The position numbers and the translations under genes are program-made. The notes below the pieces were generated by a model. That model was not told where the DNA came from, made no database searches, and saw nothing but the letters and a program-made list of their open reading frames with translations. Of a stretch of DNA of 64,000 bases, positions 1 through 64,000 are shown in pieces. This DNA comes from Klebsiella michiganensis (GTDB lineage: Bacteria; Pseudomonadota; Gammaproteobacteria; Enterobacterales; Enterobacteriaceae). How positions within the stretch are numbered: position 1 is the first letter of the stretch; each line of letters opens with the position of its first letter. The stretch covers positions 186,001 through 250,000 of the forward strand of contig NZ_PRDB01000002.1 in NCBI RefSeq assembly GCF_002925905.1. Direction: 5' to 3'.

Positions 1-43
1 CTTCCGCTAGCCGATACCACCACCGGATATCCTGCCCGCCGGG

Positions 44-922
44 TCAGCGCGCGTTTAAGCTGCGCCTCATCAACCGCTTTATCCCCGAGAATTGATGAAA
101 CTCCGCCGGAAGCGTATAGGCCATGGTCTGCGCATTGCTGGCCTCATCCGGCGTCAACGGGCGATGAACTTCAACATAGCGCTTACCGTCCGGCTCCACG
201 GCGAACTTGACCGGCTGGTTGATAATCCGTACCGGCGTCCCGCTTTTCACCTGATTGAATAAAGACTGGATATCCGCCGCGTTCATGCGCATACAGCCGG
301 AGCTGACGCGCAGACCCACGCTGTCCGGCGCGCTGGTGCCATGAATCAGATATTCACCGTTACCGTATGCCAGGCGGAGCGCATAGCGGCCTAGCGGGTT
401 ATTCGGCCCTGCGGGCACGACCGGCGGCAGTTTAATCCCTTTCTCCAGCGAACGGGCGCGGATGCCCGCCGTCGGCGTCCAGGTGGGGTTCGGGATTTTC
501 TGCCCTATGCGGGTCGTCATTTCCGGCGTCTCCAGCCCCTGCTGACCAATCCCCAGGGGATAGACCTGCACCTGATTGACGCCCGGCGGGAAGTAGTACA
601 GACGCAGCTCGGCCAGGTTGACGACGATGCCCTCGCGCGGCACGTCCGGCAGCAGCATCTGCGAAGGTATCAGCACCTGAGTACCCGGTTTAGGCTGCAC
701 CGGCGCAATGGTATCGTTCGCTTCAAGGATCAGCATCGCCGCCGTATCAAAACGACGGGCAATCGCCTGCAGGTTGCGGTCACCCTCCTGTACCGTCCAG
801 AACTGGTTCTCACCAATCAGACGACTGTTGGCAGGAGGAAGGGGATAATCAACGGCCCAGGCGGCGTGGGACGCGCTGAGGGCGCTCAGAAGGGCAATGG
901 TGATAAGAGAAGCGCGTTTCAT
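44..922 (-). CDS. ldtE: L,D-transpeptidase LdtE (YnhG), 3' end frameshifted
   Basis: Periplasmic L,D-transpeptidase that forms 3-3 (meso-DAP to meso-DAP) crosslinks in peptidoglycan. Residues 1-23 are a signal peptide, followed by a LysM-like segment (about 42-88) and a YkuD catalytic domain with the [10 protein letters not shown]...SSGCMRMN motif, whose Cys is the nucleophile. The reading frame closes at 44 with an unrelated tail ([14 protein letters not shown]). The adjacent frame on the same strand encodes [13 protein letters not shown] and then RRAGYPVVV, which matches the E. coli LdtE tail and runs off the window. The switch lies at the run of four C (four G in the coding strand) at 83-86; one extra G restores the frame. 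The catalytic domain is intact, so the shortened product could work, but a base-calling error is equally likely. Identity is firm; the true 3' end is outside the window. Confidence 0.9.
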
Positions 923-960
923 ACTGAGATTCCTTCTTTCGCTGATAAAACGCCAGGCCT

Positions 961-1000
961 GTTATGCACGACGGGAGGCGAGCCTCCCGTCGTGCATAAC
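961..1000. terminator. Long perfect hairpin between sufE and ldtE
   Basis: An inverted repeat of 18 bp per arm (961-978 pairing with 983-1000) around a 4-nt loop. It lies between the sufE stop codon and the ldtE start, so it probably ends the suf transcript. It lacks a clear U-tract directly after the stem on the minus strand, so it may act as an RNA 3'-end stabiliser or a partial terminator. Confidence 0.6.
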
Positions 1001-1023
1001 AGAATGAAATCTACTGTTTTATT

Positions 1024-1440
1024 CTAGCTAAGATTTGCTGCTTTCGCGCGAATTGCGCGGATCATGGCTTCCAGTCCTTGCGACCGCGAGGGGGTAAGGT
1101 GCTGCGTCAGGGCCATTTTTTCAAACCACGGACGCACGTCAAACGCGGTGATATCTTTGGCCGTCATCTGGTCATAGAGGATAAACACCACCGCGATAAG
1201 GCCTTTGACGATGGCCGCATCGCTGTCGCCGCGAAGCGCAATCGCGCCGCTCTGCTCCTGCGCCATCACGATCCACACCTGGCTCTGGCAGCCCTGAATG
1301 ATGTTCTGCGCGGTGTGTTCCTCCGGGCTCAGCGGCGCCAGGCGCTGACCCAGTTCAATAATATAGAGATACTTCTCTTCCCAGTTTGCACAACGGCTAA
1401 AGTTGCGCAGCAGTTTGTCTCTGTCCGGTAACGCCGCCAT
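1024..1440 (-). CDS. sufE: SufE, cysteine desulfuration protein
   Basis: Accepts persulfide sulfur from SufS and passes it to the SufBCD scaffold during Fe-S cluster assembly under iron limitation or oxidative stress. The product is 138 aa, the E. coli length. The acceptor cysteine sits in the motif [10 protein letters not shown] (about residue 51). I chose the ATG at 1440 ([14 protein letters not shown]) because it matches the family N-terminus; the frame is open further upstream to 1542 but that part overlaps sufS and resembles nothing. Last gene of the suf operon, 11 nt after the sufS stop. Confidence 0.96.
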
Positions 1441-1451
1441 AGTTGCTTCCT

Positions 1452-2672
1452 TTAGCTTAATAATTTGTGGATCCGCTGTAGCCCCGCTACCAGTCGGTCC
1501 ACCTCCTCCGTCGTATTGTACATCGCCAGCGATGCCCGACACATGGCCGGCACGCCGTAGAACGCCATCAGCGGCATGGCGCAGTGGTGCCCGGTCCGCA
1601 CCGCAATACCGTAGTTATCGAGGAAGCTGCCGACATCATAAGCATGATGTTTGCCGAGATTAAAGGCGATCGCTCCCAGGCGATCTTGCGGGCCGTAAAG
1701 GGTTAAATCCGCCACGCTCTCCAGCGCCTGCAGCGCGTAGCGCATCAGGGTCTGTTCATATTCCGCGATGTGCGTCAGTCCCAGCGCGCTGACGTAATCC
1801 AGCGCCGCGCCCAGCCCGACGATGCCGCCGGTATTCGGCGTTCCCGCCTCGAAGCGCCACGGCGCTTTTGCCCAGGTCGTGCCTTCCGTCAGGCTGACCG
1901 TGGCGATCATCGACCCGCCCCCTTCCCACGGCGCCATCTCCTGCAAAATGTCCTGCTTGACGTAGAGCACGCCGATGCCGGTGGGACCGTACAGCTTGTG
2001 GGCGGAGAAGGCGTAAAAGTCGCACTCCAGCGCCTGCACGTCCACCGGATGGTGCATCACCGCCTGCGCGCCGTCCACCAGCATTTTGGCGCCGTGCTGA
2101 TGGGCCAACGCCGTCAGAGCGGCGATGGGATTTTCAGTTCCCAGCACGTTCGATACCTGGGTAATGGCCAGCAGGCGGGTACGCTCGTCAAACAGGCCGG
2201 GGATCGCATCCAGCTGCAGCGTACCGTCCTGGTTCAGCGGGATCACCCGCAGCTGCGCCCCGACTCTGGCGCACAGCATCTGCCACGGCACGATATTGGC
2301 GTGATGCTCCATCGCGCTGACGATGATGTTGTCGCCCGCGCCGACGTTGGCGTTTCCCCAGCTGTTCGCCACGAGGTTAATGCCTTCCGTGGTGCCGCGA
2401 ACAAACACCAGTTCCTCCGCCGAGCGGGCGTTGAGGAACGTCGCCGCCCGCTGGCGCACCTGCTCCATGCTCGCCGTAGCTTCCGCGCTGAGGGTATGAA
2501 TGCCGCGATGCACCGCCGCATAGCCGTGGCGGTAAAATTCCGCCTCGGCGTTAATCACCGCTTCCGGCTTCTGCGCGCTGGCGGCGCTGTCGAGGTAGGC
2601 CAGCGGCTGGCCATTAACCTCGCGATTGAGAAGCGGGAAATCCGCGCGCACGCGTTCCACAGAAAATGTCAT
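1452..2672 (-). CDS. sufS: SufS, cysteine desulfurase
   Basis: PLP-dependent class II cysteine desulfurase that takes sulfur from L-cysteine, leaving alanine, and hands it to SufE. 406 aa, the same as E. coli. The PLP-binding lysine is in [12 protein letters not shown] (near residue 226) and the persulfide cysteine in [11 protein letters not shown] (near 364). Its ATG overlaps the sufD stop codon in an ATGA arrangement, which suggests translational coupling. Confidence 0.97.
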
Positions 2673-3943
2673 GCCTTACCTCCCGGCAAACGCTGGCCAA
2701 TACGCGCCAGTATCTGCTGCCTGAGCGCCTCATCGTCGATCGCTTCCGTGAGCTCGGCGGCAAAGGCGTAAAGAATCATCTGCTGCGCCGCCTGCTGCGT
2801 AATGCCGCGCGATCGCAGATAAAACAGCTGTTCGTCATCAACACGCCCGATGGTCGCGCCGTGGCTGCACTTCACGTCGTCAGCGTAAATCTCCAGCTGC
2901 GGTTTGGTATCCACTTCGGATAAGCGGCCCAGCAGCAGGTTGTTGTTGGTCATCTGGCCGTCGGTTTTGATCGCATGCTGCGCGACGTTAATCAGGCCAT
3001 TAAACACCGCCCGCCCTTTATCGTTGACGATGGTTTTATGCAGCTGGCGGCTGTTACAGTACCCGACCTGATGATCGAGCCAGGTGCGACTGTCGCAGAC
3101 TTCGCCGTTGACCGGCATCGCCAGCGAGTTAATCCGCAGGGTGCTGTTTTCCCCCTTCAACTGCGTGCTGGTGTGGTGGCGAAGCACCGAACTACCGAGC
3201 AGAAAACTGCTGCTGAAAGCGGAGGCGTCGCGCCCGAGCGCCAGGTCGTTATGGGCAAAGTGGTAGCTTTGCGCGTTCTCAAACGCCAGCTTGATATGCT
3301 GCAGGTGGGCGTTATCCGCCACGGTCATCGTCAGCCTTGCGCCGGTAAAGTGGCGCTCATCGTTAAGGCTCAGATAGTGTTCGATGATGGTCGCCTGCGC
3401 GCCGCTCTCCAGCGCCAGATGGTGGCGATAGTGGGCGGTGTTCATTTCATCGCTCGCCAGCCCGCGCGTCAGGTGCATAATCAGCAGCGGTTTATCCGGG
3501 CGCTGGTTGCGCCTGACCCGGATATGGGTAACGGTGGTCGCCAGGCTTTCGGTCAAATGCAGAAACACTTCGGGCTGAACGGCGTCAGGCAGCTGCTGAC
3601 GCTCGTTATCCACCTGCACTTCATAGCCGCTGGCGGCCAGATCGTCGCTCAGGCTCGCGCTAAACTGACCATCAACAAACACCAGCCGCCATGCCTCTAC
3701 CGTTAGCGCCAGTTCGTCGCGCCGGGCCGCCGTCAGCGTCTGCGGCTGAGCGGCGACAAAGGTCTGATTCAGTAGCGCGTCCAGCGGGGTATATTTCCAG
3801 TTTTCGTGTTTACGCGTTGGCAACCCCAGGCGCAGCAGCTGTTGCAGGTGCTGATGCGCCTGCGGGCTGCGCTGCCCGCTTTGGGACTCAAACAGATGGT
3901 GCCACTGCTGCAGCGCGTTACTGCTGTTCGGTAAGCCAGCCAT
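2669..3943 (-). CDS. sufD: SufD, Fe-S scaffold subunit
   Basis: Forms the SufBC2D scaffold complex and is needed for iron acquisition during cluster assembly. 424 aa (E. coli 423). The start [18 protein letters not shown] is fixed by family similarity; longer in-frame starts lie inside sufC and look like shadow coding. The C-terminal core carries [10 protein letters not shown], containing the conserved Cys and His that E. coli SufD places at the SufB-SufD interface. The start lies 26 bp inside the end of sufC, so the two are translationally coupled. Confidence 0.96.
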
Positions 3944-4664
3944 AGCCCTGCTCCTCCAGTTGTTTGACCAGAGTAAAATCGCCGGATTTGACGATTCGCC
4001 CCTGGTACAGCACGTGGACGTAATCCGGCTTGATATAATCGAGAATGCGCTGATAGTGGGTGACGATAATAAACGAGCGCTTGCCGTCGCGCAGGGAGTT
4101 GACGCCGTCAGAGACAATCTTCAGCGCGTCGATATCCAGCCCGGAATCGGACTCGTCCAGGATGCACAGCTCCGGTTCCAGCACCGCCATCTGCAGGATA
4201 TCGTTGCGCTTTTTCTCGCCGCCGGAGAAGCCGACGTTAACCGAGCGGGTCAGCAGATCCTCCGGCATCTTCAGCAGCTTTATTTTGTCTTCCATCAGGT
4301 CCTGGAAGTCAAAACGGTCAAGCTGCTCCTGGCCACGATAGCTGCGCACGGCGTTGAGCGCGGTTTGCAGGAAAAACTGATTGCTGACGCCGGGAATTTC
4401 CACCGGATACTGGAAGGCCATGAAGATGCCTTCACCGGCGCGATCTTCAGGGGAGAGTTCCAGTAAATCTTTGCCTTTAAACGCCACGCTGCCGCCGATC
4501 ACTTCATAGTCTTCACGCCCGGCCAGCGTAGCGGAGAGCGTACTTTTCCCGGAGCCGTTCGGGCCCATAATGGCGTGCACTTCGCCGGGGCGAACCTCCA
4601 GATCCAGCCCGCGCAGGATCGCTTTGTCTTCAACGGCGACCTGCAAATTTTTTATACTTAACAT
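3918..4664 (-). CDS. sufC: SufC, Fe-S assembly ATPase
   Basis: Cytosolic ABC-type ATPase of the SufBCD complex; ATP binding drives the conformational change that exposes the SufB-SufD cluster site. 248 aa as in E. coli. Walker A is GPNGSGKS (about 34-41), signature FSGGEKKR, Walker B CILDESDSGLD and H-loop VTHY. The start MLSIKN at 4664 was chosen over an upstream in-frame ATG because it matches the family and leaves a short gap after sufB. Confidence 0.97.
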   Translation of the reverse strand: MLSIKNLQVAVEDKAILRGLDLEVRPGEVHAIMGPNGSGKSTLSATLAGREDYEVIGGSVAFKGKDLLELSPEDRAGEGIFMAFQYPVEIPGVSNQFFLQTALNAVRSYRGQEQLDRFDFQDLMEDKIKLLKMPEDLLTRSVNVGFSGGEKKRNDILQMAVLEPELCILDESDSGLDIDALKIVSDGVNSLRDGKRSFIIVTHYQRILDYIKPDYVHVLYQGRIVKSGDFTLVKQLEEQGYGWLTEQQ

Positions 4665-4680
4665 CTTATTTCCTTTGTTA

Positions 4681-6168
<1,488 letters not shown>

Positions 6169-6170
6169 AG

Positions 6171-6548
6171 TTACTCCGCCTGAACGCCAAAACTTTCGCC
6201 GCAGCCGCATTCGTGCTGGGCTTTAGGGTTATGAAATTTGAAGATTTGATTTAAGCCTTCGCGAACGTAATCGAGCTCGGTGCCGTCGATAAACGGCATC
6301 GCCTGCAGCGGCGCCCACAGCTTCGCGCCATCGCGCTCAAATAACAGATCGTCTTTCGCCGGTTCAGCAATTAGCTCGAGAACGTAGCCAAAACCGGCGC
6401 AGCCGCTGGTTTTAACGCCAAGCCGCAGCCCCTGCATATCCGGCTGTTTGCGGACCAGATCGCGAATATGGGCGGCGGCGGCTGGGGTCATGACCAGCCC
6501 ACGCCAGCTAAAATCTTCGGGATTGAAAGTTCCTGCATGTGAATTCAT
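6171..6548 (-). CDS. sufA: SufA, A-type Fe-S carrier
   Basis: A-type carrier that receives clusters from SufBCD and delivers them to apoproteins. 125 aa against 122 in E. coli, with a slightly longer C-terminus (SFGVQAE). The three ligand cysteines are visible in TSGCAGFGY and ECGCGESF. First gene of sufABCDSE; a Fur box lies about 50 bp upstream. Confidence 0.96.
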
Positions 6549-6596
6549 CGCTCTACCTCATAGGTTGACGCCATCGGGCCATATCGCTATGTTAGT

Positions 6597-6615
6597 GATA
6601 ATGATTATCACTTCA
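6597..6615. promoter_or_regulatory. Fur box of the suf promoter
   Basis: GATAATGATTATCACTTCA matches the 19-bp Fur consensus at 14 positions and sits about 50 bp before the sufA ATG, as in E. coli, where Fur represses suf in iron-replete cells. The OxyR, IscR and IHF sites known from E. coli could not be located with confidence by eye. Confidence 0.8.
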
Positions 6616-6992
6616 ACCCATCCAGAGAAGGGGTATTTCCCCATTCAGTGCTTTTTATAAGCATAGACCCTGACAGAAGAGATATCGGAGATGGAATAAA
6701 TTGTTCAATGCATTGATTAATAATGCATTTCAGTGACAGAAAGGTAGAAATTGCAGGAAAGTTAAAATATGCATCGGAAATACCTATTTTTGAGATAGCG
6801 AATTTGCGTTGCACAGAACCCGCCGTGAAGGGCAAAAGAGTCACAATCACGTACTGCGGGTAAAAAGGAGAAATGGCGGACGTTATCTTTCCCGGTCATG
6901 AGGCAAAAAGACCGCGATAACCACGGAAATTAAAAGGGCAGCGCCATGACGGCGATCAAGGCGCTACCGCGTATCGCTAAACGGATGCCCGT
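6616..6992. other. Intergenic region between suf and the fimbrial operon
   Basis: About 375 bp, AT-rich near sufA, with no supportable gene (an 80-codon frame at 6608-6850 on the minus strand has no family resemblance and crosses the Fur box). It should hold the suf promoter on the right and the fimbrial terminator on the left. A stem AGCGCC (6940-6945) / GGCGCT (6960-6965), followed on the minus strand by CCCTTTTAATTT, is the likely fimbrial terminator. Confidence 0.5.
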
Positions 6993-7505
6993 TTAATTGT
7001 ACTGCAGCGTCATGACCACAACGGCACTGACGCTTCCGGGCGTCGCACCGCCTGACACCGATTTTACCGAGGCCTGCATAGCCAGGGTTGCGGTTCTGTC
7101 AGCCGCGATATTGTGGGTGATGCTGGAACCCGTTCCCTTTAGCGCGCCGCTGCCCGCTTCACTCATCGCTACCGCCACGTTGGTTGCCGTACCGCTATTC
7201 AGATAATAGTCAGGACCGGCAAGCGGATCGGGAGTGCCGGTGAAGGAGGCCGTTACGCTGCGCGTTCCCGCCGGACAGTTGGTAAACAGCAAATTAAAGG
7301 CCACAGGGTCGGAGGATGACCCGGGCGTGGCCATGTTGGTTGCCTGAATATCGCCCAGATTGACATCGAGGTTGCTGTTTCCCCCATTGAATATACAGGG
7401 CGAGGCGACAATATTTCCCGTCACCCCCATCGTTACGCTGTCGGCAGAAAAAACGTTCCAGCACAGCAACGTCAGAATAAGCAATTTTTTATGGCGTATT
7501 TTCAT
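6993..7505 (-). CDS. Fimbrial minor subunit (FimA/PapA superfamily)
   Basis: 170 aa secreted pilin-domain protein. A signal peptide (about 1-20) precedes a mature domain opening VTMGVTGNIVASPCIF. Cys in SPC and in FTNCPAG form the usual pilin disulfide, and the C-terminus ends VMTLQYN with the penultimate aromatic that pairs with the chaperone. Last gene of the operon, 11 nt after the adhesin stop. The place after the adhesin suggests a minor or adaptor subunit; the exact role is not readable from sequence. Confidence 0.8.
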   Translation of the reverse strand: MKIRHKKLLILTLLCWNVFSADSVTMGVTGNIVASPCIFNGGNSNLDVNLGDIQATNMATPGSSSDPVAFNLLFTNCPAGTRSVTASFTGTPDPLAGPDYYLNSGTATNVAVAMSEAGSGALKGTGSSITHNIAADRTATLAMQASVKSVSGGATPGSVSAVVVMTLQYN

Positions 7506-7516
7506 TTTTTCACCCG

Positions 7517-8464
7517 TTACTGGTACGTCAAATTAAGCGTGGCGGTCGCATTTGCCGAGCCGGACTCAACGGAAGTTAAGGTCTGATAATAACGGGCCGT
7601 CAGCGGCAGCGTTTCTTGCCCGCCCGATGACCGTTTTAATAACAGCGGGCTATTGATGGACAGCGGCGCGCCATTATATAAAAGCTGCACGCCGACGCCT
7701 TTTGCCGTCCCGGCGCTGCCCTGCCCCGTTAATGCCATTACGCTGGGGTTGGCGCTATCGGGATTTTGTACGCCGCTCAGCGAAACGGTGATATTGGTGC
7801 CGGCGCTGCAGCTTAACCCCAGATTTTGCGTATTCTGCGCGCCAGCGGGCGTGGTGCCTACCGTCGAGCCGAACGTTGAAGCGGGAATATCGCCAATGAT
7901 GAAGTTCAACTGAGGCGTAGTGATACTGCAGGCCAGGGCGTTGATTGTCCCATCGGTCAGCGTTGCGGTCAGGCCATCACGGTAGACGCCGTCGCTGCCC
8001 TGGAGCGTCACCACCCCGATCGTTCCCGGCGTTAATGCGCCTGATGATACCTGCCCGGTCACCACCAGCTGTATGTTACCGCCGTACCAGTCGACATAAG
8101 AGGTCTGTGCGTTATAGGAGAATGTATTACTCGGATTTTCAAAATAAGCGTTTGATGAAAAACGAATACCAATACCGCTAATATTAGTGTTGTAAACGTG
8201 ATTACCGTAGCTGCTCAGCGTCGCATTATTATATCGCATGCTGAAACCCAGCATGAGTGGGTTAGTACAGCCGGAAAGGTAAGAGCCCGTATATGTCCCG
8301 CCCCCCGAAAAAATAACGGTCCCGACCGGCGCATCACGCGGTACGGTAATCGTTCCCACGGATAGAGTGGAGATCTGCGGGGTAATGGTGGTGCAGGTTC
8401 CGGCACGCGCGCTATTCCATCCGGCTATCAAGCCGAGCAAAATAACAGAGTAAATCAATCTCAT
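7517..8464 (-). CDS. Fimbrial tip adhesin (FimH-like two-domain protein)
   Basis: 315 aa. Signal peptide (about 1-21), then an N-terminal lectin-like domain (about 22-170) and a C-terminal pilin domain starting near NALACSITTPQL and ending ATLNLTYQ. This two-domain layout and length are those of FimH-type adhesins, which bind a receptor at the fibre tip. The start at 8464 lies 2 nt after the usher stop codon; a TTG seven codons upstream would overlap the usher. Receptor specificity cannot be inferred. Confidence 0.8.
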   Translation of the reverse strand: MRLIYSVILLGLIAGWNSARAGTCTTITPQISTLSVGTITVPRDAPVGTVIFSGGGTYTGSYLSGCTNPLMLGFSMRYNNATLSSYGNHVYNTNISGIGIRFSSNAYFENPSNTFSYNAQTSYVDWYGGNIQLVVTGQVSSGALTPGTIGVVTLQGSDGVYRDGLTATLTDGTINALACSITTPQLNFIIGDIPASTFGSTVGTTPAGAQNTQNLGLSCSAGTNITVSLSGVQNPDSANPSVMALTGQGSAGTAKGVGVQLLYNGAPLSINSPLLLKRSSGGQETLPLTARYYQTLTSVESGSANATATLNLTYQ

Positions 8465-8466
8465 GT

Positions 8467-11004
8467 TTAACGTTCCTGGTGGCAACTGGCGCTAACTTCT
8501 GTTATTCCAGCGTAGGTTGATTGTTTCGGCAGGCTGAAATCAGCACGGCACTGTTGGCTGGACTGGCGGCCCCACGTGACGAAGATCGCCCCCTGCTCGC
8601 GCATTCCGCTTAAAAAAACCTGGCCGCGATCGCCAACGATAAAGCTGCTCTTATTATCATCCGCAAGCGTCACCACCGCCCCGAACGGCACGAAGCGGTT
8701 ATTGTCGGTTAAGGTCATCAGGACCCTGCGCCCCACTTTGGAAAGATAATCGGCGCGCACCACCGCGCCTCGCGTCGGGGTAACCGTGTCGGTGTTTATC
8801 TCCAGCTCTACATCCTCAGGCATATTTTGCGGATCGAGCGTCAGGTCGTTTTTTCGATAAACGGAAATATTGCTGACTACCGTATATCCCCGGTAGTCCG
8901 TGCGCGCACCGGGTTGGTTGCGAATATTCACGCCGTGTGCGCCGGGGGCTTTTATCAGGGCATTGGTTTCACCGAGCGGTTGGGAAAGCGTGATGCCATC
9001 GGCGTGGGCGATAACGCCCCCCTGCAGACCATAATTAAGCCGCTCGCTGTTTTTGTCGTAGCTATACCCCGCCGTCACTTCGCCGTACGTCCCTTTATAG
9101 TCACCGTTCATATTGCCGGTGTAACCCACGCCATCCGTACCGTAACCCTGCTGGACGTTCCAGTTCAGCGAGTTGTTCTCCAGCGCGACCCCGTTCATGC
9201 CGATATTATGCGTCGTTCCACCATTCTTGCTGGCGTTCATGCCATAGCTGGCCCACGTTTGCGGGAGGAATTTATCCAACGGTACGCTGACGTTAAACGC
9301 CAGCAGCTGGTCGTGGGCGCTGTTATTCGCGCTGTCGTTTGACGTCGCGCTGCCATTTTTGCTGTATGTCCAGGTCAGGCCGTAGCTGATATTGCGCCAG
9401 TAGTTGTTGTATCCGACGCTCCACGAAGCCATCGACCTGGCGGAGTTCCAGTAATCTTCCCTCGCCGCGCTGAGGGTTAGCGATCCCAGTTCGCGGCTCA
9501 GCGTCTGGCTCATCGCCAGCTCCGCGCGGTTACGCCTGCGGTCCTGCAGCGCGCTGCTGTCTCCATATGAGTCCAGAACTTCCTGCATCCCGTAATAGCC
9601 GCTGGTGGAATAGCGGTATCCCGCAATGGAAAAGTTGGTCCCGGTATCGATGAAGTTTTTGCTGTATCGCGCTCGCCAGGATTGGCCGCGCGATTTTTCC
9701 GTTTTATCCGGCGTTGACCAGGCCTGCGTGACATCCGTGGAGATAGCGCCTAACGCCCCCATATTTTTACCCACGCCGAATGCCAGCGACTGATATTTGC
9801 TTGACTCCTGCAGGCCGCCATAGAGGGTAAAGCCATGCTGCAGGCCATAAATTGCCGTTGCCTGCCCGAAAGGGGTTTTATCCACGCTGCTGTTATATGA
9901 ACGATACTGCCCGCCGGTGATGGCGTATTTGAACCGGCCTTCCCGCTGCAGTACCGGCAGCGAGGCGTAGGGCAGCGTGAAGTGCTGTTCGCTGCCATCG
10001 GCTTCCTTAATCGTCACGTCGAGATCGCCTGCCCCGCCGGTAGGATACATATCCGTGATTTCAAAGGCGCCCGGCGCAACGTAGCTTTGGTAGATCTGGT
10101 AGCCGTTCTGGCGCACCACGACCTGCGCATTGGTTCGGGCAATGCCGCGTACTACGGGCGCATAGCCCTTAAGAGAATCCGGCAGCATGTCGTCATCGGA
10201 TGCCAGCTGGCCGCCGCGAAACGGCATACTGTCGAACACGTCGGCAGGCGCAGAGCTGTCACCAACGGTAAGCTGGGCTTTCAGAGGAATAATGGCCCGC
10301 TGCGCGTAGGTATAAACGGTATCCCATTTATCCTGGCCGGAGGACTCCCGTGACCAGGTGGTATAGTTGCGAAAACGCCACGGCCCTATATTGATCCCCG
10401 GACGCAGGTTCGCATACTGGCTGTCGCTTCTGCCGCCCTGGCCCGTTTTCGCCCGAGTGTTCGCTCCGCTCAGGCTGTAATTGAGCAATGCCGCAGTAAT
10501 TCCCTCATCCCACATTTCCGGCGGTACATAGCCCCTTGCCGGCAGGTCGATCGCCGCCTGGGGAATGCTGATAACCAGCCGCTGGGCGCCAAATTGAAAA
10601 TCAGCGCTGGCTTGCGGAATAGCCTGGAGATTGGCGCAATCACTATTTTCTACCGACAGCTGGGGAAAAAGTTCGGTTTTCACTCCCCACTGTTTTAATT
10701 GTTCCACGCTCAGACAGGGCTGCAATACCTCATTACCGCCCCCGGTCTTTGCCATCGAAAAAGGAATATCCCGGGTGTCCATTAACTGGTCATCAAGAAT
10801 AATATCCACATGGTATGTTCCCGGCGCCTGAGAGCCCGATTCAAAAGCCGATAAATCCGCTTTGCCCACGCCGGGATTATCCAGCTCTACCAGAGCCGTA
10901 TTAAACGAATCACTGGCATACAGTTCCGGAGAGAAACCGCTCAACACTATGGCGATAAGCGTAGCCAGACGAGCAGGTCGCAACTTATTATTTTTTATTG
11001 TCAT
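8467..11004 (-). CDS. Outer-membrane fimbrial usher (FimD/PapC family)
   Basis: 845 aa outer-membrane usher that receives chaperone-subunit complexes and threads the fibre out. Signal peptide about 1-30, N-terminal chaperone-binding domain (FNTALVELDNPG onwards), a 24-strand barrel region with the plug domain, and C-terminal domains ending with two cysteines (QQCRADF...SASCHQ). Full length for the family, with no interruption. An AGGTAAT ribosome site precedes the ATG. Confidence 0.92.
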   Translation of the reverse strand: MTIKNNKLRPARLATLIAIVLSGFSPELYASDSFNTALVELDNPGVGKADLSAFESGSQAPGTYHVDIILDDQLMDTRDIPFSMAKTGGGNEVLQPCLSVEQLKQWGVKTELFPQLSVENSDCANLQAIPQASADFQFGAQRLVISIPQAAIDLPARGYVPPEMWDEGITAALLNYSLSGANTRAKTGQGGRSDSQYANLRPGINIGPWRFRNYTTWSRESSGQDKWDTVYTYAQRAIIPLKAQLTVGDSSAPADVFDSMPFRGGQLASDDDMLPDSLKGYAPVVRGIARTNAQVVVRQNGYQIYQSYVAPGAFEITDMYPTGGAGDLDVTIKEADGSEQHFTLPYASLPVLQREGRFKYAITGGQYRSYNSSVDKTPFGQATAIYGLQHGFTLYGGLQESSKYQSLAFGVGKNMGALGAISTDVTQAWSTPDKTEKSRGQSWRARYSKNFIDTGTNFSIAGYRYSTSGYYGMQEVLDSYGDSSALQDRRRNRAELAMSQTLSRELGSLTLSAAREDYWNSARSMASWSVGYNNYWRNISYGLTWTYSKNGSATSNDSANNSAHDQLLAFNVSVPLDKFLPQTWASYGMNASKNGGTTHNIGMNGVALENNSLNWNVQQGYGTDGVGYTGNMNGDYKGTYGEVTAGYSYDKNSERLNYGLQGGVIAHADGITLSQPLGETNALIKAPGAHGVNIRNQPGARTDYRGYTVVSNISVYRKNDLTLDPQNMPEDVELEINTDTVTPTRGAVVRADYLSKVGRRVLMTLTDNNRFVPFGAVVTLADDNKSSFIVGDRGQVFLSGMREQGAIFVTWGRQSSQQCRADFSLPKQSTYAGITEVSASCHQER

Positions 11005-11047
11005 CGCTATTACCTATTTAACGCTGGGCTTGCCATTTGTTCAGGGA

Positions 11048-11725
11048 TTACAAACTGGCTTGATGTGACGGACCGGGGCTGCCGTAGTCATTAATAACTT
11101 TAAATGTCAGGGCATTGCCGGAGGCCCCGTCCGGCAAGCGGAACCGGGTGGTCGAACCCGGCATGACGTAGGTCACCTGGGCAAGCATTTTTCCGCCCAC
11201 GGTAATTTCATTGAAATTAATGACGTAAGGCGTTGGGTTATTAACCTGAAGTTCATTGCCGCTTCTTTGCCAGGTGAGTTTATTTGCCTGTTCCTCCGGC
11301 GTTGAGGCGCGAAGCGTAACGGGACGATAAATCAGCTTGATGCGCGTTTTTACGGCAATTTGCAGGGAGTTCATCTGCTTTGATGCCGAGGGAATCGCTT
11401 TAATATTTATCCAGAATAAACTTTCTTTGGCCTGAGGCAGTGAACCTGTCGCGACAATTCGCTCAATATTTTTTTGTCCGCTGTCGAGGCGATACATCGG
11501 CGGCGTAATAATAAAAGGCGCTTTACCAGAACCACCTTCCTGCTCATCTATCCATGACTGAATTAAATAAGGCGTCGCATCAGGATTATTAACGCTGATT
11601 GACGCTTCTTTTTTTGCACCATCGAAAATGATCCGCGTGCCGCCAATAATTACCCCGGCAGTGGCGGTTGCCTGCACCAGCGTTAACATTGTTATCGCCA
11701 GGCCAATTGTTCTGATAAAACGCAT
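11048..11725 (-). CDS. Periplasmic fimbrial chaperone (FimC/PapD family)
   Basis: 225 aa, signal peptide about 1-23. Two immunoglobulin-like domains: residues GGTRIIFDGAKKEASISVNN begin the first, with RLDSGQKNIERIV and ESLFWINIKAIP as the F1-G1 region that donates a strand to subunits. The short F1-G1 loop places it in the FGS group that assembles rod-like fimbriae. Lies between the major subunit and the usher. Confidence 0.92.
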   Translation of the reverse strand: MRFIRTIGLAITMLTLVQATATAGVIIGGTRIIFDGAKKEASISVNNPDATPYLIQSWIDEQEGGSGKAPFIITPPMYRLDSGQKNIERIVATGSLPQAKESLFWINIKAIPSASKQMNSLQIAVKTRIKLIYRPVTLRASTPEEQANKLTWQRSGNELQVNNPTPYVINFNEITVGGKMLAQVTYVMPGSTTRFRLPDGASGNALTFKVINDYGSPGPSHQASL

Positions 11726-11740
11726 TTAATACCTCTTAAA

Positions 11741-11763
11741 ACAAAGGGGCCGGGCCGGCCCCC
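11741..11763 (-). terminator. GC-rich hairpin after the major fimbrial subunit
   Basis: GGGGCC (11746-11751) pairs with GGCCCC (11757-11762), followed on the minus strand by a short U-rich stretch (TTTGTTTT). Its position, just after the major subunit gene, fits a partial terminator that keeps subunit mRNA in excess over chaperone and usher. Confidence 0.55.
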
Positions 11764-11782
11764 TACTGATTACTGCAGAAAC

Positions 11783-12313
11783 TTAGTTGTAAACCACTGA
11801 GAAGTTCGCGACCGAGTTAGCTGGGCCGGCAACCACCGTCGCAGTGGTCGACACATACTGAGCATAGAAATTCAGCGTATTATCAGCGGTGCTGGTGAGC
11901 GGGTAGGAGTAACCGTTGCTGCCGTGCAGAGGCAGATCGGCTTTATCCGCCGTCATCAGATTAATCGCGACACCGGAGGCTGCGCCAGCGACCGACGAGT
12001 CAATAGCCAGCAGGCTGGAGTTACTTAAATCAGGCGTGCCATCAAAGCGGACTTTGGCATTGTTAACCGTCACCGGACAGTTCTTCAAAATAATATCGAA
12101 TTTCGTCGCGGCGGTTCTCGAACCGGCTACCGGAAATTCAGTTTTATAATAATCGCCCAAAACAACCACCTGGTCCTTTGACGCGACATCGATGTCGCAG
12201 GCGGCATCCAAAATATTGCCATTAAAATTAACGGTACCCGCTGCTGCGAAAGCCTGAGTCATTGATAATGCAGAACCTGCTGCAAGTATCGCAATAACAA
12301 TTTTCTTTTTCAT
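11783..12313 (-). CDS. Major fimbrial subunit (FimA-like pilin)
   Basis: 176 aa. Signal peptide about 1-23 (ending AFAAAG), mature pilin opening GTVNFNGNILDAACDI with the conserved Cys pair (AACDI and LKNCPV) and closing NFSVVYN with a penultimate Tyr. First gene of the operon and therefore the likely rod subunit. The arrangement major subunit-chaperone-usher-adhesin resembles small type-1-like clusters such as kpf of Klebsiella pneumoniae, but I cannot confirm orthology. Confidence 0.85.
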   Translation of the reverse strand: MKKKIVIAILAAGSALSMTQAFAAAGTVNFNGNILDAACDIDVASKDQVVVLGDYYKTEFPVAGSRTAATKFDIILKNCPVTVNNAKVRFDGTPDLSNSSLLAIDSSVAGAASGVAINLMTADKADLPLHGSNGYSYPLTSTADNTLNFYAQYVSTTATVVAGPANSVANFSVVYN

Positions 12314-12347
12314 AACGACACATCCTGTTTTACTTTATTTACATTCA

Positions 12348-12376
12348 GGCAAAATATTTAATAAACGCATTTTGCC
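12348..12376. promoter_or_regulatory. Inverted repeat upstream of the fimbrial operon
   Basis: GGCAAAAT (12348-12355) and ATTTTGCC (12369-12376) are perfect inverted repeats separated by 13 nt, 35-63 bp before the major-subunit ATG. This could be an operator or, if transcribed, a leader stem-loop. No function known. Confidence 0.5.
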
Positions 12377-12402
12377 ATTGCTTTAATATATTGCCGGGAA
12401 AC

Positions 12403-12423
12403 AGTGGTATATATCACACCACT
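12403..12423. promoter_or_regulatory. Dyad with CRP-like half-site
   Basis: AGTGGT (12403-12408) and ACCACT (12418-12423) flank 9 AT-rich bases. The interior reads GTGG-TATATA-TCACA, which keeps one good CRP half-site (TCACA) and three of five bases of the other. It sits roughly 100 bp before the major-subunit ATG. CRP binding is a guess. Confidence 0.35.
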
Positions 12424-12506
12424 ATTTCATTTTATTAAAACCGGATTACCCCTGCCGACGTGACAAAATTTATACAACATTTTTTCAGCGCACAATCTAT
12501 TTCGCG

Positions 12507-12520
12507 GTCTAAATGTAGAC
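12507..12520. promoter_or_regulatory. Operator-like palindrome, copy 1
   Basis: GTCTA-aatg-TAGAC, a perfect 5-bp inverted repeat with a 4-bp spacer. First of three related sites in the divergent fimbriae/regulator intergenic region. Confidence 0.6.
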
Positions 12521-12579
12521 TCGAAATTAACAAAAATAAAACATTCAAATTAAGAAATTACTTAATCACACTGACCCCG

Positions 12580-12593
12580 GTCTACTTTTGGAC
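12580..12593. promoter_or_regulatory. Operator-like palindrome, copy 2
   Basis: GTCTA-cttt-TGGAC, with one mismatch from the perfect repeat, centred 73 bp from copy 1. The flanks (CC on the left, GG on the right) extend the symmetry. Confidence 0.6.
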
Positions 12594-12644
12594 TGGCGAG
12601 ACAAAATCAATAAAATCAATTAATTATAACCATAATCCACCCGA

Positions 12645-12658
12645 GTCTATTATTAGAC
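12645..12658. promoter_or_regulatory. Operator-like palindrome, copy 3
   Basis: GTCTA-ttat-TAGAC, a perfect repeat centred 65 bp from copy 2 and about 90 bp before the first regulator ATG. Flanks CGA and CCG extend the symmetry to about 8 bp per arm with one mismatch. Confidence 0.6.
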
Positions 12659-12746
12659 CCGGCGCCAATATTCCCTGAGATGCTGTTTTTTAAGATAATT
12701 CCCAACATCGATCAAAAAACGATCGCATAAGTTAGTGAGGTATCTT

Positions 12747-13406
12747 ATGAACACGAGAATTATTCCTGAATTCGGCAACGAGCCAGCGGAAGTACTTGAG
12801 ATAAAACCCTTTAAGCACATTGAGAAATTAATTGATAATGTCCTGCCGTACGCCGAGAGACGAATAGTCTCGAAAGGGGAGATCGTCCATTATTACGATA
12901 ATAACGTTCGTCAGTGTTTTTTACTTATCCAGGGCAGCGTCGCGCTGCATCGTCGCGGAGATGGGATTGTTTTAAATTCTGAGTCATCGCCATTTCTTCT
13001 CGGCGTGTGTAGCCAGTTTTCCTCTGAACGACTTTACGTCAGGGTACTGGAAACATCGGAAATTGCGGCCGTTTCGCTGGAAACGTTTAATCGCGTAGTG
13101 GCGCAACAGAACTTATGGGAGCATTTTTCAAAGCTGCTGATCTATACCGCATCGCGGGTTTATGAGCACTGCGCGCAAATATCGCAAATGTCAGCCTATG
13201 ACATCATTCGTTTTCAACTTGTTGAATTAATGCAAGAGCCCGAAGCTATCCGGCAAAGTATCACCGCGGCGGCCTATATCAAAAGTCGAACCTATCTTTC
13301 CCGCAGCGGCGTTATGCGCATCCTCGCAGAGCTACGAACGGGTAAATACATTACCATGGAGCGCGGAGTGCTGATTGACATCCACCACCTGCCGCGAAAG
13401 TATTGA
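12747..13406 (+). CDS. Winged-helix regulator, Crp-like fold, IprA-like (first of a tandem pair)
   Basis: 219 aa. The N-terminal half (about 20-130) reads like a cyclic-nucleotide-binding-type beta-roll without its phosphate-binding signature; the C-terminal 55 residues form a winged helix with YLSRSGVMRILAELRTG. That tail resembles IprA/YaiV-type regulators of enterobacteria. The ATG at 12747 is preceded by GTGAGG; an in-frame GTG at 12735 is part of that ribosome site. Divergent from the fimbrial operon with three palindromes in between, so a role in fimbrial control is likely but inferred. Confidence 0.75.
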   Translation: MNTRIIPEFGNEPAEVLEIKPFKHIEKLIDNVLPYAERRIVSKGEIVHYYDNNVRQCFLLIQGSVALHRRGDGIVLNSESSPFLLGVCSQFSSERLYVRVLETSEIAAVSLETFNRVVAQQNLWEHFSKLLIYTASRVYEHCAQISQMSAYDIIRFQLVELMQEPEAIRQSITAAAYIKSRTYLSRSGVMRILAELRTGKYITMERGVLIDIHHLPRKY

Positions 13407-13484
13407 TTGTTCATGTATCTTCGGAGTGGCAAGAGATACGCGCGAGGTTATAATAAGTCCGATCTCCTTCAGGATTTTCTGACT

Positions 13485-14114
13485 ATGCCATCTGCAAATC
13501 AACCCTTCCGCGGCTCCCCTTACGCACAGGAATTTATTTCTCATTTGCAGCCCTACTGCACGACGTACCGAACGGGCCGCGGCGAGCAGTTTGATCTTCA
13601 GGTTAACGGTCAGGGGATGTGTTATCTCCTTCTGGAGGGGACGATAGCGATATACCGAAGAAGTGACAATATGATGCTTTCCACGGCGCTCAGTCCCGCC
13701 CTTTTCGGCCTCGCTAACCTGACGGACATTTACTTTGATGACTATTTTAAAACCGTCACGCCGTGCCAGATTGGCGTACTCACAACCCGTCGCGTCGAGG
13801 AAATCATTAGAGAGAAGGCGCTATGGGGACTGCTCTCTAAACAGCTGATGTTTGTCTATAACCGCCTCTATCATAACGTTATGCCCCAGGGCACGCCAAC
13901 GGCGTACGAGATGATTCGCCAGCAGCTGATCAAGCTCATGGAGGAAGAGGAGGGTTATCGCTACAGCGTGACGGCTGAAAGATATATCAGAGAGAAAACC
14001 CGGCTTTCCCGCAGCGGCGTAATGCGCATTCTGGCGGCGCTGAAAACCGGTGGTTTTATCGAAATGGAAGAGGGGAAACTCATAAAAATCAACAAACTTC
14101 CTGCTAAGTACTGA
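13485..14114 (+). CDS. Winged-helix regulator, paralogue of the preceding gene
   Basis: 209 aa from the ATG at 13485 (AGGA 10 nt upstream); the frame is open back to a TTG at 13407 and an ATG at 13413, so a longer form cannot be excluded. Same layout as the upstream gene: a beta-roll-like domain (LLLEGTIAIYRRSDN matches LLIQGSVALHRRGDG), then a winged helix with RLSRSGVMRILAALKTG, ending LPAKY against LPRKY. The two probably arose by tandem duplication and may hetero-oligomerise. Ligand unknown. Confidence 0.75.
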   Translation: MPSANQPFRGSPYAQEFISHLQPYCTTYRTGRGEQFDLQVNGQGMCYLLLEGTIAIYRRSDNMMLSTALSPALFGLANLTDIYFDDYFKTVTPCQIGVLTTRRVEEIIREKALWGLLSKQLMFVYNRLYHNVMPQGTPTAYEMIRQQLIKLMEEEEGYRYSVTAERYIREKTRLSRSGVMRILAALKTGGFIEMEEGKLIKINKLPAKY

Positions 14115-14580
14115 TTATGCGGATTGGGCTTTCTGCCCTCTCGCGATCCGGCCTGCGCGCCGAAATGCATTCATGCAACAAATTCTATTCGTTTTCATTA
14201 TAAGTATTGTCATTTCACAGAAATAAAGATTTATTCACTGCTGACTGGCTCATGTAGAATGCGCTGCTAAATTTCCTTCATCTTTTACGCAATGTCGCCC
14301 TGGCGACCGTTCGGGAACCTGTGTAGTACTGAATTATGGATATAGAAACAGATGTCATGTCGATGTGTATGGTCGTGTTGTTAATTATTAGCGTGTTGCT
14401 CGATTAACCTCTTCCCCCCCCGTAAAATCAGTACGACTCGCCGTCGCCGGACAGGCCAGTCTATTCGCTACGAACCCGATCCAAATCGAAATCGTACCGT
14501 TCCCCCGCGCGGCCTGACCTGCCAGCGTATTCCGGGATAAGCGTTCAGAGAGGGGATATTGCCCTGTCGGGCATGGTGCA
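14115..14580. other. Intergenic region downstream of the regulator pair
   Basis: About 470 bp without a firm gene. It holds a 14-nt hairpin sequence GTCGCC-ct-GGCGAC (14294-14307), a possible 23-codon frame (14336-14407) and a C-rich run at 14412-14420. A 77-codon minus-strand frame (14388-14621) has no family resemblance and runs through the yeaQ terminator. Confidence 0.4.
14336..14407 (+). CDS. Possible 23-residue membrane peptide
   Basis: ATG at 14336 to TAA at 14405. The product, MDIETDVMSMCMVVLLIISV followed by LLD, has an acidic start and a single hydrophobic stretch long enough to span a membrane, a profile shared by many enterobacterial small membrane proteins. There is no strong Shine-Dalgarno sequence and I recognise no homologue. 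Confidence 0.2.
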   Translation: MDIETDVMSMCMVVLLIISVLLD

Positions 14581-14615
14581 AATATTAAAAAGGCTGCCAA
14601 CGATGGTGGCAGCCT
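14581..14615 (-). terminator. Terminator of the yeaQ-like gene
   Basis: AGGCTGCCA (14591-14599) pairs with TGGCAGCCT (14607-14615), followed on the minus strand by TTTTAATATT. It lies about 35 bp beyond the stop codon of the yeaQ-like gene. Confidence 0.8.
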
Positions 14616-14650
14616 CTTCACTTTATGGCGTTACTGATACGAAGAGCGAA

Positions 14651-14899
14651 TTAGCTCTTGATCTTCCTGTAGATAAACAGGACAACCAGCGCACCAATCA
14701 CCGCCACGACAAAGCTGCCGAAATTAAAACCATCTACACGGCCAAAGCCGAAGAAAGTACTAATCCAACCCCCGACAACTGCACCGATGACACCCAGAAT
14801 TACGGTAACGATAAATCCGCCGCCGTCTTTCCCCGGCATAATCCACTTGGCTAAAATACCGGCAATAAGCCCAAAAATGATCCATGAAATGATACCCAT
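14651..14899 (-). CDS. yeaQ: GlsB/YeaQ/YmgE family stress-response membrane protein
   Basis: 82 aa inner-membrane protein with three hydrophobic segments (about 4-20, 29-48, 57-76) rich in glycine, and a basic tail RKIKS. It is nearly identical along its length to E. coli YeaQ, a transglycosylase-associated-protein family member induced by stress; its molecular function is unknown. Single-gene unit with its own terminator. In E. coli yeaQ lies elsewhere on the chromosome, so this may be a paralogue. Confidence 0.85.
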   Translation of the reverse strand: MGIISWIIFGLIAGILAKWIMPGKDGGGFIVTVILGVIGAVVGGWISTFFGFGRVDGFNFGSFVVAVIGALVVLFIYRKIKS

Positions 14900-15158
14900 A
14901 GCTAACTCCGTCCTCTTGTTACCTTGTAAATATCTGGTATAGAAAGATTAGCATAAATATTAATGATGTTTCATAAAATTATATTTAGCATACATAGACT
15001 TGTCAGCACGGGGATAATGGTCTACGCCCTGAACGCGTACCGGACAAATAATCAGCAAGCGGAAGTATCGCATCGTGAATAATTAAAACCTCGGGAGAGG
15101 CAGCGATAAGCCAGGATTTTTCTTATTAAAAGTGAAACTGGAAGCGGAATACAAAAGC

Positions 15159-15184
15159 AGCAAGGGGGACATTTCCCCCTTGCT
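15159..15184 (-). terminator. Hairpin downstream of menI
   Basis: AGCAAGGGGG (15159-15168) and CCCCCTTGCT (15175-15184) form a 10-bp perfect stem with a 6-nt loop, ending 4 nt before the menI stop codon on the left side. On the minus strand the downstream bases are TTTTGTATT, so it should end the ydiJ-menI transcript. Confidence 0.85.
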
Positions 15185-15187
15185 AAT

Positions 15188-15598
15188 TTAGATGACTGCG
15201 GTTGTCAGCCGCGACGAACAGCAAAGGCGCCCCTGTTCATCAGTAATGTCGATTTGCCACACCTGGTGACGGGAGCCGACGTGCAGCGCGCGGCACACGC
15301 CGCGAACCCTCCCGCTGCGCACCGAACGGATATGGTTGGCATTGACCTCCAGCCCCACCACCTTCTGCTCGCCTTCGCTGCACAGATAGCCGGCCACCGA
15401 GCCTAAAGTTTCCGCTAATACCACCGACGCGCCGCCGTGCAGCAGCCCAAACGGCTGATGGGTGCGACTATCTACCGGCATGGTGGCCTCGATGGCGTCA
15501 TCGGTAAGGGCCTCGAAGCGAATATCCAGCAGGCCGACCATATTCCCGTCGCCCATGGCGTTCAGCTGTTCCAGGGTGCTCTGACGTTTCCAAATCAT
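15188..15598 (-). CDS. menI: MenI (YdiI), 1,4-dihydroxy-2-naphthoyl-CoA thioesterase
   Basis: Hot-dog-fold thioesterase that hydrolyses DHNA-CoA in menaquinone synthesis. 136 aa as in E. coli. The active-site region reads PFGLLHGGASVVLAETLGS, with the catalytic Glu near residue 63. Its ATG overlaps the ydiJ stop codon by 4 bp (ATGA), so the two genes are co-transcribed and coupled. Confidence 0.95.
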   Translation of the reverse strand: MIWKRQSTLEQLNAMGDGNMVGLLDIRFEALTDDAIEATMPVDSRTHQPFGLLHGGASVVLAETLGSVAGYLCSEGEQKVVGLEVNANHIRSVRSGRVRGVCRALHVGSRHQVWQIDITDEQGRLCCSSRLTTAVI

Positions 15599-18500
15599 CC
15601 CATAATCTCCAGTAGCGCCTGCAGCGGATGGCGTACGCCGCTGCCTTCAATACGCTTCACCTGGCTACGACAGGAGTAGCCGGTGACCAGACAACGATTA
15701 CGCGGCAGGCGCTGCATCGCCTGCTGCCAGGAGAGCGCGTAGATAGCCAGCGAATTGGCGTGGTTCTTCACTTCATGACCGTAGGTACCGGCCATGCCGC
15801 AGCAGCCCACGTTAACGTTTTCCAGCTTCGCGCCAAAACGCGCGAAGATATCCGCCCACTGTTTAGTGGAAGCGGGAAGCGCCGTGACCTCGGTACAGTG
15901 GCCAAACAGATACCACGACTCGCCGCCCTGCTCCTGCGCAGCGGTTGCCGACAGCGCCTGCGGCAGCCACTCATGCACCAGCATCACGCGGAAATCGCCG
16001 CGCTTGTCGCCGAGCACCTGGTTGTATTCATCGCGATAGCAGAGCACCAGCGCCGGATCGACCCCCACCATCGGCATGCCGAGCTGGGCCACCCGGTTCA
16101 GGAAATCGGCGGTTTTCTGCGCGGTGCGCGCGAATCGCGTCAGGAAGCCCTTAATATGCTGGGCTTTACCGTTTGGCGAAAACGGCAGCAGCACCGGCTG
16201 GTAGCCTAGCTTTTCGACCAGTTGAACAAAATCGGCAACCACCTGCGCATCGTAATAGCTGGTAAACGGATCCTGAACCACCAGCACCCTTTTCGCTTTC
16301 TGCTCTGCGCTCAGCGCTTCCAGCTGCTCCAGCGTGGTATTTGCCGAACGATGGCCGACCATCTGCTGCTTCAGCGACGGGACGGAGAGCAGCGGGAGAT
16401 CGACCATACCGATATGCTTTTCCGATAGCTTGCGCATCCACGGCTGATTAATAAAGAAGTTGAACGTCTTCGGCGCATGCGCCATCAGCGGCGCGTAGGA
16501 TTCAACCGCCGCCACCAGATGATCGCGGACCGGCCGCAGGTAGCGGCTGTGGTAAAGCTGGAGGAAACGCGACCGGAACTCCGGAACGTCGATCTTAATC
16601 GGGCACTGGGTCGAGCAGGCTTTACAGGCCAGACAGCCGGACATCGCCTCCTTAACCTCATGCGAGAAATCGTACTCTCCCTTACGCGCGTGCCAGCTAT
16701 TGCGGGTGCGCTCCACCAGGGTACGCAGGCTGGCGCGTTTTTCCGGCAGATCTTTTTCCAGCTGATTGGGGTCGACGCCGCGATCCGCCAGCAGGCGCAG
16801 CCATTCTCGCACCAGCGTGGCCCGCCCCTTCGGCGAGTGAATACGGTGGTTGCTGACCTTCATCGACGGACACATCGGGCTTTTGGCATCAAAGTTGAAG
16901 CACAGACCGTTGCCATTACACTCCATCGCGCCGCGCCACGAGCTGCGCACGGCAATGGGGATCTGCCGATCGAAGGTCCCGCGCTTAACCGCATCCACCT
17001 TCATCATCGGCGCATCCACGCCTTCCGGCGGGCATATTTTACCGGGGTTCAGACGGTTATCCGGGTCAAACGCGGCTTTAATCTTGCGCAGCTCGCCAAA
17101 CAGTTCTGCCCCAAAGAACGCCGGGCTATATTCGGCGCGGAAGCCTTTCCCGTGTTCCCCCCACAGAAGGCCGCCATACTTGGCGGTTAAGGCTACGACG
17201 TCATCGGAGATGCGCTTCATCAGCATCTCTTGCTGCGGATCGCACATATCCAGCGCCGGCCGCACGTGCAGCACGCCGGCATCCACATGGCCAAACATGC
17301 CGTAGCTCAGGCCATGACCGTCAAGCAGCGCGCGAAATTCCACAATATAGTCGGCCAGATGCTCCGGCGGCACGCAGGTATCTTCGGCGAAGGGTATCGG
17401 TTTAGCGGCTCCTTTGGCATTCCCCAGCAGGCCGACGGCTTTTTTCCGCATCGCGTAGATGCGCTCAACGCCGTCCAAATCGTGGCAAACCTGCCAGCCG
17501 ATAACGCCCGCTTCGCCGCGCGCCATCAGCTCATCCAGGCGCTGGCACAGGGTTGTCACCTGGCCGTCGATCAGTTCGGCGTCATCACCGGCGAACTCAA
17601 CGATATTCAGCCCCAGCATCTCTTTATCCGCAACGTCGGTAATGAGCTCGCTGACCGAATGCCAGACAATATCTTCCCGCGCCAGATTCAGCACTTTTGA
17701 GTCGACGGTCTCGACCGACAGCGCCTTCGCTTCAACCATAAACGGCGCGTTGCGCAGCGCGGAGTTAAAGGAATCGTACTTAACGTTAACCAGGCGGCGT
17801 ACTTTCGGTAAGCGGGTAATATCCAGCCGCGCTTCGGTAATAAACGCCAGCGTCCCTTCTGAACCGGTCAGTATGCGGGTCAGATCGAATTCGCTCATCT
17901 CGTCATTAAAGACGTGGCGTAAATCGTAGCCCGTCAGGAAGCGGTTAAGTTGGGGGAATTTATCGATAACCAGCTGCCGCTGCGCTTTGCAGCGCTGATA
18001 GACCGTGCGGTAAATACGCCCGATCGCCGACTGTTCTGCGCCCAGCGTTTCCGCCAGCGCCGCCGGAATCGGCTGCGTATCCAGAATGTCGCCGCCGATC
18101 AGCACCGAGCGCACGCCGAGCACGTGATCGGAGGTTTTCCCGTAGACCAGCGAGCCCTGCCCGGAAGCATCGGTGTTGATCATCCCGCCAAGCGTGGCGC
18201 GGTTGCTGGTCGACAGTTCCGGCGCAAAAAAGTAGCCGTACGGTTTAAGGAACTGATTGAGCTGATCTTTAATGACCCCGGCTTCCACCCGCACCCACCC
18301 TTCTTCGGGGTTGATTTCAATAATGCGGTTCATATAGCGGGACATATCGACGATGATCCCGGCGTTGAGCGCCTGACCGTTGGTGCCGGTACCGCCCCGC
18401 GCGGGGTAAAGATCAGTGATTTAAAACGTTCTTCCGCCGCCAGTCTTGCCAGCAGAGCGACGTCTGCCGTGGAGCGGGGGAATAAAATCGCATCCGGCAA

Positions 18501-18650
18501 CAGTTGATATACACTGTTATCAGTCGCCATCGTTAGCCTGTCGGCGTAGCTGGTGGCGGTATCGCCGGTAAAACCTTGTTGCTCCAGTACCTGCAAAAAA
18601 TTCAGCACCAGCTGAACGACACCTGGCGCTTGAGAAATCTGTGGGATCAT
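15595..18650 (-). pseudogene. ydiJ: YdiJ FAD-linked oxidase with 4Fe-4S domain, split by a one-base frameshift
   Basis: The N-terminal 88 or so residues (start MIPQISQAPGVVQLV at 18650) are in one frame and the rest in the next. The break falls in the FAD-binding motif TPRGGGTGTNGQ, where the coding strand has GGGG (18395-18398) instead of five G. Adding one base yields 1018 aa, exactly the E. coli YdiJ length. Domains of the joined protein: FAD_binding_4, FAD-oxidase C-terminal, a ferredoxin-like segment CLACKACSTQCP, and a C-terminal cysteine-rich (CCG) domain with VGCCGMAGTYGHE. E. coli YdiJ has been described as a D-2-hydroxyglutarate dehydrogenase. If the frameshift is real the gene is dead; the perfect conservation on both sides argues for a sequencing artefact. 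Confidence 0.9.
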
Positions 18651-18687
18651 GACGCTCGACCCTGCCTGACTATGTTGTGTTGTAAGT

Positions 18688-18703
18688 GATTAAACGTTTG
18701 CGG
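18688..18703. promoter_or_regulatory. PurR-like half-palindrome between ydiJ and ydiK
   Basis: GATTAAACGTTTGCGG matches the PurR consensus (ACGCAAACGTTTGCGT) at 11 of 16 positions, with an intact right half. It lies in the divergent ydiJ/ydiK promoter region (18651-18860). Tentative. Confidence 0.35.
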
Positions 18704-18860
18704 TTTGCGTAGTGCACACAACTTTTTATCACATTTTTTTCATATGCGCCCGCCAGAATTAAGGGCAAAATCAGGCGCGCGAAGATATTGATATTATTAT
18801 CAGTACATGGAATTACGCTGCGTCAGCCTTGTGACGCGACTGCAAAGGTAAAACTTTATC

Positions 18861-19982
18861 ATGATTAACCCCAATCAGCCCCGGGACATACCGCAAGTTC
18901 TGCTGTCGGTGCTGTTTTTGTCCCTGATTATTATTTCCTGCCTGTGGGTCGTTCAGCCATTTATCCTGTCATTTGCCTGGGCCGGTACCGTGGTTATCGC
19001 CACCTGGCCGGTGCTTTTGCGCCTGCAGCGCCTGCTGTTCGGCAAGCGCGCGCTGGCGGTGCTGGTGATGACGCTGCTGCTCTTTTTACTGTTCGTTATC
19101 CCTATTGCGCTGCTGGTCAACAGCCTGGTGGATAACAGCACGCCATTAATAAAAGTGATTACCAGCGGTAACTTTACGCCGCCGGATCTGGCGTGGCTAA
19201 ATAGCGTTCCGCTGATTGGCGATAAGCTGTATACCGGCTGGCACAATTTACTGGAGATGGGGGGAACGGCGATTATGGTCAAAATTCGCCCCTATCTCGG
19301 CACCACCACCACATGGTTTGTTGGCCAGGCGGCGCACATCGGCAAGCTGCTGGTCTACTGCGGACTCATGCTGCTGTTTAGCGCCCTGCTGTACTGGCGA
19401 GGCGAACAGGTTGCGTATGGGTTCCGCCACTTTGCCACCCGTCTGGCGGCCAAACGCGGCGATGCGGCGGTGATCCTCGCCGGCCAGGCGATTCGCGCCG
19501 TGGCGCTGGGGGTGGTCGTCACCGCCCTGGCCCAGGCGGTGCTTGGCGGTATTGGCCTTGCGGTCAGCGGCGTGCCTTACGCCGCGCTGCTCACCGTGGT
19601 GATGATCTTTACCTGCCTTGTGCAGCTGGGGCCTTTGCTGGTTCTGGTACCGTCAATTATCTGGCTGTACTGGAGCGGTGATACCACATGGGGCACCGTA
19701 CTGCTGGTCTGGAGCTGCGTTGTCGGCACCATGGATAACTTTATCCGTCCGCTGTTGATTCGTATGGGCGCCGACCTGCCGATGATTCTGATCCTTTCCG
19801 GCGTTATCGGCGGCCTGGTGGCGTTCGGCATGATTGGGCTGTTTATCGGTCCGGTGCTGCTGGCGGTCTCCTGGCGACTGTACGATGCGTGGGTTAACGA
19901 AGCGCCGCCGCCGCCGAAGGACCCCGACCTGGTGCTTGAGGAGCTGAGCGAGCTCAATACCCGAGCCGCTCAGGATAAGTAA
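18861..19982 (+). CDS. ydiK: YdiK, AI-2E transporter family membrane protein
   Basis: 373 aa polytopic inner-membrane protein of the AI-2E transporter (UPF0118/PerM) family, with about eight hydrophobic helices, two near the N-terminus (about 13-55), one near 63-87 and a cluster at about 155-335, and a hydrophilic tail. The transported substrate of YdiK is not established. Divergent from ydiJ and followed by a strong terminator. Confidence 0.93.
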   Translation: MINPNQPRDIPQVLLSVLFLSLIIISCLWVVQPFILSFAWAGTVVIATWPVLLRLQRLLFGKRALAVLVMTLLLFLLFVIPIALLVNSLVDNSTPLIKVITSGNFTPPDLAWLNSVPLIGDKLYTGWHNLLEMGGTAIMVKIRPYLGTTTTWFVGQAAHIGKLLVYCGLMLLFSALLYWRGEQVAYGFRHFATRLAAKRGDAAVILAGQAIRAVALGVVVTALAQAVLGGIGLAVSGVPYAALLTVVMIFTCLVQLGPLLVLVPSIIWLYWSGDTTWGTVLLVWSCVVGTMDNFIRPLLIRMGADLPMILILSGVIGGLVAFGMIGLFIGPVLLAVSWRLYDAWVNEAPPPPKDPDLVLEELSELNTRAAQDK

Positions 19983-19985
19983 GTG

Positions 19986-20009
19986 AAAAGGCGGGGAAAC
20001 CCGCCTTTT
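19986..20009 (+). terminator. ydiK terminator
   Basis: AAAAGGCGGG and CCCGCCTTTT form a 10-bp stem closed by a GAAA tetraloop, 4 nt after the ydiK stop codon. Confidence 0.9.
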
Positions 20010-20144
20010 GCCCCTCTGTCCCTATCAATGTCGGGCACGACAGCCTTAAAGCTTAAGAAATCCTAATCTATCTTTCACGTCATTCCACCACCCGCTGCCT
20101 GCTAACCGCATTTGCTTCGCAGATTCTTTACCTTAATTTAACTA

Positions 20145-20188
20145 TTGAGAGGAATCCGATCGACGCAAAAAGCCTCAGTGCCTAGTAT
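20145..20188 (+). promoter_or_regulatory. rprA promoter with RcsB-type box
   Basis: A TAGTAT -10 hexamer (20183-20188) lies 7 nt before the rprA start, with no good -35. TTGAGAGGAATCCGAT (20145-20160) covers the -35 position and resembles the RcsB box that activates rprA in E. coli. A weak -35 overlapped by an activator site fits the known Rcs dependence. Confidence 0.6.
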
Positions 20189-20194
20189 TAGCTC

Positions 20195-20300
20195 ACGGTT
20201 ATAAATCAACGCATTGATTTATAAGCATGGAAATCCCCTGAGTGAAACAACGAATTGCTGTGTGTAGTCTTTGCCCATCTCCCACGATGGGCTTTTTTTT
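20195..20300 (+). ncRNA. rprA: RprA small regulatory RNA
   Basis: Hfq-dependent sRNA that pairs with the rpoS leader and activates RpoS translation, and also affects csgD and other targets. The sequence opens ACGGTTATAAATCAACGCAT, includes the AAATCCCCTGAGTG stretch and ends in the GCCCATCTCCCACGATGGGC hairpin plus eight T. It is about 106 nt and matches E. coli RprA over nearly its full length. As in E. coli it lies downstream of ydiK; here ppsA follows directly, whereas E. coli has ydiL and other genes in between. Confidence 0.95.
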
Positions 20301-20318
20301 GTCCGTTTTCAGTTCCCC

Positions 20319-20357
20319 AAAAACAAAAAATCCCCGCCACTGCTGAGCTGACGGGGA
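20319..20357 (-). terminator. ppsA terminator
   Basis: TCCCCG (20331-20336) pairs with CGGGGA (20352-20357); on the minus strand it is followed by a T-rich run (complement of 20319-20330). It lies 28 bp beyond the ppsA stop codon. Confidence 0.7.
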
Positions 20358-20385
20358 GTATCCAGTTGCCTGTTTTAGCGAGAAC

Positions 20386-22764
20386 TTACTTATTCAGCTC
20401 CGCCAGGCCGAGCCAGGTTTGCACGACCGTGTCCGGGTTCAGGGAAAGGCTATCGATCCCCTCTTCCATCAGCCAGGCGGCAAAATCTTCATGGTCAGAC
20501 GGACCCTGTCCGCAGATACCGACGTACTTGCCCTGCTTCTTCGCCGCGCGGATGGCCATCGACAGCAGCGCTTTCACCGCGTCGTTACGCTCATCGAACA
20601 GCTCGGAGACCACGCCGGAGTCGCGATCCAGCCCCAGCGCCAGCTGCGTCATGTCGTTAGAACCAATAGAGAAGCCGTCGAAGTATTCGAGGAACTGTTC
20701 AGCCAGCAGCGCATTCGATGGGATCTCACACATCATAATCAGCTTCAGGCCGTTTTCGCCGCGCTTGAGGCCCTGGCGTTCCAGCTCTTCAACCACCGCT
20801 TTTGCCTGCGCGACGGTCCGGACAAACGGCACCATGATTTCGACGTTGGTCAGGCCCATGTCGTTACGCACCCGCTTAACCGCTTCACACTCCAGCGCGA
20901 AGCAGTCGCGGAAGCTTTCTGACACATAGCGGCCGGCCCCGCGGAAGCCCAGCATCGGGTTCTCTTCTTCTGGCTCGTAACGTTCGCCGCCGACCAGGTT
21001 GGCGTATTCGTTAGACTTAAAGTCGGAAAGACGCACAATCACCCGTTTCGGGAAAAATGCCGCGCCAAGGGTGGAGATCCCTTCGGTCAGGCGACCGACG
21101 TAGAACTCTTTCGGCGAGTCGTAGCCTTTCATCAGCTCGCGGATTTCATTCTGCAGCCCCGGCTCCTGATCGTCGAACTCCAGCAGCGCGCGCGGGTGGA
21201 CGCCAATCATACGGTTGATAATGAACTCCAGACGCGCCAGGCCCACGCCTTCGTTCGGCAGGCAGGCAAAGTCGAAGGCGCGGTCCGGGTTACCGACGTT
21301 CATCATGATCTTCAGCGGCAGATCCGGCATATCGCCAACGGTGGAGCTCTTGACGCTGAAGTCGAGGATTTCGGCATACACGTAGCCGGTATCGCCCTCG
21401 GCGCAGGAGACGGTCACATTCTGGTTTTCCTGGATGCGATCGGTGGCGTTACCGCAGCCCACTACCGCCGGGATCCCCAGCTCACGCGCGATAATCGCCG
21501 CATGACAGGTACGCCCGCCGCGGTTGGTGACGATCGCCGCCGCCTTTTTCATGATCGGCTCCCAGTCCGGGTCGGTCATGTCGGTCACCAGCACGTCGCC
21601 GGGCTCGATGCGGTTCATTTCGCTGATATCGTGAATGACCTTCACCGGACCCGCGCCGATACGATGGCCGATCGCGCGCCCTTCCGAAATAATCTGTCCT
21701 TGCGCATGGAGGGTATAGCGCTCCATCACCTGGCCGCGGGAACGGACGGTTTCCGGACGCGCCTGCACGATAAACAGCTTACCGGTATGGCCGTCTTTCG
21801 CCCATTCGATATCCATCGGACGGTTGTAGTGCTTCTCGATTTGAACCGCTTGCTGCGCCAGCTCCTGCACTTCCGCATCGGTTAACGAGAAGACGTCGCG
21901 CTGCGCCTGCGGCACGTCTTCGATACGCACCTGCTTGCCGTGCTCCTGGGTAGGGGCGTAAACCATGCGGATCTTTTTCGACCCCATAGTGCGGCGTACG
22001 ATTGCCGGCCGGCCCGCTTCCAGCGTGGGTTTATGGACGTAGAACTCATCGGGGTTCACCGCCCCCTGCACCACCATCTCGCCGAGCCCCCAGGCGGAGG
22101 TGATAAACACCACTTGATCAAAACCGGATTCGGTATCGATGGAGAACATCACGCCGGACGAGGCCAGATCGGAGCGCACCATCCTCTGCACCCCGGCGGA
22201 GAGCGCCACCCCGCGGTGATCGTATCCCTGATGCACGCGGTAGGAAATGGCGCGATCGTTAAACAGCGAAGCAAACACGTGCTTCACCGCGACGAGCACG
22301 GCGTCAAAGCCCTGCACGTTAAGGAATGTCTCCTGCTGACCGGCGAAGGAGGCGTCCGGCATATCTTCCGCCGTCGCGGAGGAGCGCACGGCAAAGGAGG
22401 CCTCAGCGTCATCGGCGGACAGCTGGGTATAGGCATCGCGAATCGCATTTTCCAGTTCGCTCTGGAACGGCGTATCAATGATCCACTGACGGATCTGTGC
22501 GCCCGCTTTCGCTAATGCGGAAACGTCGTCAATGTCGGTTTCATCCAGCAGTTCATAAATGCGCTGGTTAACACCGCTTTGGTCCAAAAACTGATTAAAG
22601 GCATCAGCGGTGGTGGCAAACCCGTTCGGTACGGACACGCCCATACCCGACAGATTTGTAATCATTTCACCAAGGGAGGCATTTTTGCCCCCAACCCTGT
22701 CTACATCATTCATGCCGAGTTGGTTATACCAAAGCACCAGCGGTGACGAGCCATTGTTGGACAT
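20386..22764 (-). CDS. ppsA: PpsA, phosphoenolpyruvate synthase
   Basis: Converts pyruvate, ATP and water to phosphoenolpyruvate, AMP and phosphate for gluconeogenesis. 792 aa as in E. coli, from [17 protein letters not shown] (an in-frame ATG 15 codons upstream is not conserved). N-terminal ATP-grasp domain, swivelling phosphohistidine domain with [15 protein letters not shown] (catalytic His near 421) and a C-terminal TIM-barrel with [10 protein letters not shown]. Divergent from ppsR, the kinase that inactivates it. Confidence 0.97.
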
Positions 22765-23106
22765 CGAGACAATCCTTTTGTGATTTAATACCAGTGATAA
22801 ATAATTCACGATCGACTACGAGATTTATCCTGACATATTTATCCAGCTGAAAGAAACGGTGAATCGTTCAAGCAAATTATTTTTTCGTTTTTAGGATTCT
22901 TTGCCAGATATAGCTAAGCTAATGATTCTTCAGAAATCTGATGAAATTTGATACAAAAGATACGCAGTTGCGAAAAATGAACTCACCTTTTCATTAAAAA
23001 TAAAAATAGCGTTTCATTTTTTAAATATGAGACAAAGCCTGGAGCGTTATGCTTAAATTTAATATCAGCTTTCAGACAATTAAACTCATTATACCGGATG
23101 GTCAAA
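22765..23106. other. Divergent ppsA/ppsR promoter region
   Basis: About 340 bp, AT-rich. It must carry the ppsA promoter (leftward) and the ppsR promoter (rightward). By analogy with E. coli a Cra site is expected before ppsA, but I did not pick one out reliably. No gene seen. Confidence 0.5.
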
Positions 23107-23940
23107 ATGGAAAGTGCTGTAGATCGCCACGTATTTTATATTTCCGACGGTACCGCTATTACGGCGGAAGTTCTGGGTCATGCGGTCATGTCGCAATTCC
23201 CGGTCGCCACCAGCAGCGTAACCCTGCCGTTTGTCGAAAATATTAGCCGCGCGCGCGCCGTGAAGGAGCAAATCGACGCGATTTTCCAGCAGACCGGCAT
23301 TAGACCGCTGGTGTTCTATTCCATCGTGCTGCCGGAAATCCGCGACATCATCCTACAAAGCGAAGGCTTTTGTCAGGATATCGTCCAGGCGCTGGTGGCC
23401 CCCCTGCAGCAGGAGCTGCGCCTCGATCCGACGCCAATCGCTCACCGCACCCACGGCCTGACGCCCGGTAACCTGAACAAATACGACGCGCGTATCGCCG
23501 CTATCGACTACACCCTTGCCCACGATGACGGAATTTCTCTGCGTAATCTCGATCAGGCCCAGGTGATCCTCCTCGGCGTTTCGCGCTGCGGGAAAACCCC
23601 CACCAGCCTGTATCTGGCGATGCAGTACGGTATCCGCGCCGCCAACTACCCGTTTATCGCCGATGATATGGACAACCTGATTCTTCCGGCTTCGCTTAAG
23701 CCGCTACAGCACAAACTCTTCGGCTTAACGATCAATCCGGAGCGCCTGGCGGCCATCCGCGAAGAGCGGCGGGAAAACAGCCGCTATGCTTCCATGCGCC
23801 AGTGCCGGATGGAAGTGACCGAAGTCGAGGCGCTTTACCGCAAAAACAAGATACCTTGCCTGAACAGTACCAACTATTCCGTGGAAGAGATCGCCACCAA
23901 AATCATGGATATTATGGGGTTAAGCCGCAGAATGTACTAA
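23107..23940 (+). CDS. ppsR: PpsR, bifunctional PEP synthase kinase/pyrophosphorylase
   Basis: Inactivates PpsA by ADP-dependent threonine phosphorylation and reactivates it by Pi-dependent dephosphorylation. 277 aa as in E. coli from the ATG at 23107 ([15 protein letters not shown]), with GGATGG as ribosome site; an ATG three codons upstream is in that site. The P-loop is [11 protein letters not shown] (about 152-162). The stop codon lies inside the aroH TrpR operator. Confidence 0.96.
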
Positions 23941-23951
23941 CACACTAGTAC
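23934..23951. promoter_or_regulatory. TrpR operator of aroH
   Basis: GTACTAACACACTAGTAC matches the trp operator consensus GTACTAGTTAACTAGTAC at 14 of 18 positions, with both outer GTACTA/TAGTAC arms intact. It overlaps the last codons and stop of ppsR and lies about 140 bp before aroH, which TrpR represses in E. coli. Confidence 0.85.
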
Positions 23952-24093
23952 ATTATTAAAAATTTGTTTATGCTATCACCTGAGCCCTATACAGGATCAT
24001 GCCCTGCTCTTGCAATAAGCGGGGATTGGTTTATCGTGATGCGCATCACTTCCCGGCATTTTCGCCGCGGAAGAAACAGATTTTGAGACCCCA

Positions 24094-25140
24094 ATGAATA
24101 AAACAGACGAATTGCGTACCGCGCGCATTGAAAGCCTGGTAACGCCTGCGGAACTGGCTCAGCGGCATCCAGTGTCTGCCGACGTTGCCGCACACGTTTC
24201 CGCCTCACGCCGCCGAATCGAGAAAATTCTCAACGGTGAAGATCGCCGCCTGCTGGTGGTGATCGGTCCCTGTTCCATTCACGATATTGATGCGGCGATG
24301 GAGTATGCGCGCCGCCTGCAGGGTATGCGCGAACGTTACCAGCCGCAGCTGGAAATCGTGATGCGTACCTATTTTGAGAAGCCGCGCACGGTGGTTGGCT
24401 GGAAGGGGCTGATCTCCGACCCCGACCTGAACGGCAGCTATCGGGTGAATCACGGCCTTGAGCTGGCGCGTAGCCTGCTGCTGCAGGTCAATGAACTGGG
24501 TGTCCCGACCGCCACCGAGTTTCTCGATATGGTGACCGGGCAGTTTATTGCCGACCTGATAAGCTGGGGCGCTATCGGCGCGCGTACGACCGAGAGCCAG
24601 ATCCACCGCGAAATGGCCTCGGCGCTCTCGTGCCCGGTAGGCTTTAAGAACGGTACCGATGGCAATACCCGTATCGCCGTTGATGCGATCCGCGCTTCCC
24701 GCGCCAGCCATATGTTCCTGTCGCCGGATAAGCAGGGACAGATGACCATCTACCAGACCAGCGGCAATCCGTACGGCCATATCATTATGCGCGGCGGTAA
24801 AAAGCCGAATTACCACGCCGCCGATATCGCCGCCGCCGGGGAAGCGCTGGCGGAGTTCGACCTGCCGGAACAGCTGGTGGTGGATTTTAGCCACGGCAAT
24901 TGCCAGAAACAGCACCGCCGTCAGCTGGACGTTTGCGCCGACATCTGCCAGCAGATCCGCGCCGGCTCGACCGCCATCGCCGGGATCATGGCCGAGAGTT
25001 TCCTTCAGGAAGGCACGCAGAAGGTCGTCGCGGGCCAGCCGCTGACCTGGGGACAATCGATTACCGATCCCTGCCTGAGCTGGGACGATAGCGAACGGCT
25101 GCTGGATGAATTAGCCGCCGCCACCGCCACCCGCCTGTAG
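24094..25140 (+). CDS. aroH: AroH, tryptophan-sensitive DAHP synthase
   Basis: Condenses PEP and erythrose 4-phosphate to DAHP, the first step of the shikimate pathway. 348 aa as in E. coli. Class I type DAHP synthase with GPCSIHD near residue 60, RTYFEKPRTVVGWKG, GARTTESQIHRE and VDFSHGNCQKQ, which carry the PEP and metal ligands. The Trp-sensitive isoform is indicated by near identity to E. coli AroH and by the upstream TrpR operator. Ends at a strong terminator. Confidence 0.97.
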   Translation: MNKTDELRTARIESLVTPAELAQRHPVSADVAAHVSASRRRIEKILNGEDRRLLVVIGPCSIHDIDAAMEYARRLQGMRERYQPQLEIVMRTYFEKPRTVVGWKGLISDPDLNGSYRVNHGLELARSLLLQVNELGVPTATEFLDMVTGQFIADLISWGAIGARTTESQIHREMASALSCPVGFKNGTDGNTRIAVDAIRASRASHMFLSPDKQGQMTIYQTSGNPYGHIIMRGGKKPNYHAADIAAAGEALAEFDLPEQLVVDFSHGNCQKQHRRQLDVCADICQQIRAGSTAIAGIMAESFLQEGTQKVVAGQPLTWGQSITDPCLSWDDSERLLDELAAATATRL

Positions 25141-25145
25141 TTCCC

Positions 25146-25178
25146 CTCCCCACCGTACGCGCGGTGGGGAGCGATTTT
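25146..25178 (+). terminator. aroH terminator
   Basis: CTCCCCACCG (25146-25155) and CGGTGGGGAG (25162-25171) form a 10-bp stem followed by CGATTTT, directly after the aroH stop. Confidence 0.85.
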
Positions 25179-25253
25179 CCGCCATCGACCGGCCCGACAC
25201 CTGCTAAATCTGGTATTCCGCTAAATAAAGCTTGCGTGAAAAACAACATTATT

Positions 25254-25272
25254 GATAATGATTATCATTGTT
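25254..25272. promoter_or_regulatory. Fur box upstream of hemP
   Basis: GATAATGATTATCATTGTT is close to the Fur consensus and lies about 25-45 bp before the hemP start, overlapping the likely promoter. Confidence 0.8.
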
Positions 25273-25296
25273 GCCTTGATTTTTATTTTTAGTGCT

Positions 25297-25485
25297 ATGA
25301 CGCGTATGGATAACACTGCCACAGCAGAAAAAACAACAGACAATGCCCCGTATCCGGTTCCGACGGACAAAGAGATAAGCAGCCGGACATTATTAGGCAG
25401 CGAGGGACGGGTGGTGATTGAACATCGCGGTCAGCGCTACCTGCTGCGTCAGACCCATTCGGGTAAGCTGATCCTGACCAAATAA
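25297..25485 (+). CDS. hemP: HemP (YdiE), hemin uptake family protein
   Basis: 62 aa counted from the ATG at 25297 (MTRMDNTATAEK); an ATG at 25306 is also possible and neither has a strong ribosome site. The C-terminal half, SRTLLGSEGRVVIEHRGQRY and LLRQTHSGKLILTK, is the HemP family signature. Members are Fur-controlled and, in some bacteria, activate heme-uptake genes; the E. coli protein is uncharacterised. Iron control here is supported by the Fur box. Confidence 0.85.
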   Translation: MTRMDNTATAEKTTDNAPYPVPTDKEISSRTLLGSEGRVVIEHRGQRYLLRQTHSGKLILTK

Positions 25486-25519
25486 TTATCCCCGCCGATA
25501 AAGGCAGGGATAACGATCG

Positions 25520-26962
25520 CTAGCTGGAACAGCTTACTTCAAGACGCCTTCCCCAGTCCGGTGGACGCTGAATATACTCATTCGTCCGATCGGCAAAGGG
25601 GTGAGAGAGTGCGCTATGCAGGCGCTCCAGCTCGCTCATATCCCCCTGCTCCGCCTGTTCAATGGCCCGCTGAGCCAGCCAGTTACGCAGCACGATCGCC
25701 GGGTTGACGCTGCGCATCCGCGCCTGCCGTTGCGCATCGTCAACCTGTTCATCACGCAGGCGCGCGCGATAAGCGGTAAACCAGGTATCGAACGTCTCGC
25801 GGTCGATAAACTCATCGCGTAGCGGCGAGGCGGCGCTCTCCTGCTCGCTGGCGCTGAGCATCCGGAAGGTCCGCGTATAGTCGCTGCCCTCGCGTTCCAT
25901 CAGCGTAAACAGGCCGTCCAGCAGTTCGTTATCCCCTTTTTGCTGGGTAAACAATCCGAGCTTGTCGCGCATGCGGCGGCCATACGCCGTCAGCAGGGCT
26001 TGCTGGTAACTATCCAGCGCGCCGTTCAGCGCCTCAGCGCTGATAAACGGCGAGAGCGTCTGCGCCAGACGTTGCAGGTTCCATAGCCCTACCGCCGGCT
26101 GATTATCAAAGCTGTAGCGCCCTTGATAATCGGAGTGGTTACAGATAAAGCCAGGCTGGAAATCATCAAGGAAACCGTACGGACCGTAGTCCATCGTCAG
26201 GCCGAGAATTGACATATTGTCGGTATTCATCACCCCGTGGGCAAAGCCCACCGTTTGCCAGCAGGCAATCATCTCCGCGGTTCGAGTGACAACGTCACTG
26301 AACCACAGAAGGTACTTATCCGCTTCATTTTGCAGATGCGGCCAGTGGTGACGAATCACGTAATCCGCCAGCTGCTGCACTTTCAGAGGCTCGCGACGGT
26401 AGTAAAAATGCTCAAAATGGCCGAAACGAACGTGGCTTTCCGCCAGCCGCATCAGCATTGCCCCGCGCTCGACGGTTTCGCGGTATACCGGCGTATCGCT
26501 GGCCACTATCGCCAGCGCGCGGGTGGTGGGAATGCCCAACGCATGCATCGCTTCCGAGGCCAGCGCCTCGCGGATCGTCGAGCGCAGCACCGCCCGCCCG
26601 TCGCCCATTCGCGAATAGGGAGTGAGCCCGGCGCCTTTAAGGTGCCAGTCAAAGCGACGACCATCAGCGAGCTGCTGTTCGCCGAGCAGAATACCGCGCC
26701 CGTCGCCGAGCTGCCCGGCCCAGGCGCCGAACTGGTGGCCGCTGTAAACCTGCGCCAGCGGCGACATTCCCGGCAGCAGCGTTTCGCCGCCCCATACGCC
26801 AGCGCCTTTCTGCGGGCTGAATAACGACGCGTCAACGCCCAGCGTTCGCGCCAGCGGAGCGTTGTGCCAGACAAGCCGCGCATTCTCCAGCGGCGTAGGG
26901 GTTAAAGAGGTGTAAAAATCCGGCAGTTCATCACGCCAGTGGGTAGTAAAAGACAGGGTCAT
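25520..26962 (-). CDS. selO: SelO (YdiU), protein adenylyltransferase
   Basis: Pseudokinase-fold enzyme that transfers AMP to Ser/Thr/Tyr of proteins and takes part in the redox stress response. 480 aa (E. coli 478). Visible elements: [11 protein letters not shown] glycine-rich loop, [20 protein letters not shown], and the catalytic loop [20 protein letters not shown]. The C-terminus ends SCSS, with Cys where some eukaryotic members have selenocysteine. Confidence 0.95.
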
Positions 26963-27052
26963 GGTTCCTCCTGCCTTCAGTGTAGTGCTTTCAACAAATT
27001 ATTAACACGGAGGAATGGATGGGTTATTGCGATAAAAGACAAGATGAGCGTT

Positions 27053-27101
27053 GTGGCGCTGCCCGGTAAGGCGTTACCGCCGCCGGGCAAGAAAACGCCA
27101 C
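27053..27101. repeat. REP-like nested inverted repeat
   Basis: GTGGCG (27053-27058) pairs with CGCCAC (27096-27101), and inside it TGCCCGG (27060-27066) pairs with CCGGGCA (27083-27089). The composition (GCCCGGTAAGGCGTTACCGC in the middle) and the location in the nlpC-selO gap resemble enterobacterial REP/BIME elements. It may also end the selO-side or nlpC transcript. Confidence 0.5.
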
Positions 27102-27123
27102 GCTACGCTTTGACGTATCGAGG

Positions 27124-27588
27124 CTAGATCCTTCGCGCCTGCCAGAATTTTTTATGCCAGTAGACATTATCCAGCGACGAGCGCGTCACGCCCTGGCTGG
27201 TGGAGGCGTGGATAAACTGGTTATCCGTGTCGTAAATACCGACGTGCAGACCGCTCTCTCCGGAACCGGTCTTGAAGAAGACCAGATCGCCGGGCAGCAG
27301 TTCGCTCTTATCGATTTTCGTGCCGATCTCCGCCTGCTCACGCGTTTCGCGCGGCAGCTGCAACGCGAACTTATCGCGGAAGGTCATCAGCACAAACCCG
27401 GAGCAATCAACGCCGCGCGGCGACATGCCGCCGTAGCGATACGGCGCTCCCCGCCAGTTCCTTAGCTGCTCATTCAGGTTAGCAACAACGGTAATCGAAT
27501 CAGCAAGCCGTGGATTGGGCGGCGGCGCCCGATGGCTGCTACAACCCGCCAGAAATAACGCAACACACAAAACGAGCCAAAAACGCAT
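27124..27588 (-). CDS. nlpC: NlpC, lipoprotein of the NlpC/P60 family
   Basis: 154 aa outer-membrane-type lipoprotein. Lipobox LFLAGCSS, acylated Cys at residue 16. The NlpC/P60 domain shows the catalytic Cys in RGVDCSGFVLMTF and His in GLHVGIYDT, then FIHAS. Predicted D,L-endopeptidase acting on peptidoglycan peptides. The gene follows btuD on the same strand, as in E. coli. Confidence 0.95.
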   Translation of the reverse strand: MRFWLVLCVALFLAGCSSHRAPPPNPRLADSITVVANLNEQLRNWRGAPYRYGGMSPRGVDCSGFVLMTFRDKFALQLPRETREQAEIGTKIDKSELLPGDLVFFKTGSGESGLHVGIYDTDNQFIHASTSQGVTRSSLDNVYWHKKFWQARRI

Positions 27589-27669
27589 CTCAGACGAATC
27601 CTCTGTTCCCTATCCTGATAGCAGGATAATTTACCTTGTTTATCAATTCGCTGGCAAGCTGACTGCGTG

Positions 27670-28419
27670 CTACTGTGACGCAACGAGCATAAGATGGCCC
27701 GCAACCTCGACCCGCTGGAAGTCCATGGCATAGGCGGCGGTTAAATTCTCTTCGCTTAATACCTCGGCGGTGCTGCCGCAGGCGATCGTCTCCCCCCGGC
27801 AGATAAGCCAGGAGCGATGGGCGTGTCGGAGGGTATGATTCAGGTCGTGGCTGCTCATCACGACGGCAATCCCCGAGGCGCAGAGTTCGCTTAACAGTCG
27901 GTCCAGCGCGGCCTGCTGCGCCACGTCCAGGCTGTTCATCGGTTCATCCAGCAATAGCAACTGTCCGGACGCGTTAGCCTGACGATGAATCTGCAGTATT
28001 ACCGCCGCCAGGCGCACGCGCTGCCACTCCCCGCCGGAGATGTGATTCACCTGGCGCCCAAGCTTGTCGCCTAAGCCCAGCTTCTCCGCGATGGTCGTCA
28101 GTAGCCCGTTGTGCGCGTCGTCCTGGAGATGCAGCGACAGATAATGCCAGACCGGCATGGCGAAAGGCGGCATCTGGTGCTGGCTTAAATAGGCCCGATG
28201 ACGCGCCAGCTCCTGCGCCAGCCAGTCATTCAGCGGGCGTCCATTCAGTTTTACCTGGCCCGGGCCGGTAGAGAGCCCCGCCATACGCGCCAGCAAGGTG
28301 CTTTTCCCCGCCCCGTTTGGCCCCACCAGATGAACGATCTCTCCCGGCCGGATATCGGCTGAAAACGGCGCCAGCCGCCCCGCCTCTTCTACATCCTGTA
28401 GCTGCATCAAAAACGGCAT
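27670..28419 (-). CDS. btuD: BtuD, vitamin B12 ABC transporter ATPase
   Basis: ATPase of BtuC2D2-F, which imports cobalamin across the inner membrane. 249 aa as in E. coli. Walker [10 protein letters not shown], signature [13 protein letters not shown], Walker [14 protein letters not shown]-loop SSHDLNH. The start shares one base with the btuE stop codon, so the two are coupled. Confidence 0.96.
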
Positions 28420-28970
28420 TATTTGGCTAAAGCTCCTTTAATAGCGGCCACCAGCTGCGGATCATCCGGCGTCATATCCGGTGAGAAACGGCCGATGACC
28501 TGACCATCGCGGCCGATGAGGAATTTTTCAAAATTCCACAGAATATCATCCACGTACAGCGGCGCTCTGCCTTTGCTGGCCATGCGCTCATAAAAACCGC
28601 TGCCTTCCGGGGCGATAGCCTGCGGGGCGGCCTCAACCAGCTTCTGGTACAGAGGCGCGCGATGTTCGCCGTTGACGTCAATTTTGCTGAACATCGGGAA
28701 AGTCACGCCGTAAGTCGTGCTACAGAACGTTTTAATCTCTTCTTCGCTACCCGGCTCCTGACCCAGAAACTGGTTGCACGGAAAGCCCAGTACGCTAAAA
28801 CCTTCGCTTTCTAAATCTTTTTGCAGCGCTTCCAGCTGCTCATACTGCGGCGTCAGGCCGCATTTTGACGCGACGTTGACAATCAACAGGACTTTGCCTG
28901 CCCACGGGGTGAGCGTTGTTTTCTCACCATCGATGGTGGTGACTTCAGTATTGAGAATATCGTGTTGCAT
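28419..28970 (-). CDS. btuE: BtuE, thioredoxin/glutathione peroxidase
   Basis: 183 aa glutathione-peroxidase-family enzyme that reduces peroxides. The peroxidatic Cys is in [15 protein letters not shown] (near 37), with the family motifs [14 protein letters not shown] and WNFEKFLI. It is not needed for B12 transport despite its position. Here it is separated from btuC by an inserted lipoprotein gene, so a promoter in 28971-29190 must serve btuED. Confidence 0.95.
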
Positions 28971-29194
28971 AGCCTTCCCTCAGTGAATATACCGGTAACT
29001 GCTTCAGGTGATCCCTATCTACTGTAGCGGATTCAGACTGGGTCATTCTACTTTGAATCCCCCGGGAGTGTCTCTTGATGTAACAGGCAGCACAACATGA
29101 ATTCATCTCAACACCGGGAGCGCGCAATTCAGTGTACAGTGGTGGATGGATGTAATAGCATTTCGTTAATTGTTAATTTAAGAGAGTTTTATTG

Positions 29195-29995
29195 ATGAAG
29201 AAGATGTTTAGCGCGGTGTTAATCGCGGCCTCCGTTACGCTGCTTTCGGCCTGCTCGCCGGATGAAGATAATAAGATTAAAGTCGCCATTAATACCGGGC
29301 CGGATGAGGCTATCTGGAAAGTCGTAGAACAGGTGGCCAAAGAGAAATACAACCTCGACGTCGAGGTAATCTCATTTAATGATTACGTTCTGCCGAACGA
29401 AGCCCTGAACAATAAAGACGTCGATGCTAACGCCTTCCAGACGCTGCCTTACCTTGAGGCACAATCAAAAGAGCGCGGCTATAAGTTTGCCATTGTTGGT
29501 AAAACCTTCGTCTTCCCCATCGCCGCCTACTCGAAGAAAATCAAAAATATCAGCGAACTGCCTGACGGCGCGACGATTTCCATCTCTAACGAAACCACAA
29601 CCCTGGGCCGCAGCCTGCTGCTGCTGCAGGCGCAAGGTTTAATCAAGCTGAAAGAGGGTACAGGCTACCTGCCGACGACGCTGGACATTATCGATAATCC
29701 TAAGCAGCTGAAAATCGTGGAAGTCGACACGCCGCAGCTGACCCGCACGCTTGATGACCCGAACGTCGCCCTGTCGATCATCAACACCAACTTCTCCGCT
29801 CAGGCCGGTCTCTCGGCTGCCCGCGATGGGCTATTTATGGAAGGCCCGGACTCGCCGTACGTCAACGCCATTGTTGCGCGCGAAGATAATAAAGACAGCA
29901 AAAAAGTCCAGGAGCTGAAAGAGGCCTTCCAGACTCAGCAGGTTGCCGACAAGGCAGCGGAAGTCTACAAAGGCGATGCGATTAAGGGCTGGTAA
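29195..29995 (+). CDS. MetQ/NlpA-family substrate-binding lipoprotein, orphan
   Basis: 266 aa. Lipoprotein signal peptide with lipobox LLSAC (Cys 20), then a NlpA/MetQ-type binding domain (KIKVAINTGPDEAIWKVV...DANAFQTLPYLEAQ...GATISISNETTTLGRSLLLL). Family members bind methionine or related amino acids for MetNI-type ABC importers, but no metN or metI is nearby. It starts at the ATG with AGAGAG 8 nt upstream rather than at the preceding TTG. It lies in the opposite orientation between btuE and btuC, an insertion relative to E. coli. Confidence 0.88.
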   Translation: MKKMFSAVLIAASVTLLSACSPDEDNKIKVAINTGPDEAIWKVVEQVAKEKYNLDVEVISFNDYVLPNEALNNKDVDANAFQTLPYLEAQSKERGYKFAIVGKTFVFPIAAYSKKIKNISELPDGATISISNETTTLGRSLLLLQAQGLIKLKEGTGYLPTTLDIIDNPKQLKIVEVDTPQLTRTLDDPNVALSIINTNFSAQAGLSAARDGLFMEGPDSPYVNAIVAREDNKDSKKVQELKEAFQTQQVADKAAEVYKGDAIKGW

Positions 29996-30012
29996 TACTA
30001 TCAACCGCTTAC

Positions 30013-30036
30013 GGCCGCCCCTCACTGCGGGCGGCC
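30013..30036. terminator. Hairpin shared by the lipoprotein gene and btuC ends
   Basis: GGCCGCCC (30013-30020) and GGGCGGCC (30029-30036) with an 8-nt loop that contains the btuC stop codon. It lies 17 nt after the convergent lipoprotein gene and could serve both transcripts; U-tracts are weak. Confidence 0.6.
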
Positions 30037-31008
30037 TGATTTCAGCAATAACCAGATAAACACCGGCGCGCCCAGAGTGGCGGTGACCACGCCAATCGGC
30101 AATTCCGCCGCCGAAAGCGCCAGACGCGCGATAATATCCGCGCCCAGCAGCGCGCTGGCCCCCGCTAACAAACAGGCCGGAAGCAGCGCGCGGTGATCGC
30201 TTAAACCACATAAGCGCAGAATATGCGGGATAACCAGACCAATAAAGCCGATCGCGCCGGCCAGCGCCACGCTGACGCCCACCAGCCAGCCGGTCGCCAC
30301 CACCAGCACTTTACGCCATAGCCACAGCGGCAGCCCCAGCTGGCGTGCGGAAACCTCCCCCAGCGCTAACAGATTAAGAGGCTGCGATTGCAGGCACACC
30401 CAGGCCAGCACCGGCAGCAGGGCCAGCATCAGCCACAGCTGCTGCCAGTCCACGCCGCCAAAGCCGCCCATCATCCAGTACATCAGCTGGCGGAGATCGA
30501 AAGAGGTTGAGAAGTAGACCGCCCAGGTCATCAGCGCGCTGCATATGATACCGAGCGCCACGCCCGCCAGCAGCAGGCGGCTGGTCGAGAGATGCCGCCT
30601 GGCAAAACGCAGTAAAATAAAGGTAATGACCAGCGCGCCAGCGATGGCGCACAGCCCCAGCGCCCAGCCCGGAAGCAGCCCTTTTCCCAGCAACACGGCG
30701 GCTATCAGGCCAACCCCAGCGCCGTTTGATACCCCCAGCAGCCCGGGCTCCGCCAGCGGGTTTTCAAACAGCGCCTGCATAATCGCGCCGGACAGCGCCA
30801 GCGCCGCGCCCACCAGCAGGACGGCCAGGGTGCGCGGCAAACGAATCTGCCAGATAAACAGCTCGCCTTTGGCGCTAAACCATTCACCGGGGCCAATCCA
30901 CTGGTCGCCCGCGCACAGGCTGATGGTCGACGTAACCAGCAGCAGCAACGTTAATACCGCAAGCCAGCGCCGGTTGCGGCGCCGTTGAGTTTGAGCAAAG
31001 GTCAGCAT
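30022..31008 (-). CDS. btuC: BtuC, vitamin B12 ABC transporter permease
   Basis: Inner-membrane permease of the B12 importer; about ten hydrophobic helices. 328 aa (E. coli 326). The start [14 protein letters not shown] at 31008 matches the family; the frame extends upstream but that region overlaps the ihfA terminator. Typical FecCD-family motifs: [20 protein letters not shown] and [12 protein letters not shown], and the coupling segment [13 protein letters not shown]. Confidence 0.96.
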
Positions 31009-31065
31009 AGATTTCTGAGTTGAGAAAAAGGATGTGATTGATTTTACGGTATTCGGCCAGGAAAA

Positions 31066-31092
31066 GAAAAAAGGCCGCATAGCGGCCTTTTT
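31066..31092 (-). terminator. ihfA terminator
   Basis: AAAGGCCGC (31070-31078) and GCGGCCTTT (31082-31090), an A/T-flanked 9-bp stem. It can work in both directions; on the minus strand it ends the pheST-ihfA transcript. Confidence 0.85.
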
Positions 31093-31108
31093 GATTAGTC
31101 AGTCCAGA

Positions 31109-31408
31109 TCATTTCTCTCTGGGTGAAGCGTTTTCGACACGGCTTTTTAACTTCTGTCCGGGTCTGAAGGTCACCACACGCCGGGCTGTAATAGGAATAT
31201 CCTCTCCCGTTTTCGGGTTACGGCCCGGGCGTTGGTTCTTATCTCGCAAATCGAAGTTGCCGAACCCGGAGAGTTTTACCTGCTCTCCGTTTTCCAGAGC
31301 GCGACGGACTTCTTCGAAAAACAACTCTACCAGCTCTTTGGCATCCCGCTTGCTAAGCCCAAGCTTATCAAACAGATATTCTGACATTTCAGCTTTTGTA
31401 AGCGCCAT
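31109..31408 (-). CDS. ihfA: Integration host factor alpha subunit
   Basis: DNABII-family nucleoid protein that dimerises with IhfB and bends DNA sharply at specific sites. 99 aa, nearly identical to E. coli. The DNA-intercalating arm contains [20 protein letters not shown]. It starts 4 nt after the pheT stop codon and is probably co-transcribed with pheST as well as from its own promoter. Confidence 0.98.
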
Positions 31409-31412
31409 AGGT

Positions 31413-34946
<3,534 letters not shown>

Positions 34947-34954
34947 TCAGATAC

Positions 34955-34980
34955 AAAAAAAGCCTCCACAGTGGGAGGCT
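34955..34980 (-). terminator. pheST attenuator terminator
   Basis: AGCCTCC (34961-34967) and GGAGGCT (34974-34980) with U-tract on the minus strand (complement of 34955-34960). Together with the upstream pheM leader peptide it forms the classical Phe-sensitive attenuator. Confidence 0.9.
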
Positions 34981-35028
34981 TTTTGGCGCTGTTTTCCGTT
35001 TCTTCTTTCACGCGCTAGCCTCCTGAGT

Positions 35029-35073
35029 TCAGGTGCTAAAGTAAAAAAAGAAGCGGAAAATAGCAGCATTCAT
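35029..35073 (-). CDS. pheM: PheM, pheST leader peptide
   Basis: Fourteen codons, [14 protein letters not shown], identical to E. coli PheM, with five Phe codons whose slow reading under Phe limitation prevents formation of the downstream terminator. It lies between rplT and pheS. Confidence 0.95.
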
Positions 35074-35163
35074 GCTTGCATTACCTTGTCTGGTAAAAAA
35101 CGTAAGATCGATATTGAAAAGCTTACGCGGATAAAAGTCAATGTATTGATAGTCTTGAAACGA

Positions 35164-35188
35164 AAAGAGGGAGACAAGCTCCCTCTTT
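35164..35188 (-). terminator. Hairpin downstream of rplT
   Basis: AAAGAGGGAG (35164-35173) and CTCCCTCTTT (35179-35188) form a 10-bp stem 9 nt after the rplT stop codon. The U-tract is modest, allowing partial read-through towards pheMST. Confidence 0.8.
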
Positions 35189-35196
35189 CAACTGGC

Positions 35197-35574
<378 letters not shown>

Positions 35575-35603
35575 CTAATTAAAAAGTTAAAAGGGTTAAC
35601 GAC

Positions 35604-35825
<222 letters not shown>

Positions 35826-35897
35826 TTAATAAACGAAACATAGGCGAACAACGGCTGCGGAACCCGCAGGCTCCACAGACATTGCTACTTGAAGGCC

Positions 35898-36443
<546 letters not shown>

Positions 36444-38372
36444 TTATTCCTCCAGTTGTTTTAGACTGCGGCTGCGAATCTCTTGTTGCAGCTTCTCGAT
36501 AACTTCATTTACGTCCAGGCTGCCCAAGTCTTTGCCACGACGGGTACGCACGGCAACTTTGCCGGCTTCTACCTCTTTGTCGCCACAGACCAACATGTAA
36601 GGGACACGACGTAAAGTGTGCTCGCGGATTTTAAAGCCTATCTTCTCATTTCTCAAGTCTGCTTTTACGCGAATGCCCGCATTTTGTAGTTTACGCGTCA
36701 ATTCGTTAACGTATTCAGCCTGAGAATCAGTAATATTCATGACCACAACCTGCACCGGCGCCAGCCAGCTCGGGAAGAAGCCCGCAAACTCTTCGGTCAG
36801 GATGCCAATAAAGCGCTCCAGCGAACCAAGAATCGCGCGGTGAATCATTACCGGTACCTGTCGTTCGTTATTTTCACCCACATAAGAGGCGCTTAAACGC
36901 TGCGGCAGGGAGAAGTCCAGCTGTACAGTACCGCACTGCCATGCACGATCGAGGCAGTCATACAGGGTAAATTCAATTTTCGGACCGTAGAACGCGCCTT
37001 CACCCAGTTGATACTCAAACGGGATGTTGTTCTCTTCCAGCGCCACGGCCAGATCCGCTTCAGCACGATCCCATGTCTCATCGCTACCGATGCGTTTTTC
37101 CGGGCGAGTCGACAGCTTGACGACGATTTTCTCGAAGCCAAAGGTGCTGTACATATCGTAGACCATGCGAATACAGGCGTTCACTTCATCGCGAACCTGA
37201 TCTTCAGTACAGAAGATATGGGCGTCGTCCTGAGTAAAGCCACGTACGCGCATCAGGCCATGCAGCGCGCCTGACGGCTCATTACGATGGCAGCTACCGA
37301 ATTCAGCCATACGCAGCGGCAGATCGCGGTAGGATTTCAGCCCCTGGTTGAAGATCTGCACGTGGCCCGGGCAGTTCATCGGCTTGATGCAGTATTCACG
37401 GTTCTCGGAAGAGGTGGTGAACATCGCATCTTTATAGTTGTCCCAGTGGCCGGTTTTTTCCCACAGCACGCGGTCCATCATAAACGGGCCTTTAACTTCC
37501 TGATACTGGTACTCTTTCAGCTTAGAACGCACAAAAGTTTCCAGTTCGCGGAAGATAGTCCAGCCGTCGTTATGCCAGAACACCATGCCCGGCGCCTCTT
37601 CCTGCATATGATACAGGTCGAGCTGCTTACCGATTTTACGGTGATCGCGCTTAGCGGCTTCTTCCAGACGCTGCAGATAGGCATTTAAGGCTTTTTTATC
37701 TGCCCATGCGGTTCCGTAGATGCGCTGCAGCATTTTATTGTTGCTATCGCCGCGCCAGTAGGCGCCAGCGGTCTTCATCAGTTTGAAATGATGACAGAAA
37801 CGCATATTCGGCACGTGCGGCCCACGGCACATGTCGACATACTCTTCATGATGATACAAACCGGGTTTGTCATCATGCGCAATGTTTTCATCAAGAATGG
37901 AGACTTTATAGCTCTCGCCGCGCTTCACGAAGGTTTCACGCGCTTCGTGCCAGCTGACTTTCTTCTTAATGACGTCGTAGTTTTTCTCGGCGAGCTCGTG
38001 CATACGTTTTTCGAGCGCGTCGATATCTTCCTGGGTCAGGGTATGGTCCAGATCGACATCATAGTAGAAACCGTTGTCGACAACCGGGCCGATCGCCATC
38101 TTGGTATTTGGCCACAGCTGTTTAATCGCGTGCCCCAAAAGGTGCGCACAGGAGTGACGAATAATCTCAAGTCCATCTTCATCTTTCGCGGTGATGATAG
38201 AGAGCGTCGCGTCGTTTTCAATTAAGTCGCAGGCGTCAACCAGCTCGCCGTTGACGCGGCCGGCGATGGTGGCTTTCGCCAGACCGGGGCCAATATCCAG
38301 AGCGACGTCCATCGGGCTCACAGCGTGATCAAAATGGCGTTGGCTGCCATCAGGAAGCGTAATTACAGGCAT
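36444..38372 (-). CDS. thrS: Threonyl-tRNA synthetase
   Basis: 642 aa as in E. coli. N-terminal TGS domain (about 1-61), editing domain with [10 protein letters not shown] (about 73-82) that removes Ser-tRNA-Thr, class II catalytic core with zinc ligands in [10 protein letters not shown] (Cys near 334), [11 protein letters not shown] (His near 385) and [10 protein letters not shown] (His near 511), and a C-terminal anticodon-binding domain. First gene of the translation cluster. Confidence 0.98.
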
Positions 38373-38820
38373 TTCATGTCCTTATTTGCAGTGGTGCCCC
38401 GCACGAAAGAGCACATACAAAACAATATAATCATAATTATCAACACGTTCAGGCCCAGTTCCCGCTTCACTCTGCGAAAATATGTGCACGCTCGTTCACC
38501 GACGCGTACCCACCTGCAGCCGCCTGTTGATAACACCGACGGTTAGTTTACACATCATTAGTGCGTGATAAAAGTCACATGAGACTAAATGGTTATTGCT
38601 GATGGAAAAAAAAGTCGCGGCGCAACAAACCCAGCGTAATTGCTGCGGAACCGTACGGCAAAAGAGCGCGGCAGGACGATATGACGCATAAAGAATATTT
38701 ATGCTTTCACATCAATTATGCATGTTTAACACAAAGTGCGGAAAGCAAAACCGGTACGGCATTACCCGGTTTGCTGCTTCACGAAATAATTAAAGGATGA
38801 TATTCAAGAACAATGAAATA
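38373..38820. promoter_or_regulatory. thrS leader and upstream region
   Basis: About 450 bp without a supportable gene. The part next to thrS (about 38373-38540) should include the promoter and the mRNA operator that E. coli ThrRS binds by tRNA mimicry; GTGCTCTTTCGTGCGGGG on the minus strand resembles part of that leader. I did not verify the full operator fold. The distal part is AT-rich and shows no clear signal. Confidence 0.45.
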
Positions 38821-39054
38821 TCAGGACCATTCGCCGGCGACAAGTTTATGAACATCAAAAGCATCGTTCATTGACTGCCCGGTAGACTGTGAGCCCGGCG
38901 CTATGTTGGAGCCTGCTTCGACATCGGTAGCTTTGGCGATACCAACTTGGGTATGCTCGTTATTACCCGGCTGCGGTGCGGGAGCGGCGGCAAATGCGCC
39001 AAAAGACAGCGTGCACAGCATCACGGCCGCGAGTGCGATTTTGCTATTTCTCAT
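38821..39054 (-). CDS. Small secreted protein of unknown function
   Basis: 77 aa from the ATG at 39054, which has AAGAG at a normal distance; an ATG three codons upstream abuts that site. Signal peptide about 1-21 (SKIALAAVMLCTLSFGAFA, cleavage after AFA), leaving a mature chain of about 56 residues that is hydrophilic, rich in Ala, Gly, Ser, Asn and without Cys. I recognise no family. Lies between thrS and ydiY, an interval that in E. coli holds other small genes. Confidence 0.65.
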   Translation of the reverse strand: MRNSKIALAAVMLCTLSFGAFAAAPAPQPGNNEHTQVGIAKATDVEAGSNIAPGSQSTGQSMNDAFDVHKLVAGEWS

Positions 39055-39297
39055 GATAGTCATTCTCTTATTTGTTTCAGATAAATAGAACGGCGTCGTT
39101 ATCGCCGCCTGTGTGCAACAGTATAGATCCAGATCACATTTTTGTCCGACCCAATATTTATCTTTTCGTGTCAAATTAACTGCATATTTGTCAGCAAAAT
39201 AGCAATTGTGGGGAAATTATGAAGACGATTTCTTTTTATAAAAAACAAAACGAGAGACCAAAAATAATAATGTCACTTATTGCCAAATTTAAAACAA

Positions 39298-39320
39298 TCA
39301 GGCCAGAATATCTGGCCTGA
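39298..39320 (-). terminator. ydiY terminator
   Basis: TCAGGCCAGA (39298-39307) and TCTGGCCTGA (39311-39320), a 10-bp stem followed on the minus strand by TTGTTTTAAATTT. It lies just after the ydiY stop codon. Confidence 0.85.
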
Positions 39321-39324
39321 AATA

Positions 39325-40083
39325 TTACATTTTATAACCGAGCGATAGCGTGGTACGGCGATCGGTGTGTTCCGGCGCCGATGACGGCGGCTCAGAGTTC
39401 CACGTCAGGTTATAGGCGACCTTGAGGGCAAAGTGAGCATTAATGGCAACGTTCAGCGCGCTTTCGGAGTTCAGCGTCGTATCTTCAGCGCCGAATACCG
39501 AAACACCTTGCGTAAATTTGGCGTTATCGGTCATCTGCCAGGCGTAAGTGCCGGAAGCATAGCCCAACGGCTGAGTATCAGTATCACCGTCGGTATATTC
39601 GTCGTAGCGTACGCCAGGACCAAATTCAAAACGCAGACTGTGCACCGGTCCGTTCATAATCTGTCGACCATAACCTGCGGTAAACACATCCCGCTGCTGA
39701 TAACCATTGTAACGATCCGTCAGCCAGCTGGCCTGGCCAAATATATAGTTCTGGTCAGTCAGGTTGTAACGACTACGTCCCCCCACCGCGTACCTTTCCG
39801 AAGAGCGCTGATCGTTTGACGACGTATTGCTGGCATTCCCCCACAGCGACCATGCGGTGGTATTGCCATACCAGGTCAACGTGGAGTCGGCGGTCATTGA
39901 GGAACTTTTCGTATTGCCGGACTGCGCCAGATAACCGGCGTTAACAGTACCTTCGAAAGGTTTTTTAGCAGAAGATGGGTCATCCATGACAGTAAAAACG
40001 GAATCATCGGCCATTGCGCACGCAGACGCAAAAAGCCCTCCCGCGAGCAACGCCGCTGCGGGTACTGTCTTCAAAAGCTTCAT
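39325..40083 (-). CDS. ydiY: YdiY, DUF481 outer-membrane-type protein
   Basis: 252 aa as in E. coli. Signal peptide about 1-25 (ending SACAMA), then a DUF481 beta-rich domain (GTVNAGYLAQSGNTKSSSMT; FGPGVRYDEYTDGD; ending LSLGYKM with a C-terminal hydrophobic residue typical of outer-membrane barrels). E. coli YdiY is acid-induced; its function is unknown. Confidence 0.93.
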   Translation of the reverse strand: MKLLKTVPAAALLAGGLFASACAMADDSVFTVMDDPSSAKKPFEGTVNAGYLAQSGNTKSSSMTADSTLTWYGNTTAWSLWGNASNTSSNDQRSSERYAVGGRSRYNLTDQNYIFGQASWLTDRYNGYQQRDVFTAGYGRQIMNGPVHSLRFEFGPGVRYDEYTDGDTDTQPLGYASGTYAWQMTDNAKFTQGVSVFGAEDTTLNSESALNVAINAHFALKVAYNLTWNSEPPSSAPEHTDRRTTLSLGYKM

Positions 40084-40372
40084 TTAATTTTAAGTCCGTA
40101 CAACCTATAAGGAGACCTGGAGGGTCCCGGGAGCTTTCGCGAGGATCGCGGATAGCCGGTCCTAAGAAAGGGAGTAAATTATAAAAAAGCACGATTAACT
40201 TAGCAATCAATTACTCTTTCATTTTTTGTATAAGACGCTTCTCAAAACAATTTTTATTTCATAAAGATAAAAAGAGGTTGCGTTGTATAAGTGGCCCGTC
40301 GCTTCCCCTTCCCTCCTTTAAGTGCCATGCTTAAAACCAGAGCAGCTAAATTCGTATTATGGAGGAAACTGG
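40084..40372. promoter_or_regulatory. Divergent ydiY/pfkB promoter region
   Basis: About 290 bp, AT-rich in the middle (40180-40290). It must hold both promoters; GGAGGAAAC before the ATG at 40373 is the pfkB ribosome site. No gene or repeat seen. Confidence 0.5.
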
Positions 40373-41302
40373 ATGACCAAAATCTATACGCTCACGTTAG
40401 CCCCCTCGCTCGATAGCGCAACCCAGACCCCGCAAATTTACCCGGAAGGCAAACTGCGCTGTAGCGCTCCCGTGTTTGAACCCGGCGGCGGCGGAATTAA
40501 CGTTGCGCGAGCCATCACTTTTCTTGGCGGCAGCGCCACAGCCATCTTTCCCGTCGGCGGGGCGACAGGCGAACACCTGACGGCGCTGCTGACGGATGAA
40601 CATGTTCCCGTCGATACGGTAGAGACCCATGACTGGACGCGGCAGAATCTTCACGTGCATGTGAACGCCAGCGGCGAGCAATATCGTTTCGTGATGCCGG
40701 GCGCAGCGTTAACTAAGGAGGAGCTCCGGCTCCTTGAGGAAAAGGTCCTCGCCATCGCCCCGGGTTCCCTGCTGGTGATTAGCGGAAGTCTCCCGCCCGG
40801 CATCAGCGTCGATAACCTGACGCAGCTGGTCAAAAACGCTCAGCAGCATGGATTGCGCTGTATTGTTGATAGTTCCGGTGACGCGCTCGCCGCAGCGCTT
40901 GATGTCGGCAATATCGAGCTGGTTAAGCCGAACCAGAAAGAGCTTAGCGCGCTGGTACAGCGCGATCTGAGCCAGCCGGATGATGTGCGTCTTGCGGCGC
41001 AGGAACTCATTCGGTCGGGCAAAGTCCAGCGCGTCGTCGTCTCCCTCGGTGCCCAGGGTGCGCTCGGCGTTGATGCCCAGGGTAGCGTTCAGGTGGTACC
41101 GCCGCCGATGAAAAGCCAGAGCACCGTCGGCGCCGGTGACAGTATGGTCGGCGCAATGACCTTAAGGCTGGCGGAAAACGCCTCGCTTGAAGATATGGTT
41201 CGCTTTGGCGTTGCGGCGGGTAGTGCGGCAACCATCAATCAGGGCACCCGCCTTTGCTCGCTGGATAATACGCAAAAAATCTACAACTATCTGCGCGGTT
41301 GA
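40373..41302 (+). CDS. pfkB: 6-phosphofructokinase II
   Basis: Minor phosphofructokinase of glycolysis, PfkB/ribokinase family. 309 aa as in E. coli, from MTKIYTLTLAPSLDSA; the open frame begins 17 codons earlier but that part lacks similarity. PfkB signatures: GGGGINVARAI near residue 40 and VGAGDSMVGAM near 253 with the catalytic Asp. Confidence 0.96.
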   Translation: MTKIYTLTLAPSLDSATQTPQIYPEGKLRCSAPVFEPGGGGINVARAITFLGGSATAIFPVGGATGEHLTALLTDEHVPVDTVETHDWTRQNLHVHVNASGEQYRFVMPGAALTKEELRLLEEKVLAIAPGSLLVISGSLPPGISVDNLTQLVKNAQQHGLRCIVDSSGDALAAALDVGNIELVKPNQKELSALVQRDLSQPDDVRLAAQELIRSGKVQRVVVSLGAQGALGVDAQGSVQVVPPPMKSQSTVGAGDSMVGAMTLRLAENASLEDMVRFGVAAGSAATINQGTRLCSLDNTQKIYNYLRG

Positions 41303-41313
41303 TAACGCCTTCG

Positions 41314-41337
41314 CTCCCTCTGGGAAGACAGAGGGAG
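41314..41337 (+). terminator. Hairpin downstream of pfkB
   Basis: CTCCCTCTG (41314-41322) and CAGAGGGAG (41329-41337) form a 9-bp stem 11 nt after the pfkB stop codon; no U-tract follows, so termination would be weak. Confidence 0.6.
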
Positions 41338-41396
41338 TCGCCAAATCAGCATGATGGTCTATGCTAAAAATGCCATGGATAACAACGGGGTGAAAA

Positions 41397-41681
41397 ATGA
41401 GTAGCGAAATTATTGCCTGGGTCGTCACGGTTCGTTTTCACGAAGAGACGTTAACGGAAATTAACGAACTCAGTAATCACCTCACCCGCGCCGGATTTAC
41501 CCTCGTCTTAAACGATGATGAAGGGAACGTCCACGAGCTCGGCACCAACACCTTCGGCCTGCTTTCTATGCAGAATGCCGAGGAAGTCAACGCCTTAAGC
41601 GCAGGTTTAGCCGAAACCGCGCTGGGAAGACCCGTCGACGTCACCGTGGTCACATTCAGCGAGTGGTTAAAAGCTCAATAA
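41397..41681 (+). CDS. ydiZ: YdiZ, uncharacterised protein
   Basis: 94 aa (E. coli 96), the start MSSEIIAWVVTVRFHEETLT preceded by GGGGTGAAAA. A small soluble protein with a conserved LSNHLTRAGF and EGNVHELGTNTFGL; no domain with known function. Lies between pfkB and yniA on the same strand. Confidence 0.9.
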   Translation: MSSEIIAWVVTVRFHEETLTEINELSNHLTRAGFTLVLNDDEGNVHELGTNTFGLLSMQNAEEVNALSAGLAETALGRPVDVTVVTFSEWLKAQ

Positions 41682-41787
41682 GTGCGATTGACGCAACGGA
41701 AAACGTCCAGTTGTGCGTCAGTTCGAGTTTTACGCCGGGTTTATGCGCTAACCTTATGAAATGTTGGAAAACATGGGGAGAGACGGC

Positions 41788-42660
41788 ATGTGGCAAGCTA
41801 TCAGCAATTTGTTACGCGATTTGCATACCGAAGCAGCTGAAATCGAACTGCGAAACGAACTACCCGGTGGAGAGATACACGCTGCCTGGCATTTACGCTA
41901 TGGCGGGCGAGATTACTTCGTAAAATGCGACGAACGCGAGCTTTTACCCATCTTCACGGCCGAGGCAGACCAGCTTGAACTACTGTCGCGCAGTAAAACG
42001 GTGAACGTACCGCAGGTTTTTGCCGTGGGCAGCGATCGAGATTACAGCTTTCTGGTGATGGAATACCTCCCTCCTCGCCCGCTGGATGCGCACAACGCTT
42101 TCCTGTTAGGCCAGCAAATTGCCCATTTACATCAGTGGAGCGACCAACCTCAGTTTGGTCTGGATTTTGACAACGACCTCTCCACCACCCCCCAGCCGAA
42201 CGCCTGGCAGCGTCGCTGGTCCACGTTCTTTGCCGAACAGCGCATCGGCTGGCAGCTGGAACTCGCCGCCGAGAAAGGCCTGCATTTTGGTGATATCGAT
42301 CATCTTGTTGATATTGTTCAGCAACGGCTGAGCAGTCATCAGCCGCAGCCGTCGCTGCTTCACGGTGACTTATGGTCCGGTAACTGCGCGCTCGGGCCAA
42401 ACGGGCCCTATATTTTCGACCCTGCCTGCTACTGGGGCGATCGCGAATGCGATTTGGCGATGCTCCCGCTGCATCCGGAACAGCCGCCGCAAATCTATGA
42501 CGGCTATCAGTCCGTATCGCCGCTGCCGTCCGGCTTTCTCGAGCGGCAGCCCATCTACCAGCTCTATACGCTGCTGAATCGGGCGATTCTGTTTGGCGGA
42601 CAGCATCTGGTGACGGCACAGAAAGCGCTTGATGAGGTGTTCATGGATAAGGCCCCTTAA
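41788..42660 (+). CDS. yniA: YniA, fructosamine kinase family protein
   Basis: 290 aa (E. coli 286) from the ATG at 41788 with GGGGAG upstream. Protein-kinase-like fold of the fructosamine-3-kinase family: FVKCDERELLP nucleotide-binding Lys, catalytic loop LLHGDLWSGNCA and metal motif IFDPACYWGDRE. Likely repairs glycated proteins or phosphorylates related sugars-amines. The stop codon lies inside the downstream terminator palindrome. Confidence 0.94.
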   Translation: MWQAISNLLRDLHTEAAEIELRNELPGGEIHAAWHLRYGGRDYFVKCDERELLPIFTAEADQLELLSRSKTVNVPQVFAVGSDRDYSFLVMEYLPPRPLDAHNAFLLGQQIAHLHQWSDQPQFGLDFDNDLSTTPQPNAWQRRWSTFFAEQRIGWQLELAAEKGLHFGDIDHLVDIVQQRLSSHQPQPSLLHGDLWSGNCALGPNGPYIFDPACYWGDRECDLAMLPLHPEQPPQIYDGYQSVSPLPSGFLERQPIYQLYTLLNRAILFGGQHLVTAQKALDEVFMDKAP

Positions 42661-42674
42661 GGGGCCTTGTTTTT
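42649..42674 (+). terminator. Perfect palindromic terminator between yniA and tonB
   Basis: AAGGCCCCTTAAGGGGCCTT (42649-42668) followed by GTTTTT. It contains the yniA TAA and also faces the convergent tonB end, which is 11 bp away. The U-tract favours the plus direction. Confidence 0.85.
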
Positions 42675-42679
42675 GAGGG

Positions 42680-43408
42680 TTAGCTAATTTGTACGCCTTT
42701 CAGACGGAACTGAATGGTCATGGTAATGCCGGTTCCCGGTTTGCCCGGTTCATAGCGCCATTTACGTAAAGCGTTTTTCACTTCACGCTCAAACATATTG
42801 GCAGGCTGGGCGGAGAGGATCTGTACGTTGTCCACGCGCCCGTCCGGCGTGACGTCAAACTTAACCCGCACGGTTCCTTCAAGGCGCAGCGCCTGGGCAC
42901 GATTCGGATAGATCGGCTCTCCGCGGCTTAGCGCCCGCGGCCCGGAAGGCGCCGTCACGGTGGGTTTAGCGGTCGCGGTTGAGGAGCTCGGCGCGGTGCG
43001 CGCCGGCGCCGTATTTGTATTTTCAAACGGCGAGGCCGGGCGCGTTTCCGCCGGTTTTACATCACGCTTCGGTTGTTCGACCTTTTTTTCCGGCTTCGGT
43101 TTCGGCTTTGGCTTCGGTTTTGGCTTTGGTTTATGGATAACAACCGGCGCCTCTTTTGGCGGTTCAGGCATCACTTCCGGTTCCGGTTCTGGCTCCGGTT
43201 CAACAACGGGCTCAACGACCGGCTGAGCCGCCTGAGGCGGTTCCAGATCTGCCGGGGCCACCATAGTGATTTCAATGGGCTGTGAGGGTGCCGGCCGTTC
43301 AATAACCTGATGTACCGAAGTATAGAGCAACCCCGCGATAACACTGCCGTGGATAACCACAGACAGTAGCGTAGGCCACGGAAAGCGGCGAGGTAAATCA
43401 AAGGTCAT
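42680..43408 (-). CDS. tonB: TonB, energy transducer for outer-membrane uptake
   Basis: 242 aa from the ATG at 43408 (MTFDLPRRFPWPTLLSV); an ATG three codons upstream (43417) is also plausible. N-terminal membrane anchor with the Ser/His face (TLLSVVIHGSVIAGLLYTS) that contacts ExbB/ExbD, proline-rich spacer with alternating EP repeats (about 65-85) and KP repeats (about 95-112), and a C-terminal domain (EPIYPNRAQALRLEGTVRVK) that binds TonB boxes. A Fur-like box lies upstream. Powers siderophore and B12 receptors, linking it to btuCD and hemP. Confidence 0.97.
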   Translation of the reverse strand: MTFDLPRRFPWPTLLSVVIHGSVIAGLLYTSVHQVIERPAPSQPIEITMVAPADLEPPQAAQPVVEPVVEPEPEPEPEVMPEPPKEAPVVIHKPKPKPKPKPKPKPEKKVEQPKRDVKPAETRPASPFENTNTAPARTAPSSSTATAKPTVTAPSGPRALSRGEPIYPNRAQALRLEGTVRVKFDVTPDGRVDNVQILSAQPANMFEREVKNALRKWRYEPGKPGTGITMTIQFRLKGVQIS

Positions 43409-43455
43409 TGCGCTCATAGTCGTTTCTGTTGAAAAATGATGCCCCGATTTTAAAT

Positions 43456-43474
43456 GCAAATAGCAATCATATTC
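43456..43474. promoter_or_regulatory. Fur-like box of tonB
   Basis: GCAAATAGCAATCATATTC matches the Fur consensus at 12 of 19 positions, about 50 bp before the tonB ATG, similar in place to the iron-responsive site in E. coli. Confidence 0.6.
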
Positions 43475-43628
43475 AACTAGGGTTGTTGGCTTGTATCAAA
43501 ATTTGCCCTGTTTTCTGACAAAAAGCCCCCGGGACGTGGCATTCTGGGGATCGTGATCATCTTTGCATTGCAGTCAACGACGGTTTCACTTAACGTGATT
43601 CGCCAATTTATTGATAAGGAGCCATGCC

Positions 43629-43925
43629 GTGCTTTACGTTATCTACGCTGAAGATATCGCCGACTCTCTGGAAAAACGGACATCGGTACGTCCCGCCCAT
43701 CTGGCGCGTTTGCAATTATTACATGATGAAGGTCGTTTACTGACCGCCGGCCCAATGCCTGCCGTAGACAGTAATGAACCCGGCGCGGCGGGCTTCACCG
43801 GCTCAACGGTCATTGCGGAATTTGAATCGCTGGAAGCGGCGCAATCATGGGCTAATGACGATCCCTATATCGCCGCAGGGGTTTATCAGAAAGTCTCGGT
43901 GAAACCGTATAAAAAGGTGTTTTAG
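43629..43925 (+). CDS. yciI: YciI family protein, GTG start
   Basis: 98 aa as in E. coli, starting at GTG 43629 with AAGGAG 9 nt upstream. Small ferredoxin-like-fold YCII-domain protein with conserved [20 protein letters not shown]; proposed enzymatic role, but the E. coli function is unknown. Divergent from tonB. Confidence 0.94.
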
Positions 43926-43970
43926 CCTATAAAATGCTTAAGCAATAAGAACGCGGTTAAAATTTAATCT

Positions 43971-44027
43971 ATGGCGATCGTTCATTAGAGGACGTTTCTG
44001 AGTACGCGAGTACGGAATGGTCGCCAT
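43971..44027. other. Strongly structured 57-nt element, unknown
   Basis: ATGGCGATCGTTC (43971-43983) can pair with GAATGGTCGCCAT (44015-44027) over 13 bp, two of them G-U. The enclosed loop has a second hairpin, GTAC-GCGA-GTAC, closed by a GNRA tetraloop. It lies between yciI and the oxidoreductase gene. The G-U pairs favour RNA folding in the plus direction; no family recognised. Confidence 0.4.
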
Positions 44028-44099
44028 CCTTATGTCTCTCCACTTCCCCGGTTCTGCATTCCGATCTCTTTAGGTCGCGCCCTGATGATAGCCATTTGC

Positions 44100-44121
44100 C
44101 GGCAGTGCATCAGCACCGCCG
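44100..44121. terminator. Hairpin at the 3' end of the oxidoreductase gene
   Basis: CGGC-A-GTGC (44100-44108) pairs with GCAC-C-GCCG (44113-44121) around an ATCA loop, one A.C mismatch. It lies 15 nt beyond the oxidoreductase stop codon. No strong U-tract. Confidence 0.5.
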
Positions 44122-44136
44122 ACTTTCTATGGTTAA

Positions 44137-45237
44137 TTACCTGTTGGACTTCAGCGTTCCCTTAAGACCATGCGGTTCTGAGCGAAGATACTGCGGCGGA
44201 ACGCTCACCTGAGCGCCCAGGGCTGCCGCGGCATGCCATGGCCAGTGCGGATTGTAGAGCACGGCGCGGGCAATGGCGATGAGGTCGGCGTCGCCATTTT
44301 GTAGCGCCTCTTCCGCCTGCTGCGCTTCCGTCACCAGACCCACACCGATCACCGGGATATTCACCTTCTCGCGGATTTCACGCGCGAACGGCAGCTGATA
44401 GCCGGGCCCCACCTGAATCGCCTGATGAGGCGACAGCCCGCCGCTGGAAACATGAATATAGTCGCAGCCAAGCGCCTCAAGCTGCTGGCTGAAGATAATC
44501 GATTGTGCGTTATCCCAGCCGCCATCCACCCAGTCTGTTGCTGAAAGTCGGACGCCCACCGCGATGTCCTGACTGACGGCCTCACGGATGGCCCGGAATA
44601 TCTCGAGCGGAAAACGCAAACGGTTCTCCAGCGAGCCGCCGTATTCGTCGGTACGCTGGTTACTGAGCGGTGAAAGGAACTGGTGCAACAGGTAACCATG
44701 CGCGGCATGCAGTTCAATCAATTCAATACCCATCCGCTCAGCGCGTCTGGCGCTGTCTACGAATGACTGCTTGATGCGTTTCATGTGGTCCTGAGTAAGT
44801 TCAACCGGAGGTCGTTCACCTTCACCATAGGCCAGCGCTGATGGCGCAACCGTGTCCCATCCGCCAGAATCATGCGCAAGCTGGTATCCCCCCAGCCAGG
44901 GGGCTGCGGAAGAGGCTTTTCGTCCGGCATGGCCCAGCTGGATACCGATGGGGATTGAAGCGTACTGGCGGATATCGTTCAGCACGGTGCGTAATGCGGC
45001 TTCCGTTTCGTCATTCCATAAGCCCAGATCAGCCGGGGTAATGCGTCCGGCGGGCTCTACAGCGCTGGCTTCGATAATCAGTAAGCCCGCACCGGAAAAA
45101 GCCAGTTGTCCAAGATGGATACGATGCCATGCCGTGGCCTTGCCATTGTCGGCGGAGTACTGGCACATTGGCGCAATGACAATACGGTTCTCAAGTTCCA
45201 GCTTACCGATTCGCACCGGACTAAAAAGTTGACTCAT
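44137..45237 (-). CDS. NADPH-dependent old yellow enzyme (YqjM/XenA type)
   Basis: 366 aa FMN-dependent ene-reductase, TIM-barrel. MCQYS near residue 24 carries the Cys typical of YqjM-like enzymes, HAGRK binds FMN, IELHAAHGYLLHQFLSP has the His pair that holds the substrate carbonyl, and NQRTDEYGGSLENRLRF is the OYE signature. Reduces activated C=C bonds of enones and some xenobiotics; physiological substrate unknown. It occupies the yciY-yciI interval where E. coli has kch. A single-gene unit. Confidence 0.92.
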   Translation of the reverse strand: MSQLFSPVRIGKLELENRIVIAPMCQYSADNGKATAWHRIHLGQLAFSGAGLLIIEASAVEPAGRITPADLGLWNDETEAALRTVLNDIRQYASIPIGIQLGHAGRKASSAAPWLGGYQLAHDSGGWDTVAPSALAYGEGERPPVELTQDHMKRIKQSFVDSARRAERMGIELIELHAAHGYLLHQFLSPLSNQRTDEYGGSLENRLRFPLEIFRAIREAVSQDIAVGVRLSATDWVDGGWDNAQSIIFSQQLEALGCDYIHVSSGGLSPHQAIQVGPGYQLPFAREIREKVNIPVIGVGLVTEAQQAEEALQNGDADLIAIARAVLYNPHWPWHAAAALGAQVSVPPQYLRSEPHGLKGTLKSNR

Positions 45238-45484
45238 AGATACCTCTCAATAATAGAAGCCTTACGGACATTATAAGTAGCATGTGTTGATGCATGGCAC
45301 TTCCCGTTTTTTGCGTTTATACGCGTTGGGCCAGTCTTATGAGGTATGGCGCGATGCGACTTCCTGCCCGCCGCTGCTGATGCAAACAATAACGCAGGAG
45401 CCCGCGAGAAACCGGGTTTCGCCGGCAGAAGAAAGAGAGATGACAGTATAAGAATGTATGCTAAGAACGAAACGCTGATAAAAC

Positions 45485-45510
45485 AAAAGGCACCGCGAGC
45501 GGTGCCTTTT
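45485..45510. terminator. Bidirectional palindromic terminator
   Basis: AAAAGGCACCGC (45485-45496) and GCGGTGCCTTTT (45499-45510) form a 12-bp stem with a GA centre, A/T flanked, 10 nt past the yciY stop codon. It should end yciY on the minus strand. Confidence 0.85.
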
Positions 45511-45520
45511 GTTTCGACTC

Positions 45521-45694
45521 TCAACATTCAGAGAAGGTGAACAGCAGAGAGTGACGTTGCCGTTTAACCAGCTCCTTTCTGATGGAGAGGATGCGCATAT
45601 TACGACGCGACTGGCCTTCCAGCCAGCGTGCTTTACGGCGACTCACCTGCCGAAGCATGCGCCAGCGCCCTACTTCCGTTCTACTACGCTTCAT
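45521..45694 (-). CDS. yciY: YciY, small basic protein
   Basis: 57 aa from MKRSRTEVGRWRMLRQ at 45694, matching E. coli YciY; the frame is open further upstream without similarity. Highly basic (many Arg), no signal or membrane segment; function unknown. Divergent from clsA, as in E. coli. Confidence 0.88.
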   Translation of the reverse strand: MKRSRTEVGRWRMLRQVSRRKARWLEGQSRRNMRILSIRKELVKRQRHSLLFTFSEC

Positions 45695-45837
45695 TGCAAC
45701 TACTCTACAAGTAAAAACAGCCTGCATTATAGACCGATGAATCTGGCTAACCAACGCTTTCGCTGCGTTTTTATTTGCCAGATGGATGATGATGCGTAAA
45801 CTCATGTCATCAAGTCATTCAAAAGGATTTTTCATCT

Positions 45838-47298
45838 ATGACAACCTTTTACACGGTGGTGAACTGGCTGGTTATACTCGGTTACTGGCTACTTATCGCC
45901 GGTGTAACATTACGGATATTAATGAAAAGGCGCGCGGTCCCGTCAGCGATGGCATGGCTGCTTGTCATTTATATTCTTCCCCTGGTGGGCATTATCGCCT
46001 ATCTCTCTTTTGGCGAACTGCATCTGGGTAAACGCCGCGCCGAACGCGCGCGGGCCATGTGGCCCTCAACGGCCAAGTGGTTAAAGGACCTCAAAGCCTG
46101 CAAGCATATCTTTGCCGAGGAGAATAGTCCGGTCGCGGAATCCTTGTTCAAGCTCTGCGAACGTCGGCAGGGCATTGGCGGCGTCAAAGGCAATCAGCTC
46201 CAGCTGCTCACCGAATCCGATGACGTCATGCAGGCGCTCATCCGCGATATCCAGCTCGCTCGTCACAATATTGAGATGGTGTTCTATATCTGGCAGCCCG
46301 GCGGCATGGCCGATCAGGTCGCCGAATCATTGATGGCGGCGGCAAGGCGCGGCGTACACTGCCGGCTGATGCTCGACTCCGCCGGGAGCGTGGCGTTTTT
46401 CCGTAGTCCCTGGGCCGCCATGATGCGTAATGCCGGCATTGAAGTCGTCGAAGCCCTGAAGGTCAACCTGATGCGCGTTTTTCTGCGCCGTATGGACCTG
46501 CGTCAGCATCGTAAAATGGTCATGATCGATAACTATATTGCCTATACCGGCAGTATGAATCTGGTCGACCCGCGTTTCTTTAAGCAGGACTCCGGCGTTG
46601 GCCAGTGGATCGATCTGATGGCGCGAATGGAAGGTCCGGTAGCGACAGCGATGGGCATTGTCTACTCCTGCGACTGGGAGATTGAAACCGGCAAACGTAT
46701 TTTGCCTCCGCCGCCGGACGCGAACATTATGCCGTTCGAAGAGGCCAGCGGGCACACGATTCACACTATCGCCTCGGGCCCGGGCTTTCCGGAAGATTTG
46801 ATCCATCAGGCTCTGCTCACGGCCGCCTACGCGGCCAAAGAGCATTTGATCATGACGACCCCCTACTTTGTGCCCAGCGACGACCTTTTGCATGCCATCT
46901 GTACCGCCGCCCAGCGCGGCGTCGATGTCAGCATCATCCTGCCGCGCAAGAACGATTCTCTGCTGGTGGGCTGGGCCAGTCGCGCCTTCTTTACCGAGCT
47001 GCTGGCTGCCGGGGTAAAGATTTACCAGTTTGAAGGCGGTCTGCTGCATACTAAGAGCGTGCTGGTTGACGGCGAACTTAGCCTTGTGGGCACCGTTAAC
47101 CTCGATATGCGCAGCCTGTGGCTCAACTTCGAGATTACGCTGGTGATTGACGATGCCGGATTTGGCAGCGATCTGGCCGCGGTGCAGGACGATTACATCT
47201 CCCGCTCGCGCCTGCTGGACGCCAGGCTGTGGTTAAAACGTCCGCTGTGGCAGCGGATCGCCGAGCGACTGTTTTACTTCTTCAGTCCGTTGCTGTAA
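45838..47298 (+). CDS. clsA: Cardiolipin synthase A
   Basis: Inner-membrane phospholipase-D-family enzyme that condenses two phosphatidylglycerols into cardiolipin and glycerol. 486 aa as in E. coli. Two N-terminal membrane helices (about 8-28 and 38-58) and two HKD motifs, [18 protein letters not shown] (about 221) and [18 protein letters not shown] (about 404). Confidence 0.97.
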
Positions 47299-47320
47299 AA
47301 CGTGCCAATCAGATGTTTAA

Positions 47321-47662
<342 letters not shown>

Positions 47663-47699
47663 GCTCTTTCTTAAGCAAATAGCTTATATATAAAAGAAG

Positions 47700-47732
47700 A
47701 AGCCTGCCTGAGTTAACCAGGGCAGGCTTTTT
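47700..47732. terminator. Terminator between yciU and the K+ channel gene
   Basis: AAGCCTGCC (47700-47708) and GGCAGGCTT (47721-47729) with TTTTT at 47728-47732. It terminates clsA-yciU and, with the A-rich left side, may end the convergent channel transcript. Confidence 0.85.
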
Positions 47733-47734
47733 AG

Positions 47735-48571
47735 TTATTCAGGCAGTTCGCTGCCGCAGGCGTTGCAGTAGCGAGCGTCTTTTTCATGAACGTTATGCTG
47801 GCAATGCGGACACTGGCGCTGAGTCCGGCGACTCTGAAATGCGGTGGTCATATGGCTGGTAATTAAGCCGGTGGGGATCGCAATAATCGAGTAGCCAATT
47901 AAGATAAGAATGGAGGCCAAAATTCGCCCCAGCGGCGTATGCGGCGTAATATCGCCATACCCTACCGTGGTTATCGTCACTATCGCCCAGTAAACCGACG
48001 CGTTTAGCGTAGTAAAACCGTATCGCGGCCCCTCAACCAGATACATCAGGGAGCCAAAGATCACCATGACGATGGCAATAAAAGAATAGAACAGGATCAG
48101 CTGGTGGCGAGCGCTGACGATAGCGGCCCAGAAAATATTCAACGACGGCATAAAGCGCAGCAGCTTAAGGATACGCAACGCGCGGATAGCGCGCATGGCC
48201 CGCCAGGCAAACACGTACTCAATACTGATCTCGGGCCACAGCCACATAACGTAAAGCGGTAAAATGGTAGCCAGGTCAATAATGCCCCAGAAGCTGAAAA
48301 TATACTTTAGCGGATTCGGCCAGCTGATAATGCGCAGAAAATACTCAAAGGTAAAAACCGCCGTCACGACAAGTTCGAGCCAGACGAAAATATGCCATTC
48401 GTCTAAGGTCAGATGATATTGCGTTCCGAGCCCGGACTCGATAAATATCACCAGCACGCTAAGCAGGGCAAATACGCCGCAAAGTCCCTCGAAATGCCGA
48501 CCGGATCGTCGGTTTTGATCGAAGAGTAAATGATACAGCCGCAGACGAGCGGCATGAATATGAAAAGCCAC
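47735..48571 (-). CDS. Voltage-gated K+ channel with C-terminal zinc ribbon
   Basis: 278 aa. Six membrane helices: S1-S4 (about 30-160) with S4 RAMRAIRALRILKLLRF bearing arginines every third residue, then S5, pore loop with selectivity filter TVGYGD (near 201) and S6. The C-terminus has CPHC...CNAC, a four-Cys zinc ribbon (about 253-272). E. coli Kch is longer (417 aa), has an RCK domain and lies beside yciI, so this is a different channel type at a different position. The regulatory role of the ribbon is unknown. Confidence 0.88.
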   Translation of the reverse strand: MAFHIHAARLRLYHLLFDQNRRSGRHFEGLCGVFALLSVLVIFIESGLGTQYHLTLDEWHIFVWLELVVTAVFTFEYFLRIISWPNPLKYIFSFWGIIDLATILPLYVMWLWPEISIEYVFAWRAMRAIRALRILKLLRFMPSLNIFWAAIVSARHQLILFYSFIAIVMVIFGSLMYLVEGPRYGFTTLNASVYWAIVTITTVGYGDITPHTPLGRILASILILIGYSIIAIPTGLITSHMTTAFQSRRTQRQCPHCQHNVHEKDARYCNACGSELPE

Positions 48572-48583
48572 GTTAACCTCGCT

Positions 48584-48610
48584 AAAAAAAGGGCTGACTA
48601 ACGTCAGCCC
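48584..48610 (-). terminator. opp operon terminator
   Basis: GGGCTGAC (48591-48598) and GTCAGCCC (48603-48610) with seven A before it (48584-48590), giving a U-tract on the minus strand. It lies 6 nt past the oppF stop codon. Confidence 0.9.
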
Positions 48611-48616
48611 CTGAGA

Positions 48617-49621
48617 TTATAACGGGTCCACCTTCAGGCAGGAAACCGCATGGCGGAAACTGCCCTCCAGCACCGGTCGCGTCTTAGCGCACTCCGGCCC
48701 GGCAATCGGGCATCTGGTGCGGAATACGCATCCCGACGGCGGGTTAATCGGCGATGGCAATTCCCCCTCCAGAAGCTGGATCGTTTTATTCTTTTCCTTA
48801 TCAGGGTCCGGAACCGGCACCGCCGACATCAGCGCTTTGGTATAGGGATGCAGCGGATTATGATACACCTCATCATAGGTGCCGAGCTCCACGGCATGGC
48901 CAAGATACATCACCAGCACGCGATCGGAGATATGCTTCACGACCGCCAGATCGTGGGCGATAAAAATCAGCGACAGTCCCATTTCCCGCTGCAGCTGCTG
49001 CAGCAGATTCACTACCTGCGCCTGAATCGACACGTCCAGCGCTGACACCGGCTCATCGCAGATAATGAGCTTCGGTTCAAGAATTAGCGCGCGGGCGATA
49101 CCGATACGCTGGCACTGGCCGCCGGAGAATTCATGCGGATAGCGGTTAATCAGGTTCGGCAGCAGCCCCACTTTCATCATCATCGCCTTAACGCGATCGC
49201 GAACTTCCTGGCGCGGCATTTTGGGATGATAGGTGCGCAGCGGCTCGGCGATGATTTCCCCGATAGTCATGCGCGGGTTTAGCGACGCCAGCGGATCCTG
49301 AAAGATCATCTGAATATCGCTGCGTACGTCGCGCCACTCGTCGGCCTTCATCCCCAGCAAATCTCTGCCTAACCAGGCGACTTTACCGTCGGTGGCCTTC
49401 ACCAGACCGATGATGGCGCGCGCGAAGGTCGATTTTCCGCATCCGGACTCCCCGACCACGCCCAGCGTTTCCCCTTCATACAGACGCAGCGTTACGCCAT
49501 CTACCGCTTTCAGCGTTTTCGACGGCTGCCAGAACCACTGTTTGCCGTCTTTAATATCAAAGTGTACTTTCAGATCGGCGATTTCGAGCAGGACTTTTCT
49601 TTGTTCCGTTACGGCGTTCAT
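48617..49621 (-). CDS. oppF: OppF, oligopeptide ABC transporter ATPase
   Basis: One of two ATPases of the OppABCDF importer. 334 aa as in E. coli; start MNAVTEQRKVLLEIADL at 49621, whose ATG overlaps the oppD stop (ATGA). Walker A GESGCGKST, signature FSGGQCQRIG, Walker B LIICDEPVSALD. C-terminal CVFRTRCP, CAKTRPVL and SCL hold the cysteines of the OppD/F iron-sulfur motif. Confidence 0.97.
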   Translation of the reverse strand: MNAVTEQRKVLLEIADLKVHFDIKDGKQWFWQPSKTLKAVDGVTLRLYEGETLGVVGESGCGKSTFARAIIGLVKATDGKVAWLGRDLLGMKADEWRDVRSDIQMIFQDPLASLNPRMTIGEIIAEPLRTYHPKMPRQEVRDRVKAMMMKVGLLPNLINRYPHEFSGGQCQRIGIARALILEPKLIICDEPVSALDVSIQAQVVNLLQQLQREMGLSLIFIAHDLAVVKHISDRVLVMYLGHAVELGTYDEVYHNPLHPYTKALMSAVPVPDPDKEKNKTIQLLEGELPSPINPPSGCVFRTRCPIAGPECAKTRPVLEGSFRHAVSCLKVDPL

Positions 49622-50631
49622 AGCAAATCCCCCACCGGTTGAAAGCAGGCGCGCAGGCGGCCCGGCGCAAACTCCTCCAGAGGCGGAGCGCTGTTGCAAA
49701 TCTCCATCGCGTGCGGGCAACGCGGCTGGAATGGACAGCCTTTCGGCAGACGCAGCAGGTTCGGCGGGTTGCCCGGAATCGTTAACAGGGCGTCGCCTTC
49801 TGCGTCCAGGCGCGGGACCGCATTGAGCAGGCCAATAGAATAAGGATGAGAGGGATGGTAGAAGACGTCGCGCGCCTGACCATATTCCATCGTGCGTCCG
49901 GCGTACATCACCAGCACCTTATCGCAGATCCCGGCGACGACGCCGAGATCGTGGGTAATCATAATGATCGCCGTATTGAACTCGCGCTTGAGCTCATTAA
50001 GCAATGTCATTATTTGCGCCTGCACGGTCACGTCCAGCGCCGTTGTCGGCTCATCGGCAATCAGCAGCTTAGGCCGGCACAGCAGCGCCATCGCAATCAT
50101 GACGCGCTGGCGCATCCCGCCGGAAAACTCGTGCGGATACATTTTCATCCGTTTGCGCGCCTCGGGCATTTTGACCGCATCCAGCATTTTCACCGACTCT
50201 TCAAAGGCTTCGGCTTTGCTCAGCGCTTTATGCAGCATCAGGACTTCCATCAGCTGTTCGCCTACCCGCATATACGGATTAAGCGACGTCATCGGGTCCT
50301 GAAAAATCATTGAGATCTGCTCGGCGCGCAGCTTATTCAGCTCGCGCTCCGGGAGGTTAAGGATCTGCTTCCCGTTAAAGGTCGCTGACCCCCCGATACG
50401 GCCGTTGGCGGCCAGCAGGCCCATCAGCGCAAAAGCGGTTTGCGACTTACCGGAACCGGACTCGCCTACGATGCCTAAGGTTTCCCCCGCCCGTAGATTA
50501 AAATTGAGATCGTTGACCGCAGTCACATCACCATCGGGAGTCGCAAAGGTGACGCGGAGATCTTTCACATCCAGAAGCAATCCGGATTGTTGTGCTGCCT
50601 GCGGCGCTTTCGCCGTTTCCATCGTACTCAT
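49618..50631 (-). CDS. oppD: OppD, oligopeptide ABC transporter ATPase
   Basis: 337 aa as in E. coli. Walker A GESGSGKSQT, signature FSGGMRQRVMIA, Walker B LLIADEPTTALD, and C-terminal CPFQPRCP plus CNSAPP cysteine motif. Pairs with OppF. Follows oppC by 11 nt. Confidence 0.97.
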   Translation of the reverse strand: MSTMETAKAPQAAQQSGLLLDVKDLRVTFATPDGDVTAVNDLNFNLRAGETLGIVGESGSGKSQTAFALMGLLAANGRIGGSATFNGKQILNLPERELNKLRAEQISMIFQDPMTSLNPYMRVGEQLMEVLMLHKALSKAEAFEESVKMLDAVKMPEARKRMKMYPHEFSGGMRQRVMIAMALLCRPKLLIADEPTTALDVTVQAQIMTLLNELKREFNTAIIMITHDLGVVAGICDKVLVMYAGRTMEYGQARDVFYHPSHPYSIGLLNAVPRLDAEGDALLTIPGNPPNLLRLPKGCPFQPRCPHAMEICNSAPPLEEFAPGRLRACFQPVGDLL

Positions 50632-50642
50632 GTCGGCGCTCC

Positions 50643-51551
50643 TTAGCGGTCTTTCGGGTCGAGGGCATCACGCAGGCCATCGCCGATAAAGTTAAAACAA
50701 AACAGCGTTACCACCAGAAAACCGGCAGGAAACAGCAGCAGCCACGGCGATACTTCCATTGAGTTCGCGCCATCGCTGAGCAGCGCGCCCCAGCTACTTA
50801 ACGGCTCCTGGGTACCCAGGCCGAGGAAGCTTAAGAAGGATTCAAACAGAATCATGCTCGGGACCAGCAGGGAGGCGTACACCACGACCACGCCAAGCAC
50901 GTTAGGCACGATATGGCGGATAACGATATTGCCGGTTGAAACGCCGCCGACCTGCGCGGCTTCAATAAACTCTTTTCGCTTCAGGCTTAGGGTCTGACCG
51001 CGAACGATACGCGCCATATCCAGCCAGGAGACCATCCCAATGGCAACGAAAATCAGCAGGATATTCTGGCCAAAGAAGGTCACCAGCAGGATGACGAAGA
51101 ACATAAACGGAAAGGAGTTGAGGATTTCCAGCAGGCGCATCATCACTGAATCCACCTTGCCGCCCAGATAGCCGGAAAGCGACCCGTAAAGCGTCCCCAA
51201 AATCACCGCCACCAGCGCTGCAGCCACGCCGACCATCAGCGAGATACGTCCGCCGATCGCCACCCGCACCAGCAGGTCGCGGCCCGAAGAGTCGGTCCCA
51301 AAGTAGTGTCCGGACTCCATATCGGGGGCGCTGGACATCATGCCCCAGTCGGTATCGTAATAGGAAAACTGCGATACCATCGGCGCGATGGTGACAAAGA
51401 GCGCGATGATCACCAGCACAATCAGGCTGGCAACCGCAGCACGGTTATGCATAAAGCGGCGGCGGGCGTCCTGCCAGAGGCTGCGCCCCTCGACTTCCAG
51501 CTTTTCACTGAAGTTTTCCAGCGCCTCGTTGTTTTTCTTACTTAACATCAT
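50643..51551 (-). CDS. oppC: OppC, oligopeptide ABC transporter permease
   Basis: 302 aa as in E. coli. Cytoplasmic N-terminus, about six membrane helices, and the EAA coupling loop KRKEFIEAAQVGGVSTGNI that contacts an ATPase subunit. Lies 14 nt after oppB. Confidence 0.97.
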   Translation of the reverse strand: MMLSKKNNEALENFSEKLEVEGRSLWQDARRRFMHNRAAVASLIVLVIIALFVTIAPMVSQFSYYDTDWGMMSSAPDMESGHYFGTDSSGRDLLVRVAIGGRISLMVGVAAALVAVILGTLYGSLSGYLGGKVDSVMMRLLEILNSFPFMFFVILLVTFFGQNILLIFVAIGMVSWLDMARIVRGQTLSLKRKEFIEAAQVGGVSTGNIVIRHIVPNVLGVVVVYASLLVPSMILFESFLSFLGLGTQEPLSSWGALLSDGANSMEVSPWLLLFPAGFLVVTLFCFNFIGDGLRDALDPKDR

Positions 51552-51565
51552 GGCGAACCCCAGCG

Positions 51566-52486
51566 TTAGTAACGGATCTTCGGATCGATAACGGCATACA
51601 GCACGTCAACGATCGCATTAAACAGAATGGTCAATGCGCCAACCAGAATGGTCAGACTGAGTACCAGCGAGTAGTCGCGGTTCAGCGCGCCGTTGACGAA
51701 CAGTTGACCAATTCCCGGCAGGCCATAAATGGTTTCAATGACCATCGAGCCGGTAATAATGCCGACAAACGCGGGTCCCATATAGGAGAGCACCGGCAGC
51801 AGCGCGGGCTTTAACGCGTGACGCAGAATAATGCGGCGCATCGGTAAGCCTTTTGCCCGGGCGGTGCGAATGAAGTTAGAGTGCAGCACTTCGATCATCG
51901 AGCCGCGGGTAATACGCGCGATACTGGCGATATAGGCCAGGGATAGAGCCACCATGGGCAAAATCATATATTGCAGCGCCCCACCGTTCCATCCGCCGCC
52001 CGGCAGCCAGTGCAGCGTAATGGCAAATATCATGACCAGTAAGGGCGCGACCACGAAACTCGGTATCACAACCCCGGTCATTGCCACCCCCATTACGGCA
52101 AAGTCCCATTTCGTATTTTGCTTCAATGCCGCAATCACCCCGGCACTCACGCCAAGCACCACCGCGAGAAAAAATGCGGCGAAGCCTAATTTGGCGGACA
52201 CCGGGAAGCTGGACGCCACCAGATCGTTGACCGAGTAATCTTTATATTTAAAGGAAGGACCGAAATCACCGTGCGCCAGCTGCTTCAGATAATTGAAGTA
52301 CTGGGTCATGATGGGGTCATTTAAATGGTATTTTGCTTCAATATTCGCCATGACTTCTGGCGGCAGCGTGCGTTCACCGGTAAAGGGGCTTCCCGGCGCA
52401 AGACGCATCATGAAGAAAGAGATAGTAATAAGAATAAATAGCGTCGGAATCGCTTCCAGACAGCGACGTAAGATAAATTTTAACAT
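51566..52486 (-). CDS. oppB: OppB, oligopeptide ABC transporter permease
   Basis: 306 aa as in E. coli from MLKFILRRCLEAIPTLF at 52486; earlier in-frame codons reach into the oppA-oppB spacer but are not conserved. Six helices; EAA loop NFIRTARAKGLPMRRI. Separated from oppA by 88 bp with a hairpin. Confidence 0.97.
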   Translation of the reverse strand: MLKFILRRCLEAIPTLFILITISFFMMRLAPGSPFTGERTLPPEVMANIEAKYHLNDPIMTQYFNYLKQLAHGDFGPSFKYKDYSVNDLVASSFPVSAKLGFAAFFLAVVLGVSAGVIAALKQNTKWDFAVMGVAMTGVVIPSFVVAPLLVMIFAITLHWLPGGGWNGGALQYMILPMVALSLAYIASIARITRGSMIEVLHSNFIRTARAKGLPMRRIILRHALKPALLPVLSYMGPAFVGIITGSMVIETIYGLPGIGQLFVNGALNRDYSLVLSLTILVGALTILFNAIVDVLYAVIDPKIRY

Positions 52487-52541
52487 TGCCCGTACCTTCT
52501 GGCGTGTGCCTTCAATAGTGCGATGAAATAAGACACCGTGA

Positions 52542-52561
52542 GGCAAGCGGTAACGCCTGCC
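52542..52561. terminator. Hairpin between oppA and oppB
   Basis: GGCAAGCG and CGCCTGCC flank GTAA (52542-52561), 7 of 8 pairs. It lies 13 nt past the oppA stop codon and could stabilise or attenuate the mRNA so that the binding protein is made in excess over the membrane subunits. Confidence 0.55.
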
Positions 52562-52574
52562 CCACGTATTGCCA

Positions 52575-54206
52575 TTAGTGCTTCACAATGTACATATTTC
52601 TTGTATACGTATTATCCAGCGGATCTTTGCCGGTATAGCCACCGACCCACGGTTTAACCAAACGGGCGTTGACATAATAGAAGACCGGTACGATGACGGA
52701 GTCTTTATCCAGCTGCTGCTCAGATTGCGCGTAAAGGTCCGCTCGTTTCGCGTCATCGCTGGTTTTCAGCGTTTCAGCGATAATCTTGTCGAAAGCCGGG
52801 CTCTTATAATGCGAGGTATTGTTTGAGCTGTCGCTCAGCATCGTATTAAGGAAGGAGGTCGGTTCGTTGTAGTCCGCACACCAGCCGGCGCGCGCAACAT
52901 CAAAGGTGCCCTGATGGCGATTATCGAGGAAGGTTTTCCATTCCTGATTTTCCAGCTTCACGTTTACGCCGAGGTTTTTCTTCCAGATAGACGCCACCGC
53001 GATAGCCAGTTTTTTGTGCAGATCGGACGTGTTATAGAGCAGATTGAAAGTCAGCGGCTTATCAGCGCTATAGCCAGCTTCGGTCAGCAATTTTTTCGCT
53101 TCTTCATTACGTTTTTCCTGCGACCACTTGAACCATTCAGGCTCAATCAGCTTCATGCCATCGGTGTACGGCGGCGTATAGCTGTAGGCTGGCAGGTCGC
53201 CCTGATTCTTCACTTTATTGACAATAATGTCGCGATCCAGCGCCATCTTCAGCGCAGTACGCACGCGAACGTCGGTAAATGGCGCTTTCTGGTTATTGAT
53301 TTCGTAATAATAAGTGCACAGATACGGATCGACGTGAACTTCTTTCGGGATCTCTTTTTTCAGTTTCTGGAACAGTTCGATCGGCATGTTGTTATAGGTC
53401 ATATCGATTTCGCCGCTGCGGTAGCGGTTGACGTCGGTGACTTCAGAAGAAATCGGCAGGAAGGTGACCTGATTAATCACGGTTTTGGCGTTATCCCAGT
53501 AGTTGGTATTACGCTCCAGAACAATGCGTTCGTTAACAACCCAATCTTTTAATTTATACGCACCATTGCTGACGATATTGGCCGGCTGGGTCCATTTGTC
53601 ACCAAATTTCTCAATAGCGGATTTAGGTACGGGTGAAACGGATGGGTGAACGAGCAGTTTGTAGAAATACGGCACCGGCTCGCTGAGGGTCACTTCAAAG
53701 GTATGATCGTCCAGCGCTTTTACGCCCAGATCGGTCGCGGGTTTTTTCCCGGCGATAATGTCATCAACGTTGGCTAAATGGCCATACTGCAGATAGCTTG
53801 CATAAGGAGACGCGGTTTTCGGATCCGCCAGACGCTGCCAGCTATAAACGAAATCTTGTGCCGTGACCGGCGTGCCGTCGGACCACTTTGCATCTTTACG
53901 CAGATGGAAGGTCCAGACTTTAAAATCTTTGTTGTCCCATTTTTCCGCAACGCCCGCGACCGGATGGCCGTCCAGGTCGCTCACCAGCAGCCCTTCAAAC
54001 AAATCGCGGTTAATATTGGACTCCGGCACGCCTTCAATTTTGTGCGGATCGAGAGACTGCACTTCGGAGCCATTGTTACGTACCAGCGTTTGTTTGTCCG
54101 CCAGCTGTACCCCTGCCGGTACATCTGCCGCAACGGCGGCGTTGATGGTCATTAACGCAGAGAGGACTCCTGCGGCAACCAGGCTTTTTTTCGTGATGAT
54201 GGTCAT
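52575..54206 (-). CDS. oppA: OppA, periplasmic oligopeptide-binding protein
   Basis: 543 aa as in E. coli. Signal peptide about 1-26 (ending AAVAA), mature start DVPAGVQLADKQTLVRNNG. Family 5 solute-binding fold with GAYKLKDWVVNERIVLERN. Delivers peptides of two to five residues to OppBCDF. First gene of the operon, with a long upstream region. Confidence 0.97.
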   Translation of the reverse strand: MTIITKKSLVAAGVLSALMTINAAVAADVPAGVQLADKQTLVRNNGSEVQSLDPHKIEGVPESNINRDLFEGLLVSDLDGHPVAGVAEKWDNKDFKVWTFHLRKDAKWSDGTPVTAQDFVYSWQRLADPKTASPYASYLQYGHLANVDDIIAGKKPATDLGVKALDDHTFEVTLSEPVPYFYKLLVHPSVSPVPKSAIEKFGDKWTQPANIVSNGAYKLKDWVVNERIVLERNTNYWDNAKTVINQVTFLPISSEVTDVNRYRSGEIDMTYNNMPIELFQKLKKEIPKEVHVDPYLCTYYYEINNQKAPFTDVRVRTALKMALDRDIIVNKVKNQGDLPAYSYTPPYTDGMKLIEPEWFKWSQEKRNEEAKKLLTEAGYSADKPLTFNLLYNTSDLHKKLAIAVASIWKKNLGVNVKLENQEWKTFLDNRHQGTFDVARAGWCADYNEPTSFLNTMLSDSSNNTSHYKSPAFDKIIAETLKTSDDAKRADLYAQSEQQLDKDSVIVPVFYYVNARLVKPWVGGYTGKDPLDNTYTRNMYIVKH

Positions 54207-54951
54207 GTGTTTGTTACTCCAATCATTATAATTACTGGCTATTTAACCAGCCTGTTTTCTCTTTTCTGGATTCTGAACAGTGCAGGAGTTTATGCTGCTG
54301 TCAGAGAGTACTGCTTGCTATCACCGACTTATTTATTACGACCGCTCAAACGGCAGTCTTGACGTCGATTCTTGCCCCCCTGTCCGGGGGCGATGTAGTC
54401 CCGATGGGCTATATAATAAAAATTCTCATTTGCGTACATATTCCGCTAAAGATCACGCCGGAAAGTACCAAAACGCTTTATTGTCCGCCAATGCAATTTG
54501 CAAATATGTTACCGGATTCTCTTTTGTGGCCTTCTGGCGGCGAAGATTTATCACCCCTCGCGCATGCCAGAAATAATTAATATTCTATTTATCAATCAAT
54601 TAGTATAAATGTCTCGCACTATGTGCCCTGCATCGCCGAATAGATGCTTTTTTGTACGAAAAATTAACAATCGCTTATTATTTAGCACATTCATCTGCTT
54701 CATGAGTGAAATTACTAATATCATTTCGATTATCAGACGGCAAGCACCAGAGAATGGTGTGAGGAAAATAACAGTGATTAATGTGGGTAAAAGGCCGCAC
54801 TCGTGGCAAATGAAATGGATAACTTATTGATAATAAATAACAATATCAAAACATTAGAAAATAGTATTGCAGGTCGATAAATCACTTTTTTTGATATGTT
54901 TTTCTGATAATGCGCAAACGCGGAACACGTTGTTCCGCGCGGCAACACAGG
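54207..54951. promoter_or_regulatory. oppA upstream region
   Basis: About 745 bp, AT-rich, without a supportable gene. The 3' part of this minus-strand region (next to 54207) must include the opp promoter and leader; in E. coli that leader is bound by the sRNA GcvB. At its far end CGCGGAACA (54919-54927) and TGTTCCGCG (54931-54939) form a 9-bp stem that probably ends ychE. Frames of about 70-100 codons at 54280-54830 look like chance. Confidence 0.5.
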
Positions 54952-55599
54952 TTAATTCACAAGGCCAGGAAAGAGCGCCTTTATTCCGGTAACGATGAAC
55001 TCGATGCCGAGAGCCATCAGCAACAGCCCCATAATACGGGTAATCACGTTAATGCCGGTTTGTCCAAGCAGGCGAACCAGCCAGGGGGCCATACGGAAAA
55101 TGCCCCAGCAGCACAGCGCGAAAAGCGCAATCGCAACTGAAAATCCCACAAAATGGGCGATGCTATGGTAACGCGTGCCCCAGACAATGGTTGAACTGAT
55201 GGCCCCGGGTCCCGCCATCAGGGGCAGCGCCAGCGGCACGACGCCGATACTTTCACGAATGGCCGTTTCTGATTTTTCTTGCTTGTTCTGTTTATCCTCG
55301 CCGAGCTTGCCGCTGATCATCGACATGGCGATGGTGACCACCAGAATCCCACCCGCAATACGGAAGGAGTCAATGGAAATACCGAAGATCTGGAGGATCG
55401 CATCGCCTAAAAACAGCGACGTGAGCAAGATGATGGCGACCGACAGGTTGGCTGTCAGATTGGTTTTATTACGCACCGCCGCCGTCTGGTAGCTGGTCAT
55501 ACTGATAAAAACCGGGATAATGCCAACCGGGTTTACCAGCGCAAATAGCCCAATGAAAAATTTAAAGTAGGCTGAAAAATCAAACAATGATTGAATCAC
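54952..55599 (-). CDS. ychE: YchE, MarC-family membrane protein
   Basis: 215 aa as in E. coli. Six hydrophobic helices, starting MIQSLFDFSAYFKFFIGLFALVNPVGIIPVF; conserved VPLALPLMAGPGAISST. UPF0056/MarC family; no transport activity is established. Divergent from adhE. Confidence 0.93.
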   Translation of the reverse strand: MIQSLFDFSAYFKFFIGLFALVNPVGIIPVFISMTSYQTAAVRNKTNLTANLSVAIILLTSLFLGDAILQIFGISIDSFRIAGGILVVTIAMSMISGKLGEDKQNKQEKSETAIRESIGVVPLALPLMAGPGAISSTIVWGTRYHSIAHFVGFSVAIALFALCCWGIFRMAPWLVRLLGQTGINVITRIMGLLLMALGIEFIVTGIKALFPGLVN

Positions 55600-56079
55600 A
55601 GGGTGCTCCGCAGCATCATTAAAAATGGCTGTTGACAGTTACCGGCATAAAATATCCGCGAGAAGATACGCTGTTTGAAAGCATAATTCATCCCTGTTGA
55701 CGCATAAGTGCATAATTTAAGCTCGGATGTTAGTTATTTGTTTCTGCAATGCTATTTAAGTCTTTAATTAGCATACCGTATCATTACACTTGATCAAACA
55801 GGTCAAAAAATGAACTGCTGAAAGGTATCAGCTTGGCTGATTATTGATTTAGATCACATAAATTGTACTCAGAAGTGAGTAACCTTGTTTACACCCAGAA
55901 GAGGAGGCAAAGCAGCGGTACCTGAAAGAAAAAACAAAAGCTTTTTTAGTCAATCGGTGAAGTCAGAAGCACAAAATTCTTTACGTTAACATTTAAATGC
56001 AAGCCGTTAACACACTGTCTATACTGTCGAATCGAGCTACTGATTCACTAAAAAAGTTTAACATTATCAGGAGAGCATT
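55600..56079. promoter_or_regulatory. adhE upstream regulatory region
   Basis: 480 bp between ychE and adhE. AGGAG lies 10 nt before the adhE ATG. TTGAT-TTAG-ATCAC (55844-55857) matches the FNR consensus TTGATN4ATCAA at 9 of 10 positions, in keeping with anaerobic control. In E. coli this gene has a long leader cut by RNase III, and Cra and Fis sites, which I could not place. Confidence 0.55.
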
Positions 56080-58755
56080 ATGGCTGTTACTAATGTCGCT
56101 GAACTTAACGCACTCGTCGAGCGCGTAAAAAAAGCCCAGCGTGAATATGCCAGTTTCACTCAAGAACAAGTAGACAAAATCTTCCGCGCCGCCGCTCTGG
56201 CCGCTGCAGATGCTCGAATCCCTCTCGCCAAGATGGCCGTTGCCGAATCCGGCATGGGCATCGTCGAAGATAAAGTGATCAAAAACCACTTTGCTTCCGA
56301 ATACATTTATAACGCCTATAAAGATGAAAAGACCTGCGGTGTCCTGTCTGAAGATGACACCTTCGGTACCATCACCATCGCTGAGCCGATTGGTATTATC
56401 TGCGGTATCGTCCCGACCACTAACCCAACTTCAACCGCTATCTTTAAATCTCTGATTAGCCTGAAGACCCGTAACGCCATCATCTTCTCTCCGCATCCGC
56501 GTGCTAAAGATGCGACCAACAAAGCGGCTGATATCGTACTGCAGGCAGCTATCGCAGCCGGCGCGCCGAAAGATCTGATTGGTTGGATTGACCAGCCTTC
56601 CGTTGAACTGTCAAATGCGCTGATGCACCATCCGGATATCAACCTGATCCTTGCGACCGGCGGTCCGGGCATGGTTAAAGCGGCGTACAGCTCCGGTAAA
56701 CCTGCCATCGGCGTAGGCGCAGGTAACACGCCTGTTGTTATCGATGAAACGGCTGATATCAAGCGTGCCGTTGCTTCCGTCCTGATGTCTAAAACCTTCG
56801 ATAACGGCGTTATCTGTGCTTCTGAGCAATCCGTTGTGGTTGTGGATTCCGTATACGATGCCGTTCGCGAACGTTTCTCCAGCCACGGCGGCTATCTGCT
56901 GCAGGGCCAGGAGCTGAAGGCTGTTCAGAATATCATCCTGAAAAACGGCGCCCTGAACGCCGCGATCGTAGGTCAACCGGCGTATAAAATCGCTGAACTG
57001 GCTGGCTTCACCGTCCCTGTTTCCACCAAAATTCTGATTGGTGAAGTCACCGACGTTGATGAAAGCGAACCGTTTGCCCACGAAAAACTGTCTCCGACGC
57101 TGGCAATGTACCGTGCGAAGAACTTCGAAGACGCGGTTGATAAAGCTGAAAAACTGGTGGCAATGGGCGGTATCGGTCATACCTCTTGCCTGTATACCGA
57201 CCAGGACAACCAGCCAGAACGCGTTGCTTACTTCGGTCAGCTGATGAAAACCGCACGTATCCTGATCAACACCCCTGCTTCTCAGGGTGGTATCGGTGAC
57301 CTGTATAACTTCAAACTCGCACCTTCCCTGACTCTGGGTTGTGGTTCATGGGGTGGTAACTCCATCTCTGAAAACGTTGGTCCTAAGCACCTGATCAACA
57401 AGAAAACCGTTGCTAAGCGAGCTGAAAACATGTTGTGGCACAAACTTCCGAAATCTATCTACTTCCGTCGTGGCTCACTGCCAATCGCGCTGGATGAAGT
57501 GATTACTGATGGTCACAAACGCGCGCTGATCGTGACCGACCGCTTCCTGTTCAACAACGGCTATGCTGACCAGATCACCTCTGTGCTGAAAGCGGCTGGC
57601 GTTGAAACTGAAGTTTTCTTTGAAGTAGAAGCTGACCCGACGCTGACCATCGTCCGTAAAGGCGCTGAGCTGGCGAACTCCTTCAAACCAGACGTGATTA
57701 TCGCGCTGGGCGGCGGTTCCCCGATGGATGCGGCGAAAATCATGTGGGTTATGTACGAGCACCCGGAAACCCACTTCGAAGAACTGGCGCTGCGCTTTAT
57801 GGATATCCGTAAACGTATCTACAAGTTCCCGAAAATGGGCGTGAAAGCCAAGATGGTCGCCATCACCACGACTTCCGGTACCGGTTCTGAAGTTACGCCG
57901 TTCGCCGTTGTTACCGATGACGCAACCGGTCAGAAATACCCGCTGGCAGACTATGCCCTGACTCCGGATATGGCGATTGTTGATGCCAACCTGGTCATGG
58001 AAATGCCGAAGTCACTGTGTGCTTTCGGTGGTCTGGATGCGGTGACTCATGCCCTGGAAGCTTACGTTTCCGTACTGGCTTCCGAGTTCTCTGACGGCCA
58101 GGCGCTGCAGGCTCTGAAACTGCTGAAAGAAAACCTGCCAGCGTCCTACCACGAAGGTTCTAAGAACCCGGTAGCGCGTGAGCGTGTGCACAGTGCTGCG
58201 ACCATCGCCGGTATCGCGTTTGCGAACGCCTTCCTCGGGGTATGTCACTCAATGGCGCACAAGCTGGGTTCTCAGTTCCACATTCCTCACGGTCTGGCGA
58301 ACGCCCTGCTGATCAGCAACGTTATTCGCTATAACGCGAACGACAACCCGACTAAACAGACAGCATTCAGCCAGTACGACCGCCCGCAGGCACGTCGTCG
58401 CTACGCTGAAATCGCGGACCATCTGGGTCTGACTGCACCGGGTGACCGCACCGCAGCGAAAATCGAAAAACTGCTTGGCTGGTTGGACGAAATCAAAGCT
58501 GAGCTGGGTATTCCTAAGTCTATCCGCGAAGCTGGCGTGCAGGAAGCCGACTTCCTGGCCCACGTTGACAAGCTGTCTGAAGACGCATTTGACGACCAGT
58601 GCACCGGCGCTAACCCGCGCTACCCGCTGATCGCCGAGCTGAAGCAGATTCTGCTGGATACCTTCTACGGACGTAATTACGTTGAAGGCGGCGTGGAAGA
58701 GAAAAAAGAAGCCGCGCCGGCTAAAGCTGAGAAGAAAGCGAAAAAATCCGCTTAA
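56080..58755 (+). CDS. adhE: AdhE, bifunctional acetaldehyde-CoA/alcohol dehydrogenase
   Basis: 891 aa as in E. coli. Reduces acetyl-CoA to acetaldehyde and then ethanol, regenerating NAD+ in fermentation; forms spirosome filaments. N-terminal aldehyde dehydrogenase domain (about 1-440) with catalytic Cys in NGVICASEQ (near 246); C-terminal iron-dependent alcohol dehydrogenase domain (about 450-870) with GGGSPMDAAK and iron ligands around HSMAHKLGSQFHIPHGLANA. Lys/Ala-rich tail EKKEAAPAKAEKKAKKSA. Confidence 0.98.
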   Translation: MAVTNVAELNALVERVKKAQREYASFTQEQVDKIFRAAALAAADARIPLAKMAVAESGMGIVEDKVIKNHFASEYIYNAYKDEKTCGVLSEDDTFGTITIAEPIGIICGIVPTTNPTSTAIFKSLISLKTRNAIIFSPHPRAKDATNKAADIVLQAAIAAGAPKDLIGWIDQPSVELSNALMHHPDINLILATGGPGMVKAAYSSGKPAIGVGAGNTPVVIDETADIKRAVASVLMSKTFDNGVICASEQSVVVVDSVYDAVRERFSSHGGYLLQGQELKAVQNIILKNGALNAAIVGQPAYKIAELAGFTVPVSTKILIGEVTDVDESEPFAHEKLSPTLAMYRAKNFEDAVDKAEKLVAMGGIGHTSCLYTDQDNQPERVAYFGQLMKTARILINTPASQGGIGDLYNFKLAPSLTLGCGSWGGNSISENVGPKHLINKKTVAKRAENMLWHKLPKSIYFRRGSLPIALDEVITDGHKRALIVTDRFLFNNGYADQITSVLKAAGVETEVFFEVEADPTLTIVRKGAELANSFKPDVIIALGGGSPMDAAKIMWVMYEHPETHFEELALRFMDIRKRIYKFPKMGVKAKMVAITTTSGTGSEVTPFAVVTDDATGQKYPLADYALTPDMAIVDANLVMEMPKSLCAFGGLDAVTHALEAYVSVLASEFSDGQALQALKLLKENLPASYHEGSKNPVARERVHSAATIAGIAFANAFLGVCHSMAHKLGSQFHIPHGLANALLISNVIRYNANDNPTKQTAFSQYDRPQARRRYAEIADHLGLTAPGDRTAAKIEKLLGWLDEIKAELGIPKSIREAGVQEADFLAHVDKLSEDAFDDQCTGANPRYPLIAELKQILLDTFYGRNYVEGGVEEKKEAAPAKAEKKAKKSA

Positions 58756-58783
58756 TTCCACAGCCGTAAAGTCAGTAACGCTG

Positions 58784-58810
58784 AGCCCCATCTTTTGATG
58801 GGGCTTTTTT
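58784..58810 (+). terminator. adhE terminator
   Basis: AGCCCCATC (58784-58792) and GATGGGGCT (58797-58805) with a TTTT loop and T6 tract. Confidence 0.92.
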
Positions 58811-58887
58811 GTCTCTGTCGTTCAGCAGCCGGCAAAACGCCTCAGACAGCCGAAACGTATAATCATGTGCCAAAGGCTTAGTAAATG

Positions 58888-58911
58888 AAAAAAGGCGCTG
58901 TAAAAGCGCCT
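58888..58911 (-). terminator. tdk terminator
   Basis: AGGCGCT (58893-58899) and AGCGCCT (58905-58911); the A-run 58888-58893 gives a U-tract on the minus strand. It ends tdk. Confidence 0.85.
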
Positions 58912-58933
58912 GAGACGATTTAAAGGGTGGGTA

Positions 58934-59551
58934 TTAGCAGCTGCGCTGTTTGTTCTGCACCGCGGTCAGAGAGCCTTCGCTCAGCGCCTCTTTATAATGT
59001 TTACGGCATACGGATACATAGCGCTCATTGCCGCCAATCACCACCTGTTCCCCCTCATTGTACGGCCTACCTTCCTGATCGAGGCGCAAAACCATACTCG
59101 CCTTACGGCCGCAGAAACAGATAGTTTTTAATTCAACCAGCTTATCGGACCACGCGAGCAAATATTGACTGCCCGTAAAAAGTTCGCCGCGAAAATCTGT
59201 CCGCAATCCATAGCACAATACGGGAATATCGAGCTGGTCCACCACCTCGGACAGCTCGCGCACCTGCTCCCGGGTTAAGAACTGGCTCTCATCAACTAAT
59301 ACGCAGTGGATGGGTTGACGCTTATGTTCGTCTGCAATGTCGGTAAATAACGCAGTTTGGGTATTATACAACCGCGCCGGCGATGAGAGACCGATCCTCG
59401 AACTCACTTTCCCTGAACCAAAGCGGTCATCAATCTCTGCCGTATAAACCACCGTGCGCATCCCTCGCTCCTGGTAATTGTATGATGACTGCAACAGAGC
59501 GGTGGACTTGCCTGCGTTCATTGCTGAATAGTAGAAATAAAGTTGTGCCAT
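58934..59551 (-). CDS. tdk: Thymidine kinase
   Basis: 205 aa as in E. coli from [17 protein letters not shown] at 59551. Phosphorylates thymidine for salvage. Walker [10 protein letters not shown] (about 9-17), Walker [10 protein letters not shown] (about 85), zinc-binding CFCGRKAS and VCRKHY. Confidence 0.97.
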
Positions 59552-60107
59552 CGGCCGCGTAACCCCAATCAATGTGTTTTTTAGCAGTAAAATTGTATCA
59601 TATATTCACACGCTATCAGCCCTCGCCGTGCGGGTATTGCCGGGAACGTTCACTCGGCGGAGACCTGAAAGATTAAGCCTGTTAATTGAATGGTAATGCC
59701 TGCTATTCGTACGACCCAGGCGGCCACGCAGACGTCACTATTGCCCTTTTGTGCTTATCAGCCATTTTCGGATAGCTATAACCGCGCTGGACAAGTGTTT
59801 TATATTAAACATCATCGTCGCTGCTGCGCTAATACCCACAATGATATTTATCCATGCAAAGTATAATTTTTCCCACTGCGCATCGGAAAAAGCATACTAT
59901 CTCAGGGTTTTAGCTTATCCTCTCCATCATCCTATAAGCGAAAAAGATGTGAACCCGCACATAAAATTTAAGTTAAATGAATTAATTCCCGAGACAAATA
60001 ACAAGTTATTTTGACTTCCTTACATTCTCCCCTATTGCACATCTGAATTTATCGCTCTATTATTAGTCCAACAAACCACCCCACAATATAAGTTTGAGAT
60101 TACTACA
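59552..60107. promoter_or_regulatory. Divergent tdk/hns region
   Basis: About 555 bp, AT-rich near hns. Expected to hold the hns promoter with the autoregulatory H-NS and Fis sites known in E. coli. A plus-strand frame of 87 codons (59751-60014) has no family resemblance and no good ribosome site, so I do not call it a gene. Confidence 0.5.
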
Positions 60108-60515
60108 ATGAGCGAAGCACTTAAAATTTTGAACAACATCCGTACTCTTCGTGCGCAGGCAAGAGAATGCACCCTTGAAACGCTCGAAGAAATGCTGGAA
60201 AAATTAGAAGTTGTCGTTAACGAACGTCGTGAAGAAGAAAGCGCTGCGGCTGCGGAAATTGAAGAACGCACTCGTAAACTGCAGCAATACCGTGAAATGC
60301 TGATCGCTGACGGTATTGATCCTAATGAACTGCTGAGCACCATGGCGGCAGTTAAAGCGGGAACTAAAACCAAGCGCGCTGCACGTCCGGCTAAATACAG
60401 CTACGTTGACGAAAATGGCGAAACTAAAACCTGGACTGGTCAGGGTCGTACTCCGGCAGTGATCAAGAAAGCGATGGATGAGCAAGGTAAATCCCTGGAC
60501 GATTTCCTGCTGTAA
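60108..60515 (+). CDS. hns: H-NS nucleoid protein
   Basis: 135 aa. Silences AT-rich and horizontally acquired DNA and is likely to act on the fimbrial block in this window. N-terminal coiled-coil oligomerisation region (about 1-83), flexible linker, C-terminal DNA-binding domain with [16 protein letters not shown] (QGR AT-hook-like loop near 111). The C-terminus ends LDDFLL, two residues shorter than E. coli LDDFLIKQ. Confidence 0.98.
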
Positions 60516-60534
60516 TAAGCCATCCTGTTCGTTT

Positions 60535-60564
60535 AAAAATCCCGCTGCGGCGGGATTTTTTTTA
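60535..60564 (+). terminator. hns terminator
   Basis: ATCCCGC (60539-60545) and GCGGGAT (60550-60556) with eight T following. Confidence 0.92.
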
Positions 60565-60595
60565 TCCGTTATTCGGGACCGGTTCCGGGCGGGCA

Positions 60596-60630
60596 TAAAA
60601 AAACCGGGAAACGAATCTCGCTCCCGGTTT
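60596..60630 (-). terminator. galU terminator
   Basis: AAACCGGGA (60601-60609) and TCCCGGTTT (60622-60630), with U-tract on the minus strand; 19 bp after the galU stop. Confidence 0.85.
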
Positions 60631-60649
60631 CGCATTCTGCCGCGAACGA

Positions 60650-61552
60650 TTACTTCGCTACGGCTTTATCCAGCCAGGCTTTAAATTCAGCGCCCAGGGA
60701 CTTGTGGCGTACGCCATATTCAACAAAAGCCTGCATATAACCCAGCTTATTACCGCAGTCGTGGCTCTTGCCTTTCATATGATAGGCTTCTACCGTTTCT
60801 TTTTCGATCAGCATATCGATGGCGTCGGTCAGCTGAATCTCATCGCCGGCTCCCGGAGGGGTTTTCGCCAGCAGTGGCCAAATATCCGCGCTCAGCACGT
60901 AACGACCGACAACCGCCAGATTAGAAGGCGCTACGTCCGCTTTCGGTTTCTCGACGACACCAACCATCGGTACGCTCTCACCCGGCTGCAGGGCCAGGCC
61001 CTTGCAATCGACAACGCCGTATGCGGTAACGTCAGCAACCGGTTCAACCATGATCTGGCTTGCGCCGGTCTCATCGAAACGAGCGATCATTTCGGCCAGG
61101 TTGTCGCGAGACAGATCGGATTCATATTCATCAAGGATAACGTCCGGTAAAATAACCGCGACCGGCTCATCACCCACTACCGGGTGCGCGCAAAGCACAG
61201 CGTGGCCCAGACCTTTAGCCAGCCCCTGACGGACTTGCATAATAGTCACGTGCGGCGGACAAATAGATTGGACTTCTTCCAGCAGCTGGCGTTTTACGCG
61301 TTTTTCCAGCATCGCTTCCAGTTCAAAACTGGTATCGAAATGGTTTTCAATCGAGTTTTTCGAAGAGTGCGTAACCAGAACAATTTCGGTAATCCCGGCG
61401 GCAATACATTCGTTAACAACATATTGAATTAATGGCTTATCTACCAGCGGCAGCATTTCTTTCGGAATAGCCTTAGTAGCGGGCAACATCCTGGTGCCTA
61501 ATCCCGCAACCGGGATGACAGCTTTTCTTACTTTTGAATTAAGCGCAGCCAT
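60650..61552 (-). CDS. galU: UTP-glucose-1-phosphate uridylyltransferase
   Basis: Makes UDP-glucose for LPS core, capsule, trehalose and galactose metabolism. 300 aa (E. coli 302). Nucleotidyltransferase motif [20 protein letters not shown] (about 17-36), then [12 protein letters not shown] and [14 protein letters not shown] segment ([14 protein letters not shown]). Convergent with hns. Confidence 0.97.
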
Positions 61553-61749
61553 TGAAATCTCCTGGACTGTTCGTTTTTTAAACTTCTCGTTAATAATATG
61601 GTATCGAGTATATCAGCCTGCTCAGTCAAAGCTGTTCCGAAAAGGATTAGATATCTTCGAATTAGGAATTTTACGCATTAAACCCGGCGATAGTACCACC
61701 ACAAAAGATCGCGTGGTAATCCCACGAGCCTAAAAATAAGCACAATTGT

Positions 61750-62763
61750 TCACTCCGTGGTCAACATCAGGCGTAAACGTCCGCCAGCCCCCCAAATTTG
61801 GCACTGCCATGATGCGCAGCGTTGACTAATTTGGTTGAGGTATGCATTACCTAAAGTGCCTAACGGAACGCCATTACTAATCTGAATTTGATGTTCTCCC
61901 GTATTCAAGGTGCCATTCAAACCCGCGGAGACTAAAATTAAATTCTTCAAGCCGCTGTGGTAATACCCTACCAATAATGGGAATTGCCCGGGTAAGTTTG
62001 CCTGCCGCAGCAATTGGTTAACCTGTTTTAGCAGACTGCCCATCTCCGGCAAACGCTGCCCCTGATGAGCGAGCTGCTCCTGCAGTAACCCATTAAACAG
62101 CGCGCGCAGCAATAGGGCCGCCAGAACGCCATTATCACCTGCTCGTGTGACATCCAGACAATAAAACGCCAGATCGTTTTCTGATAGCGGCGCAATATCG
62201 AGCACGAGCCCTGGCTTATCGACAGAGACAAGCTGGCGATAGTGAATACGGCAACGCGACATCTCCTGCTGCACCGGCGGCTGGAGCTCCTGAAGCAGCC
62301 TCGACGCCGCGCTAGGATCGCTTACCAGCGCATCCCAGTCCTCAAACAGGCGCTCTTCTTCTTCGACACGCGAATTAAACATATTGGGATAGAGGCAGGC
62401 ATACACGGTTTCTCGCAGGCGATCGAAATCTTTAACCGGTTTGAGCAGGATATCCTGAACGCCCAGGCGCAACGCTTTGGCGATGTCCGCCATGTTTTCC
62501 GTCGCTGAAATCATCAGAATCGGCAACTGCTCGCCCTGGTTACGTACATGTTCTACCAGCTGCAGTCCGTTCATTCGCGGCATGGAGATATCGCAAATCA
62601 TCAAATCGGGTTTTGACTCCGCCATTTTTTGCAGTGCATCTATACCATCTTCCGCCTGTACGATGGTCGCACCAAGTGAAGCTAACCAGGTGTGCATAAG
62701 AGAGCGGAAAACGGGTTCGTCTTCAACTATCAGAATCTGTTTTCCCGCCAATGGCTGCGTCAT
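61750..62763 (-). CDS. rssB: RssB, RpoS proteolysis adaptor
   Basis: 337 aa as in E. coli. Delivers RpoS to ClpXP during growth. N-terminal receiver domain (about 9-121) with phosphorylatable Asp in MICDISMPRMNG (near 58), and a C-terminal PP2C-like domain without phosphatase residues. Follows rssA by 80 nt. Counteracts RprA, which lies elsewhere in the window and raises RpoS. Confidence 0.96.
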   Translation of the reverse strand: MTQPLAGKQILIVEDEPVFRSLMHTWLASLGATIVQAEDGIDALQKMAESKPDLMICDISMPRMNGLQLVEHVRNQGEQLPILMISATENMADIAKALRLGVQDILLKPVKDFDRLRETVYACLYPNMFNSRVEEEERLFEDWDALVSDPSAASRLLQELQPPVQQEMSRCRIHYRQLVSVDKPGLVLDIAPLSENDLAFYCLDVTRAGDNGVLAALLLRALFNGLLQEQLAHQGQRLPEMGSLLKQVNQLLRQANLPGQFPLLVGYYHSGLKNLILVSAGLNGTLNTGEHQIQISNGVPLGTLGNAYLNQISQRCASWQCQIWGAGGRLRLMLTTE

Positions 62764-62843
62764 GATCTCTCCCCTGACTGACGATAATTTAATAGTGGCA
62801 TGATATTCACGCTACCGCCTGTCAGAATTTACTTAAGTATGCA

Positions 62844-63752
62844 TCAAATGCGCTCCACGGGGGTACGCACTAAAGGTAATAGTTCATCCATTTTCTTTTC
62901 CACTGCCAGATGTCCGGCGGCGATAGCTTCGCCGGCCCGGTGGAAATCAAGCGTGGAGATTTGCGGGCAAAAGGGCTGAATCAGGATATCAGGCGGGTCG
63001 CCCGCCATACGATTTCGCTTGAGGCGATTCTCCAGAACCTGAATTGACGTCGACATGATTTCCATCGCCGTTGGCGCCCTCGTCGCCCGACGTGACGTCA
63101 TACGCGCCAGGCGCGTGCGCAGCCGTGAATGCCACGAAAAATCTTCCTCGCTCTCCGGACGAGGCACCTCCATTGACAGCAAATCCTGCTGCATCAGATG
63201 CGCATCGTGCTGCAAATCAACGGCAATGACGATATCTGCGCCCATGGCGCGAGCCAGAGACACCGGCACGGGGTTAACCACCGCGCCATCCACCAGCCAG
63301 TAGCCATTATGCATCACCGGCGCCATCAAACCCGGCATACTGCAGGACGCACGGATCGCCAGATGCAGATCCCCTTCCGTAAACCACAGTTCACGACCGG
63401 TGCTTAAATTCGTTGTGACCGCCGCGAAAGGACGTTCGCAGCGCTCGATCTCGCTGACGGGCATGAGTTTGCGGTATTGACTAAACACGCGCTCGCCCCG
63501 CAGCAGGCCACCCCGTTGCCAGGAGAGATCCATTAACTTCAGTACGTCCCAGTTACTAAAGGAGCATACCCATTTCTCCAGGGCCGGAAGCCGATTGCAG
63601 GCGTACGCCGCTCCGACCAGCGAGCCAATGGAGCACCCTGCGATAACATCGACGTCGATACCCGTCCGCCGTAAGGCATTAATCACGCCGATATGCGACC
63701 ACCCGCGAGCGGCGCCAGCCCCTAACGCCAGGCCAATTTTAAGCTTTCTCAT
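62844..63752 (-). CDS. rssA: RssA, patatin-like phospholipase family protein
   Basis: 302 aa (E. coli 301) from MRKLKIGLALGAGAARGW at 63752; an upstream in-frame start adds 11 unconserved residues. Patatin fold: oxyanion loop GAGAARG, nucleophile elbow GCSIG (Ser near 41) and catalytic Asp in DGAVVNPVPVS. Substrate unknown. Upstream partner of rssB in the operon. Confidence 0.95.
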   Translation of the reverse strand: MRKLKIGLALGAGAARGWSHIGVINALRRTGIDVDVIAGCSIGSLVGAAYACNRLPALEKWVCSFSNWDVLKLMDLSWQRGGLLRGERVFSQYRKLMPVSEIERCERPFAAVTTNLSTGRELWFTEGDLHLAIRASCSMPGLMAPVMHNGYWLVDGAVVNPVPVSLARAMGADIVIAVDLQHDAHLMQQDLLSMEVPRPESEEDFSWHSRLRTRLARMTSRRATRAPTAMEIMSTSIQVLENRLKRNRMAGDPPDILIQPFCPQISTLDFHRAGEAIAAGHLAVEKKMDELLPLVRTPVERI

Positions 63753-64000
63753 GAGTACCGAAACATATCCTTCCACTCCGGGCATGGCATCATCGCCATA
63801 CCTCAGTTAACATAATGCGCTTTGGCGGCGTAGCGCCGTCTTTCTTTTTCCTGTGGAGGCCGTTTTGTCGCCATTATGCCCCTGTGGCAGCGCTCTGGAG
63901 TATAGCTCATGTTGTCAGCCTTATCTGGCTGGCGCGCAGCTGGCGCCAGATCCGTCACAGCTGATGCGCTCCCGCTATAGCGCGTTTGTTATGAAAGACG
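63753..64000. other. Right-edge intergenic sequence
   Basis: About 250 bp that carries the rssA promoter on the left. I see no gene start. A short hairpin GGCGG-CGTAG-CGCCG-type sequence lies near 63822-63838. Confidence 0.3.

Follow-up and report, generated by a model that had tools for sequence, protein, structure and literature searches.

CRP/FNR activators such as CRP, FNR, and CprK are usually centred at −41.5 or −61.5 relative to the start of transcription. The residues with which CRP touches its half-site are R180, E181, and R185. The FNR site, TTGAT-N4-ATCAA, has the same 5-N4-5 layout as the palindromes described here. The two neighbouring regulators studied below, reg1 and reg2, share with these activators the fold, the position of the recognition helix, a putative dyad operator, and the helix motif SRxxVxRIL. 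However, their DNA-binding domain is of the HTH_46 type, their cNMP domain lies below the Pfam cut-off, their putative operator reads GT[C/G]TA and is centred near −54, which is neither of the usual positions, and the two are encoded in tandem.

Three bodies of published work bear on such a pair. For Herbaspirillum, passages of PMC5934665 propose that two CRP/FNR paralogues, Fnr1 and Fnr3, form a heterodimer on hybrid FNR sites having one half of each kind. As those passages present them, Fnr1 and Fnr3 govern global, oxygen-related regulons (PMC5934665), whereas the pair here is local and fimbrial, appears to tie one helix position to one base, and would keep one orientation at both of its divergent promoters. 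Among related fimbrial regulators, genetics exist for KpfR only, which according to passages of PMC7861041 represses the Klebsiella kpf fimbriae. Like reg1 and reg2, it is a helix-turn-helix regulator encoded beside a chaperone-usher operon; unlike them, it is single, co-directional, and co-transcribed with that operon, and those passages describe no operator for it (PMC7861041). Finally, IprA/YaiV influences fimbrial genes in Salmonella, as stated in passages of PMC12502779 and PMC6527747. It is an HTH_46 relative, but reg1 and reg2 score only 81.3 and 77.4 bits against its equivalog model NF008810, whose curated cut-off is 359; six other HTH_46 proteins score 70.8–99.9 bits. The literature searched, which covered few subscription papers, contains no description of the operator letters or of this regulator pair.

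Results

The window, a 64,000-nt stretch of DNA analysed as a whole, carries on its minus strand the genes for a fimbrial major subunit (11783..12313; Pfam Fimbrial), a periplasmic PapD-type fimbrial chaperone (11048..11725), an outer membrane usher (8467..11004), an adhesin-like subunit with a MrkD-like receptor domain (7517..8485), and a minor fimbrial subunit (6993..7505). On the plus strand follow reg1 (12747..13406) and reg2 (13485..14114), both HTH_46 regulators with the recognition helix LSRSGVMRIL; the reg2 open frame begins at 13407, and the start at 13485 was picked from orthologues. Both score well above the HTH_46 gathering score of 29.3 (PF15977; reg1 93.7 and reg2 84.8 bits), and comparison against listed PDB entries shows the CRP/FNR superfamily architecture, a beta-roll sensor domain followed by a C-terminal winged helix. 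The cNMP domain (PF00027) reaches 22.6 bits in reg1, below its cut-off of 27.5, and is absent in reg2. Against the CRP equivalog NF008732, with a curated cut-off of 266, reg1 scores 21.6 bits. With ~34% identity between them and a CRP/FNR-like fold in both, reg1 and reg2 are diverged paralogues. The K. grimontii counterpart of reg1 is 94% identical to it, so the DNA probably comes from a Klebsiella of the oxytoca group.

Between the start codon of the major subunit (12313, minus) and that of reg1 (12747, plus) lie three palindromes of the form GTCTA-N4-TAGAC, to which no strand is assigned. The original prediction described two perfect copies and one with a single mismatch, all with 4-bp spacers and with centres 73 and 65 bp apart, and a scan of the window confirmed each of these particulars. 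Operator 1 (12507..12520; GTCTA-AATG-TAGAC), on the side of the fimbrial promoter, and operator 3 (12645..12658; GTCTA-TTAT-TAGAC), on the side of the regulator promoter, have exact arms, and the middle copy, operator 2 (12580..12593; GTCTA-CTTT-TGGAC), has one mismatch in its right half, TGGAC. The further claim that the window holds no other copy is correct at up to one mismatch. Allowing two mismatches gave 15 matches against 12.4 expected, the 12 beyond the three sites all having two. Such a total is what chance would give; the signal lies in the clustering of near-perfect copies. Across the whole genome (6.19 Mb), exact copies number 4 and those with at most one mismatch 18, a density at which three sites would fall within one 433-bp stretch with a Poisson probability of 3e-10. 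In fimbria-linked loci whose regulators have an SRSG helix, 10/10 one-mismatch sites bear the same change, GTCTA to GTCCA. Judged by this recurrence, the mismatch of operator 2 is a half-site variant, not decay.

Loss of the sites from related genomes that keep the regulator pair, which would have spoken against the original prediction, was looked for in orthologous loci. The search gave 12 related loci, 11 of them with a full-length reg1, and these with the window made up 12 aligned regions. All three sites are present in 12/12 of these intact loci, an outcome that does not refute the prediction. Within them, 356/360 arm bases agree with the consensus and 28/30 arm columns do not vary; pairwise identity averages 0.98 for the arms, 0.72 for the N4 spacers, and 0.53 for the remainder of 12314–12746. 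The spacings, 72–73 and 64–65 bp, are kept within 2 bp. A 13th locus, in genome G077 of the same genus, has three exact copies, and among 20 genomes of the genus 9/17 exact palindromes stand just upstream of HTH_46 genes. The remaining related locus, from Enterobacter cloacae M-7 (L029), has no operator; it also lacks everything from the major-subunit gene through the usher gene as well as the first half of reg1, whose C-terminal half a minor-subunit gene abuts.

The outer two sites are also placed alike with respect to the promoters. Operators 1 and 3 each appear to immediately precede the −35 box of one of two divergent promoters, with centres at about −53.5 from the predicted fimbrial start and −54.5 from the predicted regulator start. 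On the minus strand, the predicted fimbrial −35 box, TTGTGC (12490..12495), is 11 bp from operator 1 and 17 bp from a predicted −10 box, TAAATT (12467..12472), for which TATAAA two bases nearer is an alternative; these boxes are read from sequence only. On the plus strand, the predicted regulator −35 box, TTCCCT (12671..12676), is weak and 12 bp from operator 3, and the predicted −10 box, GATAAT (12694..12699), is 35 bp from it.

This geometry recurs. Across 38 loci, 13 of which are orthologues of the window locus, [G/C]ATAAT starts 33–36 bp from the operator on the regulator side in 36 (0.18 in shuffles), the two failures being L154 and L159. On the opposite side, TTG starts 10–12 bp from the operator in 38/38 (2.25 in shuffles), often with TAAATT, TAGATT, or GAAAAT 17 bp farther on. 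The latter count includes three loci with hybrid operators measured from the wrong operator, two that face an integrase gene, and two that face reg2; leaving out these seven gives 31/31. In GTGTA-type loci of normal layout, a single operator fits both divergent promoters, while L217 and L218, where the regulators stand back to back, have two operators, of which the first precedes the fimbrial gene and the second lies between the two regulators. When operator and −10 box were combined into one composite pattern and sought in 295 genomes, the GTCTA type gave 6 matches, 6/6 at reg1-type genes (reversed control 3), and the GTGTA type gave 14, of which 11 were at reg1-type genes and 3 elsewhere (control 5). 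A hybrid pattern gave 3, two in the genus with mixed pairs described below and one in a 0.4-Mb genome (control 1).

Two other elements were seen in the intergenic region. An IHF-like sequence, AATCAATTAATTA, lies at 12614–12626 between operators 2 and 3, with its core TCA-N5-TTA present by eye in 12/12 aligned orthologues. Two GATC (Dam) sites lie in the regulator leader at 12709–12724, GATCAAAAAACGATC, and were found by eye in 11/12 orthologues; a methylation switch at this pair, downstream of the regulator −10 box, was considered and set aside, as the sites are not kept in the other loci looked at.

The half-site changes with the recognition helix. A survey of 295 Enterobacteriaceae genomes, together with the genus survey, yielded 161 distinct HTH_46-like proteins; five with ASRE/SSRE-type helices are other CRP-like proteins and were removed before operators were compared in the 330 bp upstream of first genes. 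Across the Enterobacteriaceae, the helix SRSG goes with GTCTA-N4-TAGAC and SRS[S/T] with GTGTA-N4-TACAC. Among 32 genes with SRSG-M[R/K], a count that does not include the reg2 rows L029 and L063, 19 have an exact site, 3 the GTCCA variant, and 1 (L165) another one-mismatch match; 9 have none at up to one mismatch within 330 bp, four of them in the reg1 clade (L016, L103, L153, and L160). An exact GTGTA-N4-TACAC stands at 13/13 intact reg1-type SRS[S/T] genes, 12 of which have helices reading S/T-[I/V]-M-K-I-L-A, and no such site was found at a broken 14th copy (L163). The 28 genes of the SRSS[I/V]LN class have no exact site within 330 bp and one GTGTA match with one mismatch; an assignment of this class to IprA was dropped because its scores lie under the curated cut-off of NF008810. 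Two contrary cases, L165 and L168, combine an SRSG helix with an exact GTGTA-type palindrome, which lies ~450 bp upstream, beyond the 330-bp span, and lacks the promoter geometry. The helix residue that varies, G or S/T, is one that we take to align with CRP T182, and the third base of GT[C/G]TA presumably lies 4.5 bp from the dyad, as do G7 of the CRP site and the G of the FNR site.

When the HTH region was left out of the protein tree, a single fork (support 85, not starred) gathered the reg1-type proteins, and the reg2-type proteins fell outside it. Residue and operator agree in 29/29 reg1 rows and 24/24 reg2 rows. Nevertheless, the tree requires only one switch in the reg1 part and two in the reg2 part, and well supported branches offer one independent pair for each. 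Thus, the covariation of one helix residue with one half-site letter is a strong pattern in these sequences that rests on few events.

Discussion

The three palindromes are very probably operators of the neighbouring CRP/FNR-fold regulators. We favor this reading because the sites are conserved, because the half-site covaries with the recognition helix, and because the distance to both promoters is fixed; the first two observations likewise support the original proposal of operators for the adjacent winged-helix proteins. A dimer bound at operator 1 or 3 would touch RNA polymerase from about −54, with operator 2 serving as an extra copy between them. Such a dimer may activate transcription of the fimbrial operon and of reg1 and reg2 alike, and activation from −54 at both promoters would amount to a local positive-feedback switch. 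We consider activation the probable mode of action, noting beside it the weak −35 box of the regulator promoter; repression is a less likely mode, and an action of both kinds or of neither is improbable. The centre near −54, away from the positions usual for CRP/FNR activators, and the repressor role of KpfR (PMC7861041) count against this explanation.

Which dimer occupies the sites is a separate question. In 24/26 distinct pairs, both regulators belong to one helix class (12 SRSG and 12 S/T). The remaining two rows represent three genomes, of three species in one genus (L161, L162, and L166), in which reg1 is of the SRSG class (SRSGIMAVL) and reg2 is SRSS. These loci have hybrid operators, ATCCA-N4-TACAC towards the fimbrial genes and GTGTA-N4-TAGA[C/T] towards the regulators, spaced by 56 bp and each at the correct distance from its promoter. 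In both, the GTCYA-like half adjoins the promoter. Mixed helix classes together with such halves are what a heterodimer with reg1 towards polymerase would leave, so that the hybrid operators, which reflect a single evolutionary event, suggest an oriented reg1:reg2 heterodimer; which half goes with which protein we infer from the helix classes. For the window locus, a working form in which reg1 of a heterodimer takes the promoter-proximal half-site has, in our estimate, not quite an even chance.

Homodimers of reg1 and of reg2, either competing for the palindromes or sharing them, with no heterodimer formed, are a serious contender whose standing also falls just short of evens. The operators are symmetric in most loci, reg1 occurs without an adjacent reg2 in some (L017, L058, and L154/L215), and hybrid operators are limited to one genus. 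However, homodimers do not readily account for three species that each have two hybrid sites, both with their SRSG-type half nearest the promoter, and one regulator of each class.

A further reading, which takes up the cooperative binding or looping suggested in the original prediction, is that dimers on the three sites join cooperatively or through a DNA loop and, as a repression complex, shut the fimbrial and the regulator promoter alike. The presence of three sites with spacings that vary by no more than 2 bp over 12 orthologues, the IHF-like core between sites 2 and 3, and the repressor role of KpfR in passages of PMC7861041 are all in its favor. Yet many related loci have one operator, spacings range across loci from 56 through 65–73 to 109 bp, several of them (65, 67–69) not whole helical turns, and the sites overlap neither −35 nor −10 boxes. 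It is the distances to the promoters that stay nearly constant. We therefore judge a repression complex unlikely and looping unsupported as the core of the mechanism, though at this locus, with its well kept spacings, looping or cooperativity may still play a part.

It is very unlikely that a global factor such as CRP, FNR, or OxyR, instead of the neighbouring regulators, binds the palindromes. FNR sites have the same 5-N4-5 layout, and the GTG of GTGTA equals the CRP core at what we take to be the same distance from the dyad, but sites for a global factor would be expected genome-wide, whereas there are only the four exact copies, and the half-site tracks the helix of the local regulators. 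Three of these four stand directly upstream of HTH_46 genes: two here and one on contig C26, 68 to 113 bp (depending on the start chosen) upstream of another HTH_46 gene that integrase-family and fimbrial genes adjoin. The fourth is in minC. At 14/14 other sites examined in the genome with at most one mismatch, minC included, [G/C]ATAAT is absent at 33–36 bp in both directions, which makes the regulon look local. The exact palindrome inside minC occurs in three genomes of the genus (L003, L057), has no promoter geometry, and is probably a coding chance. Another exact palindrome, G062:C50, was considered as a relative of the C26 locus and dropped, as no regulator or similarity was found there; it is counted as chance.

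A role as recombination sites for fimbrial phase inversion, to which the phage-integrase-family gene adjoining the C26 copy might point, is exceedingly unlikely, since the window shows no integrase gene next to the sites, most loci have a single copy, and distance and orientation to the promoters are fixed.

More broadly, and as a tentative proposal to which we give somewhat less than an even chance, widespread tandem CRP-fold pairs may run chaperone-usher fimbriae as oriented heterodimers, each partner having its own half-site and reg1 facing polymerase. The residue G or S/T would set one base, and partners and operator would switch together, keeping the fimbrial systems of one cell separate. 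If true, such an oriented CRP-fold pair would offer a clean setting in which to study the coevolution of paralogues and their sites. To our knowledge, silent fimbrial operons without a known switch are numerous in enterobacteria. Given an operator that can be read, a rule linking helix to base, and a constant placement at the promoters, one could predict which pair controls which operon. Insulation between paralogous fimbrial systems would also become testable, for instance at the L170 locus described below.

Three surveyed loci stand out by their layout. In L175 (G500:C43), reg2 does not adjoin reg1 but is found at the opposite end of the fimbrial operon. In L112 (G000:C4:339000-345000), which has no GTCTA or GTGTA site, an HTH_46 gene is co-directional with the fimbrial genes, a layout like that given for kpfR in passages of PMC7861041, the two being likened by layout alone. 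In L170 (G495:C17:111000-125000), two complete fimbrial systems are neighbours, one with a GTCTA operator and SRSG regulators and the other, its operator 8.5 kb from the first, with a GTGTA operator and SRSS/T regulators.
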